A DNA stretch of 64,000 nucleotides from Ligilactobacillus faecis (GTDB taxonomy: Bacteria; Bacillota; Bacilli; Lactobacillales; Lactobacillaceae): NCBI RefSeq assembly GCF_029889745.1, contig NZ_CP123639.1:1276501-1340500 (forward strand). The letters are read 5' to 3'. How positions within the stretch are numbered: position 1 is the first letter of the stretch; each line of letters opens with the position of its first letter. Position numbers and translations under genes: made by a program. This document shows, piece after piece, positions 1 through 64,000 of this stretch. The notes under the pieces were generated by a model that saw only the letters and a program-made list of their open reading frames with translations, was not told the origin of the DNA and searched no databases.

Positions 1-460
1 GGTACAGGCATTGTTGTTAGGACATGGATTAATTTTAATTGTTACATCCAAACGTTTTTGGAATCAATTCCATCGCAACCATAGTCATTAGTCAGCACGT
101 TAATGATGAGAAACTGTTAATCGTCATTTCAAGAACATTAGTCCAAGTCTCCCAATGCCGGCGTGTCTTCTCTAAGATGGTATCTGTAAAACGAGTAAAT
201 CTCCTTCCACACTCCTTCCACTTGAACTGTTGGATATTATTTTTAGTCCAGTTTTTTAACAATATTAAGATAATTAAAATTAGGACAGCTAGAATTCACT
301 CCTAATTCGATCAAACGTAGTAATGGTTAATTTTTAACTCACTAGAAAAGTCTTTGTATTGAGCGATTAAATAGCGTTTAGCAATATTTTTGAATTGAAC
401 GAATGGTAAGTGTTCAATAAAGATGATAATATCGTCCAATTCCAAGGCCTTCTTAGACAT
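1..460 (-). pseudogene. Decayed insertion-sequence transposase (zinc-ribbon type), N-terminal part
   Basis: Reading the minus strand from an ATG at 460 with a good AGGAGG ribosome site gives 49 codons (MSKKALELDDIIIFIEHLPF...) ending in TGA at 311-313. Beyond the stop, transposase-like sequence continues in shifting frames: a CP-N-NIVKK zinc-ribbon half around 250-300, then KWKECGRRFTRFTDTILEKT with ..RRHWETW.., then NDYGCDGIDSK and LKLIHVLTTMP near the window edge. This order (zinc ribbon, then a Trp-containing helix, then the start of a DDE domain) is that of small-IS transposases with an InsA-like zinc ribbon. At least two stops and two frameshifts make it non-functional. It runs off the left edge. 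The exact IS family is not assigned. Confidence 0.6.
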
Positions 461-1281
461 AACTAGCCCCTCCTGACAATAAAAAGTTCGATTGGCTAAA
501 CCATAATTATGTTATAAAAATACCGTTAATTCACAACGAAAGAACTCATAAAATTGGAACAATTGTCTAAACTAGAGCTATCATATCAATATTTGTAACC
601 ATCACATCATTTTTTGATAATATAAAATTACTTCTAAGACTAAAAAGTTATTATCGAGATATGATACTATATGATTAGTATACATTAAAATGTTTTTAGG
701 CTCTTTGTTAGCCGCCGTTGTGTGAAGAGTAAATTTTTCACAGGACTTCTTGTGTATTTTCCAGGATCGAATATGAACTATCTTTATGGAACACATCTGT
801 GGAGATAAATCAGTAAATTTCGTCAGTTCTATCTGTGAGTGATGAATTGCTGTCAAAAAGGGATGATGTGGATATATAATATTCACGATCATTGATAGTA
901 TACGGTGTTTGGGTAAAACATACAAATACCTTAAATATATTAGTTCTAGAGCGTTAGCATCTTATTTACTACCACGATATTTCTTATCAGACAACTGGAT
1001 CTTTTTCAGCTTTAGTAAAAGTATAGAGATAGTAATTGGAAGAATAATAATCTTTACTAAACTAGGCTATATCTTTTTACTTGAAAAATAGGGAATTAGT
1101 AAATAAGGAAATATGGAGATCTGGAATAGAAAAGGTATCTGAACAAAGGTAAAAAAACTAAGGTGAGATTAAAAATGACGCAAAAAGATATAGAACAGTA
1201 AATTTTCTTCAACTTAGCTAATATTATACTAAAGAAGTTGAAAAAAATGAGTATATTGAGGGCTTTTTCTTAGGGCCTGAA
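461..1281. other. Gene-poor AT-rich stretch, no supported gene
   Basis: About 820 bases between the decayed transposase and the IS30 element. Short open frames exist on both strands (minus 602-925, plus 909-1091), but they lack recognisable domains and convincing ribosome sites, and their composition looks like AT-rich noise or decayed sequence. No RNA gene, repeat array or strong hairpin was recognised. Confidence 0.5.
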
Positions 1282-2340
1282 TTGTCAAATCAAGTTAGAA
1301 AAAAACTACTTACTCATTCGTAATATACTTTATGAATACTTCTAGTGGGGTTCTATAGTTTAAACTTTTACGTGGAATATTGTTTCTATAGCTAGCTACT
1401 TGTTGGACATAGTCAGTGGGGAAATCACTGAGGTCCATATCTTTTCCTAGTCCATCTTTCCTAAGTAATCCATTCGTATGTTCATTTAGTGCGCGTTGGT
1501 TAGGAGCACCTACATCAGCAAAGTAAGTACTGATATCATGCTTATTAAAAATATCTTTCCACTTAGAAAATTCCTTACCATTATCAAAAGTGATCGATTT
1601 AAAGAGTCCTTTAGGAGCAACAGAAAGTAAAGCATCAAGTTTCTCAAAGATAGCTTTATCCGTCTTATGGCGTGTACTCAAAATGATGACAGCCTTAGAC
1701 TTCCGTTCAACTAATGTCATTACTGCACCATGGTGGTTTTTACCTTGGATCGTATCAGCTTCAAGATGTCCAAATTCATTATGGTAGTTGGGATAGTCCT
1801 GATGCCGCTCTGAAAGGGACCGACCTAGTCGTCCAGCTTTTCCACGGCGTTCAACGTAACCATTTGGATGTCTTTTTCCTTTCATTGGAAGCAAGGTCAC
1901 ATCTAGAACGTTAGAGCGCTTGAAGATGCGATAAAGCGTACGCATTGAGCAACTGATATGTTTTTCATTACGTCCGATGATCGTATCAGGAGTCCAACCT
2001 AGACTAACTTTTTCCTTGATGTACTCAAGCTCATCACTAGGTAATACAATGGGTTTACGGCCGGCTCTAGATTTATTAGCCCGATAGTTTTCATAGTATT
2101 CAGAGATCGAATATCCAGCATCTAAGAAACGAAATACTCGATAAATAGTTTCAGCACTACGTTTTAAGTTTTTAGCTACAATATAGGCTTTAACACCTTG
2201 ATTCCAAAAATTTTGTATGCAGGACAGTTCGCTTATGGTAAGACGATTATAGGTCATTTGTGATTTTCCTTTACTTTTGTTTGTCGATACTCAAAAGTCT
2301 ATCACAAATGGCTTTTTATTTTTCTAACTTAATTTTACAA
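1282..2340 (-). mobile_element. IS30-family insertion sequence, complete
   Basis: A single transposase gene on the minus strand is bracketed by 22-bp terminal inverted repeats, 1282-1303 and 2319-2340, which match at 20 of 22 positions (core AAGTTAGAAAAA). The element is 1059 bp, normal for IS30. No obvious target duplication longer than 1-2 bp was seen. A second, unrelated decayed transposase lies to the left, so this edge of the accessory region has collected several mobile elements. Confidence 0.85.
1310..2257 (-). CDS. IS30-family transposase
   Basis: 315-residue transposase that catalyses movement of the surrounding IS. The first ~45 residues form a helix-turn-helix (MTYNRLTISELSCIQNFW...) and a second HTH-like segment follows (GWTPDTIIGR...MRTLYR). 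The catalytic rve/DDE core shows the three acidic residues: D in LEADTIQGK, D in ITFDNGKEF and E in LNEHTNGLLRK, the last being the family signature (usually NENTNGLIR). The ATG at 2257 follows an AAAGGA ribosome site. Full length for the family with no internal stop, so probably active. It belongs only to the IS and has no operon partner. Confidence 0.93.
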   Translation of the reverse strand: MTYNRLTISELSCIQNFWNQGVKAYIVAKNLKRSAETIYRVFRFLDAGYSISEYYENYRANKSRAGRKPIVLPSDELEYIKEKVSLGWTPDTIIGRNEKHISCSMRTLYRIFKRSNVLDVTLLPMKGKRHPNGYVERRGKAGRLGRSLSERHQDYPNYHNEFGHLEADTIQGKNHHGAVMTLVERKSKAVIILSTRHKTDKAIFEKLDALLSVAPKGLFKSITFDNGKEFSKWKDIFNKHDISTYFADVGAPNQRALNEHTNGLLRKDGLGKDMDLSDFPTDYVQQVASYRNNIPRKSLNYRTPLEVFIKYITNE

Positions 2341-2341
2341 A

Positions 2342-2524
2342 CTACGTAAATTTAATATTGTAATTTATGAATGGATAATGGCGATAAATTTTACCTGATG
2401 AAAGAATATTTAAAAGATATTGAATTCTTTTTTGGCTTAGCGGGGCATCAAAATGTCTATAAAATTTGGGAACATAATTATCTGATAAATTTCCAAAATT
2501 GAGTTTGTTAGCTGGGGTGTCCAT
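2342..2524 (-). CDS. Small hypothetical protein abutting the IS30 end
   Basis: 60-residue frame starting MDTPANKLNFGNLSDNYVPK, preceded by GGAG nine bases before the ATG. It ends in a TAG at 2342-2344, within one or two bases of the right end of the IS30 element. It is either a small complete gene next to the insertion, or the 5' part of a longer gene cut by the IS whose stop arises at the junction. No domain is recognised, and no continuation of the frame was identified on the other side of the IS. Composition fits a coding sequence only moderately. Confidence 0.35.
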   Translation of the reverse strand: MDTPANKLNFGNLSDNYVPKFYRHFDAPLSQKRIQYLLNILSSGKIYRHYPFINYNIKFT

Positions 2525-2557
2525 ATCTTAAATCTCCACTAAAAAATATAAAATAAA

Positions 2558-2604
2558 TAGCGGAAAAATCGAGCTGCCGGACGCTTTAAATGATTTTTCC
2601 GCTA
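2558..2604. repeat. 13-bp perfect inverted repeat with 21-base spacer
   Basis: Arms 2558-2570 (TAGCGGAAAAATC) and 2592-2604 are exact reverse complements. No T-run follows on the + strand, so it is not a typical intrinsic terminator. It lies between the small minus-strand frame and the nuclease-helicase gene and could be a transcript end, an operator or a remnant of a mobile element end. Confidence 0.5.
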
Positions 2605-2847
2605 GATGTAGGTTGTATTTTCTGATAGGGGATCATACAACTATTAATGCCAAATGCCTAGAATTTTCCCTTTAATATCTAACATTTTTAAGATAAAATA
2701 ATTACAGGACATAAATGTCACACTCCGTTATTGCTTGTGGTGAATTAATTGGATAACAGGAGGGCATCTGATGTCCTTTTTTTGCGCAAAAATTTTGCAT
2801 ATACCTAAAAATGTATATCTAGATAAACAGGGGATGGAGGGCTTGAA

Positions 2848-4974
2848 GTGGCGACGTATACCGTAACAGCAGGAAATAGAGTTGAAATAAATTTTAATGG
2901 TATTATTCCAGATGAAGCTACAAGAAATAAGATGAAAAGTGTTAAATTCAGGTGGGATCCGGGGCGAGGACTGTGGCATGGACCGTATAATGCTGAAACA
3001 TTGGCTGTTGCAAAAGAAATATGTGGTATTGAACAAGTAAAGGATTTTAACGCGAGTAACTTCTCGAAGGAGTATGCTTTAAAAGTAAAGATAAGAGATA
3101 TTATATCTGCTGATCAGAGACAATTGAAAATATGGGTAAAAACTCTTAGGGACAGTGTTAATGATGTAATGAGTGAGGATAACTCATCACGTACAGGTAA
3201 TTCTGTAAGCCAAAGTCAGGAATCTGTATGGATGGACTGTTTTAAATTTATCGCACGTACACTGTCAGATCTGAATATGGCTGCTAAAGAATTTGAACTA
3301 GTCTTTGAATATAGTCTTCCAGGAACAGTTCATGAGAGGCCAGATGTATTTTTACTTACTGATAAAAAAGTAATTTCTTTAGAATTCAAACGAAAACCTG
3401 CTCCTCAAGTTGATAACAATAAAGATGATGTAGCTCAGGCTATTAGATACAAAGAATGGCTTATGAATCATCATAAGGTGACGATAGATAAAAAGTTAGA
3501 AGTTAAAAGCTATCTCGTGTGTACGCATAGAGATGCTAAACCTGGCGAATTGAGAGGAATAGATATTCTTACAGCTGATAATTTTTGCAGTACCATAGAG
3601 CATGAACTTAAAGGAGAATGGCCATGCCAATTTAGTGAAGAATGGCTTTCCTCTTCTAAGAGTGAAATGCCTGATATGCTTAAGGCGATTGAAATAATGT
3701 ATCTTGAAGGAAGGATTCCATATATTTCAGATGCTAATAAAAATTGTCTTAAGAAGGTACTTTGGTATATTAGCGGTGCAAGGAAGAAAAATAAAAAATT
3801 ACTTATTTTGATAAATGGTGTACCAGGTGCTGGAAAGACTGCGGTTGCTCAGAGCGTAGTATATGAAGCAAATAGAAATGGAAAAGCTAATGCAGTATAT
3901 CTTTCTGGAAACGGCCCACTTATAGAAGTTCTTCAATATCAAATTAATCAGGTTGGAAATAATAGACATATGGGTGAGAATGCAATACAAGGTATGAAAG
4001 AATTTAAAGCAACCTTCTTTTATCCCAAAGTAGCAGCCCCTGAGCAATCTATTCTTATTTTTGATGAGGCGCAAAGAGCATGGGATGCAGAAAAACTAAG
4101 AAGAGGATTCACTGAGCCAGAAGGTCTATTTGAAGTTGGTGAAAAAATTTATAATAGGAGAGGATACGCGGTACTGATTGGGTTATATGGCAATGGACAA
4201 GTAATTTATACTGGAGAAGAGGCAGGACTTTCATTATGGGAAGATGCGCTTAATAAACATGGCGATTGGATTGTACTAGCTTCTGAGGAGTTAGCTGATA
4301 AGATTCAGGTAACTGGGGAAAGAAAGTTTGTTGATAATGATCTGCTTCTTCCGACATCTTTGAGAGCGGATTTTATTGATTGTAGTAAATGGGTAGAGGA
4401 AACTATTTGCTATACTCACACTAATTTGCCAAAAGCTAAGTCAGAATTTGAAAAATTACAACAAACGTCAATGAGATTTTGTGTGACTCGTGATTTTTCC
4501 AAGATTCAGGAGCGAGCAGTAGAGATTGATAAAGATCATCCAGAATGGAAGTATGGGATGTTGGTATCTAACTTTGCTGAGCAAAACATTATTAGTAAAG
4601 CGCTCCCGGGATGGAATATTGGTTTTAATGGACCCAATGCCGTTTCTGTGGGGGAGTATGGTTCGTGGTTTAATGGTGGTTGTAAAGAGTTAACCAAGGC
4701 ATGTTCAGTTTATGGCAACCAAGGACTGGAACTTGATTGCCCGATTGTTGTATTTAGTGGTGATTATATTCGATATGGTAATAAGTGGATAACTAGAGGG
4801 TATCAGCGTAATAAACAACAAGTAAAATACAAAGATATAGATACTATTGTTGAAAATAACTACAGAGTTCTACTAACTAGAGCACGTAAAGAAATGATTA
4901 TATTTATCCCAAGAGATGAAATACTTGATGAAACGTACCAATACTTCATCGATATGGGAATGGATGAATTGTAG
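2848..4974 (+). CDS. PD-(D/E)XK nuclease / DUF2075 ATPase-helicase fusion, candidate defence protein
   Basis: 708 residues, GTG start at 2848 with GGATGGAGG upstream. Three parts are visible. Residues ~1-60 form a small domain (EINFNGIIPDEATRNKMK..FRWDPGRGLWHG) of a type often attached to helicases. Residues ~130-250 contain a PD-(D/E)XK-like nuclease core: D in ERPDVFLLT and ExK in ISLEFKRK. From ~320 there is a DUF2075/SF1-like ATPase with Walker A GVPGAGKT, Walker B ILIFDEAQRAWD, a late motif GNQGLELDCPIVVF and a C-terminal motif-VI-like RVLLTRARKEMIIF. The combination suggests an ATP-driven, nucleic-acid-processing nuclease. It stands alone with its own terminator and is followed by two other defence-like loci, so an anti-phage role is inferred; single-protein nuclease-helicase immunity enzymes are a possible parallel that needs comparison. 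Confidence 0.8.
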   Translation: MATYTVTAGNRVEINFNGIIPDEATRNKMKSVKFRWDPGRGLWHGPYNAETLAVAKEICGIEQVKDFNASNFSKEYALKVKIRDIISADQRQLKIWVKTLRDSVNDVMSEDNSSRTGNSVSQSQESVWMDCFKFIARTLSDLNMAAKEFELVFEYSLPGTVHERPDVFLLTDKKVISLEFKRKPAPQVDNNKDDVAQAIRYKEWLMNHHKVTIDKKLEVKSYLVCTHRDAKPGELRGIDILTADNFCSTIEHELKGEWPCQFSEEWLSSSKSEMPDMLKAIEIMYLEGRIPYISDANKNCLKKVLWYISGARKKNKKLLILINGVPGAGKTAVAQSVVYEANRNGKANAVYLSGNGPLIEVLQYQINQVGNNRHMGENAIQGMKEFKATFFYPKVAAPEQSILIFDEAQRAWDAEKLRRGFTEPEGLFEVGEKIYNRRGYAVLIGLYGNGQVIYTGEEAGLSLWEDALNKHGDWIVLASEELADKIQVTGERKFVDNDLLLPTSLRADFIDCSKWVEETICYTHTNLPKAKSEFEKLQQTSMRFCVTRDFSKIQERAVEIDKDHPEWKYGMLVSNFAEQNIISKALPGWNIGFNGPNAVSVGEYGSWFNGGCKELTKACSVYGNQGLELDCPIVVFSGDYIRYGNKWITRGYQRNKQQVKYKDIDTIVENNYRVLLTRARKEMIIFIPRDEILDETYQYFIDMGMDEL

Positions 4975-4988
4975 TTAAATAATTTTAG

Positions 4989-5032
4989 AGAAGTTCCATG
5001 AAGATAGCTTAGACCATCTACATGGAACTTCT
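4989..5032 (+). terminator. Intrinsic terminator after the nuclease-helicase gene
   Basis: 12-bp stem, AGAAGTTCCATG at 4989-5000 pairing with 5021-5032, followed by an A/T-rich tail including TTTTTAA. It separates the upstream gene from the Nudix/helicase pair. Confidence 0.8.
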
Positions 5033-5159
5033 AAAAATTTTTAACTTTACACAGTGATTGACAAAGAGCCAAATGAATTTGGCAAAATTAGGATATATGT
5101 ATTATATTTATACTAGAGTTGAGAGGTATTATAATTAAAGTGATTTTGAGGTGTAGAAA

Positions 5160-5579
5160 ATGCCAATAAAACATATCAAAGTAGTCGGTGCAGCGATCAT
5201 CGATGGTAACAAAGTATTGACAACAAAACGCAACTCAGATCGCGTTTTAGGTGATCTATGGGAATTTCCAGGTGGAAAGATCGAGCCAGGAGAAACACCA
5301 CAACAAGCATTGAAACGTGAGCTAGAAGAAGAATTTAAAGACGAAATTTTAGTAGGGCCACAAGTTACTGAAACGGTGGAATATGAATACGATTTTGGAA
5401 TTGTAGAGCTCACGGTATTTTATGCAAAATTACTAACAAATAATTTTGATCTAGTAGCACATAGTGAAGTTAAATGGCATACAGTTGATGAGCTAGCAAA
5501 ACTTACTTGGGCCCCAGCTGATATTCCAGTAGAAAAAGCGATCGAGAAAGTTGATTTAAGGAGTATTAATTTTGAATAG
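5160..5579 (+). CDS. Nudix hydrolase (MutT-like)
   Basis: 139 residues. The Nudix box is complete: GGKIEPGETPQQALKRELEEEF fits G-x5-E-x7-REU-x-EE, so it should hydrolyse a nucleoside diphosphate linked to another group; the substrate is unknown. The N-terminal strand IKVVGAAIIDGNKVLTTKR is typical of MutT-type dNTP pyrophosphohydrolases. GAGGTG lies upstream of the ATG, and a TATAAT box at 5130-5135 may serve it. An inverted repeat, GCCAAAT..ATTTGGC at 5069-5084, just after a TTGACA, may be an operator. Its last codons overlap the start of the PLD-helicase gene by 8 bases, so the two are translationally coupled and probably work together. Confidence 0.9.
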   Translation: MPIKHIKVVGAAIIDGNKVLTTKRNSDRVLGDLWEFPGGKIEPGETPQQALKRELEEEFKDEILVGPQVTETVEYEYDFGIVELTVFYAKLLTNNFDLVAHSEVKWHTVDELAKLTWAPADIPVEKAIEKVDLRSINFE

Positions 5580-8496
5580 TCAGCTAATTGAAAATATTTC
5601 AAATACGGTACTTAATAATTTTGTTGATCGGGATAAATATGCTGCAGTAGGTGGCCTCTCAGCTGCTTTAGTTGCAAACGAATCAGATAATACTAATGTT
5701 TATCGGATTCTAAAAAATGAATTGCAGACATGTAGTGATTTCACATTTGCAGTTGCTTTCATTACAGAGGCTGGTTTGTCAGGATTTTCGACTGTTTTTC
5801 AAGATCTAGCTAAAAAAGGAATCAAAGGACGAATTTTGACTTCAACATATCTTTGGTTCAATCAACCAAAAGTTTTTAAGATGTTAGCGAATATCCCTAA
5901 TATAGAGGTCCGTATTTATACAGGTAAAGATCACCAAACAACTCAACCACTGCCATTTCACGCTAAAGGTTACATGTTTTCCTATGCAAGTGGTTATAAT
6001 TCCGCAATTATTGGTAGCTCTAACCTCACTGAGGGAGCTATTTTGAAAAATTTTGAGTGGAATTTGCGAGTAACTTCGCTAGATAATGCGGAAATCACAA
6101 AAAATATTAGCGAGCAAATTGAGAATGAGTGGCGGAAAAGTCAACCATTAACGGAAGCATGGATTGAAGAATATGAGAAACTTTATGAAAAAAATCGGCC
6201 TAAGCTAGTTCCAGCTGATTTATCTGAAGATCCTGAAGCATACCAAGTAAATGAGCAAATAGTTCCCAATAAAATGCAAAAAGCTGCTCTTGATCAATTA
6301 ACCGAATTGCGTCAAAGCGGTAAGCAAAAAGGACTAATTATTTCTGCAACAGGCACTGGAAAAACTTACTTAGGTGCTTTTGATGTTAGAAATTTTCAAC
6401 CAAAACGCTTTTTATTTGTTGCACATCGAGAACAAATTTTACAAAAGTCGTTAGAAAGCTTTGTAAAAGTGATTGGTGGAAGTTCAAGTGACTATGGCAT
6501 TTATAGTGGAAATAGTCGAGATGGCTTGAATAAAAAATATGTTTTTGCAACGGTTCAAACGCTGTCTAAACCTGAAAATCTAGCTCAATTTTCTAAAGCT
6601 GATTTTGACTATATTTTATTTGATGAGGCTCATCACTTAGGTGCAGCAATGCATCAACGCGTTTTTGAATATTTTACACCTAAATTTTGCTTAGGAATGA
6701 CGGCAACGCCAGAACGAACCGATAATTTTAATGTTTATAAATTATTCAACTATGATATTGCGTATGAAATTCGATTGCAGGATGCTTTAGAAGAAAATAT
6801 GTTATGTCCATTCCACTACTATGGGGTAGAAGACTACGAAATTAACGGTGAAGTTATTGATGACGCGACAGAATTAACGCGTTTAACAAGTGAAGAGCGC
6901 GTTAACTACATAATTAGGCAGACTAAATATTATGGTTACTCTGGTGACAAATTGCATGGCTTAATATTTTGTAGTCGTAAAGAGGAAGCTAAAGCTCTGG
7001 CAGAATTGCTAACTCAACGAGGTTATCGATCGGTAGCCTTGACGGGTGAAGATAGCATTGCTCGTCGCGATGAGATAGTTTTACAACTCGAACGTGGTGA
7101 AATTGATTATATTGTTACTGTAGATATCTTTAACGAGGGAATTGATATTCCTTGTGTCAACCAAGTTGTAATGTTGCGTAATACAGAATCAAGTATTGTT
7201 TTTATACAACAATTGGGACGTGGTCTACGTAAATTTAAAGATAAAGAATACGTCACAATCATTGATTTTATCGGAAACTATAAAAACAACTACTTAATTC
7301 CAATTGCTTTAACAGGGGATAAGACGCATAGTAAAGATAGTGCACGTGATTCGGTTGATTTAGAACCAATCTATGGAACTTCTATGATCAATTTTACAAA
7401 GATTGCTAAAGAGCGTATTTATAAATCAATCAGTCAATCAAACTTAACTTTGAAAAAGAAACTACATGACGAGTATATGAACGTCAAAAATAAACTAGGA
7501 CGTATTCCTTTAATGTGTGATTTGCAACGAGATTCGATCGATCAAAGTGTAATTGCAAGTAAATACAAGCAGTACAACGCCTTTTTGTTAGCGATGGACG
7601 AAAAAGAATTTACTTTAACGTCTTTCCGAGAACAGTTACTTTCTTTTGTGACAGTTGAGCTTAGCAATGGCTTGCGTAAACATGAATTGCTGTTGCTAAA
7701 TGCACTTCTTTGCGGCACAGTAACATTGGAGCAATATAACGAGATTTTAAAAGAAGCAGGTTGTTATATAGATGAGGCTGTTTTAGAGTCTGTTGATCGC
7801 ATTTTAACGTTGGCCTTTTTTGATGATAAATCTAAGCCGAATAAAGTTAGCTACGGTGACACTGCTTTAATTTCACGTGATGCAATAGGTTATCAGTTAA
7901 GTAAACCACTGCAAGTAGAACTACAAAATAATGACTTTAAAGTGTTATTTGAAGATGCTATTAGAACTGGATTGCTTAAGGCAGAACAATACGATCCAAG
8001 CAAGCAATTTACGATTGGAAAACGGTATGAACGCAAAGACGTCTGCCGCCTTTTGAATTTTAAAAAACGTGTTCCGGGGCAAAATATTGGGGGCTACTTT
8101 ATCGATAAAGAGCACAATACTTGTCCGATCTTTATCACATACCATAAGAGCGAGAATATTAGTGAAACGATCCAATACGGAGATTACTTTAAGAATCCAA
8201 GTGTAATGCATATGTATTCTAAAAATAAGCGTCGAATTGAAGGAACTGAAATTCAAAATCTCTATCGAGGTGTCGATGAAGGTAAACCAGCTTTAGCGAT
8301 GGATATGTTTGTGAAAAAATCAGATGATGAGGGTACATCATTTATTTATCTAGGGCCATGTGAAATTATGAAGGGCTCCTTGAAACAAGAATTTTCAAAG
8401 CGCAAAGACGGTAAGGAAGATCCAATTGTTTCAATGGATCTAAAGTTAGCTACACCAGTTGATGCTGATCGATACTATATGTTGACAGAAAAATAA
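5572..8496 (+). CDS. PLD-family nuclease / DEAH SF2 helicase / DUF3427 protein
   Basis: 974 residues, TTG start at 5572 with AAGGAG upstream, overlapping the Nudix gene by 8 bases. Domain order: phospholipase-D-like nuclease, residues ~45-190, with H130-x-K132 (FHAKGYMF) and GSSNLTEGA; SF2 helicase with Walker A (SATGTGKT, ~258-266), DEAH box (LFDEAHHLG, ~351), TATPERTD and motif VI (QQLGRGLRK); then a long helical linker; then a C-terminal DUF3427 region (~810-970) with KKRVPGQNIGGYF and FVKKSD..GTSFIYLG. This architecture (COG3886 nuclease plus SSL2-like helicase) is widespread and often accompanied by a Nudix enzyme. A role in DNA repair or phage restriction is inferred from the domains and the neighbouring retron and nuclease-helicase. 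The gene appears intact. Confidence 0.88.
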   Translation: MNSQLIENISNTVLNNFVDRDKYAAVGGLSAALVANESDNTNVYRILKNELQTCSDFTFAVAFITEAGLSGFSTVFQDLAKKGIKGRILTSTYLWFNQPKVFKMLANIPNIEVRIYTGKDHQTTQPLPFHAKGYMFSYASGYNSAIIGSSNLTEGAILKNFEWNLRVTSLDNAEITKNISEQIENEWRKSQPLTEAWIEEYEKLYEKNRPKLVPADLSEDPEAYQVNEQIVPNKMQKAALDQLTELRQSGKQKGLIISATGTGKTYLGAFDVRNFQPKRFLFVAHREQILQKSLESFVKVIGGSSSDYGIYSGNSRDGLNKKYVFATVQTLSKPENLAQFSKADFDYILFDEAHHLGAAMHQRVFEYFTPKFCLGMTATPERTDNFNVYKLFNYDIAYEIRLQDALEENMLCPFHYYGVEDYEINGEVIDDATELTRLTSEERVNYIIRQTKYYGYSGDKLHGLIFCSRKEEAKALAELLTQRGYRSVALTGEDSIARRDEIVLQLERGEIDYIVTVDIFNEGIDIPCVNQVVMLRNTESSIVFIQQLGRGLRKFKDKEYVTIIDFIGNYKNNYLIPIALTGDKTHSKDSARDSVDLEPIYGTSMINFTKIAKERIYKSISQSNLTLKKKLHDEYMNVKNKLGRIPLMCDLQRDSIDQSVIASKYKQYNAFLLAMDEKEFTLTSFREQLLSFVTVELSNGLRKHELLLLNALLCGTVTLEQYNEILKEAGCYIDEAVLESVDRILTLAFFDDKSKPNKVSYGDTALISRDAIGYQLSKPLQVELQNNDFKVLFEDAIRTGLLKAEQYDPSKQFTIGKRYERKDVCRLLNFKKRVPGQNIGGYFIDKEHNTCPIFITYHKSENISETIQYGDYFKNPSVMHMYSKNKRRIEGTEIQNLYRGVDEGKPALAMDMFVKKSDDEGTSFIYLGPCEIMKGSLKQEFSKRKDGKEDPIVSMDLKLATPVDADRYYMLTEK

Positions 8497-8653
8497 TTAT
8501 TTTAAGTCATAGATGTAATGTCCATGGCTTTTTACTGTGGTTTAGTAATTCATAGTGCGAAGATATTATATGATTCTTTAATGTTGGAATAAAAGTATGG
8601 AGAGAATACGATAAGTATGTTTACCTATATAGAACAATCAAATTTAATAGTTA
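8497..8653. other. Intergenic segment before the retron promoter
   Basis: 157 bases between the helicase stop codon and the retron promoter. No coding sequence is recognised. It contains a weak T-rich stretch that could end the upstream transcript. Confidence 0.4.
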
Positions 8654-8682
8654 TTGAAAAATAATGATATAAATGATAGAAT
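8654..8682 (+). promoter_or_regulatory. Predicted promoter of the retron RNA
   Basis: TTGAAA at 8654-8659 and TAGAAT at 8677-8682 are separated by exactly 17 bases. Transcription would start about 8689-8691, within a base or two of the 5' arm of the retron a1/a2 stem, which independently supports the RNA boundary. Confidence 0.7.
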
Positions 8683-8690
8683 TGTGTCTT

Positions 8691-8862
8691 AACATGCGAC
8701 TAGATTTTGGACTTGTGCGTTCGCAAGTATTGATTAAAATGGGGGATGATTTGCCTCATTCATATCGACCGTAAGAGAAGAATTAATCATATGGGTCATG
8801 CCAATTATCGGTTACTGTATAAATGTAAACTATATTGGTGGCATAATGAGTAGTCGCATGTT
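8691..8862 (+). ncRNA. Candidate retron msr-msd RNA
   Basis: About 172 bases directly upstream of the reverse transcriptase. The ends are a perfect 12-bp inverted repeat: a1 AACATGCGACTA at 8691-8702 and a2 TAGTCGCATGTT at 8851-8862. Inside, two short stem-loops fit an msr: 8711-8728 (ACTTG..CAAGT around TGCGTTCG) and 8738-8760 (AATGGGG pairing with CCTCATT, one G-U). The 3' part, ~8770-8850, contains an imperfect hairpin (ATGCC..GGCAT) that could be the msd template. A G at 8703 right after a1 is a possible branching guanosine. The ribosome site of the RT starts five bases after a2. The layout matches known retrons; the internal folding and branch point are inference. Confidence 0.75.
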
Positions 8863-8879
8863 TTTTAGGAGGAATTATT

Positions 8880-10628
8880 GTGAGCGTTTTCGAAGGTGTT
8901 AAAAATAGAGATGATTTCTTTGAACAGTTAGGGATATCAAAACAACTTGCAACGTATCTACTATATGGAAAGGGAATTGATAATTGCTATAGTACGTTTG
9001 TTATTGAGAAGAGAAATGGTGAGCCTAGAGTAATTAATGCTCCCAATAAAGAATTGAAAAATGTACAAAAAAGATTGGTAAATGCTATTTTATTACGGCG
9101 TAGTTGTAATGATCAAAGCGAAAAATCTTTAAAAATAGCACATGCCTTTGAAAAAAATAAGAGTATTATTACTAATGCAAAAGTTCATAGAAATAAAAAA
9201 TTTGTCTTGAATGTAGATTTAGAAGACTTTTTTACTAGTTTTCATTTTGGAAGAGTAAGAGGTTTCTTTGAAAAAGATAATACTTTTAAGGTTCCTAGAA
9301 AAGTTGCAACTGTTATTGCACAACTTACATGTTATAAGGGAGTTTTGCCACAAGGAGCACCTAGTTCTCCAATAATTACAAATTTAATATGTAAAATAAT
9401 GGACCTTAGAATTTTAAAATTATCTAAAAAATTCAACCTAAATTACACAAGATATGCAGATGATCTATGTTTTTCAACAAATGATCAGAAATTTTTATTA
9501 AATGAGCAAGTGTTTTTAAGTAAATTAACTCGCGAAATTTGTAAGGCAGGTTTTAAGATAAATAATAAAAAAACGAGATTACAGTTTAGAGATTCCCGAC
9601 AAAAAGTAACAGGACTAGTAGTAAATAAAAAATTAAATGTACCACGGGAATTCTACAAAAATACACGGGCCATGGCTAATAATTTATATTCAAATAATGA
9701 ATTTAGTATTGACGGGAAAAAAGGATCAATTAATCAGCTAGAGGGACGATTTGCGTTTATAAATCAAATTGATAGGTGGAATAATTCTCTAGAATTAGAA
9801 CAGTCAATAACAAATAATATGTTGAATTATCAAAAATTACTTTTACGGTCTAAATATCAAAATAAGGAAATTTTTGGAAAGTTAAATGCTCGTGAACGAG
9901 AGTATCAAAAGTTTCTATATTATAAATATTTTTATGGGAATGATAAACCTATAGTAGTTACAGAGGGAAAAACAGATATACTCTATATTAAAGCAGCGTT
10001 AAAAAATTTATATCAAAGTTATCCAGATCTTGTAGAAAAGATTGGTAACGATTATAAATTTAAAGTGTCTTTTTTTAAAAAGAGTAAAAATAATAAAGAG
10101 ATTCCTAGGATAAAATATTTTTTGAATATACCTCAAGATGGTGCAGACTCAATGAAAAATTTATATAACTTTTTTTCGAATAAAAATCCATGTTATCCAA
10201 ATTATCTAGATTATTTTCAGAAAAAATATAATTCTAAGCCGTTAAATCCCGTTATATTCGTATTTGATAATGAAATAGCAAATAATAAAAAGCCAGCGAA
10301 AAATTTTATTAACTATATAAAGATAAGAGGTGCACTTTCAGAATTAAAAGATAAGCAGAGACTTAGAATTATCGGTAATCTCTATATGATTGTTACTCCG
10401 CTAGTTAATTCGTTAGAAGAAACTGATATAGAAAGTCTTTTTTCTCCTCAAACTTTAGGACATAAAATTGATGGAAAATCATTTAATAGGAGTGGCGGGA
10501 ACGAATATTACGGTAAGGAAATATTAGCACAATATGTGTCAAAAAATTATGAAAATATTGATTTTACTAATTTTAAGCCCTTATTAGATAACCTGAATAA
10601 AGTAATTATTGATTATAAGAACGGATAA
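8880..10628 (+). CDS. Retron reverse transcriptase with C-terminal TOPRIM domain
   Basis: 582 residues, GTG start at 8880 with AGGAGG seven bases upstream. RT motifs appear in order: RKNGEPR-type RT1 (EKRNGEPRVINAPNK, ~43-57), NVDLEDFFTSFHF (catalytic D113), LPQGAPSSPIITN (~156-168), YADD (192-195) and the retron-typical VTGLVVN (243-249). After a helical linker a TOPRIM-like domain starts with VVTEGKTDILYI (~359-370) and continues to VIFVFDNE (~458-465), where the acidic cluster is D-N-E rather than DxD. RT fused to TOPRIM is the architecture of the E. coli Ec67 retron (also ~586 residues). The RT should make msDNA from the upstream RNA, and the TOPRIM part would be the effector. The gene is strikingly AT-rich, which suggests horizontal acquisition. 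Confidence 0.92.
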   Translation: MSVFEGVKNRDDFFEQLGISKQLATYLLYGKGIDNCYSTFVIEKRNGEPRVINAPNKELKNVQKRLVNAILLRRSCNDQSEKSLKIAHAFEKNKSIITNAKVHRNKKFVLNVDLEDFFTSFHFGRVRGFFEKDNTFKVPRKVATVIAQLTCYKGVLPQGAPSSPIITNLICKIMDLRILKLSKKFNLNYTRYADDLCFSTNDQKFLLNEQVFLSKLTREICKAGFKINNKKTRLQFRDSRQKVTGLVVNKKLNVPREFYKNTRAMANNLYSNNEFSIDGKKGSINQLEGRFAFINQIDRWNNSLELEQSITNNMLNYQKLLLRSKYQNKEIFGKLNAREREYQKFLYYKYFYGNDKPIVVTEGKTDILYIKAALKNLYQSYPDLVEKIGNDYKFKVSFFKKSKNNKEIPRIKYFLNIPQDGADSMKNLYNFFSNKNPCYPNYLDYFQKKYNSKPLNPVIFVFDNEIANNKKPAKNFINYIKIRGALSELKDKQRLRIIGNLYMIVTPLVNSLEETDIESLFSPQTLGHKIDGKSFNRSGGNEYYGKEILAQYVSKNYENIDFTNFKPLLDNLNKVIIDYKNG

Positions 10629-10645
10629 CCATATTTCAATAGGGG

Positions 10646-10843
10646 GTAGTCACAAAGATATATGAGATGAAAAATATATGGATGAAGAGGAAATATCTAA
10701 TATTTTTTGAATAGCGAAAATTATTATGGGTTTAATTTTTACAGTGATATTTTATAGAGTTAAAAAATTTAACGTATTTATATTATACATGTATAAGGGG
10801 TAGGTGTTTTTAATCGGTATGCGAAGTTTTCGTAGTCACAAAG
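10646..10843. repeat. Two copies of a 12-bp direct repeat downstream of the retron
   Basis: GTAGTCACAAAG occurs at 10646-10657 and 10832-10843, bracketing about 174 bases without a convincing gene (only a ~25-residue hydrophobic frame around 10733-10800). It could mark an excision or insertion scar at the island's right edge. The evidence is weak. Confidence 0.35.
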
Positions 10844-10859
10844 TATTACTGTGGATAAA

Positions 10860-11415
10860 ATGAGACCTCTTAGAAGTGTGTTGATTTTAGTATCTCTTGT
10901 TTTAGTACTCGCAGCGTGTAATAGAAATAAAATTGAGAAAAGCCACCAAGAGGTACGACAGGAAAAAGTAGAGAAAGCAAAAAAAACAAGTCGAGAAAAA
11001 AATAAAAGATAAAAGTAGTGAAGAGAGTAGCGCTAATGAGCTCAAACCAGATAATGCAGATTCAAATGAGAGTGAAACAGCTAGCGAAGAACAAACAAAC
11101 GATCAGTCAGAGTTAGCAGAGCAGACTGAAGAAACACGAAAAAGAGGTCGTTTTATGGCTCAGGGGCAAGAGATCCCTGCTCCTAAAGATGTTCCGCCAA
11201 TTATTGAAAAACTGATCATGGACGGTAATGACGTTTACACAATGATTGACACTCATTTTGGATATCGGCTCTTTGAAACGACTGATGGGGATCTATACAT
11301 TATTGAGACAGAACTAACAACGGATGAAGGACATGCGAATTTCGAAAAAATGTGTCGTAGTGACCCTAGTAAGTGTTTTGCAGATGGAAATTATCTAGTT
11401 TATAAAGAAAAATAA
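10860..11415 (+). pseudogene. Lipoprotein gene with a +1 frameshift in an A-tract
   Basis: From ATG 10860 the frame encodes a lipoprotein signal peptide (MRPLRSVLILVSLVLVLAAC, lipobox VLAAC) followed by a charged linker, and stops at TAA just after a run of seven A at 10996-11002. In the next frame coding continues without a break: KIKDKSSEESSANELKPD..., then MAQGQEIPAPKDVPPIIEKL to the stop at 11415. Removing one A restores a single protein of about 184 residues: signal peptide, acidic Ser/Glu linker and a C-terminal ~85-residue domain (..YRLFETTDGDLYIIETEL..) of unknown function. The frame may be truly broken, phase-variable by A-tract slippage, or a sequencing error. A 3' fragment starting at 11155 is unlikely to be a separate gene because it has no ribosome site. 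Confidence 0.75.
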
Positions 11416-11476
11416 GATAGTTATATTATTGATCGATCTGTTAGAGTTCTTATCCATGAGCCTAAATTTTTCCATC

Positions 11477-11520
11477 AAAAAAGCAACTTACCGGGATATT
11501 TCCCGGGTAAGTTGCTTTTT
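11477..11520. terminator. Bidirectional terminator
   Basis: Stem AAGCAACTTACC-GGGA pairs with TCCC-GGTAAGTTGCTT (one bulged G), flanked by A-runs on the left and T-runs on the right. It lies between the converging lipoprotein gene (+) and the Ser-rich membrane protein (-). Confidence 0.85.
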
Positions 11521-11525
11521 GCTCA

Positions 11526-12143
11526 TCAGCTTCCATAGCGTTCGTAAGTACACTCGGCCACATATCCTTGAGCTTTAGCCTCTTCAAGTGACATGGCAGT
11601 TCCACCACCATATCGATTTAAACCACGACAGTTAGGGTCTAAATGATAGCGCCCGGAGATCGACGAATTGACATAAACAGTTTGCCCACTATTTACGGCA
11701 TGTGGCGGTTGATAGGCATACGAATAACTAGAGCATGCATCATTTTCAGGGCGTGTGTCAGAGCTCGCTGAAGTAGAGTTTTGCTCAACAGAAGTGGCAG
11801 AAGAGCTTGTCTCAGGAATAAAACTACTTTGAAGGCTAGTAGCAGTCCCACTTGTTGAAATTTCCTCAGAGCTACTCGATGTTGAACTTTCAACTTCAGA
11901 TATATCAGTTTCAAAACTTTCTGACGGTTCACTTTCAACTTCTGTACTTACTTGAGAGTTTTTGACTATGTTTTGTCGCTGTGGTGCTGTTGGAACATGG
12001 TTGCCACAGATCAGCAGAAAAAGCGTAATGATACTAGTCAAGATCAACAGGCTACGGGTGATCTCATTAGGTGAAAAGATCCAAAACATAGAGACGCTCA
12101 TCCAAAAAATGATCGCAATTATAATAAAAAAACTTAATAGCAT
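11526..12143 (-). CDS. Membrane-anchored Ser/Glu-rich protein with C-terminal small domain
   Basis: 205 residues, with ATG 12143 behind AGGAG. Residues ~1-22 and ~30-48 are membrane segments. Residues ~60-145 are a Ser/Thr/Glu-rich low-complexity linker. The C-terminus (~155-205) is compact: SGRYHLDPNCRGLNRYGGGTAMSL..A..QGYVAECTYERYG, with two Cys and a YH motif, resembling the small repeats found at the ends of many lactobacillar surface and nuclease proteins (Ada-Zn-like or 'sunset' type). A similarly built protein lies at 13460-14173, on the other side of murQ. The protein is probably displayed outside the membrane; its function is unknown. Confidence 0.75.
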   Translation of the reverse strand: MLLSFFIIIAIIFWMSVSMFWIFSPNEITRSLLILTSIITLFLLICGNHVPTAPQRQNIVKNSQVSTEVESEPSESFETDISEVESSTSSSSEEISTSGTATSLQSSFIPETSSSATSVEQNSTSASSDTRPENDACSSYSYAYQPPHAVNSGQTVYVNSSISGRYHLDPNCRGLNRYGGGTAMSLEEAKAQGYVAECTYERYGS

Positions 12144-12302
12144 TATCTATTAGGACTCCTTAGCTGATAATAAAAGACTATTTTACCTTAAATTGTTCAC
12201 AACACGCAATTTAGTCCCAGAATTTAAGAAAGGGGAAAATTTATTTCATTTATCCAAAGGCGCTTCCCTTTTATTTGAAATAAAATTCTACAAAATATAC
12301 AA

Positions 12303-12316
12303 TGAAAGCGCAAACA
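12303..12316 (+). promoter_or_regulatory. cre (CcpA) site upstream of murQ
   Basis: TGAAAGCGCAAACA matches the consensus TGWAARCGYTWNCW at 13 of 14 positions and lies 36 bases before the murQ start, so catabolite control of murQ is likely. Confidence 0.7.
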
Positions 12317-12351
12317 AAATATAAAAAATTTGAACTAATGGAGGATAAACG

Positions 12352-13245
12352 ATGATCGATCTAATGAATTTGACTACTGAAAAGAGAAATAAAGCAACAT
12401 CTGGGTTGGATAAACTGAGCATTTTAGAAGCACTGCAGCAGATGAATTTTGAAGATCAAAAAGTTGCGCTTGCAGTCAACAAAGTACTTCCAAAGATCGA
12501 ACCAGTGATCAGAGAAGTGATCAGTTCTTTTGAAGCAGGTGGGCGCTTGATCTATTTAGGTGCTGGGACAAGTGGGCGTTTAGGCGTATTTGATGCAGCC
12601 GAATGTGTGCCGACATTTGGTGTTCCTGAGACCCAAGTCGTCGGTTTGATCGCAGGCGGAGCTAATGCTTTGACACAGGCAGTCACAGGGGCTGAAGATG
12701 ATGAAAAATTAGCGCAAAAAGATCTCGCTCAACTTAGCTTGACCGCTAACGATCTTGTTTTAGGGATCTCAGCCAGTGGGCGGACGCCGTATGTCATCAG
12801 TGGTCTAAAATACGCACATGACTTAGGCACTAAAACCGCTAGTTTAGCATGCAATCTAGATGCCAAACTCTCACGTTACGCAGAACATGCGATCGAAGTC
12901 GATTGTGGTCCTGAATTTTTGACTGGTTCTACCCGATTGAAAGCTGGGACTGCGCAAAAGCTGATCTTAAATATGATCTCGACGATCGCGATGATCGGGA
13001 TCGGTAAAGTTTATCACAACTTGATGGTCGATGTTCGACCGACCAATGAAAAATTAGTTGAGCGAAGCAAGCGGATCATCATGCAAGCTACCGATTGTAC
13101 GTATGAAGTAGCCGAAAAGACTTTACGTTTGGCAGGCCAAAATGTAAAATTAGCGATCGTGATGCTCTTAACGAATTGTTCAGCCAAAGAAGGGAGCGTT
13201 AAACTGCAACAAGCAAATGGCTTTGTGGGACGGACTTTAGCTTGA
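12352..13245 (+). CDS. murQ: N-acetylmuramic acid 6-phosphate etherase
   Basis: 297 residues, full length for MurQ. It cleaves the lactyl ether of MurNAc-6-P to GlcNAc-6-P and D-lactate in the cytoplasm during cell-wall sugar recovery. Family features are plain: the N-terminal TTEKRNKAT, the SIS-domain phosphosugar loop GAGTSGRLGVFDAAECVPTFG, the second signature GISASGRTPYV and the catalytic-region NEKLVERSKRI. ATG 12352 follows GGAGG. No murP-type PTS transporter or murK-like gene is adjacent; murQ stands alone between two minus-strand membrane proteins, with a cre site in its promoter and a bidirectional terminator downstream. Confidence 0.96.
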   Translation: MIDLMNLTTEKRNKATSGLDKLSILEALQQMNFEDQKVALAVNKVLPKIEPVIREVISSFEAGGRLIYLGAGTSGRLGVFDAAECVPTFGVPETQVVGLIAGGANALTQAVTGAEDDEKLAQKDLAQLSLTANDLVLGISASGRTPYVISGLKYAHDLGTKTASLACNLDAKLSRYAEHAIEVDCGPEFLTGSTRLKAGTAQKLILNMISTIAMIGIGKVYHNLMVDVRPTNEKLVERSKRIIMQATDCTYEVAEKTLRLAGQNVKLAIVMLLTNCSAKEGSVKLQQANGFVGRTLA

Positions 13246-13419
13246 TTTTGAAAAAATTTGACTATGGCTAAGCTAAGAAGTTTTTTCTCAATTGCAATAA
13301 AAGGCAGCTGCTTTGAAAAATTAGATCTTACTGAAACATAAACTCAAAGTACAAATACTAATTCAGCGATACGCAGTTGAGGGCTTATTTCTTTATCTAA
13401 AAAATTTAGAGCAGACGTA

Positions 13420-13453
13420 AAAAGCCAGTTGGACTCTGATCCAACTGGCTTTT
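13420..13453. terminator. Bidirectional terminator between murQ and the convergent gene
   Basis: Perfect 14-bp stem AAAAGCCAGTTGGA / TCCAACTGGCTTTT with a 6-base loop. It serves the murQ transcript (+) and the Ser/Ala-rich protein (-). Confidence 0.9.
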
Positions 13454-13459
13454 GGGAGC

Positions 13460-14173
13460 TTAACGCAATGATTTACGGTAACCGGCTGCTTGAGCTTCAG
13501 CTTCGGAGTTGAAGTAGACCGCATTTTCAGAATTCATGCGGTAGCCGCGCTGACCTGGTACATGATAGATCTTGCTTCGTGAATTACCGACGATCACACC
13601 CTGGGCATTAGCATCTGCTGTATTGAGATCACCATTATTGACTGGTGGATTTGGATTAGTAGGTGCAGTCCCAGTGTTATCGTTATTTTGCGCAGGTGCT
13701 TGTGCAACGGTTTGGTTCTCACTTTGGGCTTGTGCTTGGCTAGCTGCTTGTTCGCTAGCTTCTTTAGCACTGCTTTCGCTGGCAGCTTTGGCTAGACTTT
13801 CGCTAGCAAGACGTTCACTTTCTTGTTTTTCAGACTCTTTTCGAGCACTGGCTTCAGAACTTGCTCGTGCTTCGCTTTCGCTTTTGGCCTTAGCGAGTGA
13901 AGCCTCTTTTTCAGATTCACTTTTAGCTTTGGCGCTTTCTTCTGACTCACGTTTAGAAGAAGCTTTAGCGCGCTCTTTTTTGACTGACTTGCTTGTTTTT
14001 GCTTGGTTCGTAGTCGTTTTTTCTGTTTTTTGAGGTAGCGCGCCGATGAGTAAAAATGAGAGGATCAAAACGGCGATACTTCCAGAAAGAAAACGTTTAT
14101 TAGGCTTTTTTCTCCAAAAATACCAGCTAGAAAAAATGCTGGCTAAAAAAATAAGGGCTAAAAAACTGTCCAT
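13460..14173 (-). CDS. Membrane-anchored Ala/Ser/Lys/Glu-rich protein with C-terminal GNxxSKIYH domain
   Basis: 237 residues, ATG 14173 behind AAAGGAG. Two short hydrophobic segments (residues ~3-18 and ~30-47) are followed by a highly charged, probably helical linker (KSESEKEASLAKAKSESEAR...) up to ~160, a Pro/Asn-rich stretch, and a C-terminal domain IVGNSRSKIYHVPGQRGY..NAVYFNSEAEAQAAGYRKS. That domain is common at the ends of Gram-positive nucleases and surface proteins. It is a structural paralogue of the 11526-12143 protein, with an unrelated linker. Function unknown; extracellular display on a membrane anchor is inferred. Confidence 0.78.
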   Translation of the reverse strand: MDSFLALIFLASIFSSWYFWRKKPNKRFLSGSIAVLILSFLLIGALPQKTEKTTTNQAKTSKSVKKERAKASSKRESEESAKAKSESEKEASLAKAKSESEARASSEASARKESEKQESERLASESLAKAASESSAKEASEQAASQAQAQSENQTVAQAPAQNNDNTGTAPTNPNPPVNNGDLNTADANAQGVIVGNSRSKIYHVPGQRGYRMNSENAVYFNSEAEAQAAGYRKSLR

Positions 14174-14274
14174 ACTAAAAATAACTCCTTTATATAAATA
14201 TATATTCTTAATTTTATCTTAAGTTGTTTATATGTATCAACTTTTATTAACAGAAATTTAAGAATAAAAAAGAG

Positions 14275-15957
14275 CTATTTTTGCGTATTTGATATATGTA
14301 AGCAAAAAGAGGCTGTGACATAAGTAGTCTCTATAAGAGAAAAGTATCTCAGAAATCGAAAATTTGATTTCTGAGATACTTTTTCTTTACGTATTTTGTT
14401 TATCTTGGTCACTACTGTGACTAATTTGTTGATATTCATTGCCAAAACTACAATGCCCATTTCCTTTTCGACTCTTTCGCTCCCCCTAACTGAGAATCGG
14501 TTGAATCCCAAAGAAGCCTTCAATCTTCCAAAAACAGGTTCAACATCAATTTTGCGCCGTGCATAGATTGATCCAGTATTAGAAGATGAAAGTAAAGCTC
14601 GTTGTTGTGCTTTAAAATATTCCCAGGCATTATTGACCATGATCTTCCTTACGTGTCCACTTTTAGTTAAGGCTCGGGGATCTATCAAATGATCATCATC
14701 AAATTTTTCAGCAGTATATACTTTAAAATCTCTAGTAAATCCATACTTATCAGTTCTTTTAGAATAGTTTGAAAAATTGAATCTAACACCGTTAAGGTCT
14801 AAATAATAGTCATCTTTTTCATTATAAGACCAATTCATGATTTTATGATCATCAGTTTTCCATTTGCGACTATTCTCTTTGAGCATTGTCCCATAAGGGA
14901 TCAAAACGGTGCGATCACCGTAATTATCGTCACAAAAACGATAATTACTCTCAGAACCATACCCAGCATCAGCAACGATAGTTGAACCAAGTACGCCATT
15001 GTCATTCAAATGGTCAATAAAAGTAGGAAGCGTTCTTGTATCAGTTGGATTAGCAAATAACTTATACCCGGTAATAAACTGGTTACTAGTAGCAATTTGA
15101 AGATTATAAGCAGGTTTTAGTTGTCCGTTTAACATTGGATCTTCTTTTACACGCATAAAAGTAGCATCATGGTCAGTTTTAGAGTAACTATTTCGTTCTC
15201 TAAGGATGTCTTTTTGTTTTTGGTGATTTTGCATTTTTTCTTTACGCGTTAATAGTTTTTTGTAGGTTGCCTTTAATTTTCGACGTTCTTGTTTCGCAGG
15301 GTTCGGCGATACTTGTCTAGTTTCTTCGACTTTTTGATCTAAAGCAACTAGATAATCTTCAAACTTGGCAATTATTACATCTAATGCTTCCAAAGTCAGG
15401 TCAGATCCTTTGGGGATCTTTCCGATAACTTTAGCTTCGTGGAGCTCGCCTAAAAGTTCAACAACTTTTTGACGATTGAGCTCATCAAAACGAACGACAT
15501 TTTTCTTCCAGACAAAAGAATACTTATTAGCATCCGCAAGGATCTTCGTACCGTCAATGAAAGAAATGTCATCAATCAGATTATGTTTTTTTAGAAAAGC
15601 TGTCAATTTAGTTAAACTCTCTTGTGTTAAGGTAGCTAACTCATCAGAGATCCGAAAACGACAAATAGTTCGATAAGAAGGGACTTGATCAGCGATCAAC
15701 CAACCAGCAGGCTTATTTTCGCGAGCAAATCTCTCAATTTTTCGACTACTAAAGATACCATAGCTATAAGCAAGTAAAGTGAGCTTTAGCATAGCAGCTA
15801 GATCATATTCACGAGGGCGTCCAAATTGATAGTTATACTTGAGTTCTAAACTTTCAACAAGTTCATTGATGTAGAGAGCTGGATGATTTTTTTCAGGAAT
15901 ATATTCTAAAGAGATGTTCAAAATAGTCTGATTAATGTTATAATGACTGTGTATCAT
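14275..15957 (-). CDS. IS1182-family transposase, copy 1
   Basis: 560 residues as an open frame. The N-terminus (YIPEKNHPALYINELVESL..FGRPREYDLAAMLKL) is the IS1182/IS5-like DUF772 region; the middle has FIDGTKILADANKYSF; the DDE domain shows IVADAGYGSESNYRF and a late ARRKIDVEPVFGRLKASLGFNRF. Residues to ~550 are identical to copy 2. There is no stop codon inside the IS: the frame reads through the transcription-terminator hairpin and the inverted repeat and ends in flanking DNA at 14275, which adds an insertion-specific tail (..FCLHISNTQK). Confidence 0.92.
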   Translation of the reverse strand: MIHSHYNINQTILNISLEYIPEKNHPALYINELVESLELKYNYQFGRPREYDLAAMLKLTLLAYSYGIFSSRKIERFARENKPAGWLIADQVPSYRTICRFRISDELATLTQESLTKLTAFLKKHNLIDDISFIDGTKILADANKYSFVWKKNVVRFDELNRQKVVELLGELHEAKVIGKIPKGSDLTLEALDVIIAKFEDYLVALDQKVEETRQVSPNPAKQERRKLKATYKKLLTRKEKMQNHQKQKDILRERNSYSKTDHDATFMRVKEDPMLNGQLKPAYNLQIATSNQFITGYKLFANPTDTRTLPTFIDHLNDNGVLGSTIVADAGYGSESNYRFCDDNYGDRTVLIPYGTMLKENSRKWKTDDHKIMNWSYNEKDDYYLDLNGVRFNFSNYSKRTDKYGFTRDFKVYTAEKFDDDHLIDPRALTKSGHVRKIMVNNAWEYFKAQQRALLSSSNTGSIYARRKIDVEPVFGRLKASLGFNRFSVRGSERVEKEMGIVVLAMNINKLVTVVTKINKIRKEKVSQKSNFRFLRYFSLIETTYVTASFCLHISNTQK

Positions 15958-16101
15958 TTTATGTTATCCTTTCGAGGGTAATTGTGAGGTAGCCGGGCGT
16001 GGCTACCTTTTTTCTTTGATTATAATTCAAAAGCTGGATATATGAAACACGAAGGTTTCCATACATCCAGCTTTATTTTGTAGACTTATGTCACAGCCTC
16101 T
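14308..16101 (-). mobile_element. IS1182-type insertion sequence, copy 1
   Basis: 1794 bp bounded by inverted repeats AGAGGCTGTGACATAAGT and ACTTATGTCACAGCCTCT. A subterminal hairpin at ~14342-14385 (AGTATCTCAGAAATC arms) is the transposase terminator. It is the same length as, and by eye identical to, copy 2 at 26335-28128, in the same orientation. The right end lies six bases past the glpD stop codon, so the natural glpD terminator has been displaced. Confidence 0.93.
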
Positions 16102-16107
16102 GCCTAC

Positions 16108-17685
16108 TTATTCTAAAATATAACCATCAGCCAGCTCGTTAAAACTTTGGATCTGGGCTTTTTCCCATTCTTCGTCTTTTTTCAGCTCTTTTGCCATGAT
16201 GTGTGCGACTTTTGGCGCCATCTCTTTAGCAACACGAGCATCTAAGAAGAGAGCTCTGATCCGTCTAGCTAAGACATCGTCTAATGTTTGCGCCATTTCA
16301 GCACGCACGGCCCAGACAACTTGAGCGCCGGTGAATTCATACTTTGGATGGAGTCGTCCAGCGAGGCTTGGATCGTTTTGTTGAAGTTCTAAGATCTGTT
16401 CTTGATCACTGCCATAAACGTACATCCAATCTTTGCGCTCGGCTTCAGTCGTTTGCTTAGCACCATGGATCGGTAATGTTTTTGTCTGACAAGGTCTTTC
16501 AGGAAGATCAGCAACTTTTATCGCAAGATCGACTGTTTCTTCTGCCATTTGGCGGTAAGTCGTCCATTTTCCACCTGTGATCGTGATCAGACCTGACTCA
16601 GAGCTAAAGAGTTTGTGGCTTCGGGAGATCTCTTTTGTTTTATCGCCATCACCTTCTTTAGGTGCAGCTAACGGACGTAACCCAGCATAGGCCGTCAAGA
16701 CATCTTTTCTTGTCGGTTTTCGAGTCAAATATTTACCAGCCGTCTCTAAGATAAAGTCGATCTCTTCTTCTAATGGACGCGGTTCGAGCACAAACTCAGT
16801 CAAAGGAGTATCGGTCGTGCCTAAGATGACTTTGTTATGCCAAGGTACACAAAACAACACGCGTCCGTCAGACGTTTTAGGGATCATGATCGCATCTGTT
16901 CCGCCTAAGAAAGATCCATCAACGATCAAGTGGACTCCTTGTGAAGGACGAACAGAAGGTTTATGTTCTTTGACATCCATCGTTAAGATCTGATCGACAA
17001 AGATCCCGGTAGCATTGATGATCGCTTTTCCATAAAGATCAAAAGTCTCACTAGATAGTTCATCTTGAACTGTGACACCATTTACTTTAGCAAATTTTTT
17101 ATGCAACTTAGTCACTTTAGCGTAGTTGAGCACTAGAGCTCCGTATTCAGTTGCAGTTTGCATCAAGTTGATCGCTAATCGTGAATCGTCGAATTGACCG
17201 TCGTAGTACATGACACCCCCGATGAGCTTATCTTGTTTGATCTGGGGGATCGCTTGGATGACTTGAGCTTTAGAATAGCTTTTTGAGTGGCCGATATTTA
17301 ATTTTCCAGCTAAAGCGTCGTAAACTTTCATCCCGATGCCATAAAATGGTTGGTCAAAGAGGCGGTAGTTAGCGATGATGAATTTTTGTTCTTTGACAAG
17401 GTGCGGGGCGTTTTGGGCCAGACGTCCGCGTTCATGTAAGGCCTCACGAACTAAACGAATATCGCCTTGAGCTAGGTAACGAACGCCACCGTGGACGAGC
17501 TTAGTCGAACGACTCGAAGTTGATTTAGCAAAATCGTTTTGTTCGACTAATACTGTTTTATAACCCCGAGAAGCTGCGTCGACAGCTACACCTAAGCCAG
17601 TTGCACCGCCACCGATAACGATCACATCAAAGTCGTTAGGGTGTGCTTTCAGTTTTTGGATGGTCTCTTTTCGTGAATTTAGCAA
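16108..17685 (-). CDS. glpD: Glycerol-3-phosphate dehydrogenase/oxidase, FAD-dependent
   Basis: 525 residues. It oxidises glycerol-3-phosphate to dihydroxyacetone phosphate at the membrane face, the step after GlpK. The FAD-binding motif VIVIGGGATGLGVAVDAASRGYKTVLVEQ is at residues ~20-48; SRSTKLVHGGVRYL and the C-terminal ITGGKWTTYRQMAE are diagnostic. It is shorter than the ~600-residue GlpO oxidases of many lactic acid bacteria and seems to lack their internal insertion, so whether oxygen or another acceptor is used is open. A TTG start (17685) is chosen because AGGAGGG lies six bases upstream. It is 17 bp downstream of glpK in the same operon, and IS1182 copy 1 follows directly. Confidence 0.94.
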   Translation of the reverse strand: MLNSRKETIQKLKAHPNDFDVIVIGGGATGLGVAVDAASRGYKTVLVEQNDFAKSTSSRSTKLVHGGVRYLAQGDIRLVREALHERGRLAQNAPHLVKEQKFIIANYRLFDQPFYGIGMKVYDALAGKLNIGHSKSYSKAQVIQAIPQIKQDKLIGGVMYYDGQFDDSRLAINLMQTATEYGALVLNYAKVTKLHKKFAKVNGVTVQDELSSETFDLYGKAIINATGIFVDQILTMDVKEHKPSVRPSQGVHLIVDGSFLGGTDAIMIPKTSDGRVLFCVPWHNKVILGTTDTPLTEFVLEPRPLEEEIDFILETAGKYLTRKPTRKDVLTAYAGLRPLAAPKEGDGDKTKEISRSHKLFSSESGLITITGGKWTTYRQMAEETVDLAIKVADLPERPCQTKTLPIHGAKQTTEAERKDWMYVYGSDQEQILELQQNDPSLAGRLHPKYEFTGAQVVWAVRAEMAQTLDDVLARRIRALFLDARVAKEMAPKVAHIMAKELKKDEEWEKAQIQSFNELADGYILE

Positions 17686-17702
17686 GTGTATCCCTCCTTA
17701 GT

Positions 17703-19214
<1,512 letters not shown>

Positions 19215-19231
19215 TTATTTTTAGAAAAATT

Positions 19232-19639
19232 TTAGTGTGCAAGTGGATCTTGGCTAGAAGGGGTGGTGCTGTTATTATTTTGGAGCTCATAGCGCTTTTG
19301 AGCTTCTGTTTTAGTCTGCGTGCCATTGACTGTATCTTTGAAACTGACTTCGACTAATTCGATAAAATCATCGACTGATCTGACTTCGGGATGAGTATTT
19401 AAAATAATACTGTAGACAAAAAAGAGGACTGGGACTAAAAGTAGTAGACCAAACACGATGAGCGCACCAGGTCCAAGGTGAGCGGAGTTAGCATAATTGG
19501 CATTAGTAACGGGATAATTGAAATTAGGTGTCTGACTAAAACGTTGTTGTTCTTCTGCCATCCGATCTAAGTAGAATTGCTGTTCGATCGGATCTTGGCT
19601 TTCCATAAATTTTTTGAGATAGAAATTAGAACGATCCAT
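19232..19639 (-). CDS. Small single-span membrane protein leading the glp operon
   Basis: 135 residues from ATG 19639 (GAGGTG upstream). The frame is open further back to 19708, but that stretch lies in the likely promoter, between the cre site and the ribosome site, so the shorter start is preferred. Residues ~1-45 are polar with a possible helix (MESQDPIEQQFYLDRMAEEQQRF); one strong membrane segment follows (GALIVFGLLLLVPVLFFVYSIIL, ~58-80); then ~55 polar residues ending in a Thr/Ser/Asn-rich tail. No family is recognised. As the first gene before glpK and glpD it is probably co-regulated with glycerol use and may be a membrane anchor or small regulator; this is inference. Confidence 0.65.
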   Translation of the reverse strand: MDRSNFYLKKFMESQDPIEQQFYLDRMAEEQQRFSQTPNFNYPVTNANYANSAHLGPGALIVFGLLLLVPVLFFVYSIILNTHPEVRSVDDFIELVEVSFKDTVNGTQTKTEAQKRYELQNNNSTTPSSQDPLAH

Positions 19640-19711
19640 TGCAAACACCTCACTTAGATATAGGTAAAATGTAAACAAAAATAGAACTAAAAAACTTGAT
19701 ATAATCAACGT

Positions 19712-19725
19712 TGTAAACGTTTTCT
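19712..19725 (-). promoter_or_regulatory. cre (CcpA) site of the orf-glpK-glpD operon
   Basis: TGTAAACGTTTTCT fits the cre consensus at all 14 positions. It lies ~73 bases upstream of the operon's first start codon, in the promoter zone, predicting catabolite repression of glycerol use. Confidence 0.85.
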
Positions 19726-19794
19726 ATAACTATTCTAACTAGTCTAAACGCTAAAAGTCAAGTTACCAAACTGCATAAAATCAGCTAAAAAAAT

Positions 19795-19822
19795 AGAACC
19801 AAAGCCTAAATACTTTGGTTCT
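19795..19822 (-). terminator. Terminator of the dha-glpF operon
   Basis: 10-bp stem AGAACCAAAG / CTTTGGTTCT; on the minus strand it is followed by a T-run (CTATTTTTTTAG). It sits just past the glpF stop. Confidence 0.85.
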
Positions 19823-19836
19823 ACCACGAACTTGTC

Positions 19837-20544
19837 TTAGCCTTGCAAAAAAACATGCAAGAAACTTGCTAAGATCCCGCCGCAAAGTGGACCTAGAAGT
19901 GGGACCCAAGCATAATTCCAATGGGCGTCAGCTTTATGAGGGACTGGTAAAATGCTGTAAGCTAGGCGTGGCATGAGATCACGCGCCGGATTTAAAGCAA
20001 AACCAGTCGTTCCCCCAAGTGTTTGCCCAATGACCATGATCAAAAGCCCAACGATCAGTGGTTTTAGACCTTGAGTGAAATCACCGAGGTTTAATAAGAT
20101 CAAGATAAAGAAAAAGGTCGCCAAACATTCGCTCAAAAAGTTAAAGATCGGGCGGTCTAACGCGGGACCAGTCGCAAAGATCCCCACACTATTGCCTTCT
20201 TTGTTTGAAGTTGCTTGAAATTGAGGATAATAATATAAAATGATCAGCGAAGCTCCGACAAAAGCCCCCAAAGCTTGTCCAAGCAAATAAGGTAAAACTT
20301 CGCTCCAAGAAAAAAGTCCTGCACTGGCAAAGCCTAGTGTCACTGCTGGATTCAAGTGACCTTGTGAACCTAATTCACCGGCTAGATAGACGCCAAAAGT
20401 AACTGCCATGCCCCAGGCTAACGTGATAAACATCCAATTTTGTCCGCGGGCATAGTTATCTTTCAAATTGACTCCAGCACCACACCCAACGCCAAATAAG
20501 ATCAAAACTAGTGTGCCAAAAAATTCACCTAAAAATCCAGTCAT
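19837..20544 (-). CDS. glpF: Glycerol uptake facilitator (aquaglyceroporin)
   Basis: 235 residues from ATG 20544, nine bases after GGAGG; an earlier TTG at 20553 would overlap dhaM but has no room for a ribosome site. MIP-family channel with six membrane spans and both NPA boxes: GHLNPAVTLGF and ALNPARDLMPRL (the Asp after NPAR is typical of glycerol-conducting members). It admits glycerol (and perhaps dihydroxyacetone) by facilitated diffusion. It is the last gene of dhaK-dhaL-dhaM-glpF, five bases after dhaM, which ties glycerol entry to the dihydroxyacetone kinase branch as well as to GlpK. Confidence 0.93.
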   Translation of the reverse strand: MTGFLGEFFGTLVLILFGVGCGAGVNLKDNYARGQNWMFITLAWGMAVTFGVYLAGELGSQGHLNPAVTLGFASAGLFSWSEVLPYLLGQALGAFVGASLIILYYYPQFQATSNKEGNSVGIFATGPALDRPIFNFLSECLATFFFILILLNLGDFTQGLKPLIVGLLIMVIGQTLGGTTGFALNPARDLMPRLAYSILPVPHKADAHWNYAWVPLLGPLCGGILASFLHVFLQG

Positions 20545-20549
20545 CAAGA

Positions 20550-20924
20550 TCAACCTCCTTTGATCTTTAAAGGTCGCAGTTGTTCTACTACTTTAGCTAA
20601 ACTTACACCGGCTTGTAAAAGAGAGGCAGCTGTATAGGCGCCTTCGATCAAAGCAACATCATAGAGGTGGACAGGTTTTTCACTAAATTCGCTAGCCAGT
20701 TCTAAATTCATTTTTGCGCTTCCTAGATCATAAAAAGCTAAGATCTCAGAAGCTGAATTTTCCTCGAGTGCCAAACTGATCTTTTCTAAGCTCGTCCCGA
20801 TCTCATCATCGTCTGTGCCGCCCGCATAAGTCAAAGGAACATCTGGGGCAACTTGGGCTAGGAGGCGGGTGAGACCTTGGGCGATCTGGCTGACATGTGA
20901 AACGATCAAGATTCCATAACTCAT
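20550..20924 (-). CDS. dhaM: Dihydroxyacetone kinase phosphotransfer subunit DhaM (PTS EIIA-like)
   Basis: 124 residues, the single EIIA-Man-like domain form found in Gram-positive bacteria. The N-terminus YGILIVSHVSQIAQG carries the phospho-accepting His (H9); YAGGTDDDEIGTS and AFYDLGSAKMNLE are conserved. It receives phosphate from HPr and passes it to the ADP bound in DhaL. The start overlaps the end of dhaL by 4 bases, with GGAGGG upstream. Confidence 0.95.
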   Translation of the reverse strand: MSYGILIVSHVSQIAQGLTRLLAQVAPDVPLTYAGGTDDDEIGTSLEKISLALEENSASEILAFYDLGSAKMNLELASEFSEKPVHLYDVALIEGAYTAASLLQAGVSLAKVVEQLRPLKIKGG

Positions 20925-21502
20925 AAACGTCCCTCCGCTTCTAAAAGAGCCTCAAATAAGTAACCACTTGAAACGGCCCCGGGGTCCAAATGGCCGATCG
21001 AACGTTCACCTAAATACGAAGCCCGTCCTTTTTTAGCTTCGAGGTCTTTAGTCGCTAAAACAGCTTGTTCGATCTGTTGTGAAGTGAGCTCTGGAAATTT
21101 AGTGACGACGACTTCCCAGACATCGACCAGCGTTTTATCACCTAGTTTAGCGCCGCCACGTTTTTTGATCCCTAAAACAGCAGCCTGTAAAAGTTCAACT
21201 AAGTCGGTCGTTTGCTGGCTTGTCTTGGCCATTTCTAAAAAGGCCGTACCATAAAGCGGACCGGCAGCACCGCCAACTTTGCTGATCAAAGACATCGCGA
21301 TCAGTTTGAGACTGGCTGTCAGCTCTGTTGGATGTTTTGTTTGCAAAGCTTCGGTGACTGCGACCATTCCGCGGGCCATATTATTTCCGTGATCACCATC
21401 GCCGATCGGTGTATCGAGTTCACTCAAATAAGATTTGTTTGCGCTTACCTTTTGTGCGAAAAGTTCCATCCAATTATTTAAAGTTTCTACTGTTAGTTCC
21501 AT
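20921..21502 (-). CDS. dhaL: Dihydroxyacetone kinase ADP-binding subunit DhaL
   Basis: 193 residues. The nucleotide-binding signature TPIGDGDHGNNMARG (~31-45) coordinates Mg-ADP; GGAAGPLYGTAFLEM and the C-terminal GERSIGHLDPGAVS complete the family pattern. In the PTS-type enzyme DhaL keeps ADP as a cofactor, is rephosphorylated by DhaM and phosphorylates dihydroxyacetone held by DhaK. It is 28 bp after dhaK and overlaps dhaM by 4 bases. Confidence 0.95.
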   Translation of the reverse strand: MELTVETLNNWMELFAQKVSANKSYLSELDTPIGDGDHGNNMARGMVAVTEALQTKHPTELTASLKLIAMSLISKVGGAAGPLYGTAFLEMAKTSQQTTDLVELLQAAVLGIKKRGGAKLGDKTLVDVWEVVVTKFPELTSQQIEQAVLATKDLEAKKGRASYLGERSIGHLDPGAVSSGYLFEALLEAEGRL

Positions 21503-21530
21503 TTATCTGACCTACCTTATATCAAAATTT

Positions 21531-22526
21531 TTACCATGCGATCGTAGCGACAGGATAATTGAGATAGTCGAGCCATTTAGCATCGTCAAGCTCAAGTAAA
21601 GTCAAAGAGATCCCTGCCATCTCAAGGGAAGTCATGTAATTTCCTACTTTACAAAAGACCGGTGTGATCTGTTTTTCTTTGAGCCATAAAAAGGCGTCGT
21701 GGCTAACGATGTATTGTTCCATCAACGGTGTAGCGCCCATGCCGTTGATCAAAAGGGCATATTTTTTAGTTGGTGTTAAAACCAAAGCTTCATCGAGTTT
21801 ACCAAGCATTTCGGCGACAAGCTCTTTAGCTGGACGCAATTTTTCACGCCGATAACCTGGTTCACTGTGGATCCCAACACCGTATTCGATCTCATCTTCG
21901 GCGAGGACAAAGCCTGGTTTGCCAACTTCAGGGACTGTTGCAGCACTCAAAGCAACACCGATCGTCTTTAATTTTGGTAAGATCGCTTGGGCCAGTTGTT
22001 CAAGCTCAGTCAAGCTTGCCCCTTTAGCAGCGGCTGCTCCTAAGAGTTTGTGCATGAGAACTGTACCAGCAACGCCACGGCGTCCTTGGGTATACAAACT
22101 GTTTTCGACTGCGATATCATCATCGACGATCACAAAGCGCACATCGATCCCATCCAATTCGGCCAGGTCTTTAGCCATCTCAAAGTTCATCACGTCGCCA
22201 GAATAGTTTTTGATGATCAAAAAGACACCATGACCAGTATCACTGGCTTTGATCGCTTCGTAGATCTGATCGGGTGTTGGTGAGGTGAAAACTTGACCGC
22301 AAACCGCGGCACTCAGCATTCCTGGACCTACGAAACCAGCATGGGCTGGTTCATGCCCGCTTCCACCTCCACTGACAAGGCCAACTTGACCTTGCATCGA
22401 AGCTTTATCGTGGCGGATGACTGCCGTTGTTTCTGGGAGTTGCTCTAAATACTCAGGATAAGCTAACACAAGACCTGCGACCATTTCAGAAACGACTTGA
22501 CTTGGTTCATTGATGATCTTTTTCAT
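21531..22526 (-). CDS. dhaK: Dihydroxyacetone kinase substrate-binding subunit DhaK
   Basis: 331 residues from ATG 22526 (MKKIINEPSQVV), preceded by GGAGGG; an upstream extension to 22589 would run through the promoter. Family features: SGGGSGHEPAHAGFVGPGML, the catalytic-Asp region KNYSGDVMNFEMA and the His that binds dihydroxyacetone covalently in VGIHSEPG, so it should be an active kinase subunit rather than the non-catalytic co-activator DhaQ. First gene of dhaKLM-glpF, immediately downstream of a cre site and a DhaS-type operator, with the regulator dhaS just upstream on the same strand. Confidence 0.95.
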   Translation of the reverse strand: MKKIINEPSQVVSEMVAGLVLAYPEYLEQLPETTAVIRHDKASMQGQVGLVSGGGSGHEPAHAGFVGPGMLSAAVCGQVFTSPTPDQIYEAIKASDTGHGVFLIIKNYSGDVMNFEMAKDLAELDGIDVRFVIVDDDIAVENSLYTQGRRGVAGTVLMHKLLGAAAAKGASLTELEQLAQAILPKLKTIGVALSAATVPEVGKPGFVLAEDEIEYGVGIHSEPGYRREKLRPAKELVAEMLGKLDEALVLTPTKKYALLINGMGATPLMEQYIVSHDAFLWLKEKQITPVFCKVGNYMTSLEMAGISLTLLELDDAKWLDYLNYPVATIAW

Positions 22527-22574
22527 GATAAATTTCCCTCCATTCAATTTATCTGATCTATCATTATTATATAG

Positions 22575-22588
22575 TGTAAGCGCAAACA
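22575..22588 (-). promoter_or_regulatory. cre (CcpA) site in the dhaK promoter
   Basis: TGTAAGCGCAAACA matches the cre consensus at 13 of 14 positions. A TATAAT-like box follows within a few bases on the minus strand, so CcpA binding would block the dhaK promoter. Confidence 0.75.
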
Positions 22589-22595
22589 TAATAAT

Positions 22596-22617
22596 GGACA
22601 GATCGCAATTTTTGTCC
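22596..22617. promoter_or_regulatory. DhaS-type operator upstream of dhaK
   Basis: A 22-bp site with half-sites GGACAGAT and TTTTGTCC separated by six bases. The published Lactococcus lactis DhaS operator, as I recall it, has half-sites GGACACAT and ATTTGTCC with the same six-base spacer. It lies between dhaS and dhaK, just upstream of the cre site, where an activator would sit. Confidence 0.75.
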
Positions 22618-22625
22618 GGTACGAC

Positions 22626-23150
22626 TTAGGTCCGTAAGGCAAATTCAAGTGCATTGATGACTTTTTGGGCTAACTCATCGTATTCTTTAGCTGATGGTGA
22701 AAATAAAACATTGGTCATCGTATAAGTCAGACCTAAACTATACGTCTCGATAAGATCATAGGCTTTTGCTTCTTTAACAAAGCCTTTTTGCTTCAAGACA
22801 TGTAAGAGCAAGACTTGGAAATGCCAAGCAAGTTCTTTGACGACATCGACTTCTGTTTGACTTTGTAAGATGCTTCGATAAAAATTAGCGTTTTCTTGGA
22901 TGTCAAAAAAGACGAGTGTGATGATCTCTTGCCACGGTAGATAATCAAGATTATTTTCGATATCATCTTGCATCATCGTCTTGAGCGTCCAAGTCAGTAA
23001 GTCATATTTGTCTTCAAAATGATCGTAAAAACTTTGGCGTCGCATTTGAGCTTGGTGCATGAGTTGTGCCACACTGACATGTTCGAAGCCTTTTTGTTCG
23101 ACTTGCTGTTTAAAGATCTGGGCGATCTTTTGCTTTGTCTGTTTTGACAT
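22626..23150 (-). CDS. dhaS: TetR-family regulator of the dha operon (DhaS-like)
   Basis: 174 residues. The N-terminal TetR helix-turn-helix reads KQKIAQIFKQQVEQKGFEHVSVAQLMHQAQMRRQSFYDHFEDKYDLLTW (~5-55). The C-terminal half resembles the DhaS ligand/partner domain. It is directly upstream of dhaK, and a site matching the L. lactis DhaS operator lies between them, so activation of dhaKLM-glpF is the likely role. In L. lactis DhaS needs the co-activator DhaQ, a DhaK paralogue; no dhaQ is present in this window, so the signal may come from DhaK itself or from a gene elsewhere. Confidence 0.88.
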   Translation of the reverse strand: MSKQTKQKIAQIFKQQVEQKGFEHVSVAQLMHQAQMRRQSFYDHFEDKYDLLTWTLKTMMQDDIENNLDYLPWQEIITLVFFDIQENANFYRSILQSQTEVDVVKELAWHFQVLLLHVLKQKGFVKEAKAYDLIETYSLGLTYTMTNVLFSPSAKEYDELAQKVINALEFALRT

Positions 23151-23329
23151 AGTGGTTCCTTTCTAGCCCTAAGTTAACTTTATTTTACTTGAGTCTATTG
23201 GCCTTGTCATTTGATAAGAAAGGTTAAATTTAAATAAAACCATTTCTTATTTTAATTAAAAAATATATTTAAAAATTAAATATCAAATAGTATAATATTA
23301 GTTATTTTAAAGGGTAAGGGGATGAGCAG

Positions 23330-24700
23330 ATGTTTAGTAAAATTGGAGAATTGATCTTTGAAAATGAAGCTGTTTCCAAGACTTCAGATTTTAAAATGGG
23401 GCTTGAAGTTGAGATGCATCGTGTCGATGGGACTGGAAATTTGAGTGAAGAACCATATCCAGCTGCAATCGGAGATCAAAAGATCAATCCGTGGATCACC
23501 AATGATTTTTTAGAGACGATGTCAGAAGTCGTGACTCCAGCAGCTAGTAACGCTTTAGATGCGATGCACTACCTTTATAGCATCAATACGGCTTTGCGGA
23601 CTGCACTGTCACCAGGGGAATTTTTATGGCCGTTATCGATGCCACCTAAGCTTACACCTGAACGGATCAAGATCGCTCAAGCAGGACCTGAAAAAGAGCG
23701 CTATTTCAAAGAATGGCTCAAACATCATCGCGTAGCTGAAGGTGCCCCTTGTGGCGCGCATATCAACTTGAGTATCGATGAACGTCTGATCACAATGGTC
23801 TATCAAAAGATGCCTGAAAGATTTGCTGATGAGAAAGCTGTCAGGAATTACTTATATACGATCGTTGCTCAAGGCTTTGTGCGTTATCGCTGGTTATTGA
23901 CCTATCTTTTTGGCGCAAGTCCGATCGCAGAAGGCAATTATTTTGAGGCTGGTAAAGAATTGAAACGTCCAGTCAGAAGTTTGCGTCAAAGTCGAGAATA
24001 TGGCTTTGGGTCTAAGTTTACGCCTGATTATACTGATCTGGAGCATTATGTGCAGGTGATCGAGCGCGCTGTCGCCAAAAAAGAGATCTATACTGCTGCA
24101 CAATTCCACGGACCTGTGCGCTTTAAAGGTGCAACTGAGCTCAAGCAACTCCAAAAAGAGGGGATCGCATACTTAGAGTTGCGCATGCTCGATCTTGATC
24201 CGACCAGTTATGTTGGGATCAGAACTGGGACGTTACGTTTTATTCGTTTACTTGCAAGTTACTTTATCATGAGTCCTGCGTTAAATAAAAATGAAGTTTT
24301 TGATGCTTTAGAAGTGGCAGAAAGGCGTAATGAGCTTGTCGCTTTAGAGGATCCAACCAAACCTAGTCAATTAGCTGAGGCTGCCACAGCTTTGATCGAA
24401 CATTTGAAAGTTTACATCGACTTGATCCAAGCTGGGCCAGAATATCAAGAGTTGATCGAAGATATGGAGTATCGCGTCAAGATCCCGATGAACACACCTA
24501 GTGCCCGCCTAGTCCGCAACATTAAAGATGGTTCTTTAACTGAATATGCTTTAAAACGAGCTAAAGGTTATCAAAAGTCAGCTCTCTTAGCGTTGCATCC
24601 ATTCCGTGATTTTGAAGATCATGCTAAACTGTCCGCAAATGAGCTCAAAGCCAAACTCTTTCGTGGTAGTTGGGAACCACAACATAGAGAAGAGATTTGA
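23330..24700 (+). CDS. gshA: Glutamate-cysteine ligase
   Basis: 456 residues. It joins glutamate and cysteine to gamma-glutamylcysteine using ATP. Family marks: KMGLEVEMHRVD at the N-terminus (Glu/Mg binding), TNDFLETMSEVVTP, the GAPCGAHINLSI segment, FGSKFTPDYTDLEHYV and the YLELRMLDLDPTSYVGI signature near residue 285. The length matches a stand-alone GshA; the ATP-grasp (GshB) half of the fused GshAB of some Gram-positives is absent and no gshB follows, so gamma-glutamylcysteine may be the end product here. AT-rich promoter with TATAAT ~40 bases upstream. Divergent from dhaS. Confidence 0.93.
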   Translation: MFSKIGELIFENEAVSKTSDFKMGLEVEMHRVDGTGNLSEEPYPAAIGDQKINPWITNDFLETMSEVVTPAASNALDAMHYLYSINTALRTALSPGEFLWPLSMPPKLTPERIKIAQAGPEKERYFKEWLKHHRVAEGAPCGAHINLSIDERLITMVYQKMPERFADEKAVRNYLYTIVAQGFVRYRWLLTYLFGASPIAEGNYFEAGKELKRPVRSLRQSREYGFGSKFTPDYTDLEHYVQVIERAVAKKEIYTAAQFHGPVRFKGATELKQLQKEGIAYLELRMLDLDPTSYVGIRTGTLRFIRLLASYFIMSPALNKNEVFDALEVAERRNELVALEDPTKPSQLAEAATALIEHLKVYIDLIQAGPEYQELIEDMEYRVKIPMNTPSARLVRNIKDGSLTEYALKRAKGYQKSALLALHPFRDFEDHAKLSANELKAKLFRGSWEPQHREEI

Positions 24701-24754
24701 GATGCTTTTTTGGTCGTGCCCAATGTATAATTGAGAAAAATAGTAGGTAAAAAC

Positions 24755-25255
24755 ATGTATTGGATCTTATTTAGCGCACTACTCTTGCGTTTAGCTTTTA
24801 AGTATTTTCACAAGACAGATAACTGGCTAGTTCTTCGCTCGTTAGGATTATTGGCAGGGATGCTCATCGTAAACATATTATGCAGTAGTCTTTTGTTATT
24901 AGGTATTTTATGGATCGATCAACATTCACAACTTTTAGAAAAGAGTTCGAGCTTCAGCATTTTAGCTTTTGTGACGTTTATTACAGGGATCATTTTATAT
25001 TATGCTTTAGCGCTTTTTCAGCGGCGCTTTCGCTACTCGAAAAGTATTTTGACGCTGATCGAATACTATATCCAATGGATCCTAGTCTTTGTCACGTTGT
25101 ATCAGGTGATCTTTGAGGATCAATTCAAAAATGTCGCTCAAATAAAGAAGCTTTCACTATTAGCCCCGACCGATCTGATCGTGGGGCTGTTTCCAGCTCT
25201 GATCTCTAGTTGGATCGCGATCGTTTTATATAAGCTCACGCAAAATGAATTATAA
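24755..25255 (+). CDS. Integral membrane protein of unknown function
   Basis: 166 residues from ATG 24755. The open frame begins at TTG 24731, but a TATAAT box sits at ~24725-24730, so that start would fall at the transcription start. Four to five membrane segments: ~2-20, ~28-52, ~68-90, ~103-122 and ~140-160. Charged loops are short. No family is recognised. It follows gshA by 54 bases with its own putative promoter. The 290 bases after it show no gene. Confidence 0.6.
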   Translation: MYWILFSALLLRLAFKYFHKTDNWLVLRSLGLLAGMLIVNILCSSLLLLGILWIDQHSQLLEKSSSFSILAFVTFITGIILYYALALFQRRFRYSKSILTLIEYYIQWILVFVTLYQVIFEDQFKNVAQIKKLSLLAPTDLIVGLFPALISSWIAIVLYKLTQNEL

Positions 25256-25545
25256 AAGCGGTTATAAGTAACTTCTGATGACCTTTGGTGAGTTTAAGTG
25301 GTCCTGGACCCAAAAGTATTTTGGGCGATCAGTTTTTGTAGACAGCTAGTCTCGTGAAAATAAGATTTTAAAACAAGTTAAAGCGTAGTATAAAGCTTAT
25401 TTTGTACAACAGATTTAGCAAAAGAAAATCTTGTAAATTTTAGCTGAAGTTATTTTGGGTGAGTGCCTCTTGTATCAAGCACTTAGCTAAAGTAGCTGAA
25501 CTCAGATGCAAGTAAGCTTCAATGGAATTAGAAAGGAAGTAAAAA

Positions 25546-26394
25546 TTGTTTGAGATACCGAAATTGATCGCTAGTACGCCCGAACCACTTTTAGAAAGTG
25601 TCCCAGAGATATTAGGCGAGTTAGACGAGATCTATGCCTATCATCGCCAATGTTTGGCGCATGGAGCGCAAATGCTTGAGACACTCACTGCTAAACAAGG
25701 TGTGGCGCATCTATTAGCTAAAGGACAAAGTAAACGACAAGCTAAGGCTTTGCTTGGGATCGCTGTTGATGTAGCTTTGAAAGCAGCTGAAGATCACGCT
25801 AAAGAAACAGGCGAGCTTCCGCTTGTCGCTGGTGTTTTAAGCCCGTATGGGTTGCAAGTCGCTCAAAAAGAATACTTACTGAACAAGGCGCAGTATTTAG
25901 ATTTTCATCTTGAGACTTTACAAACGCTATTAGAGCAAGGACCAGATTGTTTAGGTCTTGTGTGGCAAACAAAGCTGTCTGAACCAGCTGCTGTTCTTAA
26001 ATGGTGCACACAAAATGTGCCACGGTTACCCGTTTACGTGACTTTATGCTTAAAAGATGCCAAAACATTGAGCGATGGAACTGATCTAGTTGAGGCGCTC
26101 AATGTTTTGGCAAGTTTTGAACAAGTCGTTTCCTTAGTGATCGCCACTTGTCCAGAAAACGAGCTACTGCAAGCGGTAAAGAGCTTTAAAGAGACGACAG
26201 CGTTACCTGTGAGCGTGACTAATGCTCGAAAAGATCTAAATGAGCTGACAAAGGTGCTTCAAAAAGGTGTTACGAGTTTAGCTAACCCAACACTTTTACG
26301 CTTGCAAGTTGCTAAAAAGAGCCAGTTAAAAATAAGAGGCTGTGACATAAGTAGTCTCTATAAGAGAAAAGTATCTCAGAAATCGAAAATTTGA
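25546..26394 (+). CDS. Degenerate homocysteine S-methyltransferase-like protein, 3' end altered by IS1182
   Basis: 282 residues, TTG start at 25546 with AAGGAAG upstream. The middle aligns with MmuM-type homocysteine/S-methylmethionine methyltransferases: HRQCLAHGAQMLETLTAKQG, the helix GQSKRQAKALLGIAVDVALKAAED and PVYVTLCLKDAKTLSDGTDL. The conserved N-terminal DGG strand and the C-terminal zinc ligands (GGCC and the earlier Cys region) are missing, so methyl transfer is doubtful. Residues 264-282 are encoded by the left end of IS1182 copy 2 (from 26335), which replaced the original C-terminus or stop. It may be a relic or an adapted binding protein. It converges on the MFS gene beyond the IS. 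Confidence 0.6.
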   Translation: MFEIPKLIASTPEPLLESVPEILGELDEIYAYHRQCLAHGAQMLETLTAKQGVAHLLAKGQSKRQAKALLGIAVDVALKAAEDHAKETGELPLVAGVLSPYGLQVAQKEYLLNKAQYLDFHLETLQTLLEQGPDCLGLVWQTKLSEPAAVLKWCTQNVPRLPVYVTLCLKDAKTLSDGTDLVEALNVLASFEQVVSLVIATCPENELLQAVKSFKETTALPVSVTNARKDLNELTKVLQKGVTSLANPTLLRLQVAKKSQLKIRGCDISSLYKRKVSQKSKI

Positions 26395-27984
26395 TTTCTG
26401 AGATACTTTTTCTTTACGTATTTTGTTTATCTTGGTCACTACTGTGACTAATTTGTTGATATTCATTGCCAAAACTACAATGCCCATTTCCTTTTCGACT
26501 CTTTCGCTCCCCCTAACTGAGAATCGGTTGAATCCCAAAGAAGCCTTCAATCTTCCAAAAACAGGTTCAACATCAATTTTGCGCCGTGCATAGATTGATC
26601 CAGTATTAGAAGATGAAAGTAAAGCTCGTTGTTGTGCTTTAAAATATTCCCAGGCATTATTGACCATGATCTTCCTTACGTGTCCACTTTTAGTTAAGGC
26701 TCGGGGATCTATCAAATGATCATCATCAAATTTTTCAGCAGTATATACTTTAAAATCTCTAGTAAATCCATACTTATCAGTTCTTTTAGAATAGTTTGAA
26801 AAATTGAATCTAACACCGTTAAGGTCTAAATAATAGTCATCTTTTTCATTATAAGACCAATTCATGATTTTATGATCATCAGTTTTCCATTTGCGACTAT
26901 TCTCTTTGAGCATTGTCCCATAAGGGATCAAAACGGTGCGATCACCGTAATTATCGTCACAAAAACGATAATTACTCTCAGAACCATACCCAGCATCAGC
27001 AACGATAGTTGAACCAAGTACGCCATTGTCATTCAAATGGTCAATAAAAGTAGGAAGCGTTCTTGTATCAGTTGGATTAGCAAATAACTTATACCCGGTA
27101 ATAAACTGGTTACTAGTAGCAATTTGAAGATTATAAGCAGGTTTTAGTTGTCCGTTTAACATTGGATCTTCTTTTACACGCATAAAAGTAGCATCATGGT
27201 CAGTTTTAGAGTAACTATTTCGTTCTCTAAGGATGTCTTTTTGTTTTTGGTGATTTTGCATTTTTTCTTTACGCGTTAATAGTTTTTTGTAGGTTGCCTT
27301 TAATTTTCGACGTTCTTGTTTCGCAGGGTTCGGCGATACTTGTCTAGTTTCTTCGACTTTTTGATCTAAAGCAACTAGATAATCTTCAAACTTGGCAATT
27401 ATTACATCTAATGCTTCCAAAGTCAGGTCAGATCCTTTGGGGATCTTTCCGATAACTTTAGCTTCGTGGAGCTCGCCTAAAAGTTCAACAACTTTTTGAC
27501 GATTGAGCTCATCAAAACGAACGACATTTTTCTTCCAGACAAAAGAATACTTATTAGCATCCGCAAGGATCTTCGTACCGTCAATGAAAGAAATGTCATC
27601 AATCAGATTATGTTTTTTTAGAAAAGCTGTCAATTTAGTTAAACTCTCTTGTGTTAAGGTAGCTAACTCATCAGAGATCCGAAAACGACAAATAGTTCGA
27701 TAAGAAGGGACTTGATCAGCGATCAACCAACCAGCAGGCTTATTTTCGCGAGCAAATCTCTCAATTTTTCGACTACTAAAGATACCATAGCTATAAGCAA
27801 GTAAAGTGAGCTTTAGCATAGCAGCTAGATCATATTCACGAGGGCGTCCAAATTGATAGTTATACTTGAGTTCTAAACTTTCAACAAGTTCATTGATGTA
27901 GAGAGCTGGATGATTTTTTTCAGGAATATATTCTAAAGAGATGTTCAAAATAGTCTGATTAATGTTATAATGACTGTGTATCAT
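26326..27984 (-). CDS. IS1182-family transposase, copy 2
   Basis: 552 residues as an open frame, identical to copy 1 up to the end of the IS-encoded part. Same DUF772-like N-terminus and DDE segments (IVADAGYGSES; DVEPVFGRLKASLGF). Here too the IS contains no stop codon: the frame leaves the element at 26335 and stops at 26326, giving the short tail TASYF instead of copy 1's TASFCLHISNTQK. Antisense overlap with the last codons of the homocysteine-methyltransferase-like gene results. Confidence 0.92.
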   Translation of the reverse strand: MIHSHYNINQTILNISLEYIPEKNHPALYINELVESLELKYNYQFGRPREYDLAAMLKLTLLAYSYGIFSSRKIERFARENKPAGWLIADQVPSYRTICRFRISDELATLTQESLTKLTAFLKKHNLIDDISFIDGTKILADANKYSFVWKKNVVRFDELNRQKVVELLGELHEAKVIGKIPKGSDLTLEALDVIIAKFEDYLVALDQKVEETRQVSPNPAKQERRKLKATYKKLLTRKEKMQNHQKQKDILRERNSYSKTDHDATFMRVKEDPMLNGQLKPAYNLQIATSNQFITGYKLFANPTDTRTLPTFIDHLNDNGVLGSTIVADAGYGSESNYRFCDDNYGDRTVLIPYGTMLKENSRKWKTDDHKIMNWSYNEKDDYYLDLNGVRFNFSNYSKRTDKYGFTRDFKVYTAEKFDDDHLIDPRALTKSGHVRKIMVNNAWEYFKAQQRALLSSSNTGSIYARRKIDVEPVFGRLKASLGFNRFSVRGSERVEKEMGIVVLAMNINKLVTVVTKINKIRKEKVSQKSNFRFLRYFSLIETTYVTASYF

Positions 27985-28128
27985 TTTATGTTATCCTTTC
28001 GAGGGTAATTGTGAGGTAGCCGGGCGTGGCTACCTTTTTTCTTTGATTATAATTCAAAAGCTGGATATATGAAACACGAAGGTTTCCATACATCCAGCTT
28101 TATTTTGTAGACTTATGTCACAGCCTCT
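26335..28128 (-). mobile_element. IS1182-type insertion sequence, copy 2
   Basis: 1794 bp with the same 18-bp inverted repeats and length as copy 1. Flanks are AAAAATA on the left and TATTTTT on the right, so the repeat palindrome extends into host DNA (AAAAATAAGAGGCTG / CAGCCTCTTATTTTT). This is what would be left if the element had inserted into the loop of a bidirectional rho-independent terminator between two converging genes. Confidence 0.93.
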
Positions 28129-29284
28129 TATTTTTTTGGTGTTGACTTAAGTAAAAAACGAGAGCCGTAGCTAAAAGCCCATAGATCCCACTGACATAGC
28201 CAACTTTATCTAAACTAGCATATTGGACAGTTTGAGCAGCAGTTAGCGATCCAAGTGAGATCCCGATATTAGCAAAGATCGAATTGAGCGAAGAAGCGAG
28301 GTCAAGTGATTGAGGATAGTTTTTTTCAGCGATATCTAAAAACAACAATTGTGTTGAAGAACCATAACTTGCAAAAGTTACACAAAGTATCGCGATGATA
28401 CAAGCGGCAAGCCATTTGAGACCAAGTAATGGTCCAAGCAAAAAAGATAAACAAGTCATCGTGATATAAACGCTTCTTAGCCGTAAGAGCCCACCATTTT
28501 CGGCCAAATATCCGCCAAATTTATTCCCAATGATAAAGAAGATCCCCATCCCAAATAACAACCAATTGAGCCAAGTATTATCAAACCCCATCTCATTTGT
28601 AAAGAGCGGGCGGATATACGTATAGATCGTGTAGTCAGCTGCACACACGCAGATGACAAATAAGACACCTAAAATAATTTGGGGTTCTTTTAATAAAGTG
28701 AATTGGTGCTTCAATTTGCTCTTGTGTTGTGGTGTATCACGGGGAACGAGCCAAAATAATAAGGCTAACGCAAGGACCGTGATCCCACTGATCATCCAAA
28801 AGCTATCGTGCCAAGAAAAAGTCGTACTGATCAAAGTTCCAAGTGGGATCCCGATGATCGAAGCTAAGCTAAAACCTGCAAAGACCCAGGAGACGAGACT
28901 GGCACGTTTTTCGCGGGGCGCAATGTAATTTGCCATCACTAAAACAAGCGAGATGATCGCACCTGAGACGCTGGCAGTCAAGATCCGTGAGAGTAAAAGC
29001 GAAGTGAAATCCGTCGCAAGAGCAGTCCAAGTGTTGCCAAGCAAAAAGACGCTTGTCAACAACAACAAAACTTGGTGACGTTTGAAACGTCCGGTAAAAG
29101 CTGTGACTAACGGGGTACATAAGGCGTAAATGATCGCAAAAACTGTGACTAACAACCCTAAAGGTGCAAGTGACATCTGATATTCAGTGGCGATATCAGG
29201 TAAGACCCCAACAATGATGTATTCATTACATCCGAGCATAAAAGCGATAAAAACAAAAAGATACGCTTGTAAACGATATCTCAT
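28118..29284 (-). CDS. MFS transporter (DHA1-type drug/metabolite exporter)
   Basis: 388 residues, twelve predicted membrane spans. N-terminal QAYLFVFIAFMLGCNEYIIVGVLPDIA and the loop TGRFKRHQVLLL are typical of AraJ/CmlA-like DHA1 proton-driven exporters; the substrate cannot be read from sequence. The last residues and the TGA stop (28118-28120) lie inside the IS1182 inverted repeat, so the IS insertion changed the extreme C-terminus (..QHQKNKRL); little harm is expected. An inverted repeat at 29321-29346 in its promoter may be an operator. The hairpin TGACT-AAAA-AGTCA lies just upstream of the ribosome site. Confidence 0.85.
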   Translation of the reverse strand: MRYRLQAYLFVFIAFMLGCNEYIIVGVLPDIATEYQMSLAPLGLLVTVFAIIYALCTPLVTAFTGRFKRHQVLLLLTSVFLLGNTWTALATDFTSLLLSRILTASVSGAIISLVLVMANYIAPREKRASLVSWVFAGFSLASIIGIPLGTLISTTFSWHDSFWMISGITVLALALLFWLVPRDTPQHKSKLKHQFTLLKEPQIILGVLFVICVCAADYTIYTYIRPLFTNEMGFDNTWLNWLLFGMGIFFIIGNKFGGYLAENGGLLRLRSVYITMTCLSFLLGPLLGLKWLAACIIAILCVTFASYGSSTQLLFLDIAEKNYPQSLDLASSLNSIFANIGISLGSLTAAQTVQYASLDKVGYVSGIYGLLATALVFYLSQHQKNKRL

Positions 29285-29320
29285 AAATAATACCTCTGAC
29301 TAAAAAGTCAAACCTTTCTA

Positions 29321-29353
29321 TTTAGAATTGCATTATCAATTCTAAATTCTAAA
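29321..29353. promoter_or_regulatory. Inverted repeat plus third half-site in the MFS promoter
   Basis: TTTAGAATTG (29321-29330) and CAATTCTAAA (29337-29346) form a perfect 10-bp inverted repeat with a six-base spacer, followed by another TTCTAAA (29347-29353). It looks like an operator of MarR- or HTH-type regulators. No regulator gene is adjacent. Confidence 0.55.
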
Positions 29354-29380
29354 TGATTCGACTTATTTTGACTAGTTAGA

Positions 29381-30718
29381 TCACCAGCCTAATTCAGTAG
29401 CATTTTGAGGTAAAGTCAATTTCCCTTGTTTTTGGGCGTTAAAGGCGGCTTCGATGATCGTAAAAGCTTTCTGGAGTTGAGCTTTTGTGATCACAAGTGG
29501 TGGTTGGAAACGCAAGATGTTTCCGCGCAAACTGATCATAAGTGCGCCACGTTCAAAAATCGCAAAGATCAGCTGAGTTGCGAGCATTTGCGAAGGTTTT
29601 TTAGTCACAGGATCAACGATATCGATCCCACCGTTTAAGCCATACATCCGTACGTCACCGATAAAATCATAAGTTTTCTGGGCTTGCTTGAAAAATGCTT
29701 CTGCTAGCTGACCGAGTTCTTTTGACCGAGTTACAAGTTTTTCTTCTTCGATGACTTCTAAAGTGGCTAGCGCTGCGGCACTAGTGACTGGATTACCCGC
29801 TGTAGTAAAAAGATGAGCTGGAGCATCTAGAGCTTCTAAGATCTCAGCACGGCCTAAAACAGCACTAAGAGGTAGACCACTAGCCAATGATTTGCCGACT
29901 GTGACTAAATCTGGTTCTAGACCAAAGTGTTCGATCGACCACCATTTGCCAGTCCGACCGAGTCCTTGATTGACTTCATCGACGGCAAACAAGATCTGGT
30001 GTTTTTTAGCGAATCGATAGACTTTTTCTAAAAAAGTTGGTGGGGCTTTGACGATCCCACCATCGCCTTGGATCGGTTCGATCAAGATCAAAGCGACTTC
30101 ATCTGGTGGTAAGTATGTCTCAAACGGATGGAGGAATTCTTCAAACATCCGCGTCACAAATTGCTCTTCAGTCTCGTAGTCTTTTTTCTTCCATGGATCA
30201 GGAAAGGGAACTTTGATGATCCCAGGTAATAATGGTCCGATCTTTCTTGTCATATTTAAACTGACTGCTGAAGCGCTCAGAGCTCCATAAGTCGCACCAT
30301 GGTAAGCACCAGTAAAAGTGACGATATATTGCCGTTTGGTATAGGCGCGTGCAAGTTTGATCACTGCATCGTTTGCATCAGAACCAGAATTACCCCATAA
30401 TAACTTGACTGGACCTGAGATCGGAGCTAAAGCTGTTAGTTTAGCTGTCAATTTGGCGGCAGTTTCGTTAGCAAAATAAGCTGGTGTATATTGGATCAAA
30501 CGTTTTGCCTGCTCTGTGATCGCTTGTACGACTTTAGGATGTGAGTGGCCTGTATTGGTTGAAGAAGCAGAAGCTAAAAGATCGATATACTCACGTCCAG
30601 TAGCGTCTTTTAGGAGAGCTCCATTACCTGAGCTGATCACGATGTCGAAATATTTGATCCGCGATTGAGTGGCCAAATGTTGACTTTCGATAGCAAGTAA
30701 GTGTTCATTTTCTGACAT
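29381..30718 (-). CDS. Class-III aminotransferase, isoleucine 2-epimerase-like
   Basis: 445 residues, PLP fold-type I. It closely resembles the Lactobacillus isoleucine 2-epimerase (branched-chain amino acid racemase) as I recall it: GNSGSDANDAVIKLARAYTKRQYIV, LIEPIQGDGGIVKAP, FAVDEVNQGLGRTGKWW, the PLP lysine in VTVGKSLASGLPLSAV, DAPAHLFTTAGNPVTSAA, and GNILRFQPPLVIT with a terminal GW. It would interconvert L-Ile and D-allo-Ile (or Val/Leu enantiomers). The older database label would be 4-aminobutyrate or acetylornithine aminotransferase. GAGGGG precedes the ATG. Monocistronic, divergent from the amidohydrolase. Confidence 0.85.
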   Translation of the reverse strand: MSENEHLLAIESQHLATQSRIKYFDIVISSGNGALLKDATGREYIDLLASASSTNTGHSHPKVVQAITEQAKRLIQYTPAYFANETAAKLTAKLTALAPISGPVKLLWGNSGSDANDAVIKLARAYTKRQYIVTFTGAYHGATYGALSASAVSLNMTRKIGPLLPGIIKVPFPDPWKKKDYETEEQFVTRMFEEFLHPFETYLPPDEVALILIEPIQGDGGIVKAPPTFLEKVYRFAKKHQILFAVDEVNQGLGRTGKWWSIEHFGLEPDLVTVGKSLASGLPLSAVLGRAEILEALDAPAHLFTTAGNPVTSAAALATLEVIEEEKLVTRSKELGQLAEAFFKQAQKTYDFIGDVRMYGLNGGIDIVDPVTKKPSQMLATQLIFAIFERGALMISLRGNILRFQPPLVITKAQLQKAFTIIEAAFNAQKQGKLTLPQNATELGW

Positions 30719-30851
30719 ATAGCTGTCCCCTCTCTTAAAATAAGATTATTTTAATTATAAATACATTAAAAATAAATTCAAGTTATTTTGCGAAGATTTC
30801 ATGTTAAGAAAAGAAAAAACAATAGATTTGATGCAACTTTAATTAAATTTT

Positions 30852-30860
30852 TGCTATAAT
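30852..30860 (+). promoter_or_regulatory. Extended -10 promoter of the amidohydrolase gene
   Basis: TGCTATAAT is an extended -10 element (TGnTATAAT) about 34 bases before the start codon. Confidence 0.6.
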
Positions 30861-30893
30861 TAAACTAAAATCCTTGAAGGAAGTGAGTATGTG

Positions 30894-31808
30894 ATGTCTA
30901 AAAAGATCGATGTCTTTGCGCATGTTTTGCCACCACGTTTTCGAACGCAAATGTTGGCTAAAGTGCCAGATGTTTTAGAACGGTATCCTTTTATGCAACA
31001 TCCGCTTTTGAGCGACTTTACTTTGCGCAAACAGCACGCGCGCCCAGAGGAACTTCAAGTTATCTCAAATGTAAATCTCAATCCTGAAGACTATTTTGGA
31101 CCGAAAGAGGCCGCGCGTTTATGTCGTGAATTGAATAATGAGCTAAGTGAGCTTGTGACGACGCACCCAGAGCTTTTTTATCGTGCAGTCGGAGCTGTGC
31201 CACTAAATAATATGAAAGCGACAAAAGAGATCTTGGCTGAGATCGCGACTGCAAAAGAACTTTGTGGGGCACAGATCTTTACCCGCGCTTTAGGTAAGAG
31301 CATTGCCGATGAGAGTTATGAAGAACTTTTTGCTACAGCAGCTAAATTACATTTACCGCTCTGGCTGCACCCGATTTTTGACCAACGCAAACCAGATAAT
31401 AACATCATTTTTAGTTGGGAGTATGAATTGAGCCAAGCGATGCTCGAAATAGTCCAAGCAGGCTTGTTGACTAAATATCCAGAATTAAAGATCATCGTAC
31501 ACCATGCTGGTGGGATGGTCCCGTATTTTGCTGGGCGCATCGAACATATTTTACCAGCTGAGCAGGCTAATGCTTTCAAAGCTTTTTATGTCGATACGGC
31601 GTTATTAGGAAATAAAAAAGCTTTAGAATTGGCTGTTGCTTATTACGGCGAGAAGCATGTTTTATATGGGACTGATGCCCCACTTGGGATCGCACCGGCT
31701 GGCGCAGGTCGAGCGATCCAGCAGGCGCTAGTAGCTGCTGATATTTCTTCTGCACAGTTAGAGCAGATCTATTTTAAGAATTTTGAAAGAATACTTGCCA
31801 AGAAATAA
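30894..31808 (+). CDS. Metal-dependent amidohydrolase (ACMSD-like)
   Basis: 304 residues from ATG 30894; a GTG three bases earlier (30891) is equally spaced from GGAAG. TIM-barrel amidohydrolase_2 family: N-terminal VFAHVLPPRF (an HxxP variant of the metal-binding HxH), LPLWLHPIFDQR, the metal/active-site His in KIIVHHAGGMVPYF, and the C-terminal Asp in HVLYGTDAPLG. Members are decarboxylases or hydrolases of aromatic or related acids (e.g. aminocarboxymuconate semialdehyde decarboxylase). The substrate is unknown, and no catabolic partner is next to it. Confidence 0.82.
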   Translation: MSKKIDVFAHVLPPRFRTQMLAKVPDVLERYPFMQHPLLSDFTLRKQHARPEELQVISNVNLNPEDYFGPKEAARLCRELNNELSELVTTHPELFYRAVGAVPLNNMKATKEILAEIATAKELCGAQIFTRALGKSIADESYEELFATAAKLHLPLWLHPIFDQRKPDNNIIFSWEYELSQAMLEIVQAGLLTKYPELKIIVHHAGGMVPYFAGRIEHILPAEQANAFKAFYVDTALLGNKKALELAVAYYGEKHVLYGTDAPLGIAPAGAGRAIQQALVAADISSAQLEQIYFKNFERILAKK

Positions 31809-32167
31809 GCAATTGTTAGTAAAGATGTAGTATTCGTAAGAAAGATAAAATGTGAGACGAATATTAGGTCAACGATGAGGTTAAAAATCAGAAACATCAG
31901 ACAGAGCATTTGTTATCGCTGTGGCACGATCTAGCTCGAGAAAAAAGTTCAGTTTTTGATCTTTTAGCTTTATTGAATCAAAAGGAGACTGGGAAAACAG
32001 CCCTAGGCTATCAAAGGCAGTCTTCGCCTTACTGCCAGTGAGTGAGAAGATCGACGTTGCTGGTAGTAAATAAAATTAAGAAAGGAAAAGCTATATTTCT
32101 TTCTAAGAATATGATCATTTGAGCTAAATGATCATGTTGGCTCACATTATATATAGCAGGGGATCTG
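31809..32167. other. Intergenic region with a possible gene remnant
   Basis: The + strand is open from 31868 to 32041 and reads like protein (HQTEHLLSLWHDLAREKSSVFDLLALLNQKETGKTA), but it has no start codon with a ribosome site and has a stop just upstream. It may be the remains of a decayed gene. Nothing else is recognised. The 3' end holds the promoter and ribosome site of the next gene. Confidence 0.35.
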
Positions 32168-32842
32168 ATGAATTTGACTGAGCCACCCTTGATCAAAATG
32201 TATGATCTAGTGCTCAAACCAGAAAAACAAGCTGAATATCTTGTTTATGGAAAACGCAATTTAGAACTTTCGATCCAAACAGAACCACAGACTTTAGCAA
32301 TGCATGCACTTCAAAAAGAAAATGATACTTTTCATAAAGTTGTTTTTGAGATCTATACTGATCTTGCAGCACAAAAGCGTCATCAAAATGCACCGCAGTT
32401 CAAAAAATATGCGGCTTTTGCCAAAGATGCTCTAGTCGAGAAAAATGAGACTGAACTTATTCCTGAGTTGTTATTGGAAAAGGTCGATTTTTTGAGCGGT
32501 AAAACCCACGCACCGTTACTTGTGCGCCTAGCTCGTTTGAAGATCAAAGATCGACATATGGCAGCCTTTAAAGCAGCTGTTTTTAGTGAGATGCGCCAAG
32601 CGATCGCTTTAGAAACAGGTGTTTTAGCGCTGTATGCTACTTCACTAAAAAATGAACCAGATGTCTGGCTTTTTTTAGAGTTTTACCAAAATGAAGTGGC
32701 GTACCAAGCACACTTGAAAACACCACATTTTGAAGAATATCTAGCTAAAACAAAAGACGCACTTGAAAAAAAAGAGTTGCAAACATTGCGGGAAGAAACA
32801 CTTGTCAGTCAAGGTAATATTGATTATGAAAGAAAGCGTTAG
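32168..32842 (+). CDS. Tandem antibiotic-biosynthesis-monooxygenase (ABM) domain protein
   Basis: 224 residues. Two dimeric alpha/beta-barrel (ABM, YgiN-like) repeats are visible, ~10-100 and ~118-215: each has a strand (KMYDLVLKPEKQAEY; VRLARLKIKDRHMAAF), a central strand ending in aromatics (FHKVVFEIYTD; DVWLFLEFYQN), and a helix with the pattern YQAHLKTPHFEEY / RHQNAPQFKKY. Such proteins are small quinol or aromatic monooxygenases or ligand-binding proteins; the activity is not predictable here. AGGGGAT precedes the ATG. It is followed after 12 bases by ltrA, so the two form an operon. Confidence 0.8.
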   Translation: MNLTEPPLIKMYDLVLKPEKQAEYLVYGKRNLELSIQTEPQTLAMHALQKENDTFHKVVFEIYTDLAAQKRHQNAPQFKKYAAFAKDALVEKNETELIPELLLEKVDFLSGKTHAPLLVRLARLKIKDRHMAAFKAAVFSEMRQAIALETGVLALYATSLKNEPDVWLFLEFYQNEVAYQAHLKTPHFEEYLAKTKDALEKKELQTLREETLVSQGNIDYERKR

Positions 32843-32854
32843 GGGGAAAACGTT

Positions 32855-33973
32855 ATGCAAGTCATGCACAAAAAGGTCGAGCTGACTGAATTATTTTATG
32901 ATCTGGTTTTTGTCTATGCGATCTCGCAGATCACAAAGATCTTACATCATACTGAAAATGAACAGCATCTTTTAGAAAATTTTGTGGTCTTTGCGATCGT
33001 CTTAGTCGTCTTTTTGAACACTTGGATGATCCAGACCGTCTATACGAATCGCTACGGCAAAAATACTTTACGCGATATTTTATTTTTCATGCTTGATATG
33101 GCGATCGTTTTATTTATGTCAAATTCATTTACGGGACCTTTGGCAAACTGGTTTTATCCGTTTACCTTTGCGACTGGCGCCTTGACGTTGACGCTTTGGC
33201 TCCAGTATCTGCTAGTCTATTTGACTGCTAAAGATCCAAATGATCGTCAGATCGGCAAGTTGTATTTGTGGATCTTAGGACTAAAAGCAGCCTTTTTATT
33301 TAGCAGTTTGTTCTTTAGCTTGAACTTAGCGATCATCTGGGCGCTTTTAGGGACATTGCTTGGTTGGATCATGCCGAGTTTTTTTACAAAGGCAATGCGC
33401 CAACGTCCGATCAATTTTCCGCATTTACTAGAGCGGCTAACGCTGATCACGATCATTGTTTTTGGTGAGACATTAGTTGATATTGCCCCGTATTTTACAG
33501 TAAAAACGTTGGATCTGTGGTCAGTTTTGATCTTTGCGATCGTTTCAGCTCTTTTTATGACATATATTGCCCAGTTTGACCACTACATCGAAGAAAAGCG
33601 GCATGCTGAATCAGGGGTCTTGTTGATCTATTTGCATTATTTGATCTTATTTGGATTAAGCTTGATCACAGTTGCCTTGAGCTTTATTCATGAGGAACAT
33701 TTTGCTAAAAGTGTAGCGATCACATGTTTATATATCGGATTAGGGCTCTTTTATCTTGGTATTTTATGTGGTTCGCGCTATAATAAGACGGGCCTCTCCC
33801 CAACAAAGAATTTGGCATTTGTATTTGTCGTCTCTCTTGGGCTTGGAGCAAGCCTTAGTTATTGGATGGCAAGTTTTAGTGGGATCGTAGGGGCAACATT
33901 TGGAGTCACACTAGCTAATGCGCTGAACTATATTTGGAACTTATGGAAGAAACAAAACGTTGGAGAACAGTAA
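32855..33973 (+). CDS. ltrA: Low temperature requirement protein A family membrane protein
   Basis: 372 residues with about ten membrane segments. The N-terminal KVELTELFYDLVFVYAISQITKIL is the LtrA-family signature; LERLTLITIIVFGETLVDI is the second conserved block. In Listeria the family is needed for growth in the cold, but the mechanism is unknown. AGGGGGA precedes the ATG. Last gene of a two-gene operon, with a strong terminator directly after the stop. Confidence 0.88.
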   Translation: MQVMHKKVELTELFYDLVFVYAISQITKILHHTENEQHLLENFVVFAIVLVVFLNTWMIQTVYTNRYGKNTLRDILFFMLDMAIVLFMSNSFTGPLANWFYPFTFATGALTLTLWLQYLLVYLTAKDPNDRQIGKLYLWILGLKAAFLFSSLFFSLNLAIIWALLGTLLGWIMPSFFTKAMRQRPINFPHLLERLTLITIIVFGETLVDIAPYFTVKTLDLWSVLIFAIVSALFMTYIAQFDHYIEEKRHAESGVLLIYLHYLILFGLSLITVALSFIHEEHFAKSVAITCLYIGLGLFYLGILCGSRYNKTGLSPTKNLAFVFVVSLGLGASLSYWMASFSGIVGATFGVTLANALNYIWNLWKKQNVGEQ

Positions 33974-34002
33974 AAGCCTAGCTAGCTCAGCTAGGCTTTT
34001 TT
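33972..34002 (+). terminator. Terminator after ltrA
   Basis: 12-bp stem AAAAGCCTAGCT / AGCTAGGCTTTT with a 5-base loop and a T-tail, starting at the ltrA stop codon. Confidence 0.92.
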
Positions 34003-34026
34003 ACATGATGATAAGTAAGGATGGCT

Positions 34027-34650
34027 ATGATGGAAGTAAATTTAAGATTGATGCAAACAAGTGATTATGAAGAGCTTTTAAAACTCGTGATCGTAACGTG
34101 GGATTACCGTTCTTGGGTCCAGCCTGAACTCGTTTACCCAATGGCAGAATTTTTTTTGAGTGACCTTTTACAACGTTCCGATCATATCGTGATCGCTACT
34201 GTTGATGGAACTTTAGCCGGTGTTTGTGCAGGAGATATCATTGATCTCACTAAGTTACAAAGTTTTAGCCGAAGACAAAAATTAAAAGCACTCGGTGAGA
34301 TCTTACAGCAGACTGAAAAAGATTCGATCTTTGAAAAATATATCCAAACTTTAGCGTTAGATGAAGTGCTTTTGCGAGAGAGCAAGCATGAATTTCCTGC
34401 TAGTTTGAATCTGTTGATCGTCAAAGAAGAGTACCAAGGTCTTGGGATCGGAGGTAAACTCTATTGCGATTTTTGTCAATATTTGAAAAATAATGATGTC
34501 CATTCTTTTTATCTATATACTGACGATTCTTCTGATTATCGATTCTACGAACATCAAAAAATGGAAAAGTTAGCACAAAAAGATTTTTATTGGAAACCCA
34601 AACAACGTGCTGAGCGCGAGACTTACTTTATTTACGGCAAGTATATTTAA
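34027..34650 (+). CDS. GNAT-family N-acetyltransferase
   Basis: 207 residues if started at ATG 34027; ATGs at 34021 and 34030 are alternatives, but 34027 lies six bases after TAAGG. The acetyl-CoA loop is clear: LLIVKEEYQGLGIGGKLYCDF (motif A, Q-x-x-G-x-G/A), and the C-terminal YRFYEHQKMEKL is the usual motif B end. The central part (residues ~60-115) is longer than in minimal GNATs. The acceptor substrate is unknown. It stands alone after the ltrA terminator. Confidence 0.82.
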   Translation: MMEVNLRLMQTSDYEELLKLVIVTWDYRSWVQPELVYPMAEFFLSDLLQRSDHIVIATVDGTLAGVCAGDIIDLTKLQSFSRRQKLKALGEILQQTEKDSIFEKYIQTLALDEVLLRESKHEFPASLNLLIVKEEYQGLGIGGKLYCDFCQYLKNNDVHSFYLYTDDSSDYRFYEHQKMEKLAQKDFYWKPKQRAERETYFIYGKYI

Positions 34651-34745
34651 ATTTTTTTATGATTTAATCTTTACATTTTTGTCGTTTTTTGTTAAATTTA
34701 GTGGGCAAAAAAGATTATTCTAGTGAAAAGAAAGGGCTTGATCTT

Positions 34746-35777
34746 ATGTCAATGCTTTTATCGCCTGTAGTGATCGCTTCTTTAAACTTGAAAAATCGAG
34801 TTGTGATGTCGCCGATGCGCACATATAGCGTTCAAACGGGAGATGGAAAATTAAATCCACTTCATTTTGCTCATTATGGCGCACGTGCAGTTGAACAAGT
34901 CGGTTTAGTCGTTATTGAAGTGACAGCCGTTGAACCCAATGGTAGAACGACCGCCCGAGATCTTGGATTATGGAATGATGAACAACAAAAAGAACTAAAA
35001 AAACTTGTCGACTTTTTACATAATTTAGGAACAAAAGTCGGGATCCAGTTAGGTCATGCGGGACGAAAAGCACAAGATAGCGTTAATATCGTTGCACCAA
35101 GTGAAACAGCATATAATGAAACGACGGCCTGTCCAACTAAAGCTACTGAAGAAAAGATCCAAGAGATCGAAGCAGCTTTTGTCAAGGCAGTTAAACGTGC
35201 AAAGGCTGCAGGAGTAGATATGATCGAGATCCAAGGCGCAAATGGCTTTTTGATCGATGAATTTTTGTCACCGTTAGTCAATCAAAGAACAGATGCTTAT
35301 GGTGGTGACCTAAGGAAAAGATATCGTTTCTTACATGAGATCGTAACTGCGATCAGGCATGAGTACGATGGATCGTTGTGGGTCAGACTCTCACTTGATG
35401 ATTACGTTGAAGAAGAAGAGCAAAATAAACTCAACGAATGGCAACAAGTCGGACAATGGCTAAAAGAAGATGGAGCAAGTTGTATCAGTGTCACGACTGG
35501 AGGCTTGATCGATAAAAAACCAGATCATATCTATACTGGATGGCAAGTACCATATGCTAGAGCAATGAAAGAAAAAGTAGCGCTTCCGATCGCTGTTAGT
35601 GGGATGCTACTTGATCCAAAATTGTGTGAATATATTTTAGAGACACGGCAAGCAGATTTGATCTTAGAAGCGCATGTTTTTGAACAAAATGCTAGCTGGA
35701 TCGCAGATGCGACTGAAGAATTCCATGAAGGAACTGACAGTTATGCTGATTTTGAGCGGCATTTAGATGAAATTTAA
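34746..35777 (+). CDS. Old Yellow Enzyme-type flavin oxidoreductase, active site altered
   Basis: 343 residues from ATG 34746 (GAAAGGG upstream); the frame extends to 34689 without a ribosome site. FMN-binding TIM barrel: LSPVVIASLNLKNRVVMSPM, GIQLGHAGRKA, a conserved FLIDEFLSPLVNQRTDAYGG and LILEAHVFEQNASWI near the end. In YqjM-type enzymes the substrate-binding pair is H-x-x-H in a HGAHGYL-like motif; here it reads IQGANGFL, so both His are replaced (Gln, Asn), and the YqjM Cys near the N-terminus is Arg (SPMRTYS). FMN binding is probable, but reduction of enones by the standard mechanism is uncertain. Its terminator is at 35787-35829. Confidence 0.85.
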   Translation: MSMLLSPVVIASLNLKNRVVMSPMRTYSVQTGDGKLNPLHFAHYGARAVEQVGLVVIEVTAVEPNGRTTARDLGLWNDEQQKELKKLVDFLHNLGTKVGIQLGHAGRKAQDSVNIVAPSETAYNETTACPTKATEEKIQEIEAAFVKAVKRAKAAGVDMIEIQGANGFLIDEFLSPLVNQRTDAYGGDLRKRYRFLHEIVTAIRHEYDGSLWVRLSLDDYVEEEEQNKLNEWQQVGQWLKEDGASCISVTTGGLIDKKPDHIYTGWQVPYARAMKEKVALPIAVSGMLLDPKLCEYILETRQADLILEAHVFEQNASWIADATEEFHEGTDSYADFERHLDEI

Positions 35778-35786
35778 GATAACTAT

Positions 35787-35829
35787 TAGGAAATAGGCGG
35801 ATTTTATTGAAGCCTATTTCCTATTTTTT
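35787..35829 (+). terminator. Terminator after the flavin oxidoreductase
   Basis: TAGGAAATAGGC pairs with GCCTATTTCCTA, followed by a TTTTTT run. Confidence 0.88.
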
Positions 35830-36149
35830 AGCTCAAAATCAACTTTTTAAATTAAAGAACGATAAGATAAATAAAATAATTATTGAAATTTAACGATCAA
35901 GAAACACATAATTATAAGTAACATCTCTAAATAAAAAAATTTTGTTTTAGACCCTTATTTTTTACATTCGTGGGTAAGCGGTAACAGTTAGATATGAACT
36001 GTACTCAACTAAAGCAAGGAAAGGTCAGATGAATGGGTAGATATATATGTAGCTTTAATTATCTAGTTAATTTAAAAATCATACATCATATAAATAATAA
36101 ATTATAAAATGAGGGGAAAGCTATATTAAAAATATAGTCAGTCGAGCAG
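35830..36149 (+). promoter_or_regulatory. Upstream region of the glycosyltransferase-adhesin operon with a hairpin near the ribosome site
   Basis: About 320 AT-rich bases without a gene. It contains an inverted repeat ACAGTT..AACTGT at 35984-36002. A strong ribosome site GAGGGG at 36111-36116 is separated from the gtfA ATG (36150) by a perfect 7-bp hairpin CTATATT-AAA-AATATAG (36121-36137). The start itself has only a weak GAG nearby. Folding of the hairpin would shorten the gap, so translation control is possible. The start is fixed by an in-frame TAG upstream and by similarity to the next protein's MIY start. Confidence 0.5.
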
Positions 36150-37709
36150 ATGATATATTTTATTAATTTTGGGATGCCTGCACATAAGTCTGGGATCGAG
36201 CATGCACAATTGAAACGCCTCAAATTATTTGAACACTATAAAGAGCCTTGTTGTCTGATCGTGCGTGATTGGGATCAAACATTACATATGACCGCTCACC
36301 AAAGTGGTGTCAAAGATGAACAGTTACTCAGTATGTTCGATCATTTTCAAGAGGCACGTTACGTTGCGCCAAAACAAGTCAGCGTTTGGGATCTTGATTT
36401 TGGTCTGAAAAACTTGAGTATCAGTGAACAAGAAGAACAAACACGTTATCTCGTCACGCGCGCTAATGGAAGATTAGTCGCGCGGGTCAACTATAACAAA
36501 GCTTTAGCTAAGCAAGTCGTTTCGGTCGAATTATTTGATGGCTACGGCAATCTCTACCGTGTTGATCTGTATGATAGTCGTGGCTTTTGTTCTTTACGTC
36601 AGTGGTATACACCAGATAATAAGATCGGAAGTGAAGAGTGGCTGACTCCAACAGGCCGGACGGTCTTGCGGACTTTTTACAAATTTGATTTTCAACATAA
36701 CTTGATCAAAACAGGATGGATCTTACGCGAAGTAAATCAGAAAGTCCATGTTTTTGATACGTTAGACCAACTCTTCGAGTATTTTTTGAATGTCGTTAAT
36801 GAAAATGGTGAGAATATTTTTATTTTAGACCGCTCATTATTGGCCGATGGTGCTTTGTTACGCCTTAAGCGGCCAGCATACACTGTCATGCATTTACATA
36901 ACTCACAAGCTGGAGATGCCCAAGATCCATTGCATTCGATCGTTAATAACAACTATGAATATGCTTTAGCTAACCTTGATCGCTATTCGGCAGTCGTATC
37001 AGCGACTGAACGTCAAACTAAAGATGTGATCGCACGGTTTCATCCGCAAACTAAATGCTATACGATCCCAGTTGGGGTCGTGCCTGATGCGACGCTTGAC
37101 GCACCTCATATTTTAGAAACAGAACGGACCTTTGGGAAGGTGATCGCAGTTGCGCGGATCGCACCTGAAAAACAACTCGATGATCTGATCAAAGCGATCG
37201 CACTTGTCAAAAAAGAAGTTCCCGAAGTGACGCTCGACCTTTATGGTTATGCTGATCCAAGTAATAATTATTCTGAAAAGCGAATGTTAGTTGAGTTGAT
37301 CAGTCGCTTAGGCTTGACTGAAGTTGTGCGTTTTAAAGGCTATACGGCTGATTTAGCGCCAGTCCTAGATCACGCTCAATTATTTGGTCTGACTTCACGG
37401 ATGGAAGGCTTCAATTTGGCGATCATGGAGGCTTTATCGCATGGAGTTGTAGGTGTGACTTATGATGTCAATTATGGTCCTAATGATATCGTGATAGATC
37501 AAGAAAATGGAGCGATCGTTCCGTATGGTGATCATCAAACGTTAGCTACTATGATGATCAAGTTTTTCAAAGATCAAACTAAGTTACAGCAGCTAAGTTT
37601 AGGTGCTTATAGTTCGAGTAAGCGGTATTCGAGTGCTAATGTTTGGCAAGCCTGGCAAACATTACTTACAGATGCTAAAAAATACTTTGCTCAGGGGGTG
37701 GTTCGATGA
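36150..37709 (+). CDS. Glycosyltransferase, GtfA/TagE-like, of the adhesin glycosylation pair
   Basis: 519 residues. The N-terminal ~200 residues form the beta-rich add-on domain of GtfA/TagE proteins (FDGYGNLYRVDLYDSRGFCSLRQWY). The C-terminal GT-B/GT4 domain has KVIAVARIAPEKQLDDLIKAI and the E-x7-E catalytic signature MEGFNLAIMEALSHG. GtfA enzymes transfer GlcNAc or glucose to Ser/Thr of serine-rich adhesins in the cytoplasm; TagE homologues glucosylate teichoic acid or proteins. The location directly upstream of gtfB and the giant adhesin makes the adhesin the likely target. It overlaps the next gene by four bases (ATGA). Confidence 0.85.
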   Translation: MIYFINFGMPAHKSGIEHAQLKRLKLFEHYKEPCCLIVRDWDQTLHMTAHQSGVKDEQLLSMFDHFQEARYVAPKQVSVWDLDFGLKNLSISEQEEQTRYLVTRANGRLVARVNYNKALAKQVVSVELFDGYGNLYRVDLYDSRGFCSLRQWYTPDNKIGSEEWLTPTGRTVLRTFYKFDFQHNLIKTGWILREVNQKVHVFDTLDQLFEYFLNVVNENGENIFILDRSLLADGALLRLKRPAYTVMHLHNSQAGDAQDPLHSIVNNNYEYALANLDRYSAVVSATERQTKDVIARFHPQTKCYTIPVGVVPDATLDAPHILETERTFGKVIAVARIAPEKQLDDLIKAIALVKKEVPEVTLDLYGYADPSNNYSEKRMLVELISRLGLTEVVRFKGYTADLAPVLDHAQLFGLTSRMEGFNLAIMEALSHGVVGVTYDVNYGPNDIVIDQENGAIVPYGDHQTLATMMIKFFKDQTKLQQLSLGAYSSSKRYSSANVWQAWQTLLTDAKKYFAQGVVR

Positions 37710-39211
37710 TCTATCTAACAGGGGAAAATGTTTTTACTTTTAATTCAGGTACAGAATTTTCGCAATTCAAACGTTTGCAAGCTTTTAATGAGCATGGATG
37801 GCCAACAAAACTTTTATTGCGTAATTACAATCGAATGTTGGCAAAAGATATTGTGGCCCATGGTTTGGAGAGCGCAAATATTTTGAATATGTATGATTAT
37901 TTTCAAGAAGCTGTTGGATTGCCTCGCAAAGAACGACCACTTCGTTTGCTCAAAAGTATGGCTTTACAAGATTATCATATCGTTGGGATAGATAATAATA
38001 GCTCGGAGTTACGTTATCAAGGACGCTTATTGGGAAAGATCGAAGTCATGCCAGAAACGATCGGACTTATCGGAAGTATTGAATATCTTGATACTTTAGG
38101 CCATCCGATGGTCAAAGAATTTTGGGATTGGCGGGGCTTTTTATCATTACTTGAAACATACCATCCGGATGGTTCAGTTGCGACAAAACAATTTTTACGT
38201 CCCGATGGTTCAGTCGCACTAGAAGTCACTCATATGAACTTAAATGATCAAATTCGACCAACTAGTTGGAAGTTACTTGATTATCATGGTAAGAATTATT
38301 TTTTCGATACAGAAGATCAGTTGTATACGTTTTTTTTAAACGAGATCAATGCTACTGAACCAGGGATCTTTATTTCTGACCGGCGGACGCTCGACCAGTG
38401 TGTTGCTAATGTTATTTTAGCCCCTAAAAAATTGGCTTATATCCATAGCGTTCCTTTTGCTGATCTAAAAAGAAAACAACGAGGTATTTTGCCGATCTAT
38501 CAGACTGCCCTTTTTGATAACAACTTTACACAAGTCGTTTTTCCGACGAAAACCGAAGCTGATGATGTTTGGCAGACACTTGGACTTATGACTAGACCGG
38601 TAGCTGCTTTTGATAGTTGGGTCGAAACAGTTTCAAAACCAAAAACACTAACAGCACCAAAAATATTGATCTATGTCGGACGTTTAGCCGAAGATAAAAA
38701 GATCATCGAGCTTTTGAAGTGTTTTAAATTGATGTTTGCGAGCGATCAAACTTTAAGATTCAAATTACAAGGATATTTTTCAGATCTTGCATATCAAAAA
38801 AAAGTCGAGCAGGCGGTCGTAGAGTTCAAGATCTCTGATGTTGTCACATTTGTGCCTTACGCACCAGAAGTTGAGCTTTATCAAGAGGCCACGCTTTTTT
38901 TAAATGCAAGTACAAGTGAAGGTTTGGGGATGAATCTGTTAGAAAGTCTGGCGCATGGAGTACCTGTTGTCAGTTATGCAGTCGAATATACGACAGGAGA
39001 ACTACTCAAAGATGGTGAAAATAGCGTGATAGTCAGCAATAAAACGCCTAGTTTATTAGCCAAAAAGGCTTTGGCACTTTTGAAGTCAGAAGATGAATAT
39101 CAAAGATTAGCGTATGGAGCTTTGCAGACGGCTAAACAATATGATAAAGCTGCTTTTATCGCGTCATGGGCGCCACTTGTTCAAGCAGATCACGAAGATT
39201 TTGGGGGATAA
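37706..39211 (+). CDS. Glycosyltransferase, GtfB/TagE-like partner
   Basis: 501 residues, a paralogue of the preceding protein with the same plan: MIYLTGENVFTFNSGTEFSQFKRL, the beta-rich domain with YLDTLGHPMVKEFWDWRGFLS, and a GT-B domain with ILIYVGRLAEDKKIIELLKCF and STSEGLGMNLLESLAHG. In the SRR-adhesin systems GtfB often has lost catalysis and chaperones GtfA; here the E-x7-E motif is present, so both could be active, as proposed for paired TagE proteins of L. plantarum. The ATG overlaps the gtfA stop, with GGGGGTGG as ribosome site. The adhesin starts nine bases after its stop codon. Confidence 0.83.
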   Translation: MIYLTGENVFTFNSGTEFSQFKRLQAFNEHGWPTKLLLRNYNRMLAKDIVAHGLESANILNMYDYFQEAVGLPRKERPLRLLKSMALQDYHIVGIDNNSSELRYQGRLLGKIEVMPETIGLIGSIEYLDTLGHPMVKEFWDWRGFLSLLETYHPDGSVATKQFLRPDGSVALEVTHMNLNDQIRPTSWKLLDYHGKNYFFDTEDQLYTFFLNEINATEPGIFISDRRTLDQCVANVILAPKKLAYIHSVPFADLKRKQRGILPIYQTALFDNNFTQVVFPTKTEADDVWQTLGLMTRPVAAFDSWVETVSKPKTLTAPKILIYVGRLAEDKKIIELLKCFKLMFASDQTLRFKLQGYFSDLAYQKKVEQAVVEFKISDVVTFVPYAPEVELYQEATLFLNASTSEGLGMNLLESLAHGVPVVSYAVEYTTGELLKDGENSVIVSNKTPSLLAKKALALLKSEDEYQRLAYGALQTAKQYDKAAFIASWAPLVQADHEDFGG

Positions 39212-39219
39212 ATAAAAGT

Positions 39220-42200
39220 ATGAAAAAAAAGGAAAATTTATTTAGTGAGGGGAAACTCAAAAAGCGCTATAAAATGTATAAAGCAGGGAAAAGTTGGGTC
39301 GTTGCGCCGCTTGTCTTTGCCGCTTTTGGTTTTTTTGAGCTTGGAGTGAGCCCAGTTAAAGCTGATCAAGTCGAGACTAAAACAAAAAATGTCGAAGATA
39401 TGTCAGTTTATACAGTTAGCGCACCTTTAGGACAACAAGAATTTGTTTTGCCTCAGACTGATACGAGTGAAGCTAAGGAGGCGCGCAACAGAGCTACAAG
39501 TGATGAAAAAAATCAAATACAGCCTGATAGTAGTGGTGAAGCGGTCGAACAAGATCCAAGTGATACCACGACAAGTTTAGCTGAAGCGCCAACAAATGAT
39601 AAAGAAGTAACTTCAAGTACTTCTGGTGTTAAGGAAATGCCTGCCTCAGTTGGGTCTGCTAGCGAGCAACCAGTAGCATCAACAACGAAAAAAGAGAACC
39701 TGCTTGTTTCTGAGCCGACTGGATCAGTTAGTTCTACTGCACAAGTAGAGCTTTCACCTGTGCCTAGTCCTAGTGCGACTACTACGCCAACATCTGAGAA
39801 TACTTTAGCACGGGCTCAGGTCGTTTCACAAAAAGAAACGCGCTCAGCTGAGGCGGCTACTTTTAGTCAAGCAGATAGCGTTATGCCCAAAAGTTTAGCT
39901 GATCAAGAGTTAACAAAAGACGTGACTAAAGTTGAAGCAGAGCAACTTCAGCGAATTAGAACAGTCAGCTTATTAGCTAAGGAAAAAGAGGTCGTAGCAA
40001 GTGCCAGTTTTGTCGACGCAAATGCACAAGCAGAAGTTACGCCTTCAGCAGATCTTCTCGGAGAAAATGGCTCTCAGCTAGTTACGGTCGCAGATGTTAC
40101 GACAGCTGAAGAATTCCAAAAAGCGTTAGGGAGTAATGGGATCAAAACGATCAATTTACAAGCTGACATCGATTATGGGGCTAAATACTCAGGTACACAG
40201 TGGTTTGACCAGATCCGCGACCTAACGATCAATGGTAATGGGCATCAGATCGATTTTAACGATGCACATATCGTTTTTTATACGAAAAGTTCTCAGGCGA
40301 TGGATCTCACGCTAAATGATCTGACGCTCTATGCTTATTGGGGATGGGGAGCTTTTTCGATCAATTCTAAAAGTGGCGCTAGTTATTTAGATGAAGGTGT
40401 CAAACAAACGATCAAGTTCAATAATGTCAATTACTATGGATCACAAACCGTTAATACGAAAACAGCCACCGTTGTGTTAGCGGGAAAAAGTACTTTTGTG
40501 TCAGGGCCTAATTATACTTCAAAATTTAGAAACGATGTGGCTGTGCAACCATATCAGCAAAATTTTGAGCTTTCAGCACTAGAAATTGAGCCGAATGCTC
40601 AGATAACGCTCCAAACAGATCGTGGTGGTAATATTTATATCAATAATAATGGTACGCCACATTTTACGGTTGGTAAAAATGCAACAGTCAACATCATTCA
40701 AACTAATGACGGGACTAAAAGTCAAGGTGAAAAATCATCTGCGTTGATCTATACAAGAGGGGCAGTGACCTTTGATGAAGGTTCAACAGTCAACATCGAT
40801 ATCAAAAATGCAGATCGCTACCGGAGAAACACTGATAGTGTGATCTATATCAACAACGGTTCGTTAACGCTCAAAAAAGGAGCGGTAGTGACCGTTGGAA
40901 AAAATTCCGACGGTGATCTCCAAAGAACATTGATCTATTTGAACGGAGCCGATAGTAAGATCGTTTTAGCTGAAAATGCCCAATTAAAACTCACTAATGA
41001 AAAGGGACTTAAAACGACAAATGATATCTATATGTATAATGGTGGCGTGATCCGGATCAATGGTAAAGGGGCTAAGTTAGATATCAAAAATAGCGGTGAT
41101 ACAGACTACGGTAACGTTTATATTGGCGGAGCAGGTAACGTTTTTGTCAACGATGGTGGAACTTTGAGCATCCAAAACAAAGCTGAAAAAGAAAATACGT
41201 TGCTATATACGTACGGAAGTGCAACACTTTCTTTTGGTAAAGGTGCTAATGTAGAGCTAAAAGGTAGTGGTGCTGGCAAAACGACTTTGATAACAGCAGC
41301 CTCTAATTCAAAGATAAGTCTTTATCGGCCAGACGATGTGACATTTGATAATACTTCAGCTGGTTTAGCGTCTAAATTATTTGACTTTTCAGGTGAACTC
41401 AAAGCTGATTTTGTTACGATCCAGTCAGATCCGACTGGGGTTAAAGTTGGACCATTTAAGGAAGCGAGTTATTTGCTTGATAAAGCAGGAACTTCCAACT
41501 CTACTACTGCAAATGTCATTGGTTTGGATCAGGCAGTCACTTTGGCAGGCAAAAATTTAGCTAACAAGCTTGGACAAGCAAGATTCTTGCAGTATAGTAC
41601 AGACGGAATGCAAAATACTTTGACGTTGGCAGATGCTGATAAGATAACGCCCAAAACGACTCGTCTCAGTGGGACGACTAGCCCAGATGCCTATGTGACT
41701 GTAAATTATTACGAAGATGGCCAATTGGAGCAAATTCCAGAGCTAAATTATAGTCTGACGGCGCCGACTGAAACGACTCCTGATTATTTAGTCAGAGCCG
41801 ATAAGCAGGGCGCTTGGGTAATCGAGCTACCCGTTAGTTTAGCTGCAGATAAGATCTTAGTTGCAAGTTCGATACATAATTTGACCCCTGCTTATAAGAC
41901 TGCATTTGTTGCTGGGTCTAAAGTTGCAGTCGACTCGTTAGCAGCTAAAGCAGTTGGCATTGCTGCTGTAGTTGAACATGCTGCAAGTCAAGCTCAAGCA
42001 GTAACGCTAAAAGCAAGTGATGTACAAGGAAGTAAAGATCGAGCAACAAGTGTTGCAACCCAAGCGAACGCTTATCAAAGCTTAGCGACGGCTGAACTTA
42101 TGGCAGGCTCAAAGGCAGCTAGTTACGCCACTGCAGCATTACAAGCTTCTTTAACTGCTAGTGATGCTCAGAGCGCAAACGATCAAAATGTAATGCAAAG

Positions 42201-45200
42201 TGCTGCAAGCGCCCAGACGTCTTATGCCGAGCTGGCAACTTCTGAAGTGGGCAATGCAACGATAGCAAGTGCCAATGCTAAGCGAGCTTTGAAAAAAGTC
42301 GAAGATAACTTAAGTGCCCTTCAAAGTAATGCTACGACTTTTATTAAAGTAAATAGTTCCCTCATAAATTCAAACATTAGCAAAATAGTAGCAGGCATAA
42401 ATAGGGATAATGCAACTTTGCAAAATGCTCAAATAAAAGCTGGTCCTAAAAAACAAGAGATCAGTAACGCTGCTGAGGCATTAAATTCAGCAGCTAAAGT
42501 ATTGCAAGAGATCGCAAGGACTGACTCCACTTTCAAAGATGAGGCTCAAACGAAAGCAAGTCAATATACATCTGAAGCGACGACTTTGTTACATGAACTT
42601 ACAGCAAACGGGTCGTTAGAAGATCTAAGACTAGTTTCAGATGCTTATGATCAAACTTTGAGTGCTGCTAGTGAGCAGGCAAGTGATTTTTCCAAAGCAC
42701 TTAGCTACTATGCTAATGGTGAATTGAGCTCAGCTGCGCAAAGTATCGCTCAGGCCGATAGTGCAGGGATAACTGAAAAAGTTCAAGCATTAAAGCAACA
42801 TTTTGAAGCGTTAAATGAATACATGACAGGGCGTTTTCCTAAACAGGTGGCAGCGCTAGATAGTTTAACTGCTCGGGCTAATGTTGCAAGTGCCACTGCC
42901 TATATCGAGACAACGGCTTTGCAGAGCAAAGAACAGCAAGCAAAAATTGCCCAGCTTTTTAAAGCAGTCATCGCTGATAAAGCAGCACTTCAAGCTACAA
43001 ACGCCGAGCTTGTTAGCTTACAGGAAAAATTGACTAAATTTACAGATGGATATCCAGATGATGAAAAATTGACGAGTGTAGCAACTGCTTTGAATAGTGT
43101 TGCTTCCCAGTTTGCCCAAGCTAAAGCACAAATGGATACGGCAGAAAGTCAAGCAAGCCAAGCAACGACGGAAGCTACTAAAAGTTTAAAAAATACTGAA
43201 AGTACTAAAAAGATCTTTGATATGCAAGTTCAAACTGATGCTAAGACAGCGGCTGAGCAACTGCCTGGATTTATGGTCACTTATTCAAATGAAATGAAAA
43301 GCGCACTGAGTTTAGCTGAGCTTGCTGGTAGCTTAGCTAAAAGAGCAAGTACAGCTGCTTTAATAACACTTGGATCAGCTAAAATGGCACTGCAAGAAGC
43401 AACTAAAATTTTCACAGAAAATAAGACTAAAGAAATCGCCGAACAGAAAAAAGCTGTTATGCAAGCTGTTACTGAAGTTGCAAATACTCAAAATGAAGTG
43501 ACTCCCCAAGTTACTGCAGTAACTAGTCAGGCTGAGCAGACTCAGACCCAAGTTGACTCTGCCAAGACGACTTTAACGCAGATCAATGAGATGACAAAAG
43601 AACATTTAGCTTTGCCAGAAGTCGCTAGTGAAGTAGCTAAAGCTCAAAGTACAGCTCAAGTTGTTTCAAGGGCAGCCGACCGTTTGGCAGAGTCAGCTCG
43701 TGCTGCTATAACAGCGCAAAGTAATGTTGCCACTATGGGATCTGAAGCAAGACAAGCAAGTGCTTCTGTAGATAATGCTTTGAGTTTAGCGCAAAGTGCA
43801 GCGACACAAGCTAGAAGCCTAGCGTCTCAAACTGCGATGCAAGTAGCGCTAGATTCCGAAGCAAGTATTGCGAGCCAAGCTCAGGTAACAGCGCATGAAG
43901 CAGTGCTATCAGCGCAAAGCAGTGCTAACAAAGCAGAAGATGTTTTGACAAGTTTAGCGACTTTAAAACTGCAAACAGGAAATCTTGCTGCTCAAATCAA
44001 ACGAGCGGTTACTGAACTGGCTTTAAATAAGCAAAAGATCCAACGTGCGCTGGATCTAGCCGCTGCTAGAAGTTATGCCCAACTTGCAAGTACAGCTGCG
44101 AGTCAGGCCCAAGTTACTGAAACAACAGCCGAAAGCGAACTTGAGCGAGCTCGTTTAGCTCAAAGTCAAGCCACTAGTTCAGCTACAGAAGTAAATGCTC
44201 TGGCAGGACAAACAAAAGAACTGCTCGCAAAAGTAGCTACGATCGCTACAAAATTGAGCGAATTAACGGCGCCCCATGTTGATAACACAGGGTTTATGCA
44301 CGAAGTTGCCCAGGCTTCAAATGCCACTGCCAAAGCAAGTCTGGCTGATCTGACAATTAGTCAAGCGACCACGCTTGCTTCAAGTGCTGCCAGTGATGCT
44401 TCAAGTGCTTACCAAGCCGCAAGTACTGCGAAAAAGACTGTCAGCTTAGAAGCAAGTACTGCTTCAAGTGCAGCTAAAGAAGCTACAAGTTATGCTGTCG
44501 TAGGAGATAAAGACCACGCTTCGAGTGCAGCCAGTGTTGCAAGTCAAGCAAAAAGTCGGGCCACAAGTGCTGACCAGACCGTCAGTCAAGCAACTAAGCA
44601 AGCACAAGCAGCAGAAAAGCTCGCTTCACAAGCCGCTCAAAGAGCTCTGGATGCTAAAATGCAAGCAAGTGAAGCCTTGGCCAAGATCGAAACTGCTGAT
44701 AGCAATGCTTTAGCGTATTTAGCAGCTGGATCATATGCTACTAAGGCTCGACAAGCTTTTGAAAATACAAGGACAGCTGCAGTTCAGATCAATGAGCAGG
44801 CGACTCAAGTTGGACAGATGTTTACTAAAACAAATGAACTTTTGGATGCAGCTACCGAAAACGTTGCCCAAACTGAGATGAAAACACCGCAGATCTTAGC
44901 TTTGGCTAAAACAGCTAGTGATCTAGCCGCTAAATATCCAGCTGTCGAAGGACTGATGACGGAGGGTACCAAGGCGTCAAGTGCAGCTATGCAAGCTAGT
45001 GTTGCTACCAGCGCAGCTCAAGCCTTAACAGCACAGATCCAAACTTTGAAACAAGCAAATGCAAAACATGAGCAAGTCGCTAGCAAAGCCCAACAAATAG
45101 CTAGTTTAGCAGTAAGTGCGGCAAGTAGTGCTAATAGTGTAGCTACAAGTCAAGCTAAACTAGGCGCAGTCCTAGAGACTAAGAGCGCCGCCAAAGAAGC

Positions 45201-48200
45201 TACTAGCGCATCGGAACAAGCAAATGAGATCAACCAAAAAGTTAGTGCAGAAGTCGAGCAGACCCGTAATAGTCAAGTTGCTGCGGATAGTCTAGCTAAA
45301 GAAGCTATGACTTATGCGAGCGAGGCAAGTACGTTGTTATTACTGGCTGATTCAGTAGCTTCGCAAGCTGAGCGCTATGTGACTGCTTTAAACCAAGCTA
45401 AAGTAGCTGAAGAAGCGGCAACTAAAGTAAATACTGTTAAAGCAAATGTCGAAAAATATTTGCATCAGGCAAGTGAAGCAAACAGTACGGCTCAAGTGCT
45501 CACACAAACTGCTAAAGCTAAGAAAGAAACAGCAACCGAGGAGACTGCTCGTTTAGCGAGTCTAGTAGCCGAATTGACGCAAATGGCAAGTGAAAATCCG
45601 CAAAATAGCGGAGTCGCTACAATTTTAAAAAAAGCAACGAGTCTTGCAAGTACGGCTAGTGTAGCTGTGAACCAAGTCAACGATCTCGCGACGACTGCAG
45701 TAAGTGCTGTTGCCGAAGCAATGGCCAAATATCCTGAAGTTCTAGCGCAAGAAAACTTGAGCAACAGTGAAGCTAGCGAAGCAACTAGTGTCGCAAGTGC
45801 TGCTCAAAGTTTCGCCCTCAAGGCAGCTAAAGAAGAGACTGACAGTTTAGTGACAGTAGCTAGTGAGGTCGCTACCAAAGCTGAGCTTACTGAACAGACA
45901 GCTGCTAGTGCTGCTGATAAAGCAACTAGTGCAGCTGAACTTACCGCAACGACTGTGGAAAAAATGAAAGTTCCTCAAGCAATGTTAGTCCAAGTTTTAA
46001 ATAAGTTACAAAATGCTAAAACACAAGCTCAGCAGTATTTAGAAGCCGAAAAATATGGTTTAGCTGCTCTTTTGGCTAAAGAAGCTACATTGCAGGCTAG
46101 TCAAGCTGTTGATTCCGCCAAAGGGGAAGTAGAACAGGTTGCTAGTGATACAAGTACAGTTGCAAAAAAGGCACAAGCTCAGGCAGAGCGCAGCACGGGC
46201 GCTGAAACTATGCTAACTTCATTAGCTGAGCAGATCGCAAGTTTAGCAAGTAAATATCCGACTAATGCTGACCTAGAGGTTTTGAACGAGCGTGCGGTAA
46301 AGACTAGTGAACAAGCAACCGAGGCTATAAGTGAAGCTGTGAGTGTAGCGGCGGTAGCATCTAGTGCAGCCAGTGCTACTAGTGTAAATTATCAAGCTGT
46401 TCGTAACACGCAATTACTCGCAAGTGCAGCCTTAAGTGAGGCCACGAGTGCAACGGTCGCAGCGCAAAGTTTTGCTTCTTTAGGGGATGTGACTAAAGTT
46501 TCTAGTGCGGCGAGTGTCGCAAGTGTTGCCGCTAAAAAAGCCACTAGTGCACAACAAACTGCGCTAGAAAATAAAACAAAGGCAAGTCAAGCTGCTGTTT
46601 CAGCGACTGAAGCAACAACAACGGCCCAACAAAAACAAAGTCTAGTCGCTAATGCTGTTTTTGAATTACAAGAGCTAGCCAGCCAAGCAAAACGTTATGC
46701 TAACGCTCTAGCACAGGCGGAGCTGGCCGCCTCAGAGGCTGATCGCGCTGATACTGCTAAAAACAATGCAACTGAGCAAGCTGAACAAACAAGCGAAGCG
46801 AGCGCAACGATTGCTAGTTTAGCTGGGCAAGCACAAGCCAAGGCAACTATCGTTCAAAGTTTAGCAACAAAAGCAGAACCGCTCGTGGCTAAGATCGCCA
46901 GTTTAGCGGACAAATATCCAACGATATCACAATTAGCTAGCGTTTCAAAAGCAGCTACAGATGCTAAAAAAGGACTTGAAACAAATGCAACTGAAGCAAC
47001 TAGTGCAGCAAGTGAAGCTTCAAATAATGCCAAAGAAGTTGTTTCCATGGTCGCACTTGCTGATACGGCTAAAGAACAAGCAGATCTAGCTGCAAGCAAT
47101 GCCGAAAAAGCCTTTAGTCAGGCAACTAGTTATGCTGTTTTAGGCGCTGAGAGCCAAGCCACAAGTGCTGCTAAAAGTGCGAGTGAAGCTGCCACACAAG
47201 CAGAGCAAGCTAAAGCTAAAATTACAACTGTTTTAGGAAAAGCCTTACCAAAACTAAAACAAACATCTGAAGCTGCGAAAATAGTTGAGCAAAAGCAAAG
47301 CCAAGCTGAAACGACGCTCCAAAAATTAGCAGAGCTTGCTCAGGACGCTGAACGATACGCGAATGCATTCTCACAAGCAGAGCAAGCTGAACTTTTAGCT
47401 AAAAAAGCCACAAGTTCTAAGGAAGACGTAACAAAGGCAGCAACGCAAATAAATGGATCAGTTGAGCAAACAGCAGCTGTCCTCCCTGCGACAGACAGTG
47501 CAGCTACTAAGACAAATGATTTGGGAACGGATGCAACGAAATTGGCAACTTTGATCACTTCATTAGCGCAAAAAGATCCTGCTGTCTTTGATTCATTGGC
47601 GGTACCAAGAAAAAACTCAGAAGCTAAGGCCAAAGCAAATAGTGCAGTCAGTGAAGCCACAAGTGCTTTAGCTCAAGCTCAAAGTGCTGCTAGTGTAGCT
47701 AGTGATGAGTATGACAAAGCACGTCAAGCAGAAGACAAGGTGAGTTTAGCGGCTAGTGAAGCTACAAGTGCTGCCACTTTAGCACAAAGCTATGCCGTTT
47801 TAGGCGATGCAAATAATGCCACAAGCGCAGCTATGAAAGCAAGTTTAGCTTTTGCTGTGGCCAATGAAGCTAAAAAAGAGGCTACGACTGCTTTAGCTCA
47901 AGCCACTCAAGCTCAAAAAGAGGCCACTCGCGCAAATTCTCAAGCCATAGCAGCTCAAGCTAAAGCTACAGAGGCTGTAACTGAGTTAAATAGACTAAAA
48001 GAACTCACAACGCGATATGTTAATGCTTTAGCTCAAGCCACTCAAGCTGAGAAAACGCGGGGGAAAGTCCAAGAGTTCAGTGACGAGCTTAAGCCATTTG
48101 TAAGTCAAGCTAGTGTTGCAGCTCAGGAAGCTTTAGCTTTAGCTACGAGCGCAAGTAGTGGAGATGCAATAGCTAATGCAGGCGTTAAAGCGCCAGAACT

Positions 48201-51200
48201 AGTAAACATGCTGACAACTCTTGCAAGTGAACATCCAGATATTTCTGAGCTTGCAAAATTAAGTGAGCAAGCGCAAACGGCAAAAACACAATTCGATACA
48301 GAGCTTGCAACGACGCGGTCTGCTGCTAGCGAAGCGACTACTTTTGCAAGTTTAGCTACGACAAAATATTTGGCAGTTAGTGCGGCTGATTCGTTAGTAG
48401 ATCTAAGTGTCAATGAAGTCAATAGTACTGCTAGTGCCGCTAAAAGTTATGCTTTAGCTGGCGCTGAGAGCCAAGCTGCAAGTTCAGCGCATTTGGCTAG
48501 TCTGAGCGCAGCAAAAATAAATGATGTTTATTCTAATGCTTCAAATGCGGCCAAAGAAGCTAAACTCCAATTTGAGCAGAGTTCACAAGCTGAACAAGCA
48601 GGAAAAACGAGTGCAACCAAAGCCCGTTCAATGCTTGAAAAACTAAATGATCTTTTGAAGACAGCTAAGCTTTATGTAAAAGCTGATGAACAAGCCAATC
48701 TAGCTGAAAAGACAGGGTTGGCGCTTAAAGCGACAAAGATGCAAGTTGATAGTGATGTTGCAAAAGTAAGTATGTCAGCAAGTGCAGCCCAAGCTTTGGC
48801 GAAGAATGCAGATGCAAACGCTCAACAAATTGCTCATTTGAAAGCTGAAGCGACCGAATTGACAAAAGCCCTTGGCGAACTTGCAAATAACGTAGCAATA
48901 CCAAAACTTGAAGAATTAGCTAAACAAGCTCTGACAACTCAAAAACAAGTTGTTGAAGTAGCAAATAGGGCGGATAAGTTAGCAACGAAAGCGACAAATA
49001 CAGCTAGTGATGTCATGCAAGCATTGAAAACTACGAGTGAAGTTGCGGCAACAGTCACCTCTCTTGGAGCGAAAGCCACTCATTTGGCAAGTACCGCAAG
49101 AAGTTATGCTGTGCTAGGTGATGTTGCCAAAGCAACTAGTGTCGCGCAAGCTTTGCTTGAACTTTCAGCTGAAGCCGATGAATTAAAAGAACAAAATAAA
49201 GCAACACCGAGTCAAGCTGAGAATAGAGCAAAGGAACTTTCAGAGGACGTAAAAAAGGTGGTTGAGCAACACGATCAAGCTAGTTTAGCAGTTACACAGT
49301 TAGCTAAATTAAAAGAACAAGCTAAACATTATGTTCAAGCTGCTCTTTATGCCTCAAGTGCCCAAGAAGAAGTCAAAACAGCAGTTGGGCTAAAAGATAA
49401 GCTAGCTAGTTATGCTACGCAAGCTAGTGAAGCGGTCAGTGATGTTTTGAATTTAGCTCCAAAAGCTTCAAGTGCTGCAAAAAAAGCACAAAATTTAGCT
49501 TCTAAAGTAAATGAATTAGTGGCACAGATCACTTTATTAGCAACTGACCCTGATAATGAGAAGTTGACTGCTAGCGCTCAACAAGCAAAAGAACTGCAAA
49601 AGCTCGCCCAAGGAGCTCTTAGTGAAGCGCTGAGTGCTGCAGAGGTCGCACAAAATAGCGCGCATGAAACGAGTGCACAGTACGCGCTTATCAGTGAGGC
49701 TGATCTGTTGGCTAAACAAGCTGTAGCTAAAGCTCAAAGTGGTGCTGATCTAGCTAAGAGTTACGCCGCTTTAGGAAACGATAGTCAAGCTTTAAGTGTT
49801 ACTACAAGTGTCAAGAAAGCTGGGGCTAAGGTTAGTGCAGCTGAAGCAAAAGCTAGACCGAGCGTAAGTCAAGTTATGCAAAATAAGCAGGCAGTTGCAA
49901 AAGAAACTCGCAAAGTTTTACAAAAAGAACAACAAGTAGATTCGGTCGTAACGCAACTAGCTAAATTACTAAGTGACGTCACGCACTATAACCAGGCTAA
50001 GATGCAAGCGCAGAGTTTAGCCGAGCTAGCTAAGTTACAGGCTGCTAAACTTTTAAACACGGATCATACGAGCCAGGCTTATAAAGCAGCCCTTGCAGCG
50101 ACTTCATTAGCTTCCAATACAGCCCTAGTGGCTGAACAGGCCCAAACAAGTAGCGCGCAAGTTCCAACGCTCTTAGCCCAGATCACCTCTTTAGCTGAAC
50201 AGAAACCAGCTGATCAAAAATTAGCAGAATTTGTCACAAAAGCAAATGAAGCAAAACTTGCAGTAACTTCAGCTTTGCAAGCGATCAACGATGCTAACAC
50301 GACAACTACGCATTTAGCAAGTGAAGCAGAAAAAAATTATCAAGCCACGAGTCAGGCTGAACAAGATGTTCGAAAGATTGGAGCTCAAGTAACTAGTGGA
50401 GCGAGTGAGGCTCAAAGTTATGCTTTGGCGGGGGATCTAGCTCAAGTGAAAAATGTGGCTAAAGAAGTTGATTTAGCGACGAGCCAAGCTGAACTAGCTA
50501 GTCAAACAGCTAAAGAAGCTGCTACAAAAGCACAGCAAAATGCTACAGACGCTTTAACGGTAGCTGAAGTAGGGCAAGCACAAATGGTGCAGTTGGAACA
50601 AGCATTAGCTAAGTTAAATGAACTAAAAGCGAATTTAGCAGACTATGTCAAAGCACGTGAGCTCGCTAAAGGAGCTAAAGAAATGGCTACAAACGCACAA
50701 CAAGCTCATGTAAAAAGTACAGAACAAGTGGCTCAGAGCGCTAAAGAAGTCGCGAAGATCCAAGCTTTAGGTGCGATGGCAAACGAGCTAGATACTAAAG
50801 TCAAAGCAGAGCTCAGCCAAGTTCCTGTACTAGTAGAGGCGGTCACATCAGCTGCGCAAGTTTATCCAGAAGCAGTCGAACTTGCTGATCTAAGCCAAGA
50901 AGCGTTGAGCTTACAAGCAAGTGGAGCTGTGCTTGCAAGCGAAGTTGCTGAGAGCAAAACTTTTGCGTCAGCTTTAGATGAGGAGGTTCAAAAACTACAT
51001 CGCTCCGCCCAAACAGAGCTAAAACTTGCAAGTGAAGCTACAAGCGAAGCAGTAAGCACAGCTGATGTTGTCCAAAATCATGCTTTGACAGGAACACTGG
51101 CTCAAGTGCTAAGTGCGGCTGAACATACTAGTGAAGCAACAATTAAAGCAAGTGACGCTGAAGAAAACACACGTGCGCTCGTAGAGGCTGTTGACCACAA

Positions 51201-53457
51201 AGGAGATATGGCAGAGTCCCTAGCAAAAGAAGCACAGGCAAAAAAAGTTGAGTTAGAGCAACTTTTAGCGAAATTATCGCAACTGGGCACAAAAGCAAAA
51301 CAACTTTTAGACCAAGCAAAACATACTGTGCAAGAAAAAGTCGTTGCAGAAAAGCTCAAAGCTACTAAAGGCGAGCTGGCTAACTATCTTAAATTGGCGA
51401 GTGAAGCAGTGGTAAAAGCCCAAGACAAAGCAACACAAGCTAAGCACGCTGCTACTAAAGTCAAAGAGCTCGATCCTCGTTTGCTTTCAGTAGTCGAAGA
51501 TATCTCAGCGCTTGCGAAAATAGCGCCAACTAATGATGGTTTACAACACTTAAAGGCGTTGGCACAAACGATAAAATCTGATACCTTTGAAGTTCCTAAA
51601 GAAGCAGAGTTGACTGCCACAGAGGCGTCTGTTCTAGCTGAAGCTACGAAAAAAGCTTATCAAGCTGTGCGTGAGGCTAACTTACGCGTAGAGTTAGCTC
51701 CAAATGATCCCCAAAAAGCTTTTGAGGCGCTAGAAAAAGTAAAAGCTCTAACGCCGAAAGTAGTTGAACAAGCTACCAAGGCTTTACAAAAAGCGCAAAG
51801 TACACAAGCCAAACGAGATTTATTTGAACAAACTTTAGCACAGTTAGAAGGCATGAAAGCTCAAGCTGAGCGTTATGCACAGGCAGAAGCCAAAGCGCAC
51901 GAGATCGAGGCGACAGCACTTGAAATCAAAAATCTGGCGAGCGCTAGTTATGCTAGCCAAGCAAGTAGTGCAGCTAGTGTAGCTAAAGCTGCAACTGCTC
52001 AAACCGTCACTTTAGCTTCGCAAATAAAAGCTTTGTTAAAAGAGCTCAAAGAAAACCCGACGGAGCTGATGCAAGTCGTTACACAGTTGACTACGAAAGC
52101 TAGTCTAGTTGATTTAGAAGCGACTAAAGACCTTGCAGCTGTGACTCAAGCGCTGTCAGACTTTGCCCAAGTTAAAACTACGGCTACTAATGTTGCTAAA
52201 GAAGCAGTGCGTGCGGCCAAAACAGGCGCGTTAGAAGCAGTTACGAGTTTGGCCACTGTCGTCAGTGAAGTCGCGCAAAAGAGCGCGCGAGCCCAACAAA
52301 CAGCTCAGACTAAAGCCGAAATGGCCGGCAAGGCAGCTAAAAATGCGCAGGCGCTCGTGAGTGAGATGACTAAATATTTAGAGCAAGTCAAAGATAAGTT
52401 GGCAACTCAAACCCAAGCTAAAGAAAATGAGAAAAAAACGAGTTTAGCAGATCAATTCCAAAGAAAAGCGCAAGAATTAGCGGATCTTTCACGCACAGTC
52501 ACAAGTTATGCTAAAGATCTGAGCCTGATCTTAAGTGAAGCTGATGTCTTTGCTTTAAAGGCCCAAAAGAGTGCTAAGCAAACGCGTGAGGCAATGGCGT
52601 TAGCTGCGAGCTTGTTTACTTCAATGGCTCAAAGCAAAGTGAGTTCTTTAGCTGAAAAACAAGCTCAAAGTATTGCTTCGACAGCCAAATTGACTTTTAA
52701 AGAGTTTAGACTTGCACAACAACAAGTAACAGTTGTTGCTGATGAGCATCGTTTAGGCGTTACGACGCTTGGAGTGCTTGAGCAAACATTAAAAGAGGTC
52801 GATGCTGAAGCTAAAAATGATGTAAGTAAGGCCTTTGAACTCACTAAAGTAATAGAGCGAGCGCTTGCAAAAGCACGCAAAGCTCAATTTGAACTTCAAA
52901 ATATTTTGGCTAAAGCTAAAGAAGCTAAACAAAATGTTGTAGCTCATGCGCAAAGTGCAGCTGAATATGAACAACAGACGCTTGCGCTCTTAACTTTGCT
53001 GAAAAATAAAGCTAAAACTTCAGCTGAGTTGCCTACCGAAAAACAAAACCAAAAAGAAACTTTAACGTCTGATGTTCCTAACAGTTCAGAAGAAAAGACG
53101 CTTAAAAAAGAATCGACTAAACAGTCACCGTTAGTTTTAGCGCAAAGCCCAACTAAAGAAGAGGTAGCTAAACGACCACAAACTAGTGAAGTTGAAACTC
53201 GGCCAGTTGTTCTAGTAAAGGAGTCAATTAAAAAAGAACTAGCTGAAGTGGTCAAACGACCGCAAACTAATGAAACTAGAAAGCAGCCAGTCGCTTTAGG
53301 AAAGAGACCAGTTCAGGAAAAACTAGGTAAAGTAGCTGAATTACCACAAACTGGTGAAACTAAAGCTCAAGCGACTCCGCTATCAGGACTAGGTGTGCTC
53401 AGTGCAAGTTTATTAGGACTTTTAGGTTTAGGTAAAAAACGTAGAAAAGAAAAATAA
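39220..53457 (+). CDS. Giant Ala/Ser-rich LPxTG surface adhesin with 219/220-residue repeats
   Basis: 4745 residues from ATG 39220 (GGGGG upstream; an in-frame ATG at 39166 lies inside gtfB). Layout: signal peptide with the KxYKxGKxW motif (KMYKAGKSW, 18-26) and likely cleavage after VKA (46-48); Ser/Thr/Pro-rich stretch to ~285; pectate-lyase-like beta-helix adhesive domain ~288-810 (VADVTTAEEFQKALGSNGIK..INGNGHQIDFND); a small beta-domain to ~905; then a helical Ala/Ser-rich region to ~4600, much of it regular repeats; then a C-terminal sorting signal LPQTG (4708-4712), hydrophobic span and KKRRKEK tail. I noticed no Cys. It is expected to be glycosylated by the two upstream enzymes and sortase-anchored. 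KxYKxGKxW adhesins usually use SecA2/SecY2, but no such genes are nearby. Confidence 0.93.
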   Translation: MKKKENLFSEGKLKKRYKMYKAGKSWVVAPLVFAAFGFFELGVSPVKADQVETKTKNVEDMSVYTVSAPLGQQEFVLPQTDTSEAKEARNRATSDEKNQIQPDSSGEAVEQDPSDTTTSLAEAPTNDKEVTSSTSGVKEMPASVGSASEQPVASTTKKENLLVSEPTGSVSSTAQVELSPVPSPSATTTPTSENTLARAQVVSQKETRSAEAATFSQADSVMPKSLADQELTKDVTKVEAEQLQRIRTVSLLAKEKEVVASASFVDANAQAEVTPSADLLGENGSQLVTVADVTTAEEFQKALGSNGIKTINLQADIDYGAKYSGTQWFDQIRDLTINGNGHQIDFNDAHIVFYTKSSQAMDLTLNDLTLYAYWGWGAFSINSKSGASYLDEGVKQTIKFNNVNYYGSQTVNTKTATVVLAGKSTFVSGPNYTSKFRNDVAVQPYQQNFELSALEIEPNAQITLQTDRGGNIYINNNGTPHFTVGKNATVNIIQTNDGTKSQGEKSSALIYTRGAVTFDEGSTVNIDIKNADRYRRNTDSVIYINNGSLTLKKGAVVTVGKNSDGDLQRTLIYLNGADSKIVLAENAQLKLTNEKGLKTTNDIYMYNGGVIRINGKGAKLDIKNSGDTDYGNVYIGGAGNVFVNDGGTLSIQNKAEKENTLLYTYGSATLSFGKGANVELKGSGAGKTTLITAASNSKISLYRPDDVTFDNTSAGLASKLFDFSGELKADFVTIQSDPTGVKVGPFKEASYLLDKAGTSNSTTANVIGLDQAVTLAGKNLANKLGQARFLQYSTDGMQNTLTLADADKITPKTTRLSGTTSPDAYVTVNYYEDGQLEQIPELNYSLTAPTETTPDYLVRADKQGAWVIELPVSLAADKILVASSIHNLTPAYKTAFVAGSKVAVDSLAAKAVGIAAVVEHAASQAQAVTLKASDVQGSKDRATSVATQANAYQSLATAELMAGSKAASYATAALQASLTASDAQSANDQNVMQSAASAQTSYAELATSEVGNATIASANAKRALKKVEDNLSALQSNATTFIKVNSSLINSNISKIVAGINRDNATLQNAQIKAGPKKQEISNAAEALNSAAKVLQEIARTDSTFKDEAQTKASQYTSEATTLLHELTANGSLEDLRLVSDAYDQTLSAASEQASDFSKALSYYANGELSSAAQSIAQADSAGITEKVQALKQHFEALNEYMTGRFPKQVAALDSLTARANVASATAYIETTALQSKEQQAKIAQLFKAVIADKAALQATNAELVSLQEKLTKFTDGYPDDEKLTSVATALNSVASQFAQAKAQMDTAESQASQATTEATKSLKNTESTKKIFDMQVQTDAKTAAEQLPGFMVTYSNEMKSALSLAELAGSLAKRASTAALITLGSAKMALQEATKIFTENKTKEIAEQKKAVMQAVTEVANTQNEVTPQVTAVTSQAEQTQTQVDSAKTTLTQINEMTKEHLALPEVASEVAKAQSTAQVVSRAADRLAESARAAITAQSNVATMGSEARQASASVDNALSLAQSAATQARSLASQTAMQVALDSEASIASQAQVTAHEAVLSAQSSANKAEDVLTSLATLKLQTGNLAAQIKRAVTELALNKQKIQRALDLAAARSYAQLASTAASQAQVTETTAESELERARLAQSQATSSATEVNALAGQTKELLAKVATIATKLSELTAPHVDNTGFMHEVAQASNATAKASLADLTISQATTLASSAASDASSAYQAASTAKKTVSLEASTASSAAKEATSYAVVGDKDHASSAASVASQAKSRATSADQTVSQATKQAQAAEKLASQAAQRALDAKMQASEALAKIETADSNALAYLAAGSYATKARQAFENTRTAAVQINEQATQVGQMFTKTNELLDAATENVAQTEMKTPQILALAKTASDLAAKYPAVEGLMTEGTKASSAAMQASVATSAAQALTAQIQTLKQANAKHEQVASKAQQIASLAVSAASSANSVATSQAKLGAVLETKSAAKEATSASEQANEINQKVSAEVEQTRNSQVAADSLAKEAMTYASEASTLLLLADSVASQAERYVTALNQAKVAEEAATKVNTVKANVEKYLHQASEANSTAQVLTQTAKAKKETATEETARLASLVAELTQMASENPQNSGVATILKKATSLASTASVAVNQVNDLATTAVSAVAEAMAKYPEVLAQENLSNSEASEATSVASAAQSFALKAAKEETDSLVTVASEVATKAELTEQTAASAADKATSAAELTATTVEKMKVPQAMLVQVLNKLQNAKTQAQQYLEAEKYGLAALLAKEATLQASQAVDSAKGEVEQVASDTSTVAKKAQAQAERSTGAETMLTSLAEQIASLASKYPTNADLEVLNERAVKTSEQATEAISEAVSVAAVASSAASATSVNYQAVRNTQLLASAALSEATSATVAAQSFASLGDVTKVSSAASVASVAAKKATSAQQTALENKTKASQAAVSATEATTTAQQKQSLVANAVFELQELASQAKRYANALAQAELAASEADRADTAKNNATEQAEQTSEASATIASLAGQAQAKATIVQSLATKAEPLVAKIASLADKYPTISQLASVSKAATDAKKGLETNATEATSAASEASNNAKEVVSMVALADTAKEQADLAASNAEKAFSQATSYAVLGAESQATSAAKSASEAATQAEQAKAKITTVLGKALPKLKQTSEAAKIVEQKQSQAETTLQKLAELAQDAERYANAFSQAEQAELLAKKATSSKEDVTKAATQINGSVEQTAAVLPATDSAATKTNDLGTDATKLATLITSLAQKDPAVFDSLAVPRKNSEAKAKANSAVSEATSALAQAQSAASVASDEYDKARQAEDKVSLAASEATSAATLAQSYAVLGDANNATSAAMKASLAFAVANEAKKEATTALAQATQAQKEATRANSQAIAAQAKATEAVTELNRLKELTTRYVNALAQATQAEKTRGKVQEFSDELKPFVSQASVAAQEALALATSASSGDAIANAGVKAPELVNMLTTLASEHPDISELAKLSEQAQTAKTQFDTELATTRSAASEATTFASLATTKYLAVSAADSLVDLSVNEVNSTASAAKSYALAGAESQAASSAHLASLSAAKINDVYSNASNAAKEAKLQFEQSSQAEQAGKTSATKARSMLEKLNDLLKTAKLYVKADEQANLAEKTGLALKATKMQVDSDVAKVSMSASAAQALAKNADANAQQIAHLKAEATELTKALGELANNVAIPKLEELAKQALTTQKQVVEVANRADKLATKATNTASDVMQALKTTSEVAATVTSLGAKATHLASTARSYAVLGDVAKATSVAQALLELSAEADELKEQNKATPSQAENRAKELSEDVKKVVEQHDQASLAVTQLAKLKEQAKHYVQAALYASSAQEEVKTAVGLKDKLASYATQASEAVSDVLNLAPKASSAAKKAQNLASKVNELVAQITLLATDPDNEKLTASAQQAKELQKLAQGALSEALSAAEVAQNSAHETSAQYALISEADLLAKQAVAKAQSGADLAKSYAALGNDSQALSVTTSVKKAGAKVSAAEAKARPSVSQVMQNKQAVAKETRKVLQKEQQVDSVVTQLAKLLSDVTHYNQAKMQAQSLAELAKLQAAKLLNTDHTSQAYKAALAATSLASNTALVAEQAQTSSAQVPTLLAQITSLAEQKPADQKLAEFVTKANEAKLAVTSALQAINDANTTTTHLASEAEKNYQATSQAEQDVRKIGAQVTSGASEAQSYALAGDLAQVKNVAKEVDLATSQAELASQTAKEAATKAQQNATDALTVAEVGQAQMVQLEQALAKLNELKANLADYVKARELAKGAKEMATNAQQAHVKSTEQVAQSAKEVAKIQALGAMANELDTKVKAELSQVPVLVEAVTSAAQVYPEAVELADLSQEALSLQASGAVLASEVAESKTFASALDEEVQKLHRSAQTELKLASEATSEAVSTADVVQNHALTGTLAQVLSAAEHTSEATIKASDAEENTRALVEAVDHKGDMAESLAKEAQAKKVELEQLLAKLSQLGTKAKQLLDQAKHTVQEKVVAEKLKATKGELANYLKLASEAVVKAQDKATQAKHAATKVKELDPRLLSVVEDISALAKIAPTNDGLQHLKALAQTIKSDTFEVPKEAELTATEASVLAEATKKAYQAVREANLRVELAPNDPQKAFEALEKVKALTPKVVEQATKALQKAQSTQAKRDLFEQTLAQLEGMKAQAERYAQAEAKAHEIEATALEIKNLASASYASQASSAASVAKAATAQTVTLASQIKALLKELKENPTELMQVVTQLTTKASLVDLEATKDLAAVTQALSDFAQVKTTATNVAKEAVRAAKTGALEAVTSLATVVSEVAQKSARAQQTAQTKAEMAGKAAKNAQALVSEMTKYLEQVKDKLATQTQAKENEKKTSLADQFQRKAQELADLSRTVTSYAKDLSLILSEADVFALKAQKSAKQTREAMALAASLFTSMAQSKVSSLAEKQAQSIASTAKLTFKEFRLAQQQVTVVADEHRLGVTTLGVLEQTLKEVDAEAKNDVSKAFELTKVIERALAKARKAQFELQNILAKAKEAKQNVVAHAQSAAEYEQQTLALLTLLKNKAKTSAELPTEKQNQKETLTSDVPNSSEEKTLKKESTKQSPLVLAQSPTKEEVAKRPQTSEVETRPVVLVKESIKKELAEVVKRPQTNETRKQPVALGKRPVQEKLGKVAELPQTGETKAQATPLSGLGVLSASLLGLLGLGKKRRKEK
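43828..51735 (+). repeat. At least twelve tandem diverged repeats, period 657-660 bp, in the adhesin gene
   Basis: The anchor motif SYAxLGD or its equivalent begins at 43828, 44488, 45148, 45808, 46468, 47128, 47788, 48445, 49102, 49759, 50416 and 51076: six 660-bp steps, four 657-bp steps and a final 660. Each 219/220-residue unit has the same order: Y..A..QA helix, LASKYPxxxxL segment, SAAS-rich helix, SYAxLGD, ASSAAxxAS helix. Sequences are well diverged, so the array looks old rather than a recent expansion. Weaker copies probably flank it. Confidence 0.85.
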
Positions 53458-53464
53458 GGGATGC

Positions 53465-53505
53465 AAAAAGGCTAGACTGCCACTTTAGGCGGTCTAGCCT
53501 TTTTA
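53465..53505. terminator. Bidirectional terminator after the adhesin
   Basis: 13-bp stem AAAAAGGCTAGAC / GTCTAGCCTTTTT with a short interior. It lies between the adhesin (+) and the permease (-). Confidence 0.9.
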
Positions 53506-53513
53506 TTTAAAGA

Positions 53514-54977
53514 TCAATTTTGTTTCCGAGCTTTTAATTTAAGTTCTAATTTACGCAAGAAAGGTAAGATCACACCCATGCCAAAGATCAAGAAGACAAA
53601 GAAGAAGTTCATCATCAATTCATGTCCAAATTGTTTTGTTCCAAAGTGAGCGTTTTGTGGAATAAAGCCCATCGTAGCACAAACAAACGTAAATAAGAAA
53701 CACCAGAACCCAACTAGCAAAGCGCCTGTCCGATTTTTGATGAAGATATAATCAGACGAGAATTTGTCTTGTTGCCAGCGAACTGCGATGAAAGCCACAA
53801 AGACTAAACATGTCTTGTACGGCGAAACGATCCCATTTAAATTCAACAACCAGTTATAGATCGAGTTGATATCTGGTAAAGTCCCACTCAAAAGTAACAA
53901 GACTAGTGCGATCCCAGCTGTCAAAGTATAGCTATGTACAGGACGACCGTTTTTATTTTTCTTTGTGAGCCAAGAAGGCATATATTTTTGATTGACATCG
54001 CCTGCAAAGACCCGACTAGCCGCATCGATCAAAACTGCTAACTGAGCTAACATGAAAAATGATTGGACGACGGCAAAGACGTACATCAAGCTGTTGCCCC
54101 AGCCGAGTTGTTGGCCTAGTAATTTGAAAGCATAGTAAGGACCATTCATCTTGAAGTCATTTGGGATATTGTTAGCGTCAAAGAAGACAGCTAAAGCTAA
54201 AGTCCCAAAGATCGTCAAAGCCCCAGTCATGATTGCTAAAAGCCACATTGAACGGGGAAATTCGACTTTAGGGTTTTTCATGCGACTGATGTAAGGAGCA
54301 GCTAGTTCAGCCCCAGACATCGCAAAGATCAAAAGTCCAGTCGTTGAAAAATAATGCAAGCTGAAGTTTGGTTTGAAAGCACTCAAATTGAACGGTTGCG
54401 TAGCGATATGCGCTCCGTGTGTCAAAGCATAACCAGTCATCAAAACAAAGAGCATCGACATGACAAACATTGCGCCCCCACCGATCAAAGATAAGATCTC
54501 AAGCGCATTTTTGAAGACATTTTCCAAAAGAATAAAGGCTAAAATGATCACAAATGTCAAAAGTCCAAAAGTAAAAGTCGACATATGGCTACTCAAAGTT
54601 GCATCACCCAAAATGATCCAACTAAAGGAAACGATGATCGAGTTAGAAACGTCAACGAGATATGGGATCGTTTGGACCCAATACATCCATGAAGTCGCAT
54701 AACCAAATAAGTCGCTCCCAGTTCCGCGCCGGATCCAAGAAGCAAGACCTCCGGCTTGTTGATCAAACGTCAATCCCAATTGGCTAACGATCAATTCATA
54801 TGGAATAACGTAGACAAAAAGCATAAAGATCCACGAAACGACAACAGAAAGACCTTGGTTTTGGAAAGGATAAAAAATATTCTCAAAACTGATGATCGTT
54901 ACAAAGTCAAGTAACGTCAAAACGATCCAAGGTGTATATTTTTTCTTTTCAAGTGAATTTGGGTTTAAAGTATTCAT
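53514..54977 (-). CDS. APC-family amino acid permease/antiporter
   Basis: 487 residues, about twelve membrane spans. The N-terminus (KKKYTPWIVLTLLDFVTIISFENIFYPF) and GGLASWIRRGTGSDLFGYATSWMYWVQ, and later TTGLLIFAMSGAELAAPYISRMKNP, place it among the glutamate:GABA / amino acid:amine antiporter-like APC proteins. It is divergent from a PLP amino acid decarboxylase across a ~310-bp shared regulatory region, so exchange of the amino acid for its amine (e.g. ornithine for putrescine) is the likely role, giving acid resistance and proton motive force. The substrate is not proven. AAGGAG precedes the ATG. Confidence 0.87.
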   Translation of the reverse strand: MNTLNPNSLEKKKYTPWIVLTLLDFVTIISFENIFYPFQNQGLSVVVSWIFMLFVYVIPYELIVSQLGLTFDQQAGGLASWIRRGTGSDLFGYATSWMYWVQTIPYLVDVSNSIIVSFSWIILGDATLSSHMSTFTFGLLTFVIILAFILLENVFKNALEILSLIGGGAMFVMSMLFVLMTGYALTHGAHIATQPFNLSAFKPNFSLHYFSTTGLLIFAMSGAELAAPYISRMKNPKVEFPRSMWLLAIMTGALTIFGTLALAVFFDANNIPNDFKMNGPYYAFKLLGQQLGWGNSLMYVFAVVQSFFMLAQLAVLIDAASRVFAGDVNQKYMPSWLTKKNKNGRPVHSYTLTAGIALVLLLLSGTLPDINSIYNWLLNLNGIVSPYKTCLVFVAFIAVRWQQDKFSSDYIFIKNRTGALLVGFWCFLFTFVCATMGFIPQNAHFGTKQFGHELMMNFFFVFLIFGMGVILPFLRKLELKLKARKQN

Positions 54978-55107
54978 TTTTGATTCTCCTTAGTGTAGTG
55001 CAAAATTCTTAGTTATTTTGCACGTGCCCAGGATGTTTGTTTGAATGCACGAAAATTCCACGCTATGCGATGCAAAAAAAGACATAGTTTCCTTTCTTTT
55101 TCAAATT

Positions 55108-55165
55108 AGTTAAAAGGGGAGGCCGCTGTTTTGCATCTTTATTTTTGAACAGCTCCCTTTTGACT
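55108..55165. promoter_or_regulatory. Imperfect long hairpin in the permease/decarboxylase intergenic region
   Basis: AGT-AAAAGGG-GAG-CTGTT on the left pairs with AACAG-CTC-CCTTTTGACT on the right with a GCCG bulge. It could be a leader structure of the minus-strand permease mRNA. A TACAAT -10-like box for the decarboxylase is at ~55254-55259. The remaining ~300 bases show no gene. Confidence 0.45.
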
Positions 55166-55291
55166 GCAAAGTATCGCTTTTTATTTTAAATAAATATTGT
55201 TCAAATTACTACCACTATTTTTAAATAATGCAAGAAATATGCTTACTAAGGTGGTACAATGAGTGACAGTTAGCTTTAGAAAGTGAGAAAG

Positions 55292-57412
55292 ATGATGGAG
55301 AAATACTTAAAGATCGCAGTTTCTAAAGGGCTTGAAGCAAGTGTGCCAGCACCATATGAGGCTCTTTTAGTAACACCAACATTGGAATTGAGCCAGCTAG
55401 CTGCATTAGTTTTGACAAAAGAAGAGGCAAAATTCTTGGCCAAAGAAGCTAAACGCTATGGTTTGCCAGTGTTTGAAACGACACCTAAGAAAGCTAGAGA
55501 ACTAAAAGCAGATGTTTTACAGGCCGCTTTAGCTTATGAGCAAAAAAACGTGCCACGTTTTTTGACTGATCTGATCAACTATGCTGATGAGCATCCAGTT
55601 AGCTTTACGACGCCAGGACACCATAACGGTGAGTTTTATCGGCGTCATCCAGCGGGACAAGTCTTTAAAAAGTTCTTCGGTGAAAAAATGCTTTATGCAG
55701 ATGTCAGTGATACGATCCCTGAGTTGGGCGATACGTTGACGCATGGTGGCACTCCACTTGAAGCCGAACAAATTGCCGCTCAAGCTTTTAATGCTGATAA
55801 AGCTTATTTTTGTACAAATGGAACGACAAGTTCAAACACGATCTGTGCGACAGCCGCTTTAACGAAAGGTGATCTAGTATTATTTGATCGTAATAACCAT
55901 AAATCTTTGTATAATAGTGCACTAGTCATGACTGGGGCTAAACCAGTCTATTTGAAGACAGATCGTGATCCACTAGGTCTGATCGGGCCTTTACTTGAAA
56001 GTGAACTTGATGAAGCAAAGATTCGGCAAAAGATCGCACAGCTCGCTCCTGAAAAAGCAAAAGCCAAACGTCCGTTTCGCTTAGCTGTCTTGCAGTTAGA
56101 AACATATGATGGTGTTTTTTATGATGCTAAACACTTACTTGAAAAATTAGGACCGTTGTGCGATTATATCTTGTTTGACTGTGCGTGGGGCGGATACGAA
56201 CAGTTCGTGCCTTTGATGAAAGAATTGTCTCCGCTTAGTTTAGAATACGGACCAGACGATCCAGGGATCTTAGTGACACAATCGATCCATAAACAACAGG
56301 CTGGGTTAGCCCAAACTTCGCAGATCTTGAAAAAAGATGCCCATTTGAAAGGGCAAAAACGCTATATCGATCATAAACATTTTAATAATGCCTATTTAAA
56401 ATACGTGACGACAAGCTATTCTTATCCGATCTATGCCTCTTTAGCAGTAAATGCTTTTATGGCAGCAAGTCCACTAGTGACCCAATGGTGGGAAGAGACG
56501 CTTTGTTTAGGGATCGAATTTCGTAAAAAACTGTTACGTCAAAGTAAACTCTTCAAGCCTCTAATTCCGCGGGAAATTGACGGGGTCTTATGGGAAGATA
56601 TCCCGACAGAAGAGTTGGCTACAAAGCTCAAATATTGGCGCTTACTGCCAACTGATCTGTGGCATGGTTTCAGCCATGTCGGAACAAAAGAGGCGATCAT
56701 CAGTCCGTTGAAATTGACGGTAACTTGCCCTGGCGTCGATATTTCCCAGGGAATATATACTCAAAACGGGATCCCAGGTCCGATCCTCGGAGAATATTTA
56801 ATAGAAAAGCGGATCATTCCGGGGAAATCTGATCTCTATTCGACGTTATTTTTCTTGACTCCAGGTGAAGATGAACAAAGTATGCAAACTCTGTTGGCGG
56901 CCTTTTTAGAATTTGAAGAGCTTTATTTAAGTGAAGCTCCGTTAGAAAAGGCTTTACCACGGTTAGTCGCAAAATATCCAAAGCGTTATGCAGGTTATAC
57001 TTTAAAACGTTTGTGTGATGAGATGCACGCTTATTACAGTGAACATCAGATCTATCATTTACAGCAAGAACTGTTTTTGAAAGAAACACTCGGAGATCAT
57101 CCCTTGACACCATATGAAGCAGATCAATGTTTCATGCGAAACGAAGGGAAACTTTATCCTTTAGATGAACTTGTCGGAAAGATCGCTTTAGAAGGAGCTT
57201 TACCTTATCCGCCAGGAGTCTTTATCGTTGCGCCTGGTGAAAAATGGCAAGCACTTGATGTCGCTTATTTTAAAATTTTACTAGGTGAGATCGAACGCTT
57301 TAGTGGTTTTGATCCTGAGATCCAAGGGATCTATTTAGAAAACACAAGCAAAGGTCTCACTGCAAACGGTCATGCTTTGGAAATAAACAGTGCTGACCTA
57401 TACTCAGAGTAA
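55292..57412 (+). CDS. Orn/Lys/Arg decarboxylase, inducible type (probably ornithine decarboxylase)
   Basis: 706 residues from ATG 55292 (GTG 55283 or ATG 55295 are alternatives). PLP fold-type I with an N-terminal wing domain. Family motifs: TTPGHHNGEFYRRHPAG, FCTNGTTSSNTI, LFDRNNHKSLYNSAL, the PLP lysine in QSIHKQQAGLAQTSQ, DHKHFNNAY, and the C-terminal GALPYPPGVFIVAPGEKW. It resembles the biodegradative ornithine decarboxylase of L. saerimneri 30a in length and most motifs, though lysine as substrate cannot be excluded. It consumes a cytoplasmic proton and releases CO2; with the divergent permease it forms a decarboxylation/antiport acid-resistance module. Confidence 0.9.
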   Translation: MMEKYLKIAVSKGLEASVPAPYEALLVTPTLELSQLAALVLTKEEAKFLAKEAKRYGLPVFETTPKKARELKADVLQAALAYEQKNVPRFLTDLINYADEHPVSFTTPGHHNGEFYRRHPAGQVFKKFFGEKMLYADVSDTIPELGDTLTHGGTPLEAEQIAAQAFNADKAYFCTNGTTSSNTICATAALTKGDLVLFDRNNHKSLYNSALVMTGAKPVYLKTDRDPLGLIGPLLESELDEAKIRQKIAQLAPEKAKAKRPFRLAVLQLETYDGVFYDAKHLLEKLGPLCDYILFDCAWGGYEQFVPLMKELSPLSLEYGPDDPGILVTQSIHKQQAGLAQTSQILKKDAHLKGQKRYIDHKHFNNAYLKYVTTSYSYPIYASLAVNAFMAASPLVTQWWEETLCLGIEFRKKLLRQSKLFKPLIPREIDGVLWEDIPTEELATKLKYWRLLPTDLWHGFSHVGTKEAIISPLKLTVTCPGVDISQGIYTQNGIPGPILGEYLIEKRIIPGKSDLYSTLFFLTPGEDEQSMQTLLAAFLEFEELYLSEAPLEKALPRLVAKYPKRYAGYTLKRLCDEMHAYYSEHQIYHLQQELFLKETLGDHPLTPYEADQCFMRNEGKLYPLDELVGKIALEGALPYPPGVFIVAPGEKWQALDVAYFKILLGEIERFSGFDPEIQGIYLENTSKGLTANGHALEINSADLYSE

Positions 57413-57466
57413 ACGAAACACGTATTGATCTAGTAGCTTTTACCAAATGAGTTTATCGCTTCGGAC

Positions 57467-57709
57467 ATGAAAGGCAAAGAAGTTTTAGAGCTTTTAGGAA
57501 ATGATGTCAAAGTTTCGCTTCATTCCGATGCTTCGGCTTATTTTGGTGGTTATATCGCTGATAACTATTATGCGTTAGCACAAAAATATGCCCTAACTGA
57601 AGAACAGCTAGGGCAATTAGCACGGAATTCATTTGAAACTGCTTGGATCAGCGCTGAACAAAAAGTGCTCTATTTGGCAGAGTTAGAGGCCTATTTAAAA
57701 GCTAATTGA
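57467..57709 (+). pseudogene. Adenosine deaminase, C-terminal remnant
   Basis: About 80 codons (DVKVSLHSDASAYFGGYIADNYYALAQKYALTEEQLGQLARNSFETAWI...) match the last quarter of adenosine deaminase. The family's catalytic/metal segment, normally NSDDP, reads HSDAS here, and the N-terminal three quarters, with the other metal ligands, are gone. Weak coding similarity extends a few codons upstream (PNEFIASD) before frame breaks. There is no ribosome site at the internal ATG. It overlaps the end of the convergent GNAT gene by 8 bases. Confidence 0.75.
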
Positions 57710-58187
57710 CTTTTTGATAGGCTAAACGCTTAGTCTGATCGTCAGTGTAGATGATGCCACAATACTGAAAACCATTTTTAGTGATCAGATGTTGCATGAT
57801 CAAATTATCGGGATGAGTATCGATCTTAAGGTTAGCGCACTTTGCTTCACAAAAGGCTAGGGCTTTTTCAAAAACACCTTTGATCTGACCATTGCCAGCG
57901 ATCCGGTGGATAACACCATAAGGGCGGTCGTTTGCCCACTGGCCTTCGATCTTCTGATAAGTCGGGTCTGCCCCACAGATAAAGGCAAAGACGCCACCTA
58001 ATGTGTGTTCTGGTGTTTCAAGCACATATAAAACTTGCTTGGCGATATCTTGTTTGATCAGAGCTAAAGGCGGGTGTTTTTTGCCCCACTGATCAGGATT
58101 ACCATTTTGAGCCATTTGTTTACGTGCATAAGCGTAGATCGCACTGATCGCTTCGAGATCAGCCAAAGTTGCAAGTCGGATATTCAT
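57702..58187 (-). CDS. GNAT-family N-acetyltransferase
   Basis: 161 residues from ATG 58187 (AAAGGAG upstream; the frame opens earlier at 58214 without a ribosome site). The N-terminal IRLATLADLEAISAIYAYARKQMAQNGNPDQWG is typical of a lactobacillar GNAT group. Motif A is divergent: the usual QxxGxG/A loop is replaced by GVIHRIAGNGQIKGVFEKALAFCE, and DTHPDNLIMQHLITKNGFQYCG is the motif B region. The substrate is unknown. Monocistronic, divergent from the cysteine-biosynthesis leader. Confidence 0.82.
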   Translation of the reverse strand: MNIRLATLADLEAISAIYAYARKQMAQNGNPDQWGKKHPPLALIKQDIAKQVLYVLETPEHTLGGVFAFICGADPTYQKIEGQWANDRPYGVIHRIAGNGQIKGVFEKALAFCEAKCANLKIDTHPDNLIMQHLITKNGFQYCGIIYTDDQTKRLAYQKVN

Positions 58188-58235
58188 TAGCGGACACTCC
58201 TTTTTGAAAAACATTATAACAAGTTAAGAAAAAAC

Positions 58236-58264
58236 TTGCATTTACAAATAGTAAGTGTTATGAT
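58236..58264 (+). promoter_or_regulatory. Promoter of the transsulfuration operon
   Basis: TTGCAT (58236-58241) and TATGAT (58259-58264) are separated by 17 bases. Transcription would start at ~58271, giving a ~210-base leader before the first enzyme gene. Confidence 0.75.
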
Positions 58265-58295
58265 CGAAACAACGATCGAAAGGACGGAAAAATAC

Positions 58296-58373
58296 ATGAA
58301 GAACTTATTTTTAACACAAACAGTTTTTGTTACATGTTGTTGCTCTCGGCGCTACTTTAGCGAAGAGAGTTGA
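58296..58373 (+). CDS. Cys-rich leader peptide (attenuation)
   Basis: 25 codons: MKNLFLTQTVFVTCCC followed by SRRYFSEES and TGA. Three consecutive Cys codons (TGT TGT TGC at 58335-58343) sit just upstream of the attenuator. AAAGGA lies 11 bases before the ATG. The peptide has no domain; its role is inferred from the layout: promoter, short frame with a run of the codon for the pathway's end product, competing hairpins, terminator, then cysteine biosynthesis genes. Ribosome stalling when Cys-tRNA is scarce would cover 58350-58354 and release 58355-58367 for antiterminator pairing. Confidence 0.82.
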   Translation: MKNLFLTQTVFVTCCCSRRYFSEES

Positions 58374-58412
58374 TTTGAGCTGTGATCAGTTAAAGTAAGG
58401 ACTTCTTCGGAT

Positions 58413-58450
58413 AAAGGGCGCAAACTTTCACCGGTTTGCGCCCTTTTTGT
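58413..58450 (+). terminator. Attenuator terminator upstream of the transsulfuration genes
   Basis: Perfect 13-bp stem AAAGGGCGCAAAC / GTTTGCGCCCTTT with an 8-base loop and a T-run, located before any structural gene. Upstream pairings: pause hairpin CGCTA-CTT-TAGCG (58350-58362) and the alternative CTTTAGCGAAGAG (58355-58367) with CTTCTTCGGATAAAG (58402-58416), whose last four bases overlap the terminator stem. Confidence 0.88.
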
Positions 58451-58481
58451 GTCTTTTGATCGCAAGAAAGAAGGGATGAAG

Positions 58482-60553
<2,072 letters not shown>

Positions 60554-60586
60554 AACGGAAGTACACGTTAAGTCAGTAAAGAAAAA

Positions 60587-60617
60587 GACAACTTTTCTAA
60601 ATAAGAGAAAAGCTGTC
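60587..60617 (-). terminator. Terminator of the LacI-family regulator gene
   Basis: GACAACTTTTCT pairs with AGAAAAG-C-TGTC (one mismatch/bulge). The T-run (TCTTTTTCTTT) lies on the minus-strand side, just past the regulator stop. Confidence 0.75.
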
Positions 60618-60623
60618 GCAAAC

Positions 60624-61598
60624 TTAAGTCGTACCTTTTTTCAGGCTGACTGGTAAAACGTATTCTGACTTAGTCGGACGGTCGTTTAACCGTGCTTTTA
60701 AAACGGTGACTGCTGTTTGGGCGATCGCTTCGATCGGTTGAACGATCGTAGTTAAGTTAGGCAAGATATTTTGGATGACCTTAGTTCCGTCGTAACCGAC
60801 AAGTAAAAGATCGGCGGGGATCTTTTTCCCTAATTCTAAAGCGATCTGCATGATCAAGGCCGCATCGATATCGTTTGAAGCAAAAATAGCTTCTAGATCA
60901 GGATGATCGTAAAAGATTTGCGTCAGGATCTGCTTTTTTTCATGATAAGGAATGTTGAAATCAAGGGTGACTGTGATCGGCGTCAGTCCATGCTGGCGCA
61001 TCGTATCTTCGTAAGCTAAGCGTCGCCGTTTTGCCGGTGAATCAAGTGTGATCGGACCGTTAGTATGGATGATTTTTTTTGCGCCTTGTTCGATCAAATA
61101 AGTCGTAGCTAAAACACCACCGGCATAATTATCAGATTCGATCACAGGGATATCGTGATTCATGTTGCGGTCGATCGCGACAACAGGAAGATGCTCATAA
61201 TTGTATTCTTTGATCCCTTGGTTATGTGTGCCAACGATCAACCCATCGACTTGTTTGCTTAAAAGTTGATTGAGATAATCGGCTTCTTTTTTGGGGTCAT
61301 TCATCGAATTACCGATCAAAACTTTAAAACCTTCGTTGTAAAGGCGTTTTTCCAATTCAGCGCTCAATTCACCAAAAAAAGGATTAGCGATCGTTGGGAA
61401 AAGCAAGCCGATGAGCTGAGTCTTTTTTTGATAAAGTTGGCGCGCGACGACATTTGGTTGATAGTTTAATTCTTTCATCGCTTGATAGACACGCGTGATC
61501 GTCTCTTGACTCAAATAACCTCGGTTGTTTAAGACGCGTGAGACGGTTGTTTTGGAGACGTTAGCGCGCTTAGCGACATCTTCTAGCTTAGGACGCAT
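60624..61598 (-). CDS. LacI-family transcriptional repressor (ScrR-like)
   Basis: 324 residues, normal length. The N-terminal LacI HTH is MRPKLEDVAKRANVSKTTVSRVLNNRGYLS, with hinge helix YQPNVVARQL; the periplasmic-binding-like sensor domain follows (IGLLFPTIANPFFGELSAELE, VDGLIVGTHNQ, IFASNDIDAALIMQIALELGKKIP, VGYDGT). It lies downstream of, and on the same strand as, a GH32 gene, so control by sucrose, fructose or a phosphate derivative is likely. GAGGTG precedes the ATG. A palindrome AAAGCGCTTT at 61661-61670 upstream could be an operator. Confidence 0.9.
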   Translation of the reverse strand: MRPKLEDVAKRANVSKTTVSRVLNNRGYLSQETITRVYQAMKELNYQPNVVARQLYQKKTQLIGLLFPTIANPFFGELSAELEKRLYNEGFKVLIGNSMNDPKKEADYLNQLLSKQVDGLIVGTHNQGIKEYNYEHLPVVAIDRNMNHDIPVIESDNYAGGVLATTYLIEQGAKKIIHTNGPITLDSPAKRRRLAYEDTMRQHGLTPITVTLDFNIPYHEKKQILTQIFYDHPDLEAIFASNDIDAALIMQIALELGKKIPADLLLVGYDGTKVIQNILPNLTTIVQPIEAIAQTAVTVLKARLNDRPTKSEYVLPVSLKKGTT

Positions 61599-61656
61599 TT
61601 TTTCACCTCGTTAGGTCGTTTTGCTTCCTATTTTAGCAAATTTTTTCGCAAAAACT

Positions 61657-61697
61657 CAAAAAAGCGCTTTGGCTTTTAAAAGTCAAAACGCTTTTTT
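61657..61697 (-). terminator. Terminator after the GH32 gene
   Basis: AAAAAAGCG pairs with CGCTTTTTT and the inner GGCTTTT/AAAAGTC continues the stem. It ends the symporter-GH32 transcript. The embedded AAAGCGCTTT palindrome may double as a LacI/CcpA-type operator for the downstream regulator gene. Confidence 0.8.
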
Positions 61698-61701
61698 GGT
61701 A

Positions 61702-63096
61702 TTAAAATTCGATCGCTTGTGCTTCTAAACGATAGATCTCAGCTTGGCAGGTGGCTTTTTTGGCTTTGAGCCATAAAGTTGGAGCACTTTCTAAATAGAA
61801 ACGTTCAGTAAAGACAGCTTCACCGTCATTGATAAAGATCTCAAGCGAACTCGTATCGACAAAGATCCTGAGATTTACAGAATTTGTTGGCGCGATCGTA
61901 GCAAAACGTTGATCGCCTTTTGTCAAGGTGAATTTATATGTGTCGCGGTCAAAATCTAAAGTGAGTTGTTCGTTACCAACTTGATCTCGTAAACTAAAGC
62001 TAAAGTCTGTTGCTTCTTTTAGGTCAAGTACAAGTTCAACTTGTTTTTCGTTTGTACAGAGAAGTTTTTCCTCCGTGAGTGTTTCTGTAAAAGTTGCGAG
62101 TTTTGCGGTGCGGAGCTTTTCTAGCTCTTTTATGGGACTCATATAGAGACGCTCGCCTTTTAATTTGAGTTCGCGGGGCAATGTCAAAGCTCCCGCCCAA
62201 CCGTCAGCTTTTTCTGGGAAATCACTTTCCCACATATCCATCCAGCCCAAGACGACCCGGCGTCCATCTGGTGTCAAAGTTGTTTGGCTCGCATAAAAGT
62301 CGTGCCCAAGATCGATCTCAGTGAACGCACCGTGTGTAAAAGTATTAGTTGCTAGCTCATAATCACCGACGAAATAGCCAGTTTGAAAAAGGTTCAAGTA
62401 CTTTTCTTTTTGAGGTTTTATCCCTTGTGGTGAGAGCAAGAGAATATCTTTACCGGCTAAATTGAAGAAGTCAGGACATTCCCACATATAGCCTTCGTCT
62501 TCTTTAGCTTTAGCAAAAGGACCAAGATATTCCCAGTTTTTTAGATCAGAAGAACGATACATGATCGCTCGGCCAGCGCCATCTTTAGCTTGACTTCCTA
62601 AGACCATATAATAGGATCCATCTTTTTCAAAGACTTTTGGATCGCGAAAATGATGCGTATTATCGGCTGGTTCGTGTGCGATGATCGGATTTTGAGCGTA
62701 TTTAGTGAAAGTGATCCCATCTTGGCTATAGGCTAGATTTTGATTTTGCCAAAAGTGGTCTGGATCACCATCACCGTAATAGTGGTGGCCGGTATAGATG
62801 AGATACAGCGTGTCATCTTTGACGATCGCACTACCTGAAAAGCACCCGTCTTCATCAGCTTTTGTATCAGGAGCAAGGGCTAAGGGCAAGCTTTCCCAGT
62901 GGACTAGATCTTTACTGCGGGCATGGCCCCAATGCATCGGGCCCCAATCAGCCGAATAGGGATGATATTGATAAAAGATGTGGTAGTAACCTTTGAAATA
63001 ACAAAAGCCATTCGGGTCGTTGATCCACCCAGCTGGAGCACTGACGTGATACCCTAGGCGATAGCGAGCATTAGTTAATGTGATCATTTTTTGCAT
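61702..63096 (-). CDS. GH32 beta-fructofuranosidase / sucrose hydrolase
   Basis: 464 residues. Five-blade propeller with all catalytic motifs: nucleophile D27 in WINDPNGF (24-31), transition-state stabiliser D152 in FRDPKVF (150-156) and acid/base E206 in WECPDFF (205-211). The C-terminal beta-sandwich follows (FVDTSSLEIFINDGEAVFTERFY). It hydrolyses sucrose or short fructans. The upstream partner is a proton symporter rather than a PTS permease, so the natural substrate is probably the unphosphorylated sugar. There is no signal peptide, so it is cytoplasmic. It starts 14 bases after the symporter gene, with GAGGT before ATG 63096. Confidence 0.93.
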   Translation of the reverse strand: MQKMITLTNARYRLGYHVSAPAGWINDPNGFCYFKGYYHIFYQYHPYSADWGPMHWGHARSKDLVHWESLPLALAPDTKADEDGCFSGSAIVKDDTLYLIYTGHHYYGDGDPDHFWQNQNLAYSQDGITFTKYAQNPIIAHEPADNTHHFRDPKVFEKDGSYYMVLGSQAKDGAGRAIMYRSSDLKNWEYLGPFAKAKEDEGYMWECPDFFNLAGKDILLLSPQGIKPQKEKYLNLFQTGYFVGDYELATNTFTHGAFTEIDLGHDFYASQTTLTPDGRRVVLGWMDMWESDFPEKADGWAGALTLPRELKLKGERLYMSPIKELEKLRTAKLATFTETLTEEKLLCTNEKQVELVLDLKEATDFSFSLRDQVGNEQLTLDFDRDTYKFTLTKGDQRFATIAPTNSVNLRIFVDTSSLEIFINDGEAVFTERFYLESAPTLWLKAKKATCQAEIYRLEAQAIEF

Positions 63097-63110
63097 AATA
63101 TTTACCTCGT

Positions 63111-64000
63111 TTATTTTTCTAATGGTTGTCCGTTAACAAATTCGTTGTCGTTTTTGATGATGAAATAGCCATAAATACCAGTGACTAAGACGATCAAGGC
63201 GATGATCTTAAAGGTCGTGCTGTAACCAAAGGAATCACGTAAGATCCCAAGTGGTGTCGATAAAATGACTTGTCCGACTTGAGCTGCGATCTGAAAACCG
63301 ATCATATAAAGCGTTGCTGAAAGTTTAGTATCAAAGTGCAACGTAAAGTACCGAAAGATCGAAAGGACAAAAAGTGGAACTTCAAGGGAGTGGAGCATCT
63401 TGACACAGGAGATCGCGATCGGGTCTGAGATCAAACCACAAAGCCCGATCCGTAAAAACATGATCGTTGTGCCTAACATCAAAGTCTTTTTGACGCCGAT
63501 CTTATGCATCAAAAGGGGCACAAGTCCTAACATCAAAGCTTCGACGAAAACTTGGATACTGTTCAAAGTCCCGTAAGTTTGCTGCCCAAGCGTAGTTGAG
63601 GAAAAGAGACTCGTGTAAAACTCAGGAAACATTTGTTGATCAAAGACATTATAAAAAGTCCAAGAAAACATCACAAAGATGATGATCTGCCAAAGAACTG
63701 GCAATTTTAGTAAGGCTAACATGTCTTTTAATTTAGGAGTCGAAGAATCCGTTTTCAATTCATCGATCGCTTTTAAGGCATCGAGTTCTTCTTGGGGACG
63801 CCAAAAGAGCAGGTCAAGCAGTAAAAACAGTCCGATCACAGAACCACCGATAAAGTTTAAATTTGGATCTTTGACAAAGATAAAACCGGCGATCAAGGCT
63901 GCAAGCGCGTAGCCAAAAGAGCCCCAAGCGCGGGCTTGCCCGTAAGCAAAACCAAAGACACGAGAGAAACGTTCAGTCGTAGCTTCTAAAACACCGACAG
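63111..64000 (-). CDS. Oligosaccharide:H+ symporter, LacY/CscB type, partial (5' end beyond window)
   Basis: The frame is open from the window edge to 63111 (about 296 residues, C-terminal two thirds). In the edge part RVFGFAYGQARAWGSFGYA is the LacY-family loop signature (FEYGRARAWGSFGYA in LacY-like proteins); nine or so membrane spans follow, including WTFYNVFDQQMFPEFYTSLF, also characteristic. It would import sucrose or a related fructoside with a proton. First gene of symporter-GH32, with the LacI-type regulator behind them. An internal TTG near 63896 is not a real start. Confidence 0.88.
   Translation of the reverse strand, partial: VGVLEATTERFSRVFGFAYGQARAWGSFGYALAALIAGFIFVKDPNLNFIGGSVIGLFLLLDLLFWRPQEELDALKAIDELKTDSSTPKLKDMLALLKLPVLWQIIIFVMFSWTFYNVFDQQMFPEFYTSLFSSTTLGQQTYGTLNSIQVFVEALMLGLVPLLMHKIGVKKTLMLGTTIMFLRIGLCGLISDPIAISCVKMLHSLEVPLFVLSIFRYFTLHFDTKLSATLYMIGFQIAAQVGQVILSTPLGILRDSFGYSTTFKIIALIVLVTGIYGYFIIKNDNEFVNGQPLEK

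Follow-up and report, generated by a model that had tools for sequence, protein, structure and literature searches.

Organization of the cysK2-cgl leader region

Within the window, by which we mean the whole 64,000-nucleotide stretch of Ligilactobacillus faecis DNA that was analyzed, the cysteine-making genes cysK2 and cgl, which overlap by 4 nt, are preceded by a small leader ORF with three Cys codons and by a switchable RNA stop signal (Table 1).

Table 1. Features of the cysK2-cgl locus and its neighbors (positions of the window)
Feature	Position	Strand	Basis
Putative ornithine decarboxylase, lactobacillar type	55283-57412	+	TIGR04318, over curated cutoff
80-aa ORF, adenosine deaminase-like	57467-57709	+	
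Small protein, GNAT-like	57702-58214	-	reading alone
Promoter-like site, TTGCAT-17-TATGAT with TGn before the -10 element	58236-58264 (-35, 58236-58241; 17-nt spacer; -10, 58259-58264)	+	read directly from the sequence
Shine-Dalgarno-like motif of the leader ORF, AAGGACGG	58280-58287	+	sequence
Leader peptide ORF, 25 codons, MKNLFLTQTVFVTCCCSRRYFSEES	58296-58373	+	translation
Sensor codons TGT TGT TGC	58335-58343	+	translation
H1 hairpin (1:2), beginning inside the last Cys codon	58342-58370	+	fold
Region 2, antiterminator 5' strand	58349-58366	+	58355-58366 by fold; 58349-58352 by eye; pairing tests
Region 3, antiterminator 3' strand, overlapping the terminator 5' arm	58404-58421	+	58404-58416 by fold; 58418-58421 by eye; pairing tests
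Intrinsic terminator (3:4), 13 bp, with T-run	58413-58449 (stem, 58413-58446)	+	scan, fold
cysK2, cysteine synthase/cystathionine beta-synthase-like PLP enzyme	58476-59417 (start at 58476 or 58482)	+	Pfam PALP above cutoff; NCBIfam matches below curated cutoffs
cgl, cystathionine gamma-lyase/synthase-like enzyme	59414-60553	+	Pfam Cys_Met_Meta_PP above cutoff; best NCBIfam matches below curated cutoffs

Most of these elements had been proposed in a first-pass annotation of the sequence. Translation confirmed its 25-codon frame with tandem Cys codons, its 13-bp terminator was found by both scan and fold, and its alternative pairing that invades the base of the terminator was recovered by folding. 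The promoter that it had described, with a spacing of 17 nt, is present on direct reading, though it matches only 8 of 12 consensus bases and, for this reason, is absent from the list of a mechanical scan that requires 9 of 12; a best-score promoter search of the region chose another site. At the relatives' loci L010, L011, and L012, the promoter-like arrangement is alike by eye. The pause hairpin placed by the same annotation at 58350-58362 also exists, but this range covers its inner part only, and the full hairpin, here termed H1, is longer by fold. The stop codon of the leader ORF lies directly behind H1, and the 5' arm of the hairpin would lie under a ribosome stalled at the Cys codons.

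The alternative helix between regions 2 and 3 (58355-58366 with 58404-58416) lies within a fold of -18.4 kcal/mol once the 5' arm of H1 is omitted. As judged by eye, GCGC at 58349-58352 may extend this antiterminator by pairing with 58418-58421, which would carry it further into the terminator than previously stated. In folds of the window leader, antiterminator and terminator are mutually exclusive, since the 5' arm of the terminator is common to both. When 58200-58481 was subjected to dinucleotide shuffling, a Shine-Dalgarno (SD) motif followed by a short ORF with CCC appeared in 1 of 5,000 shuffles, on which ground a chance ORF was rejected. The folded leader has a z score of -4.3, with an equally low value in 0 of 200 shuffles, and an antiterminator duplex equal to or better than that of the window was obtained in 45 of 2,000 shuffles.

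The small protein encoded divergently from the leader has no NCBIfam or Pfam match; sequence similar to it is seen by eye at the corresponding place in L010 to L012. The 80-aa ORF next to it matches the C-terminal part of adenosine deaminase alone (about 256 to 332) and looks like a gene remnant.

The tandem-Cys leader ORF is conserved in the Lactobacillaceae

A CysK2 protein search of 397 Lactobacillaceae genomes (E ≤ 1e-90) located 106 places in 105 genomes of 15 genera. Upstream DNA was taken for 105 of them, with the partial match in G270 left out, and one of these loci (L017) was not examinable for a leader because its contig ends 112 nt upstream. All 104 examinable loci carry a short ORF in which two or three Cys codons stand in tandem, at a distance of 174 to 526 nt upstream of cysK2, preceded in 102 cases by an SD-like motif as detected by pattern match (L109 and L115 are without it). 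With the addition of L023, a locus from the genus that is not among the 106, they form the set of 105 family leaders used below. An SD-preceded ORF with two or more tandem Cys codons occurred in 2.5% of dinucleotide shuffles, on the reverse strand of 1 of 119 control sequences (the 105 family leaders and 14 from other families), and in 1 of 106 stretches located 900 to 1,500 nt upstream.

Among 108 distinct ORFs from the relatives, each position of the Cys run uses both TGT and TGC, and we thus reject the reading that these codons are kept merely as RNA sequence. An alternative is that cysteine or a thiol makes the nascent peptide stall its own ribosome, independently of tRNA charging. Cys-rich peptides could be redox sensitive, and the residues behind the Cys run are common within genera; however, two Cys alone are invariant across 20 diverse leader peptides, and the overlapping RNA stem may account for the residues that follow them. 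We regard arrest by the peptide as very unlikely.

H1, terminator, and antiterminator across leaders

H1 folds at -8 kcal/mol or lower in all 105 family leaders, compared with 13% of control stretches, and in 96 of them its first paired base is the second nucleotide of the last Cys codon. A terminator was found in 104 of the 105 Lactobacillaceae leaders. Covariation was assessed in an alignment (A1) of 42 leaders picked by similar peptides, out of 44 in that class and 118 leaders with a terminator; A1 covers six Lactobacillaceae genera and, in addition, six leaders from another family, and the window's own leader lies outside it. Without guidance, RNAalifold recovered H1 and the terminator from A1, with two-sided changes in 14 of 22 pairs, a count that, like the other covariation and pairing statistics given here, was computed without regard to the kinship of the leaders. 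When H1 and the terminator were specified together as the structure, they were 93.9% paired and had 49 two-sided cells versus 14.6 in shuffled alignments, while further pair types (24 versus 22.9) were not above shuffles.

For the antiterminator, A1 gave 84.2% pairing and 20 two-sided cells versus 8.7 in shuffles; neither the number of its pairs with two-sided change (4 versus 4.3) nor that of its pair types (24 versus 22.4) was above shuffles. When the antiterminator was slid by one column, the two-sided cells rose to 25, versus 20, yet only 48.9% of the cells were paired. The same pairing was examined by an alignment-free duplex test, in which the 30 nt that follow the Cys codons were paired with the region of the terminator 5' arm in 95 distinct leaders (103 before removal of duplicates; L023 and L115 were left out). 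The mean for regions 2 and 3 from the same leader was -22.3, and 2,000 permutations of the partners had a mean of -15.0 and a minimum of -16.3. The shuffle z score was below -2 in 79 of the 95 leaders, and the duplex takes in at least 5 nt of the terminator 5' arm in 92; in only 54 was the leader's own partner better than 95% of the partners from other genera. Conserved Cys codons and covarying stems in relatives, named by the first-pass annotation as the check on its reading, are hence both found, and the in silico part of that check speaks for an attenuator.

Leaders outside the Lactobacillaceae

An order-level cysK2 search of 395 genomes yielded 74 places, 60 of which are outside the Lactobacillaceae; 58 of these were examined (G495 and G622 were left out). 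A tandem-Cys ORF is present at 53 of the 58 loci, at one of them (L140) by eye since its SD misses the pattern, and all 53 leaders have a terminator. The five loci without the leader are L162, L194, and three of genus g54 in family f2 (L143, L148, and L161). In the g54 loci, neither a Cys leader nor a T-box core motif is found within 1,500 nt upstream of cysK2, which is likely under other control there. Upstream of cysK2 in L194 (genome G717), a leader-like ORF has Cys-Trp in place of the Cys run and a terminator-like stem is kept; this is perhaps a leader in decay or one with a changed sensor. Three Bacillales relatives (L203, L204, and L205) have no leader in the 1,500 nt scanned.

Support for the pairing between leader and terminator is uneven in these families, with a z score below -2 in only 17 of the 53 leaders. 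It is supported in families f2 and f7, where the median shuffle z per genus is -2.1 to -3.2, and at one locus of family f3 (genus g96; z of -3.5). In the rest of f3 and in f8 and f9, it is unsupported, with medians of -0.1 to -1.6; inclusion of the terminator loop gave a median z of -1.0 for 25 leaders of f3.

The leader on Lacticaseibacillus plasmids

Among plasmids, 32 records of the collection carry cysK2 at E ≤ 1e-90, all of them from Lacticaseibacillus, and the leader is present in each of the five records that were read. On the plasmid of the cheese strain L. paracasei FAM18149, the leader MMSQSMFNAINCCCRTTRFWRCSAC lies at -262 of the operon, and the palindrome AAGGGCGCGAAA-N16-TTTCGCGCCCTT at -118 is the terminator. 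In this strain, transcripts of cysK2-ctl1-cysE2 in cysteine-free medium exceed those in methionine-free medium by a log2 value of 2.9 to 3.2, with threshold cycle (Ct) values of 21.4 versus 25.7 for ctl1 and of 23.8 versus 23.6 for recA (Wuthrich et al. 2018, PMC6004538). The operon also shows high coverage of its 5' UTR, for which those authors caution that structured leaders are possibly enriched through RNase III fragmentation (PMC6004538). As excerpted, the same article describes the operon as having no T-box, a rho-independent terminator, and an antisense RNA at the 3' end, credits the palindrome before cysK2 genes to Liu et al. 2012, and calls the mechanism of cysteine control "yet to be discovered" (PMC6004538). 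The leader offers a mechanism for this published question, namely, how cysK2-ctl1-cysE2, which is tied to sulfur flavor in cheese, is induced in L. paracasei in the absence of cysteine.

The palindrome, published as a possible regulatory motif, is thereby recast as a terminator. That it acts instead as a DNA operator, i.e., as a binding site, is in our judgment very unlikely. It is conserved upstream of these genes and quoted as a motif in PMC6004538, and symmetric changes are also expected of a DNA palindrome; however, it has a T-run behind it and comes after the leader ORF, and from family to family the stem persists although its sequence changes. An operator would furthermore leave the Cys ORF, H1, and the pairing between H1 and the palindrome stem without explanation.

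Leaders before other cysteine-related genes

With a leader profile built from 20 leader peptides, the window locus is the sole match in its own genome at E ≤ 1. At the genus level, 38 matches were obtained at E ≤ 1, of which 19 were examined (18 with E ≤ 0.002 and L248 with an E value of 0.052). In sister species, the leader is found before a MetA-like acyltransferase with cysK (L241, at the same place as in L029) and before a permease and an ATPase whose best NCBIfam matches, below cutoff, are cystine transporters (L242). Leader peptides with CCCC precede OppA-like genes in L244, L245, L246, and L248, a call made by Pfam and NCBIfam for L245 and by similar protein starts for the other three, hinting at the import of cysteine-containing peptides. 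The sequence of L243 ends before the downstream gene. For L243, L244, and L246, the start chosen by the script lacks an SD, and a GTG after a G-rich stretch is our reading. In these sister-species leaders at genes other than cysK2, the Cys run is followed by a stem, a terminator is present, and a duplex between the two was found. The combination of a tandem-Cys leader and a terminator may serve as a marker for finding cysteine-related transporters. Nine order-level profile matches lie outside the Lactobacillaceae (E values of 6e-4 to 0.0066); six were read by eye and showed no leader, and L255, L259, and L261 were left out. At a further locus (L264, positions 1486-2800, genome G069), an oppositely oriented, transposase-looking ORF separates a Cys leader from a cgl-like gene.

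Proposed mechanism

T-boxes, which bind tRNA directly and without translation, are the norm in the phylum, and the window's own genome has 19 T-box matches at E ≤ 0.001, of which 7 exceed the cutoff. A T-box or metabolite riboswitch governing this operon can nevertheless be dismissed with near certainty: none of the 19 matches lies within the window, in line with the first-pass annotation, which had seen no T-box motif at the locus, the window and ten loci have no match in Rfam 15 at gathering score, T-box family RF00230 included, and the T-box core motif is absent from 164 oriented upstream regions (105 leaders, L017, and 58 loci outside the Lactobacillaceae).

The anatomy of the leader, its conservation, the covariation of H1 and the terminator, and a pairing that excludes the terminator are observed features of the region. 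We consider it highly probable that they constitute a cysteine-specific, ribosome-mediated transcription attenuator that senses charged tRNA-Cys, and we infer from them that ribosomes stall and thereby alter read-through. With ample cysteinyl-tRNA, the ribosome would clear the Cys codons and arrive at the stop codon behind H1, hiding region 2, and the terminator would then form. When cysteinyl-tRNA is scarce, the ribosome would stall at TGT TGT TGC. A stalled ribosome covers roughly the next 12 nt, and here it would sit on the 5' arm of H1 and leave the RNA from about 58355 onward free. Region 2 could then pair with region 3 and so occupy the terminator 5' arm, which would let RNA polymerase continue into cysK2-cgl. 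In the window RNA before the 3' arm of the terminator is made, the antiterminator fold (-27.2) is preferred over H1. Given this preference of the free RNA, termination must be set by where the ribosome stands or by the order in which the RNA folds; the off state would require a ribosome positioned at the stop codon or a suitable order of folding. Under this attenuator, cysK2-cgl is most likely switched on only when cysteine is short.

On a broader scale, the distribution of the leader suggests that in the Lactobacillales, where T-boxes prevail, cysK2 usually stands behind a translated leader peptide. We lean toward the view that, in this order, leader-peptide attenuation is the general means by which reverse transsulfuration senses cysteine, with a regulon that in some species adds cysteine synthesis, cystine transport, and OppA-like proteins. 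By the same view, the attenuator moves on plasmids together with its operon, and the antiterminator element, which lies inside the leader coding sequence, has been remade from unrelated sequence in different families.

Comparison with known systems

Attenuators of this kind are well known; the cysteine instance in the Lactobacillales is widespread and was not found in print. Mycobacterial Cys leader peptides are reportedly cysteine responsive, to go by the title of Canestrari 2020, but they are leaderless short ORFs. Among the literature matches listed, drawn from a literature poor in subscription journals, no paper describes a cysteine leader peptide in the Lactobacillales, in agreement with the excerpted text of PMC6004538 and with the initial impression that such attenuation is undescribed in lactobacilli.

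Similar to the leaders described here, actinobacterial cys and cbs leader peptides place several Cys codons in a row ahead of cysteine genes; however, those runs are near the stop codon, no terminator hairpins were found according to the excerpted account, and the phylum is a different one (PMC1262725). The uORFC-8-2 motif of Rhodobacterales cysS, likened here by description only, has a tandem-Cys upstream ORF, stems, and a terminal U-run, with predicted ribosome-mediated attenuation, but it belongs to Alphaproteobacteria, precedes a cysteinyl-tRNA synthetase gene, and holds the Cys codons in its first stem (PMC8632094). Within the Firmicutes, leader-peptide attenuation has been predicted for hisS/hisZ (PMC2965389), and the Rli60 ilv leader of Listeria is an experimentally tested ribosome-mediated attenuator with a leader peptide and alternative terminator and antiterminator, which differs in its branched-chain amino acid codons and in its ilv-leu genes (PMC5864092). 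The cysteine T-box of the glnP2 operon in L. paracasei responds to the same amino acid, with higher expression in the absence of cysteine (PMC6004538), whereas no such T-box is present at the cysK2-cgl locus. The overall plan is that of the Escherichia coli trp attenuator, with its segments pairing as 1:2, 2:3, and 3:4; the latter system differs in its Trp codons and in the position of the stop codon, which there lies between segments 1 and 2 and here just behind segment 2.
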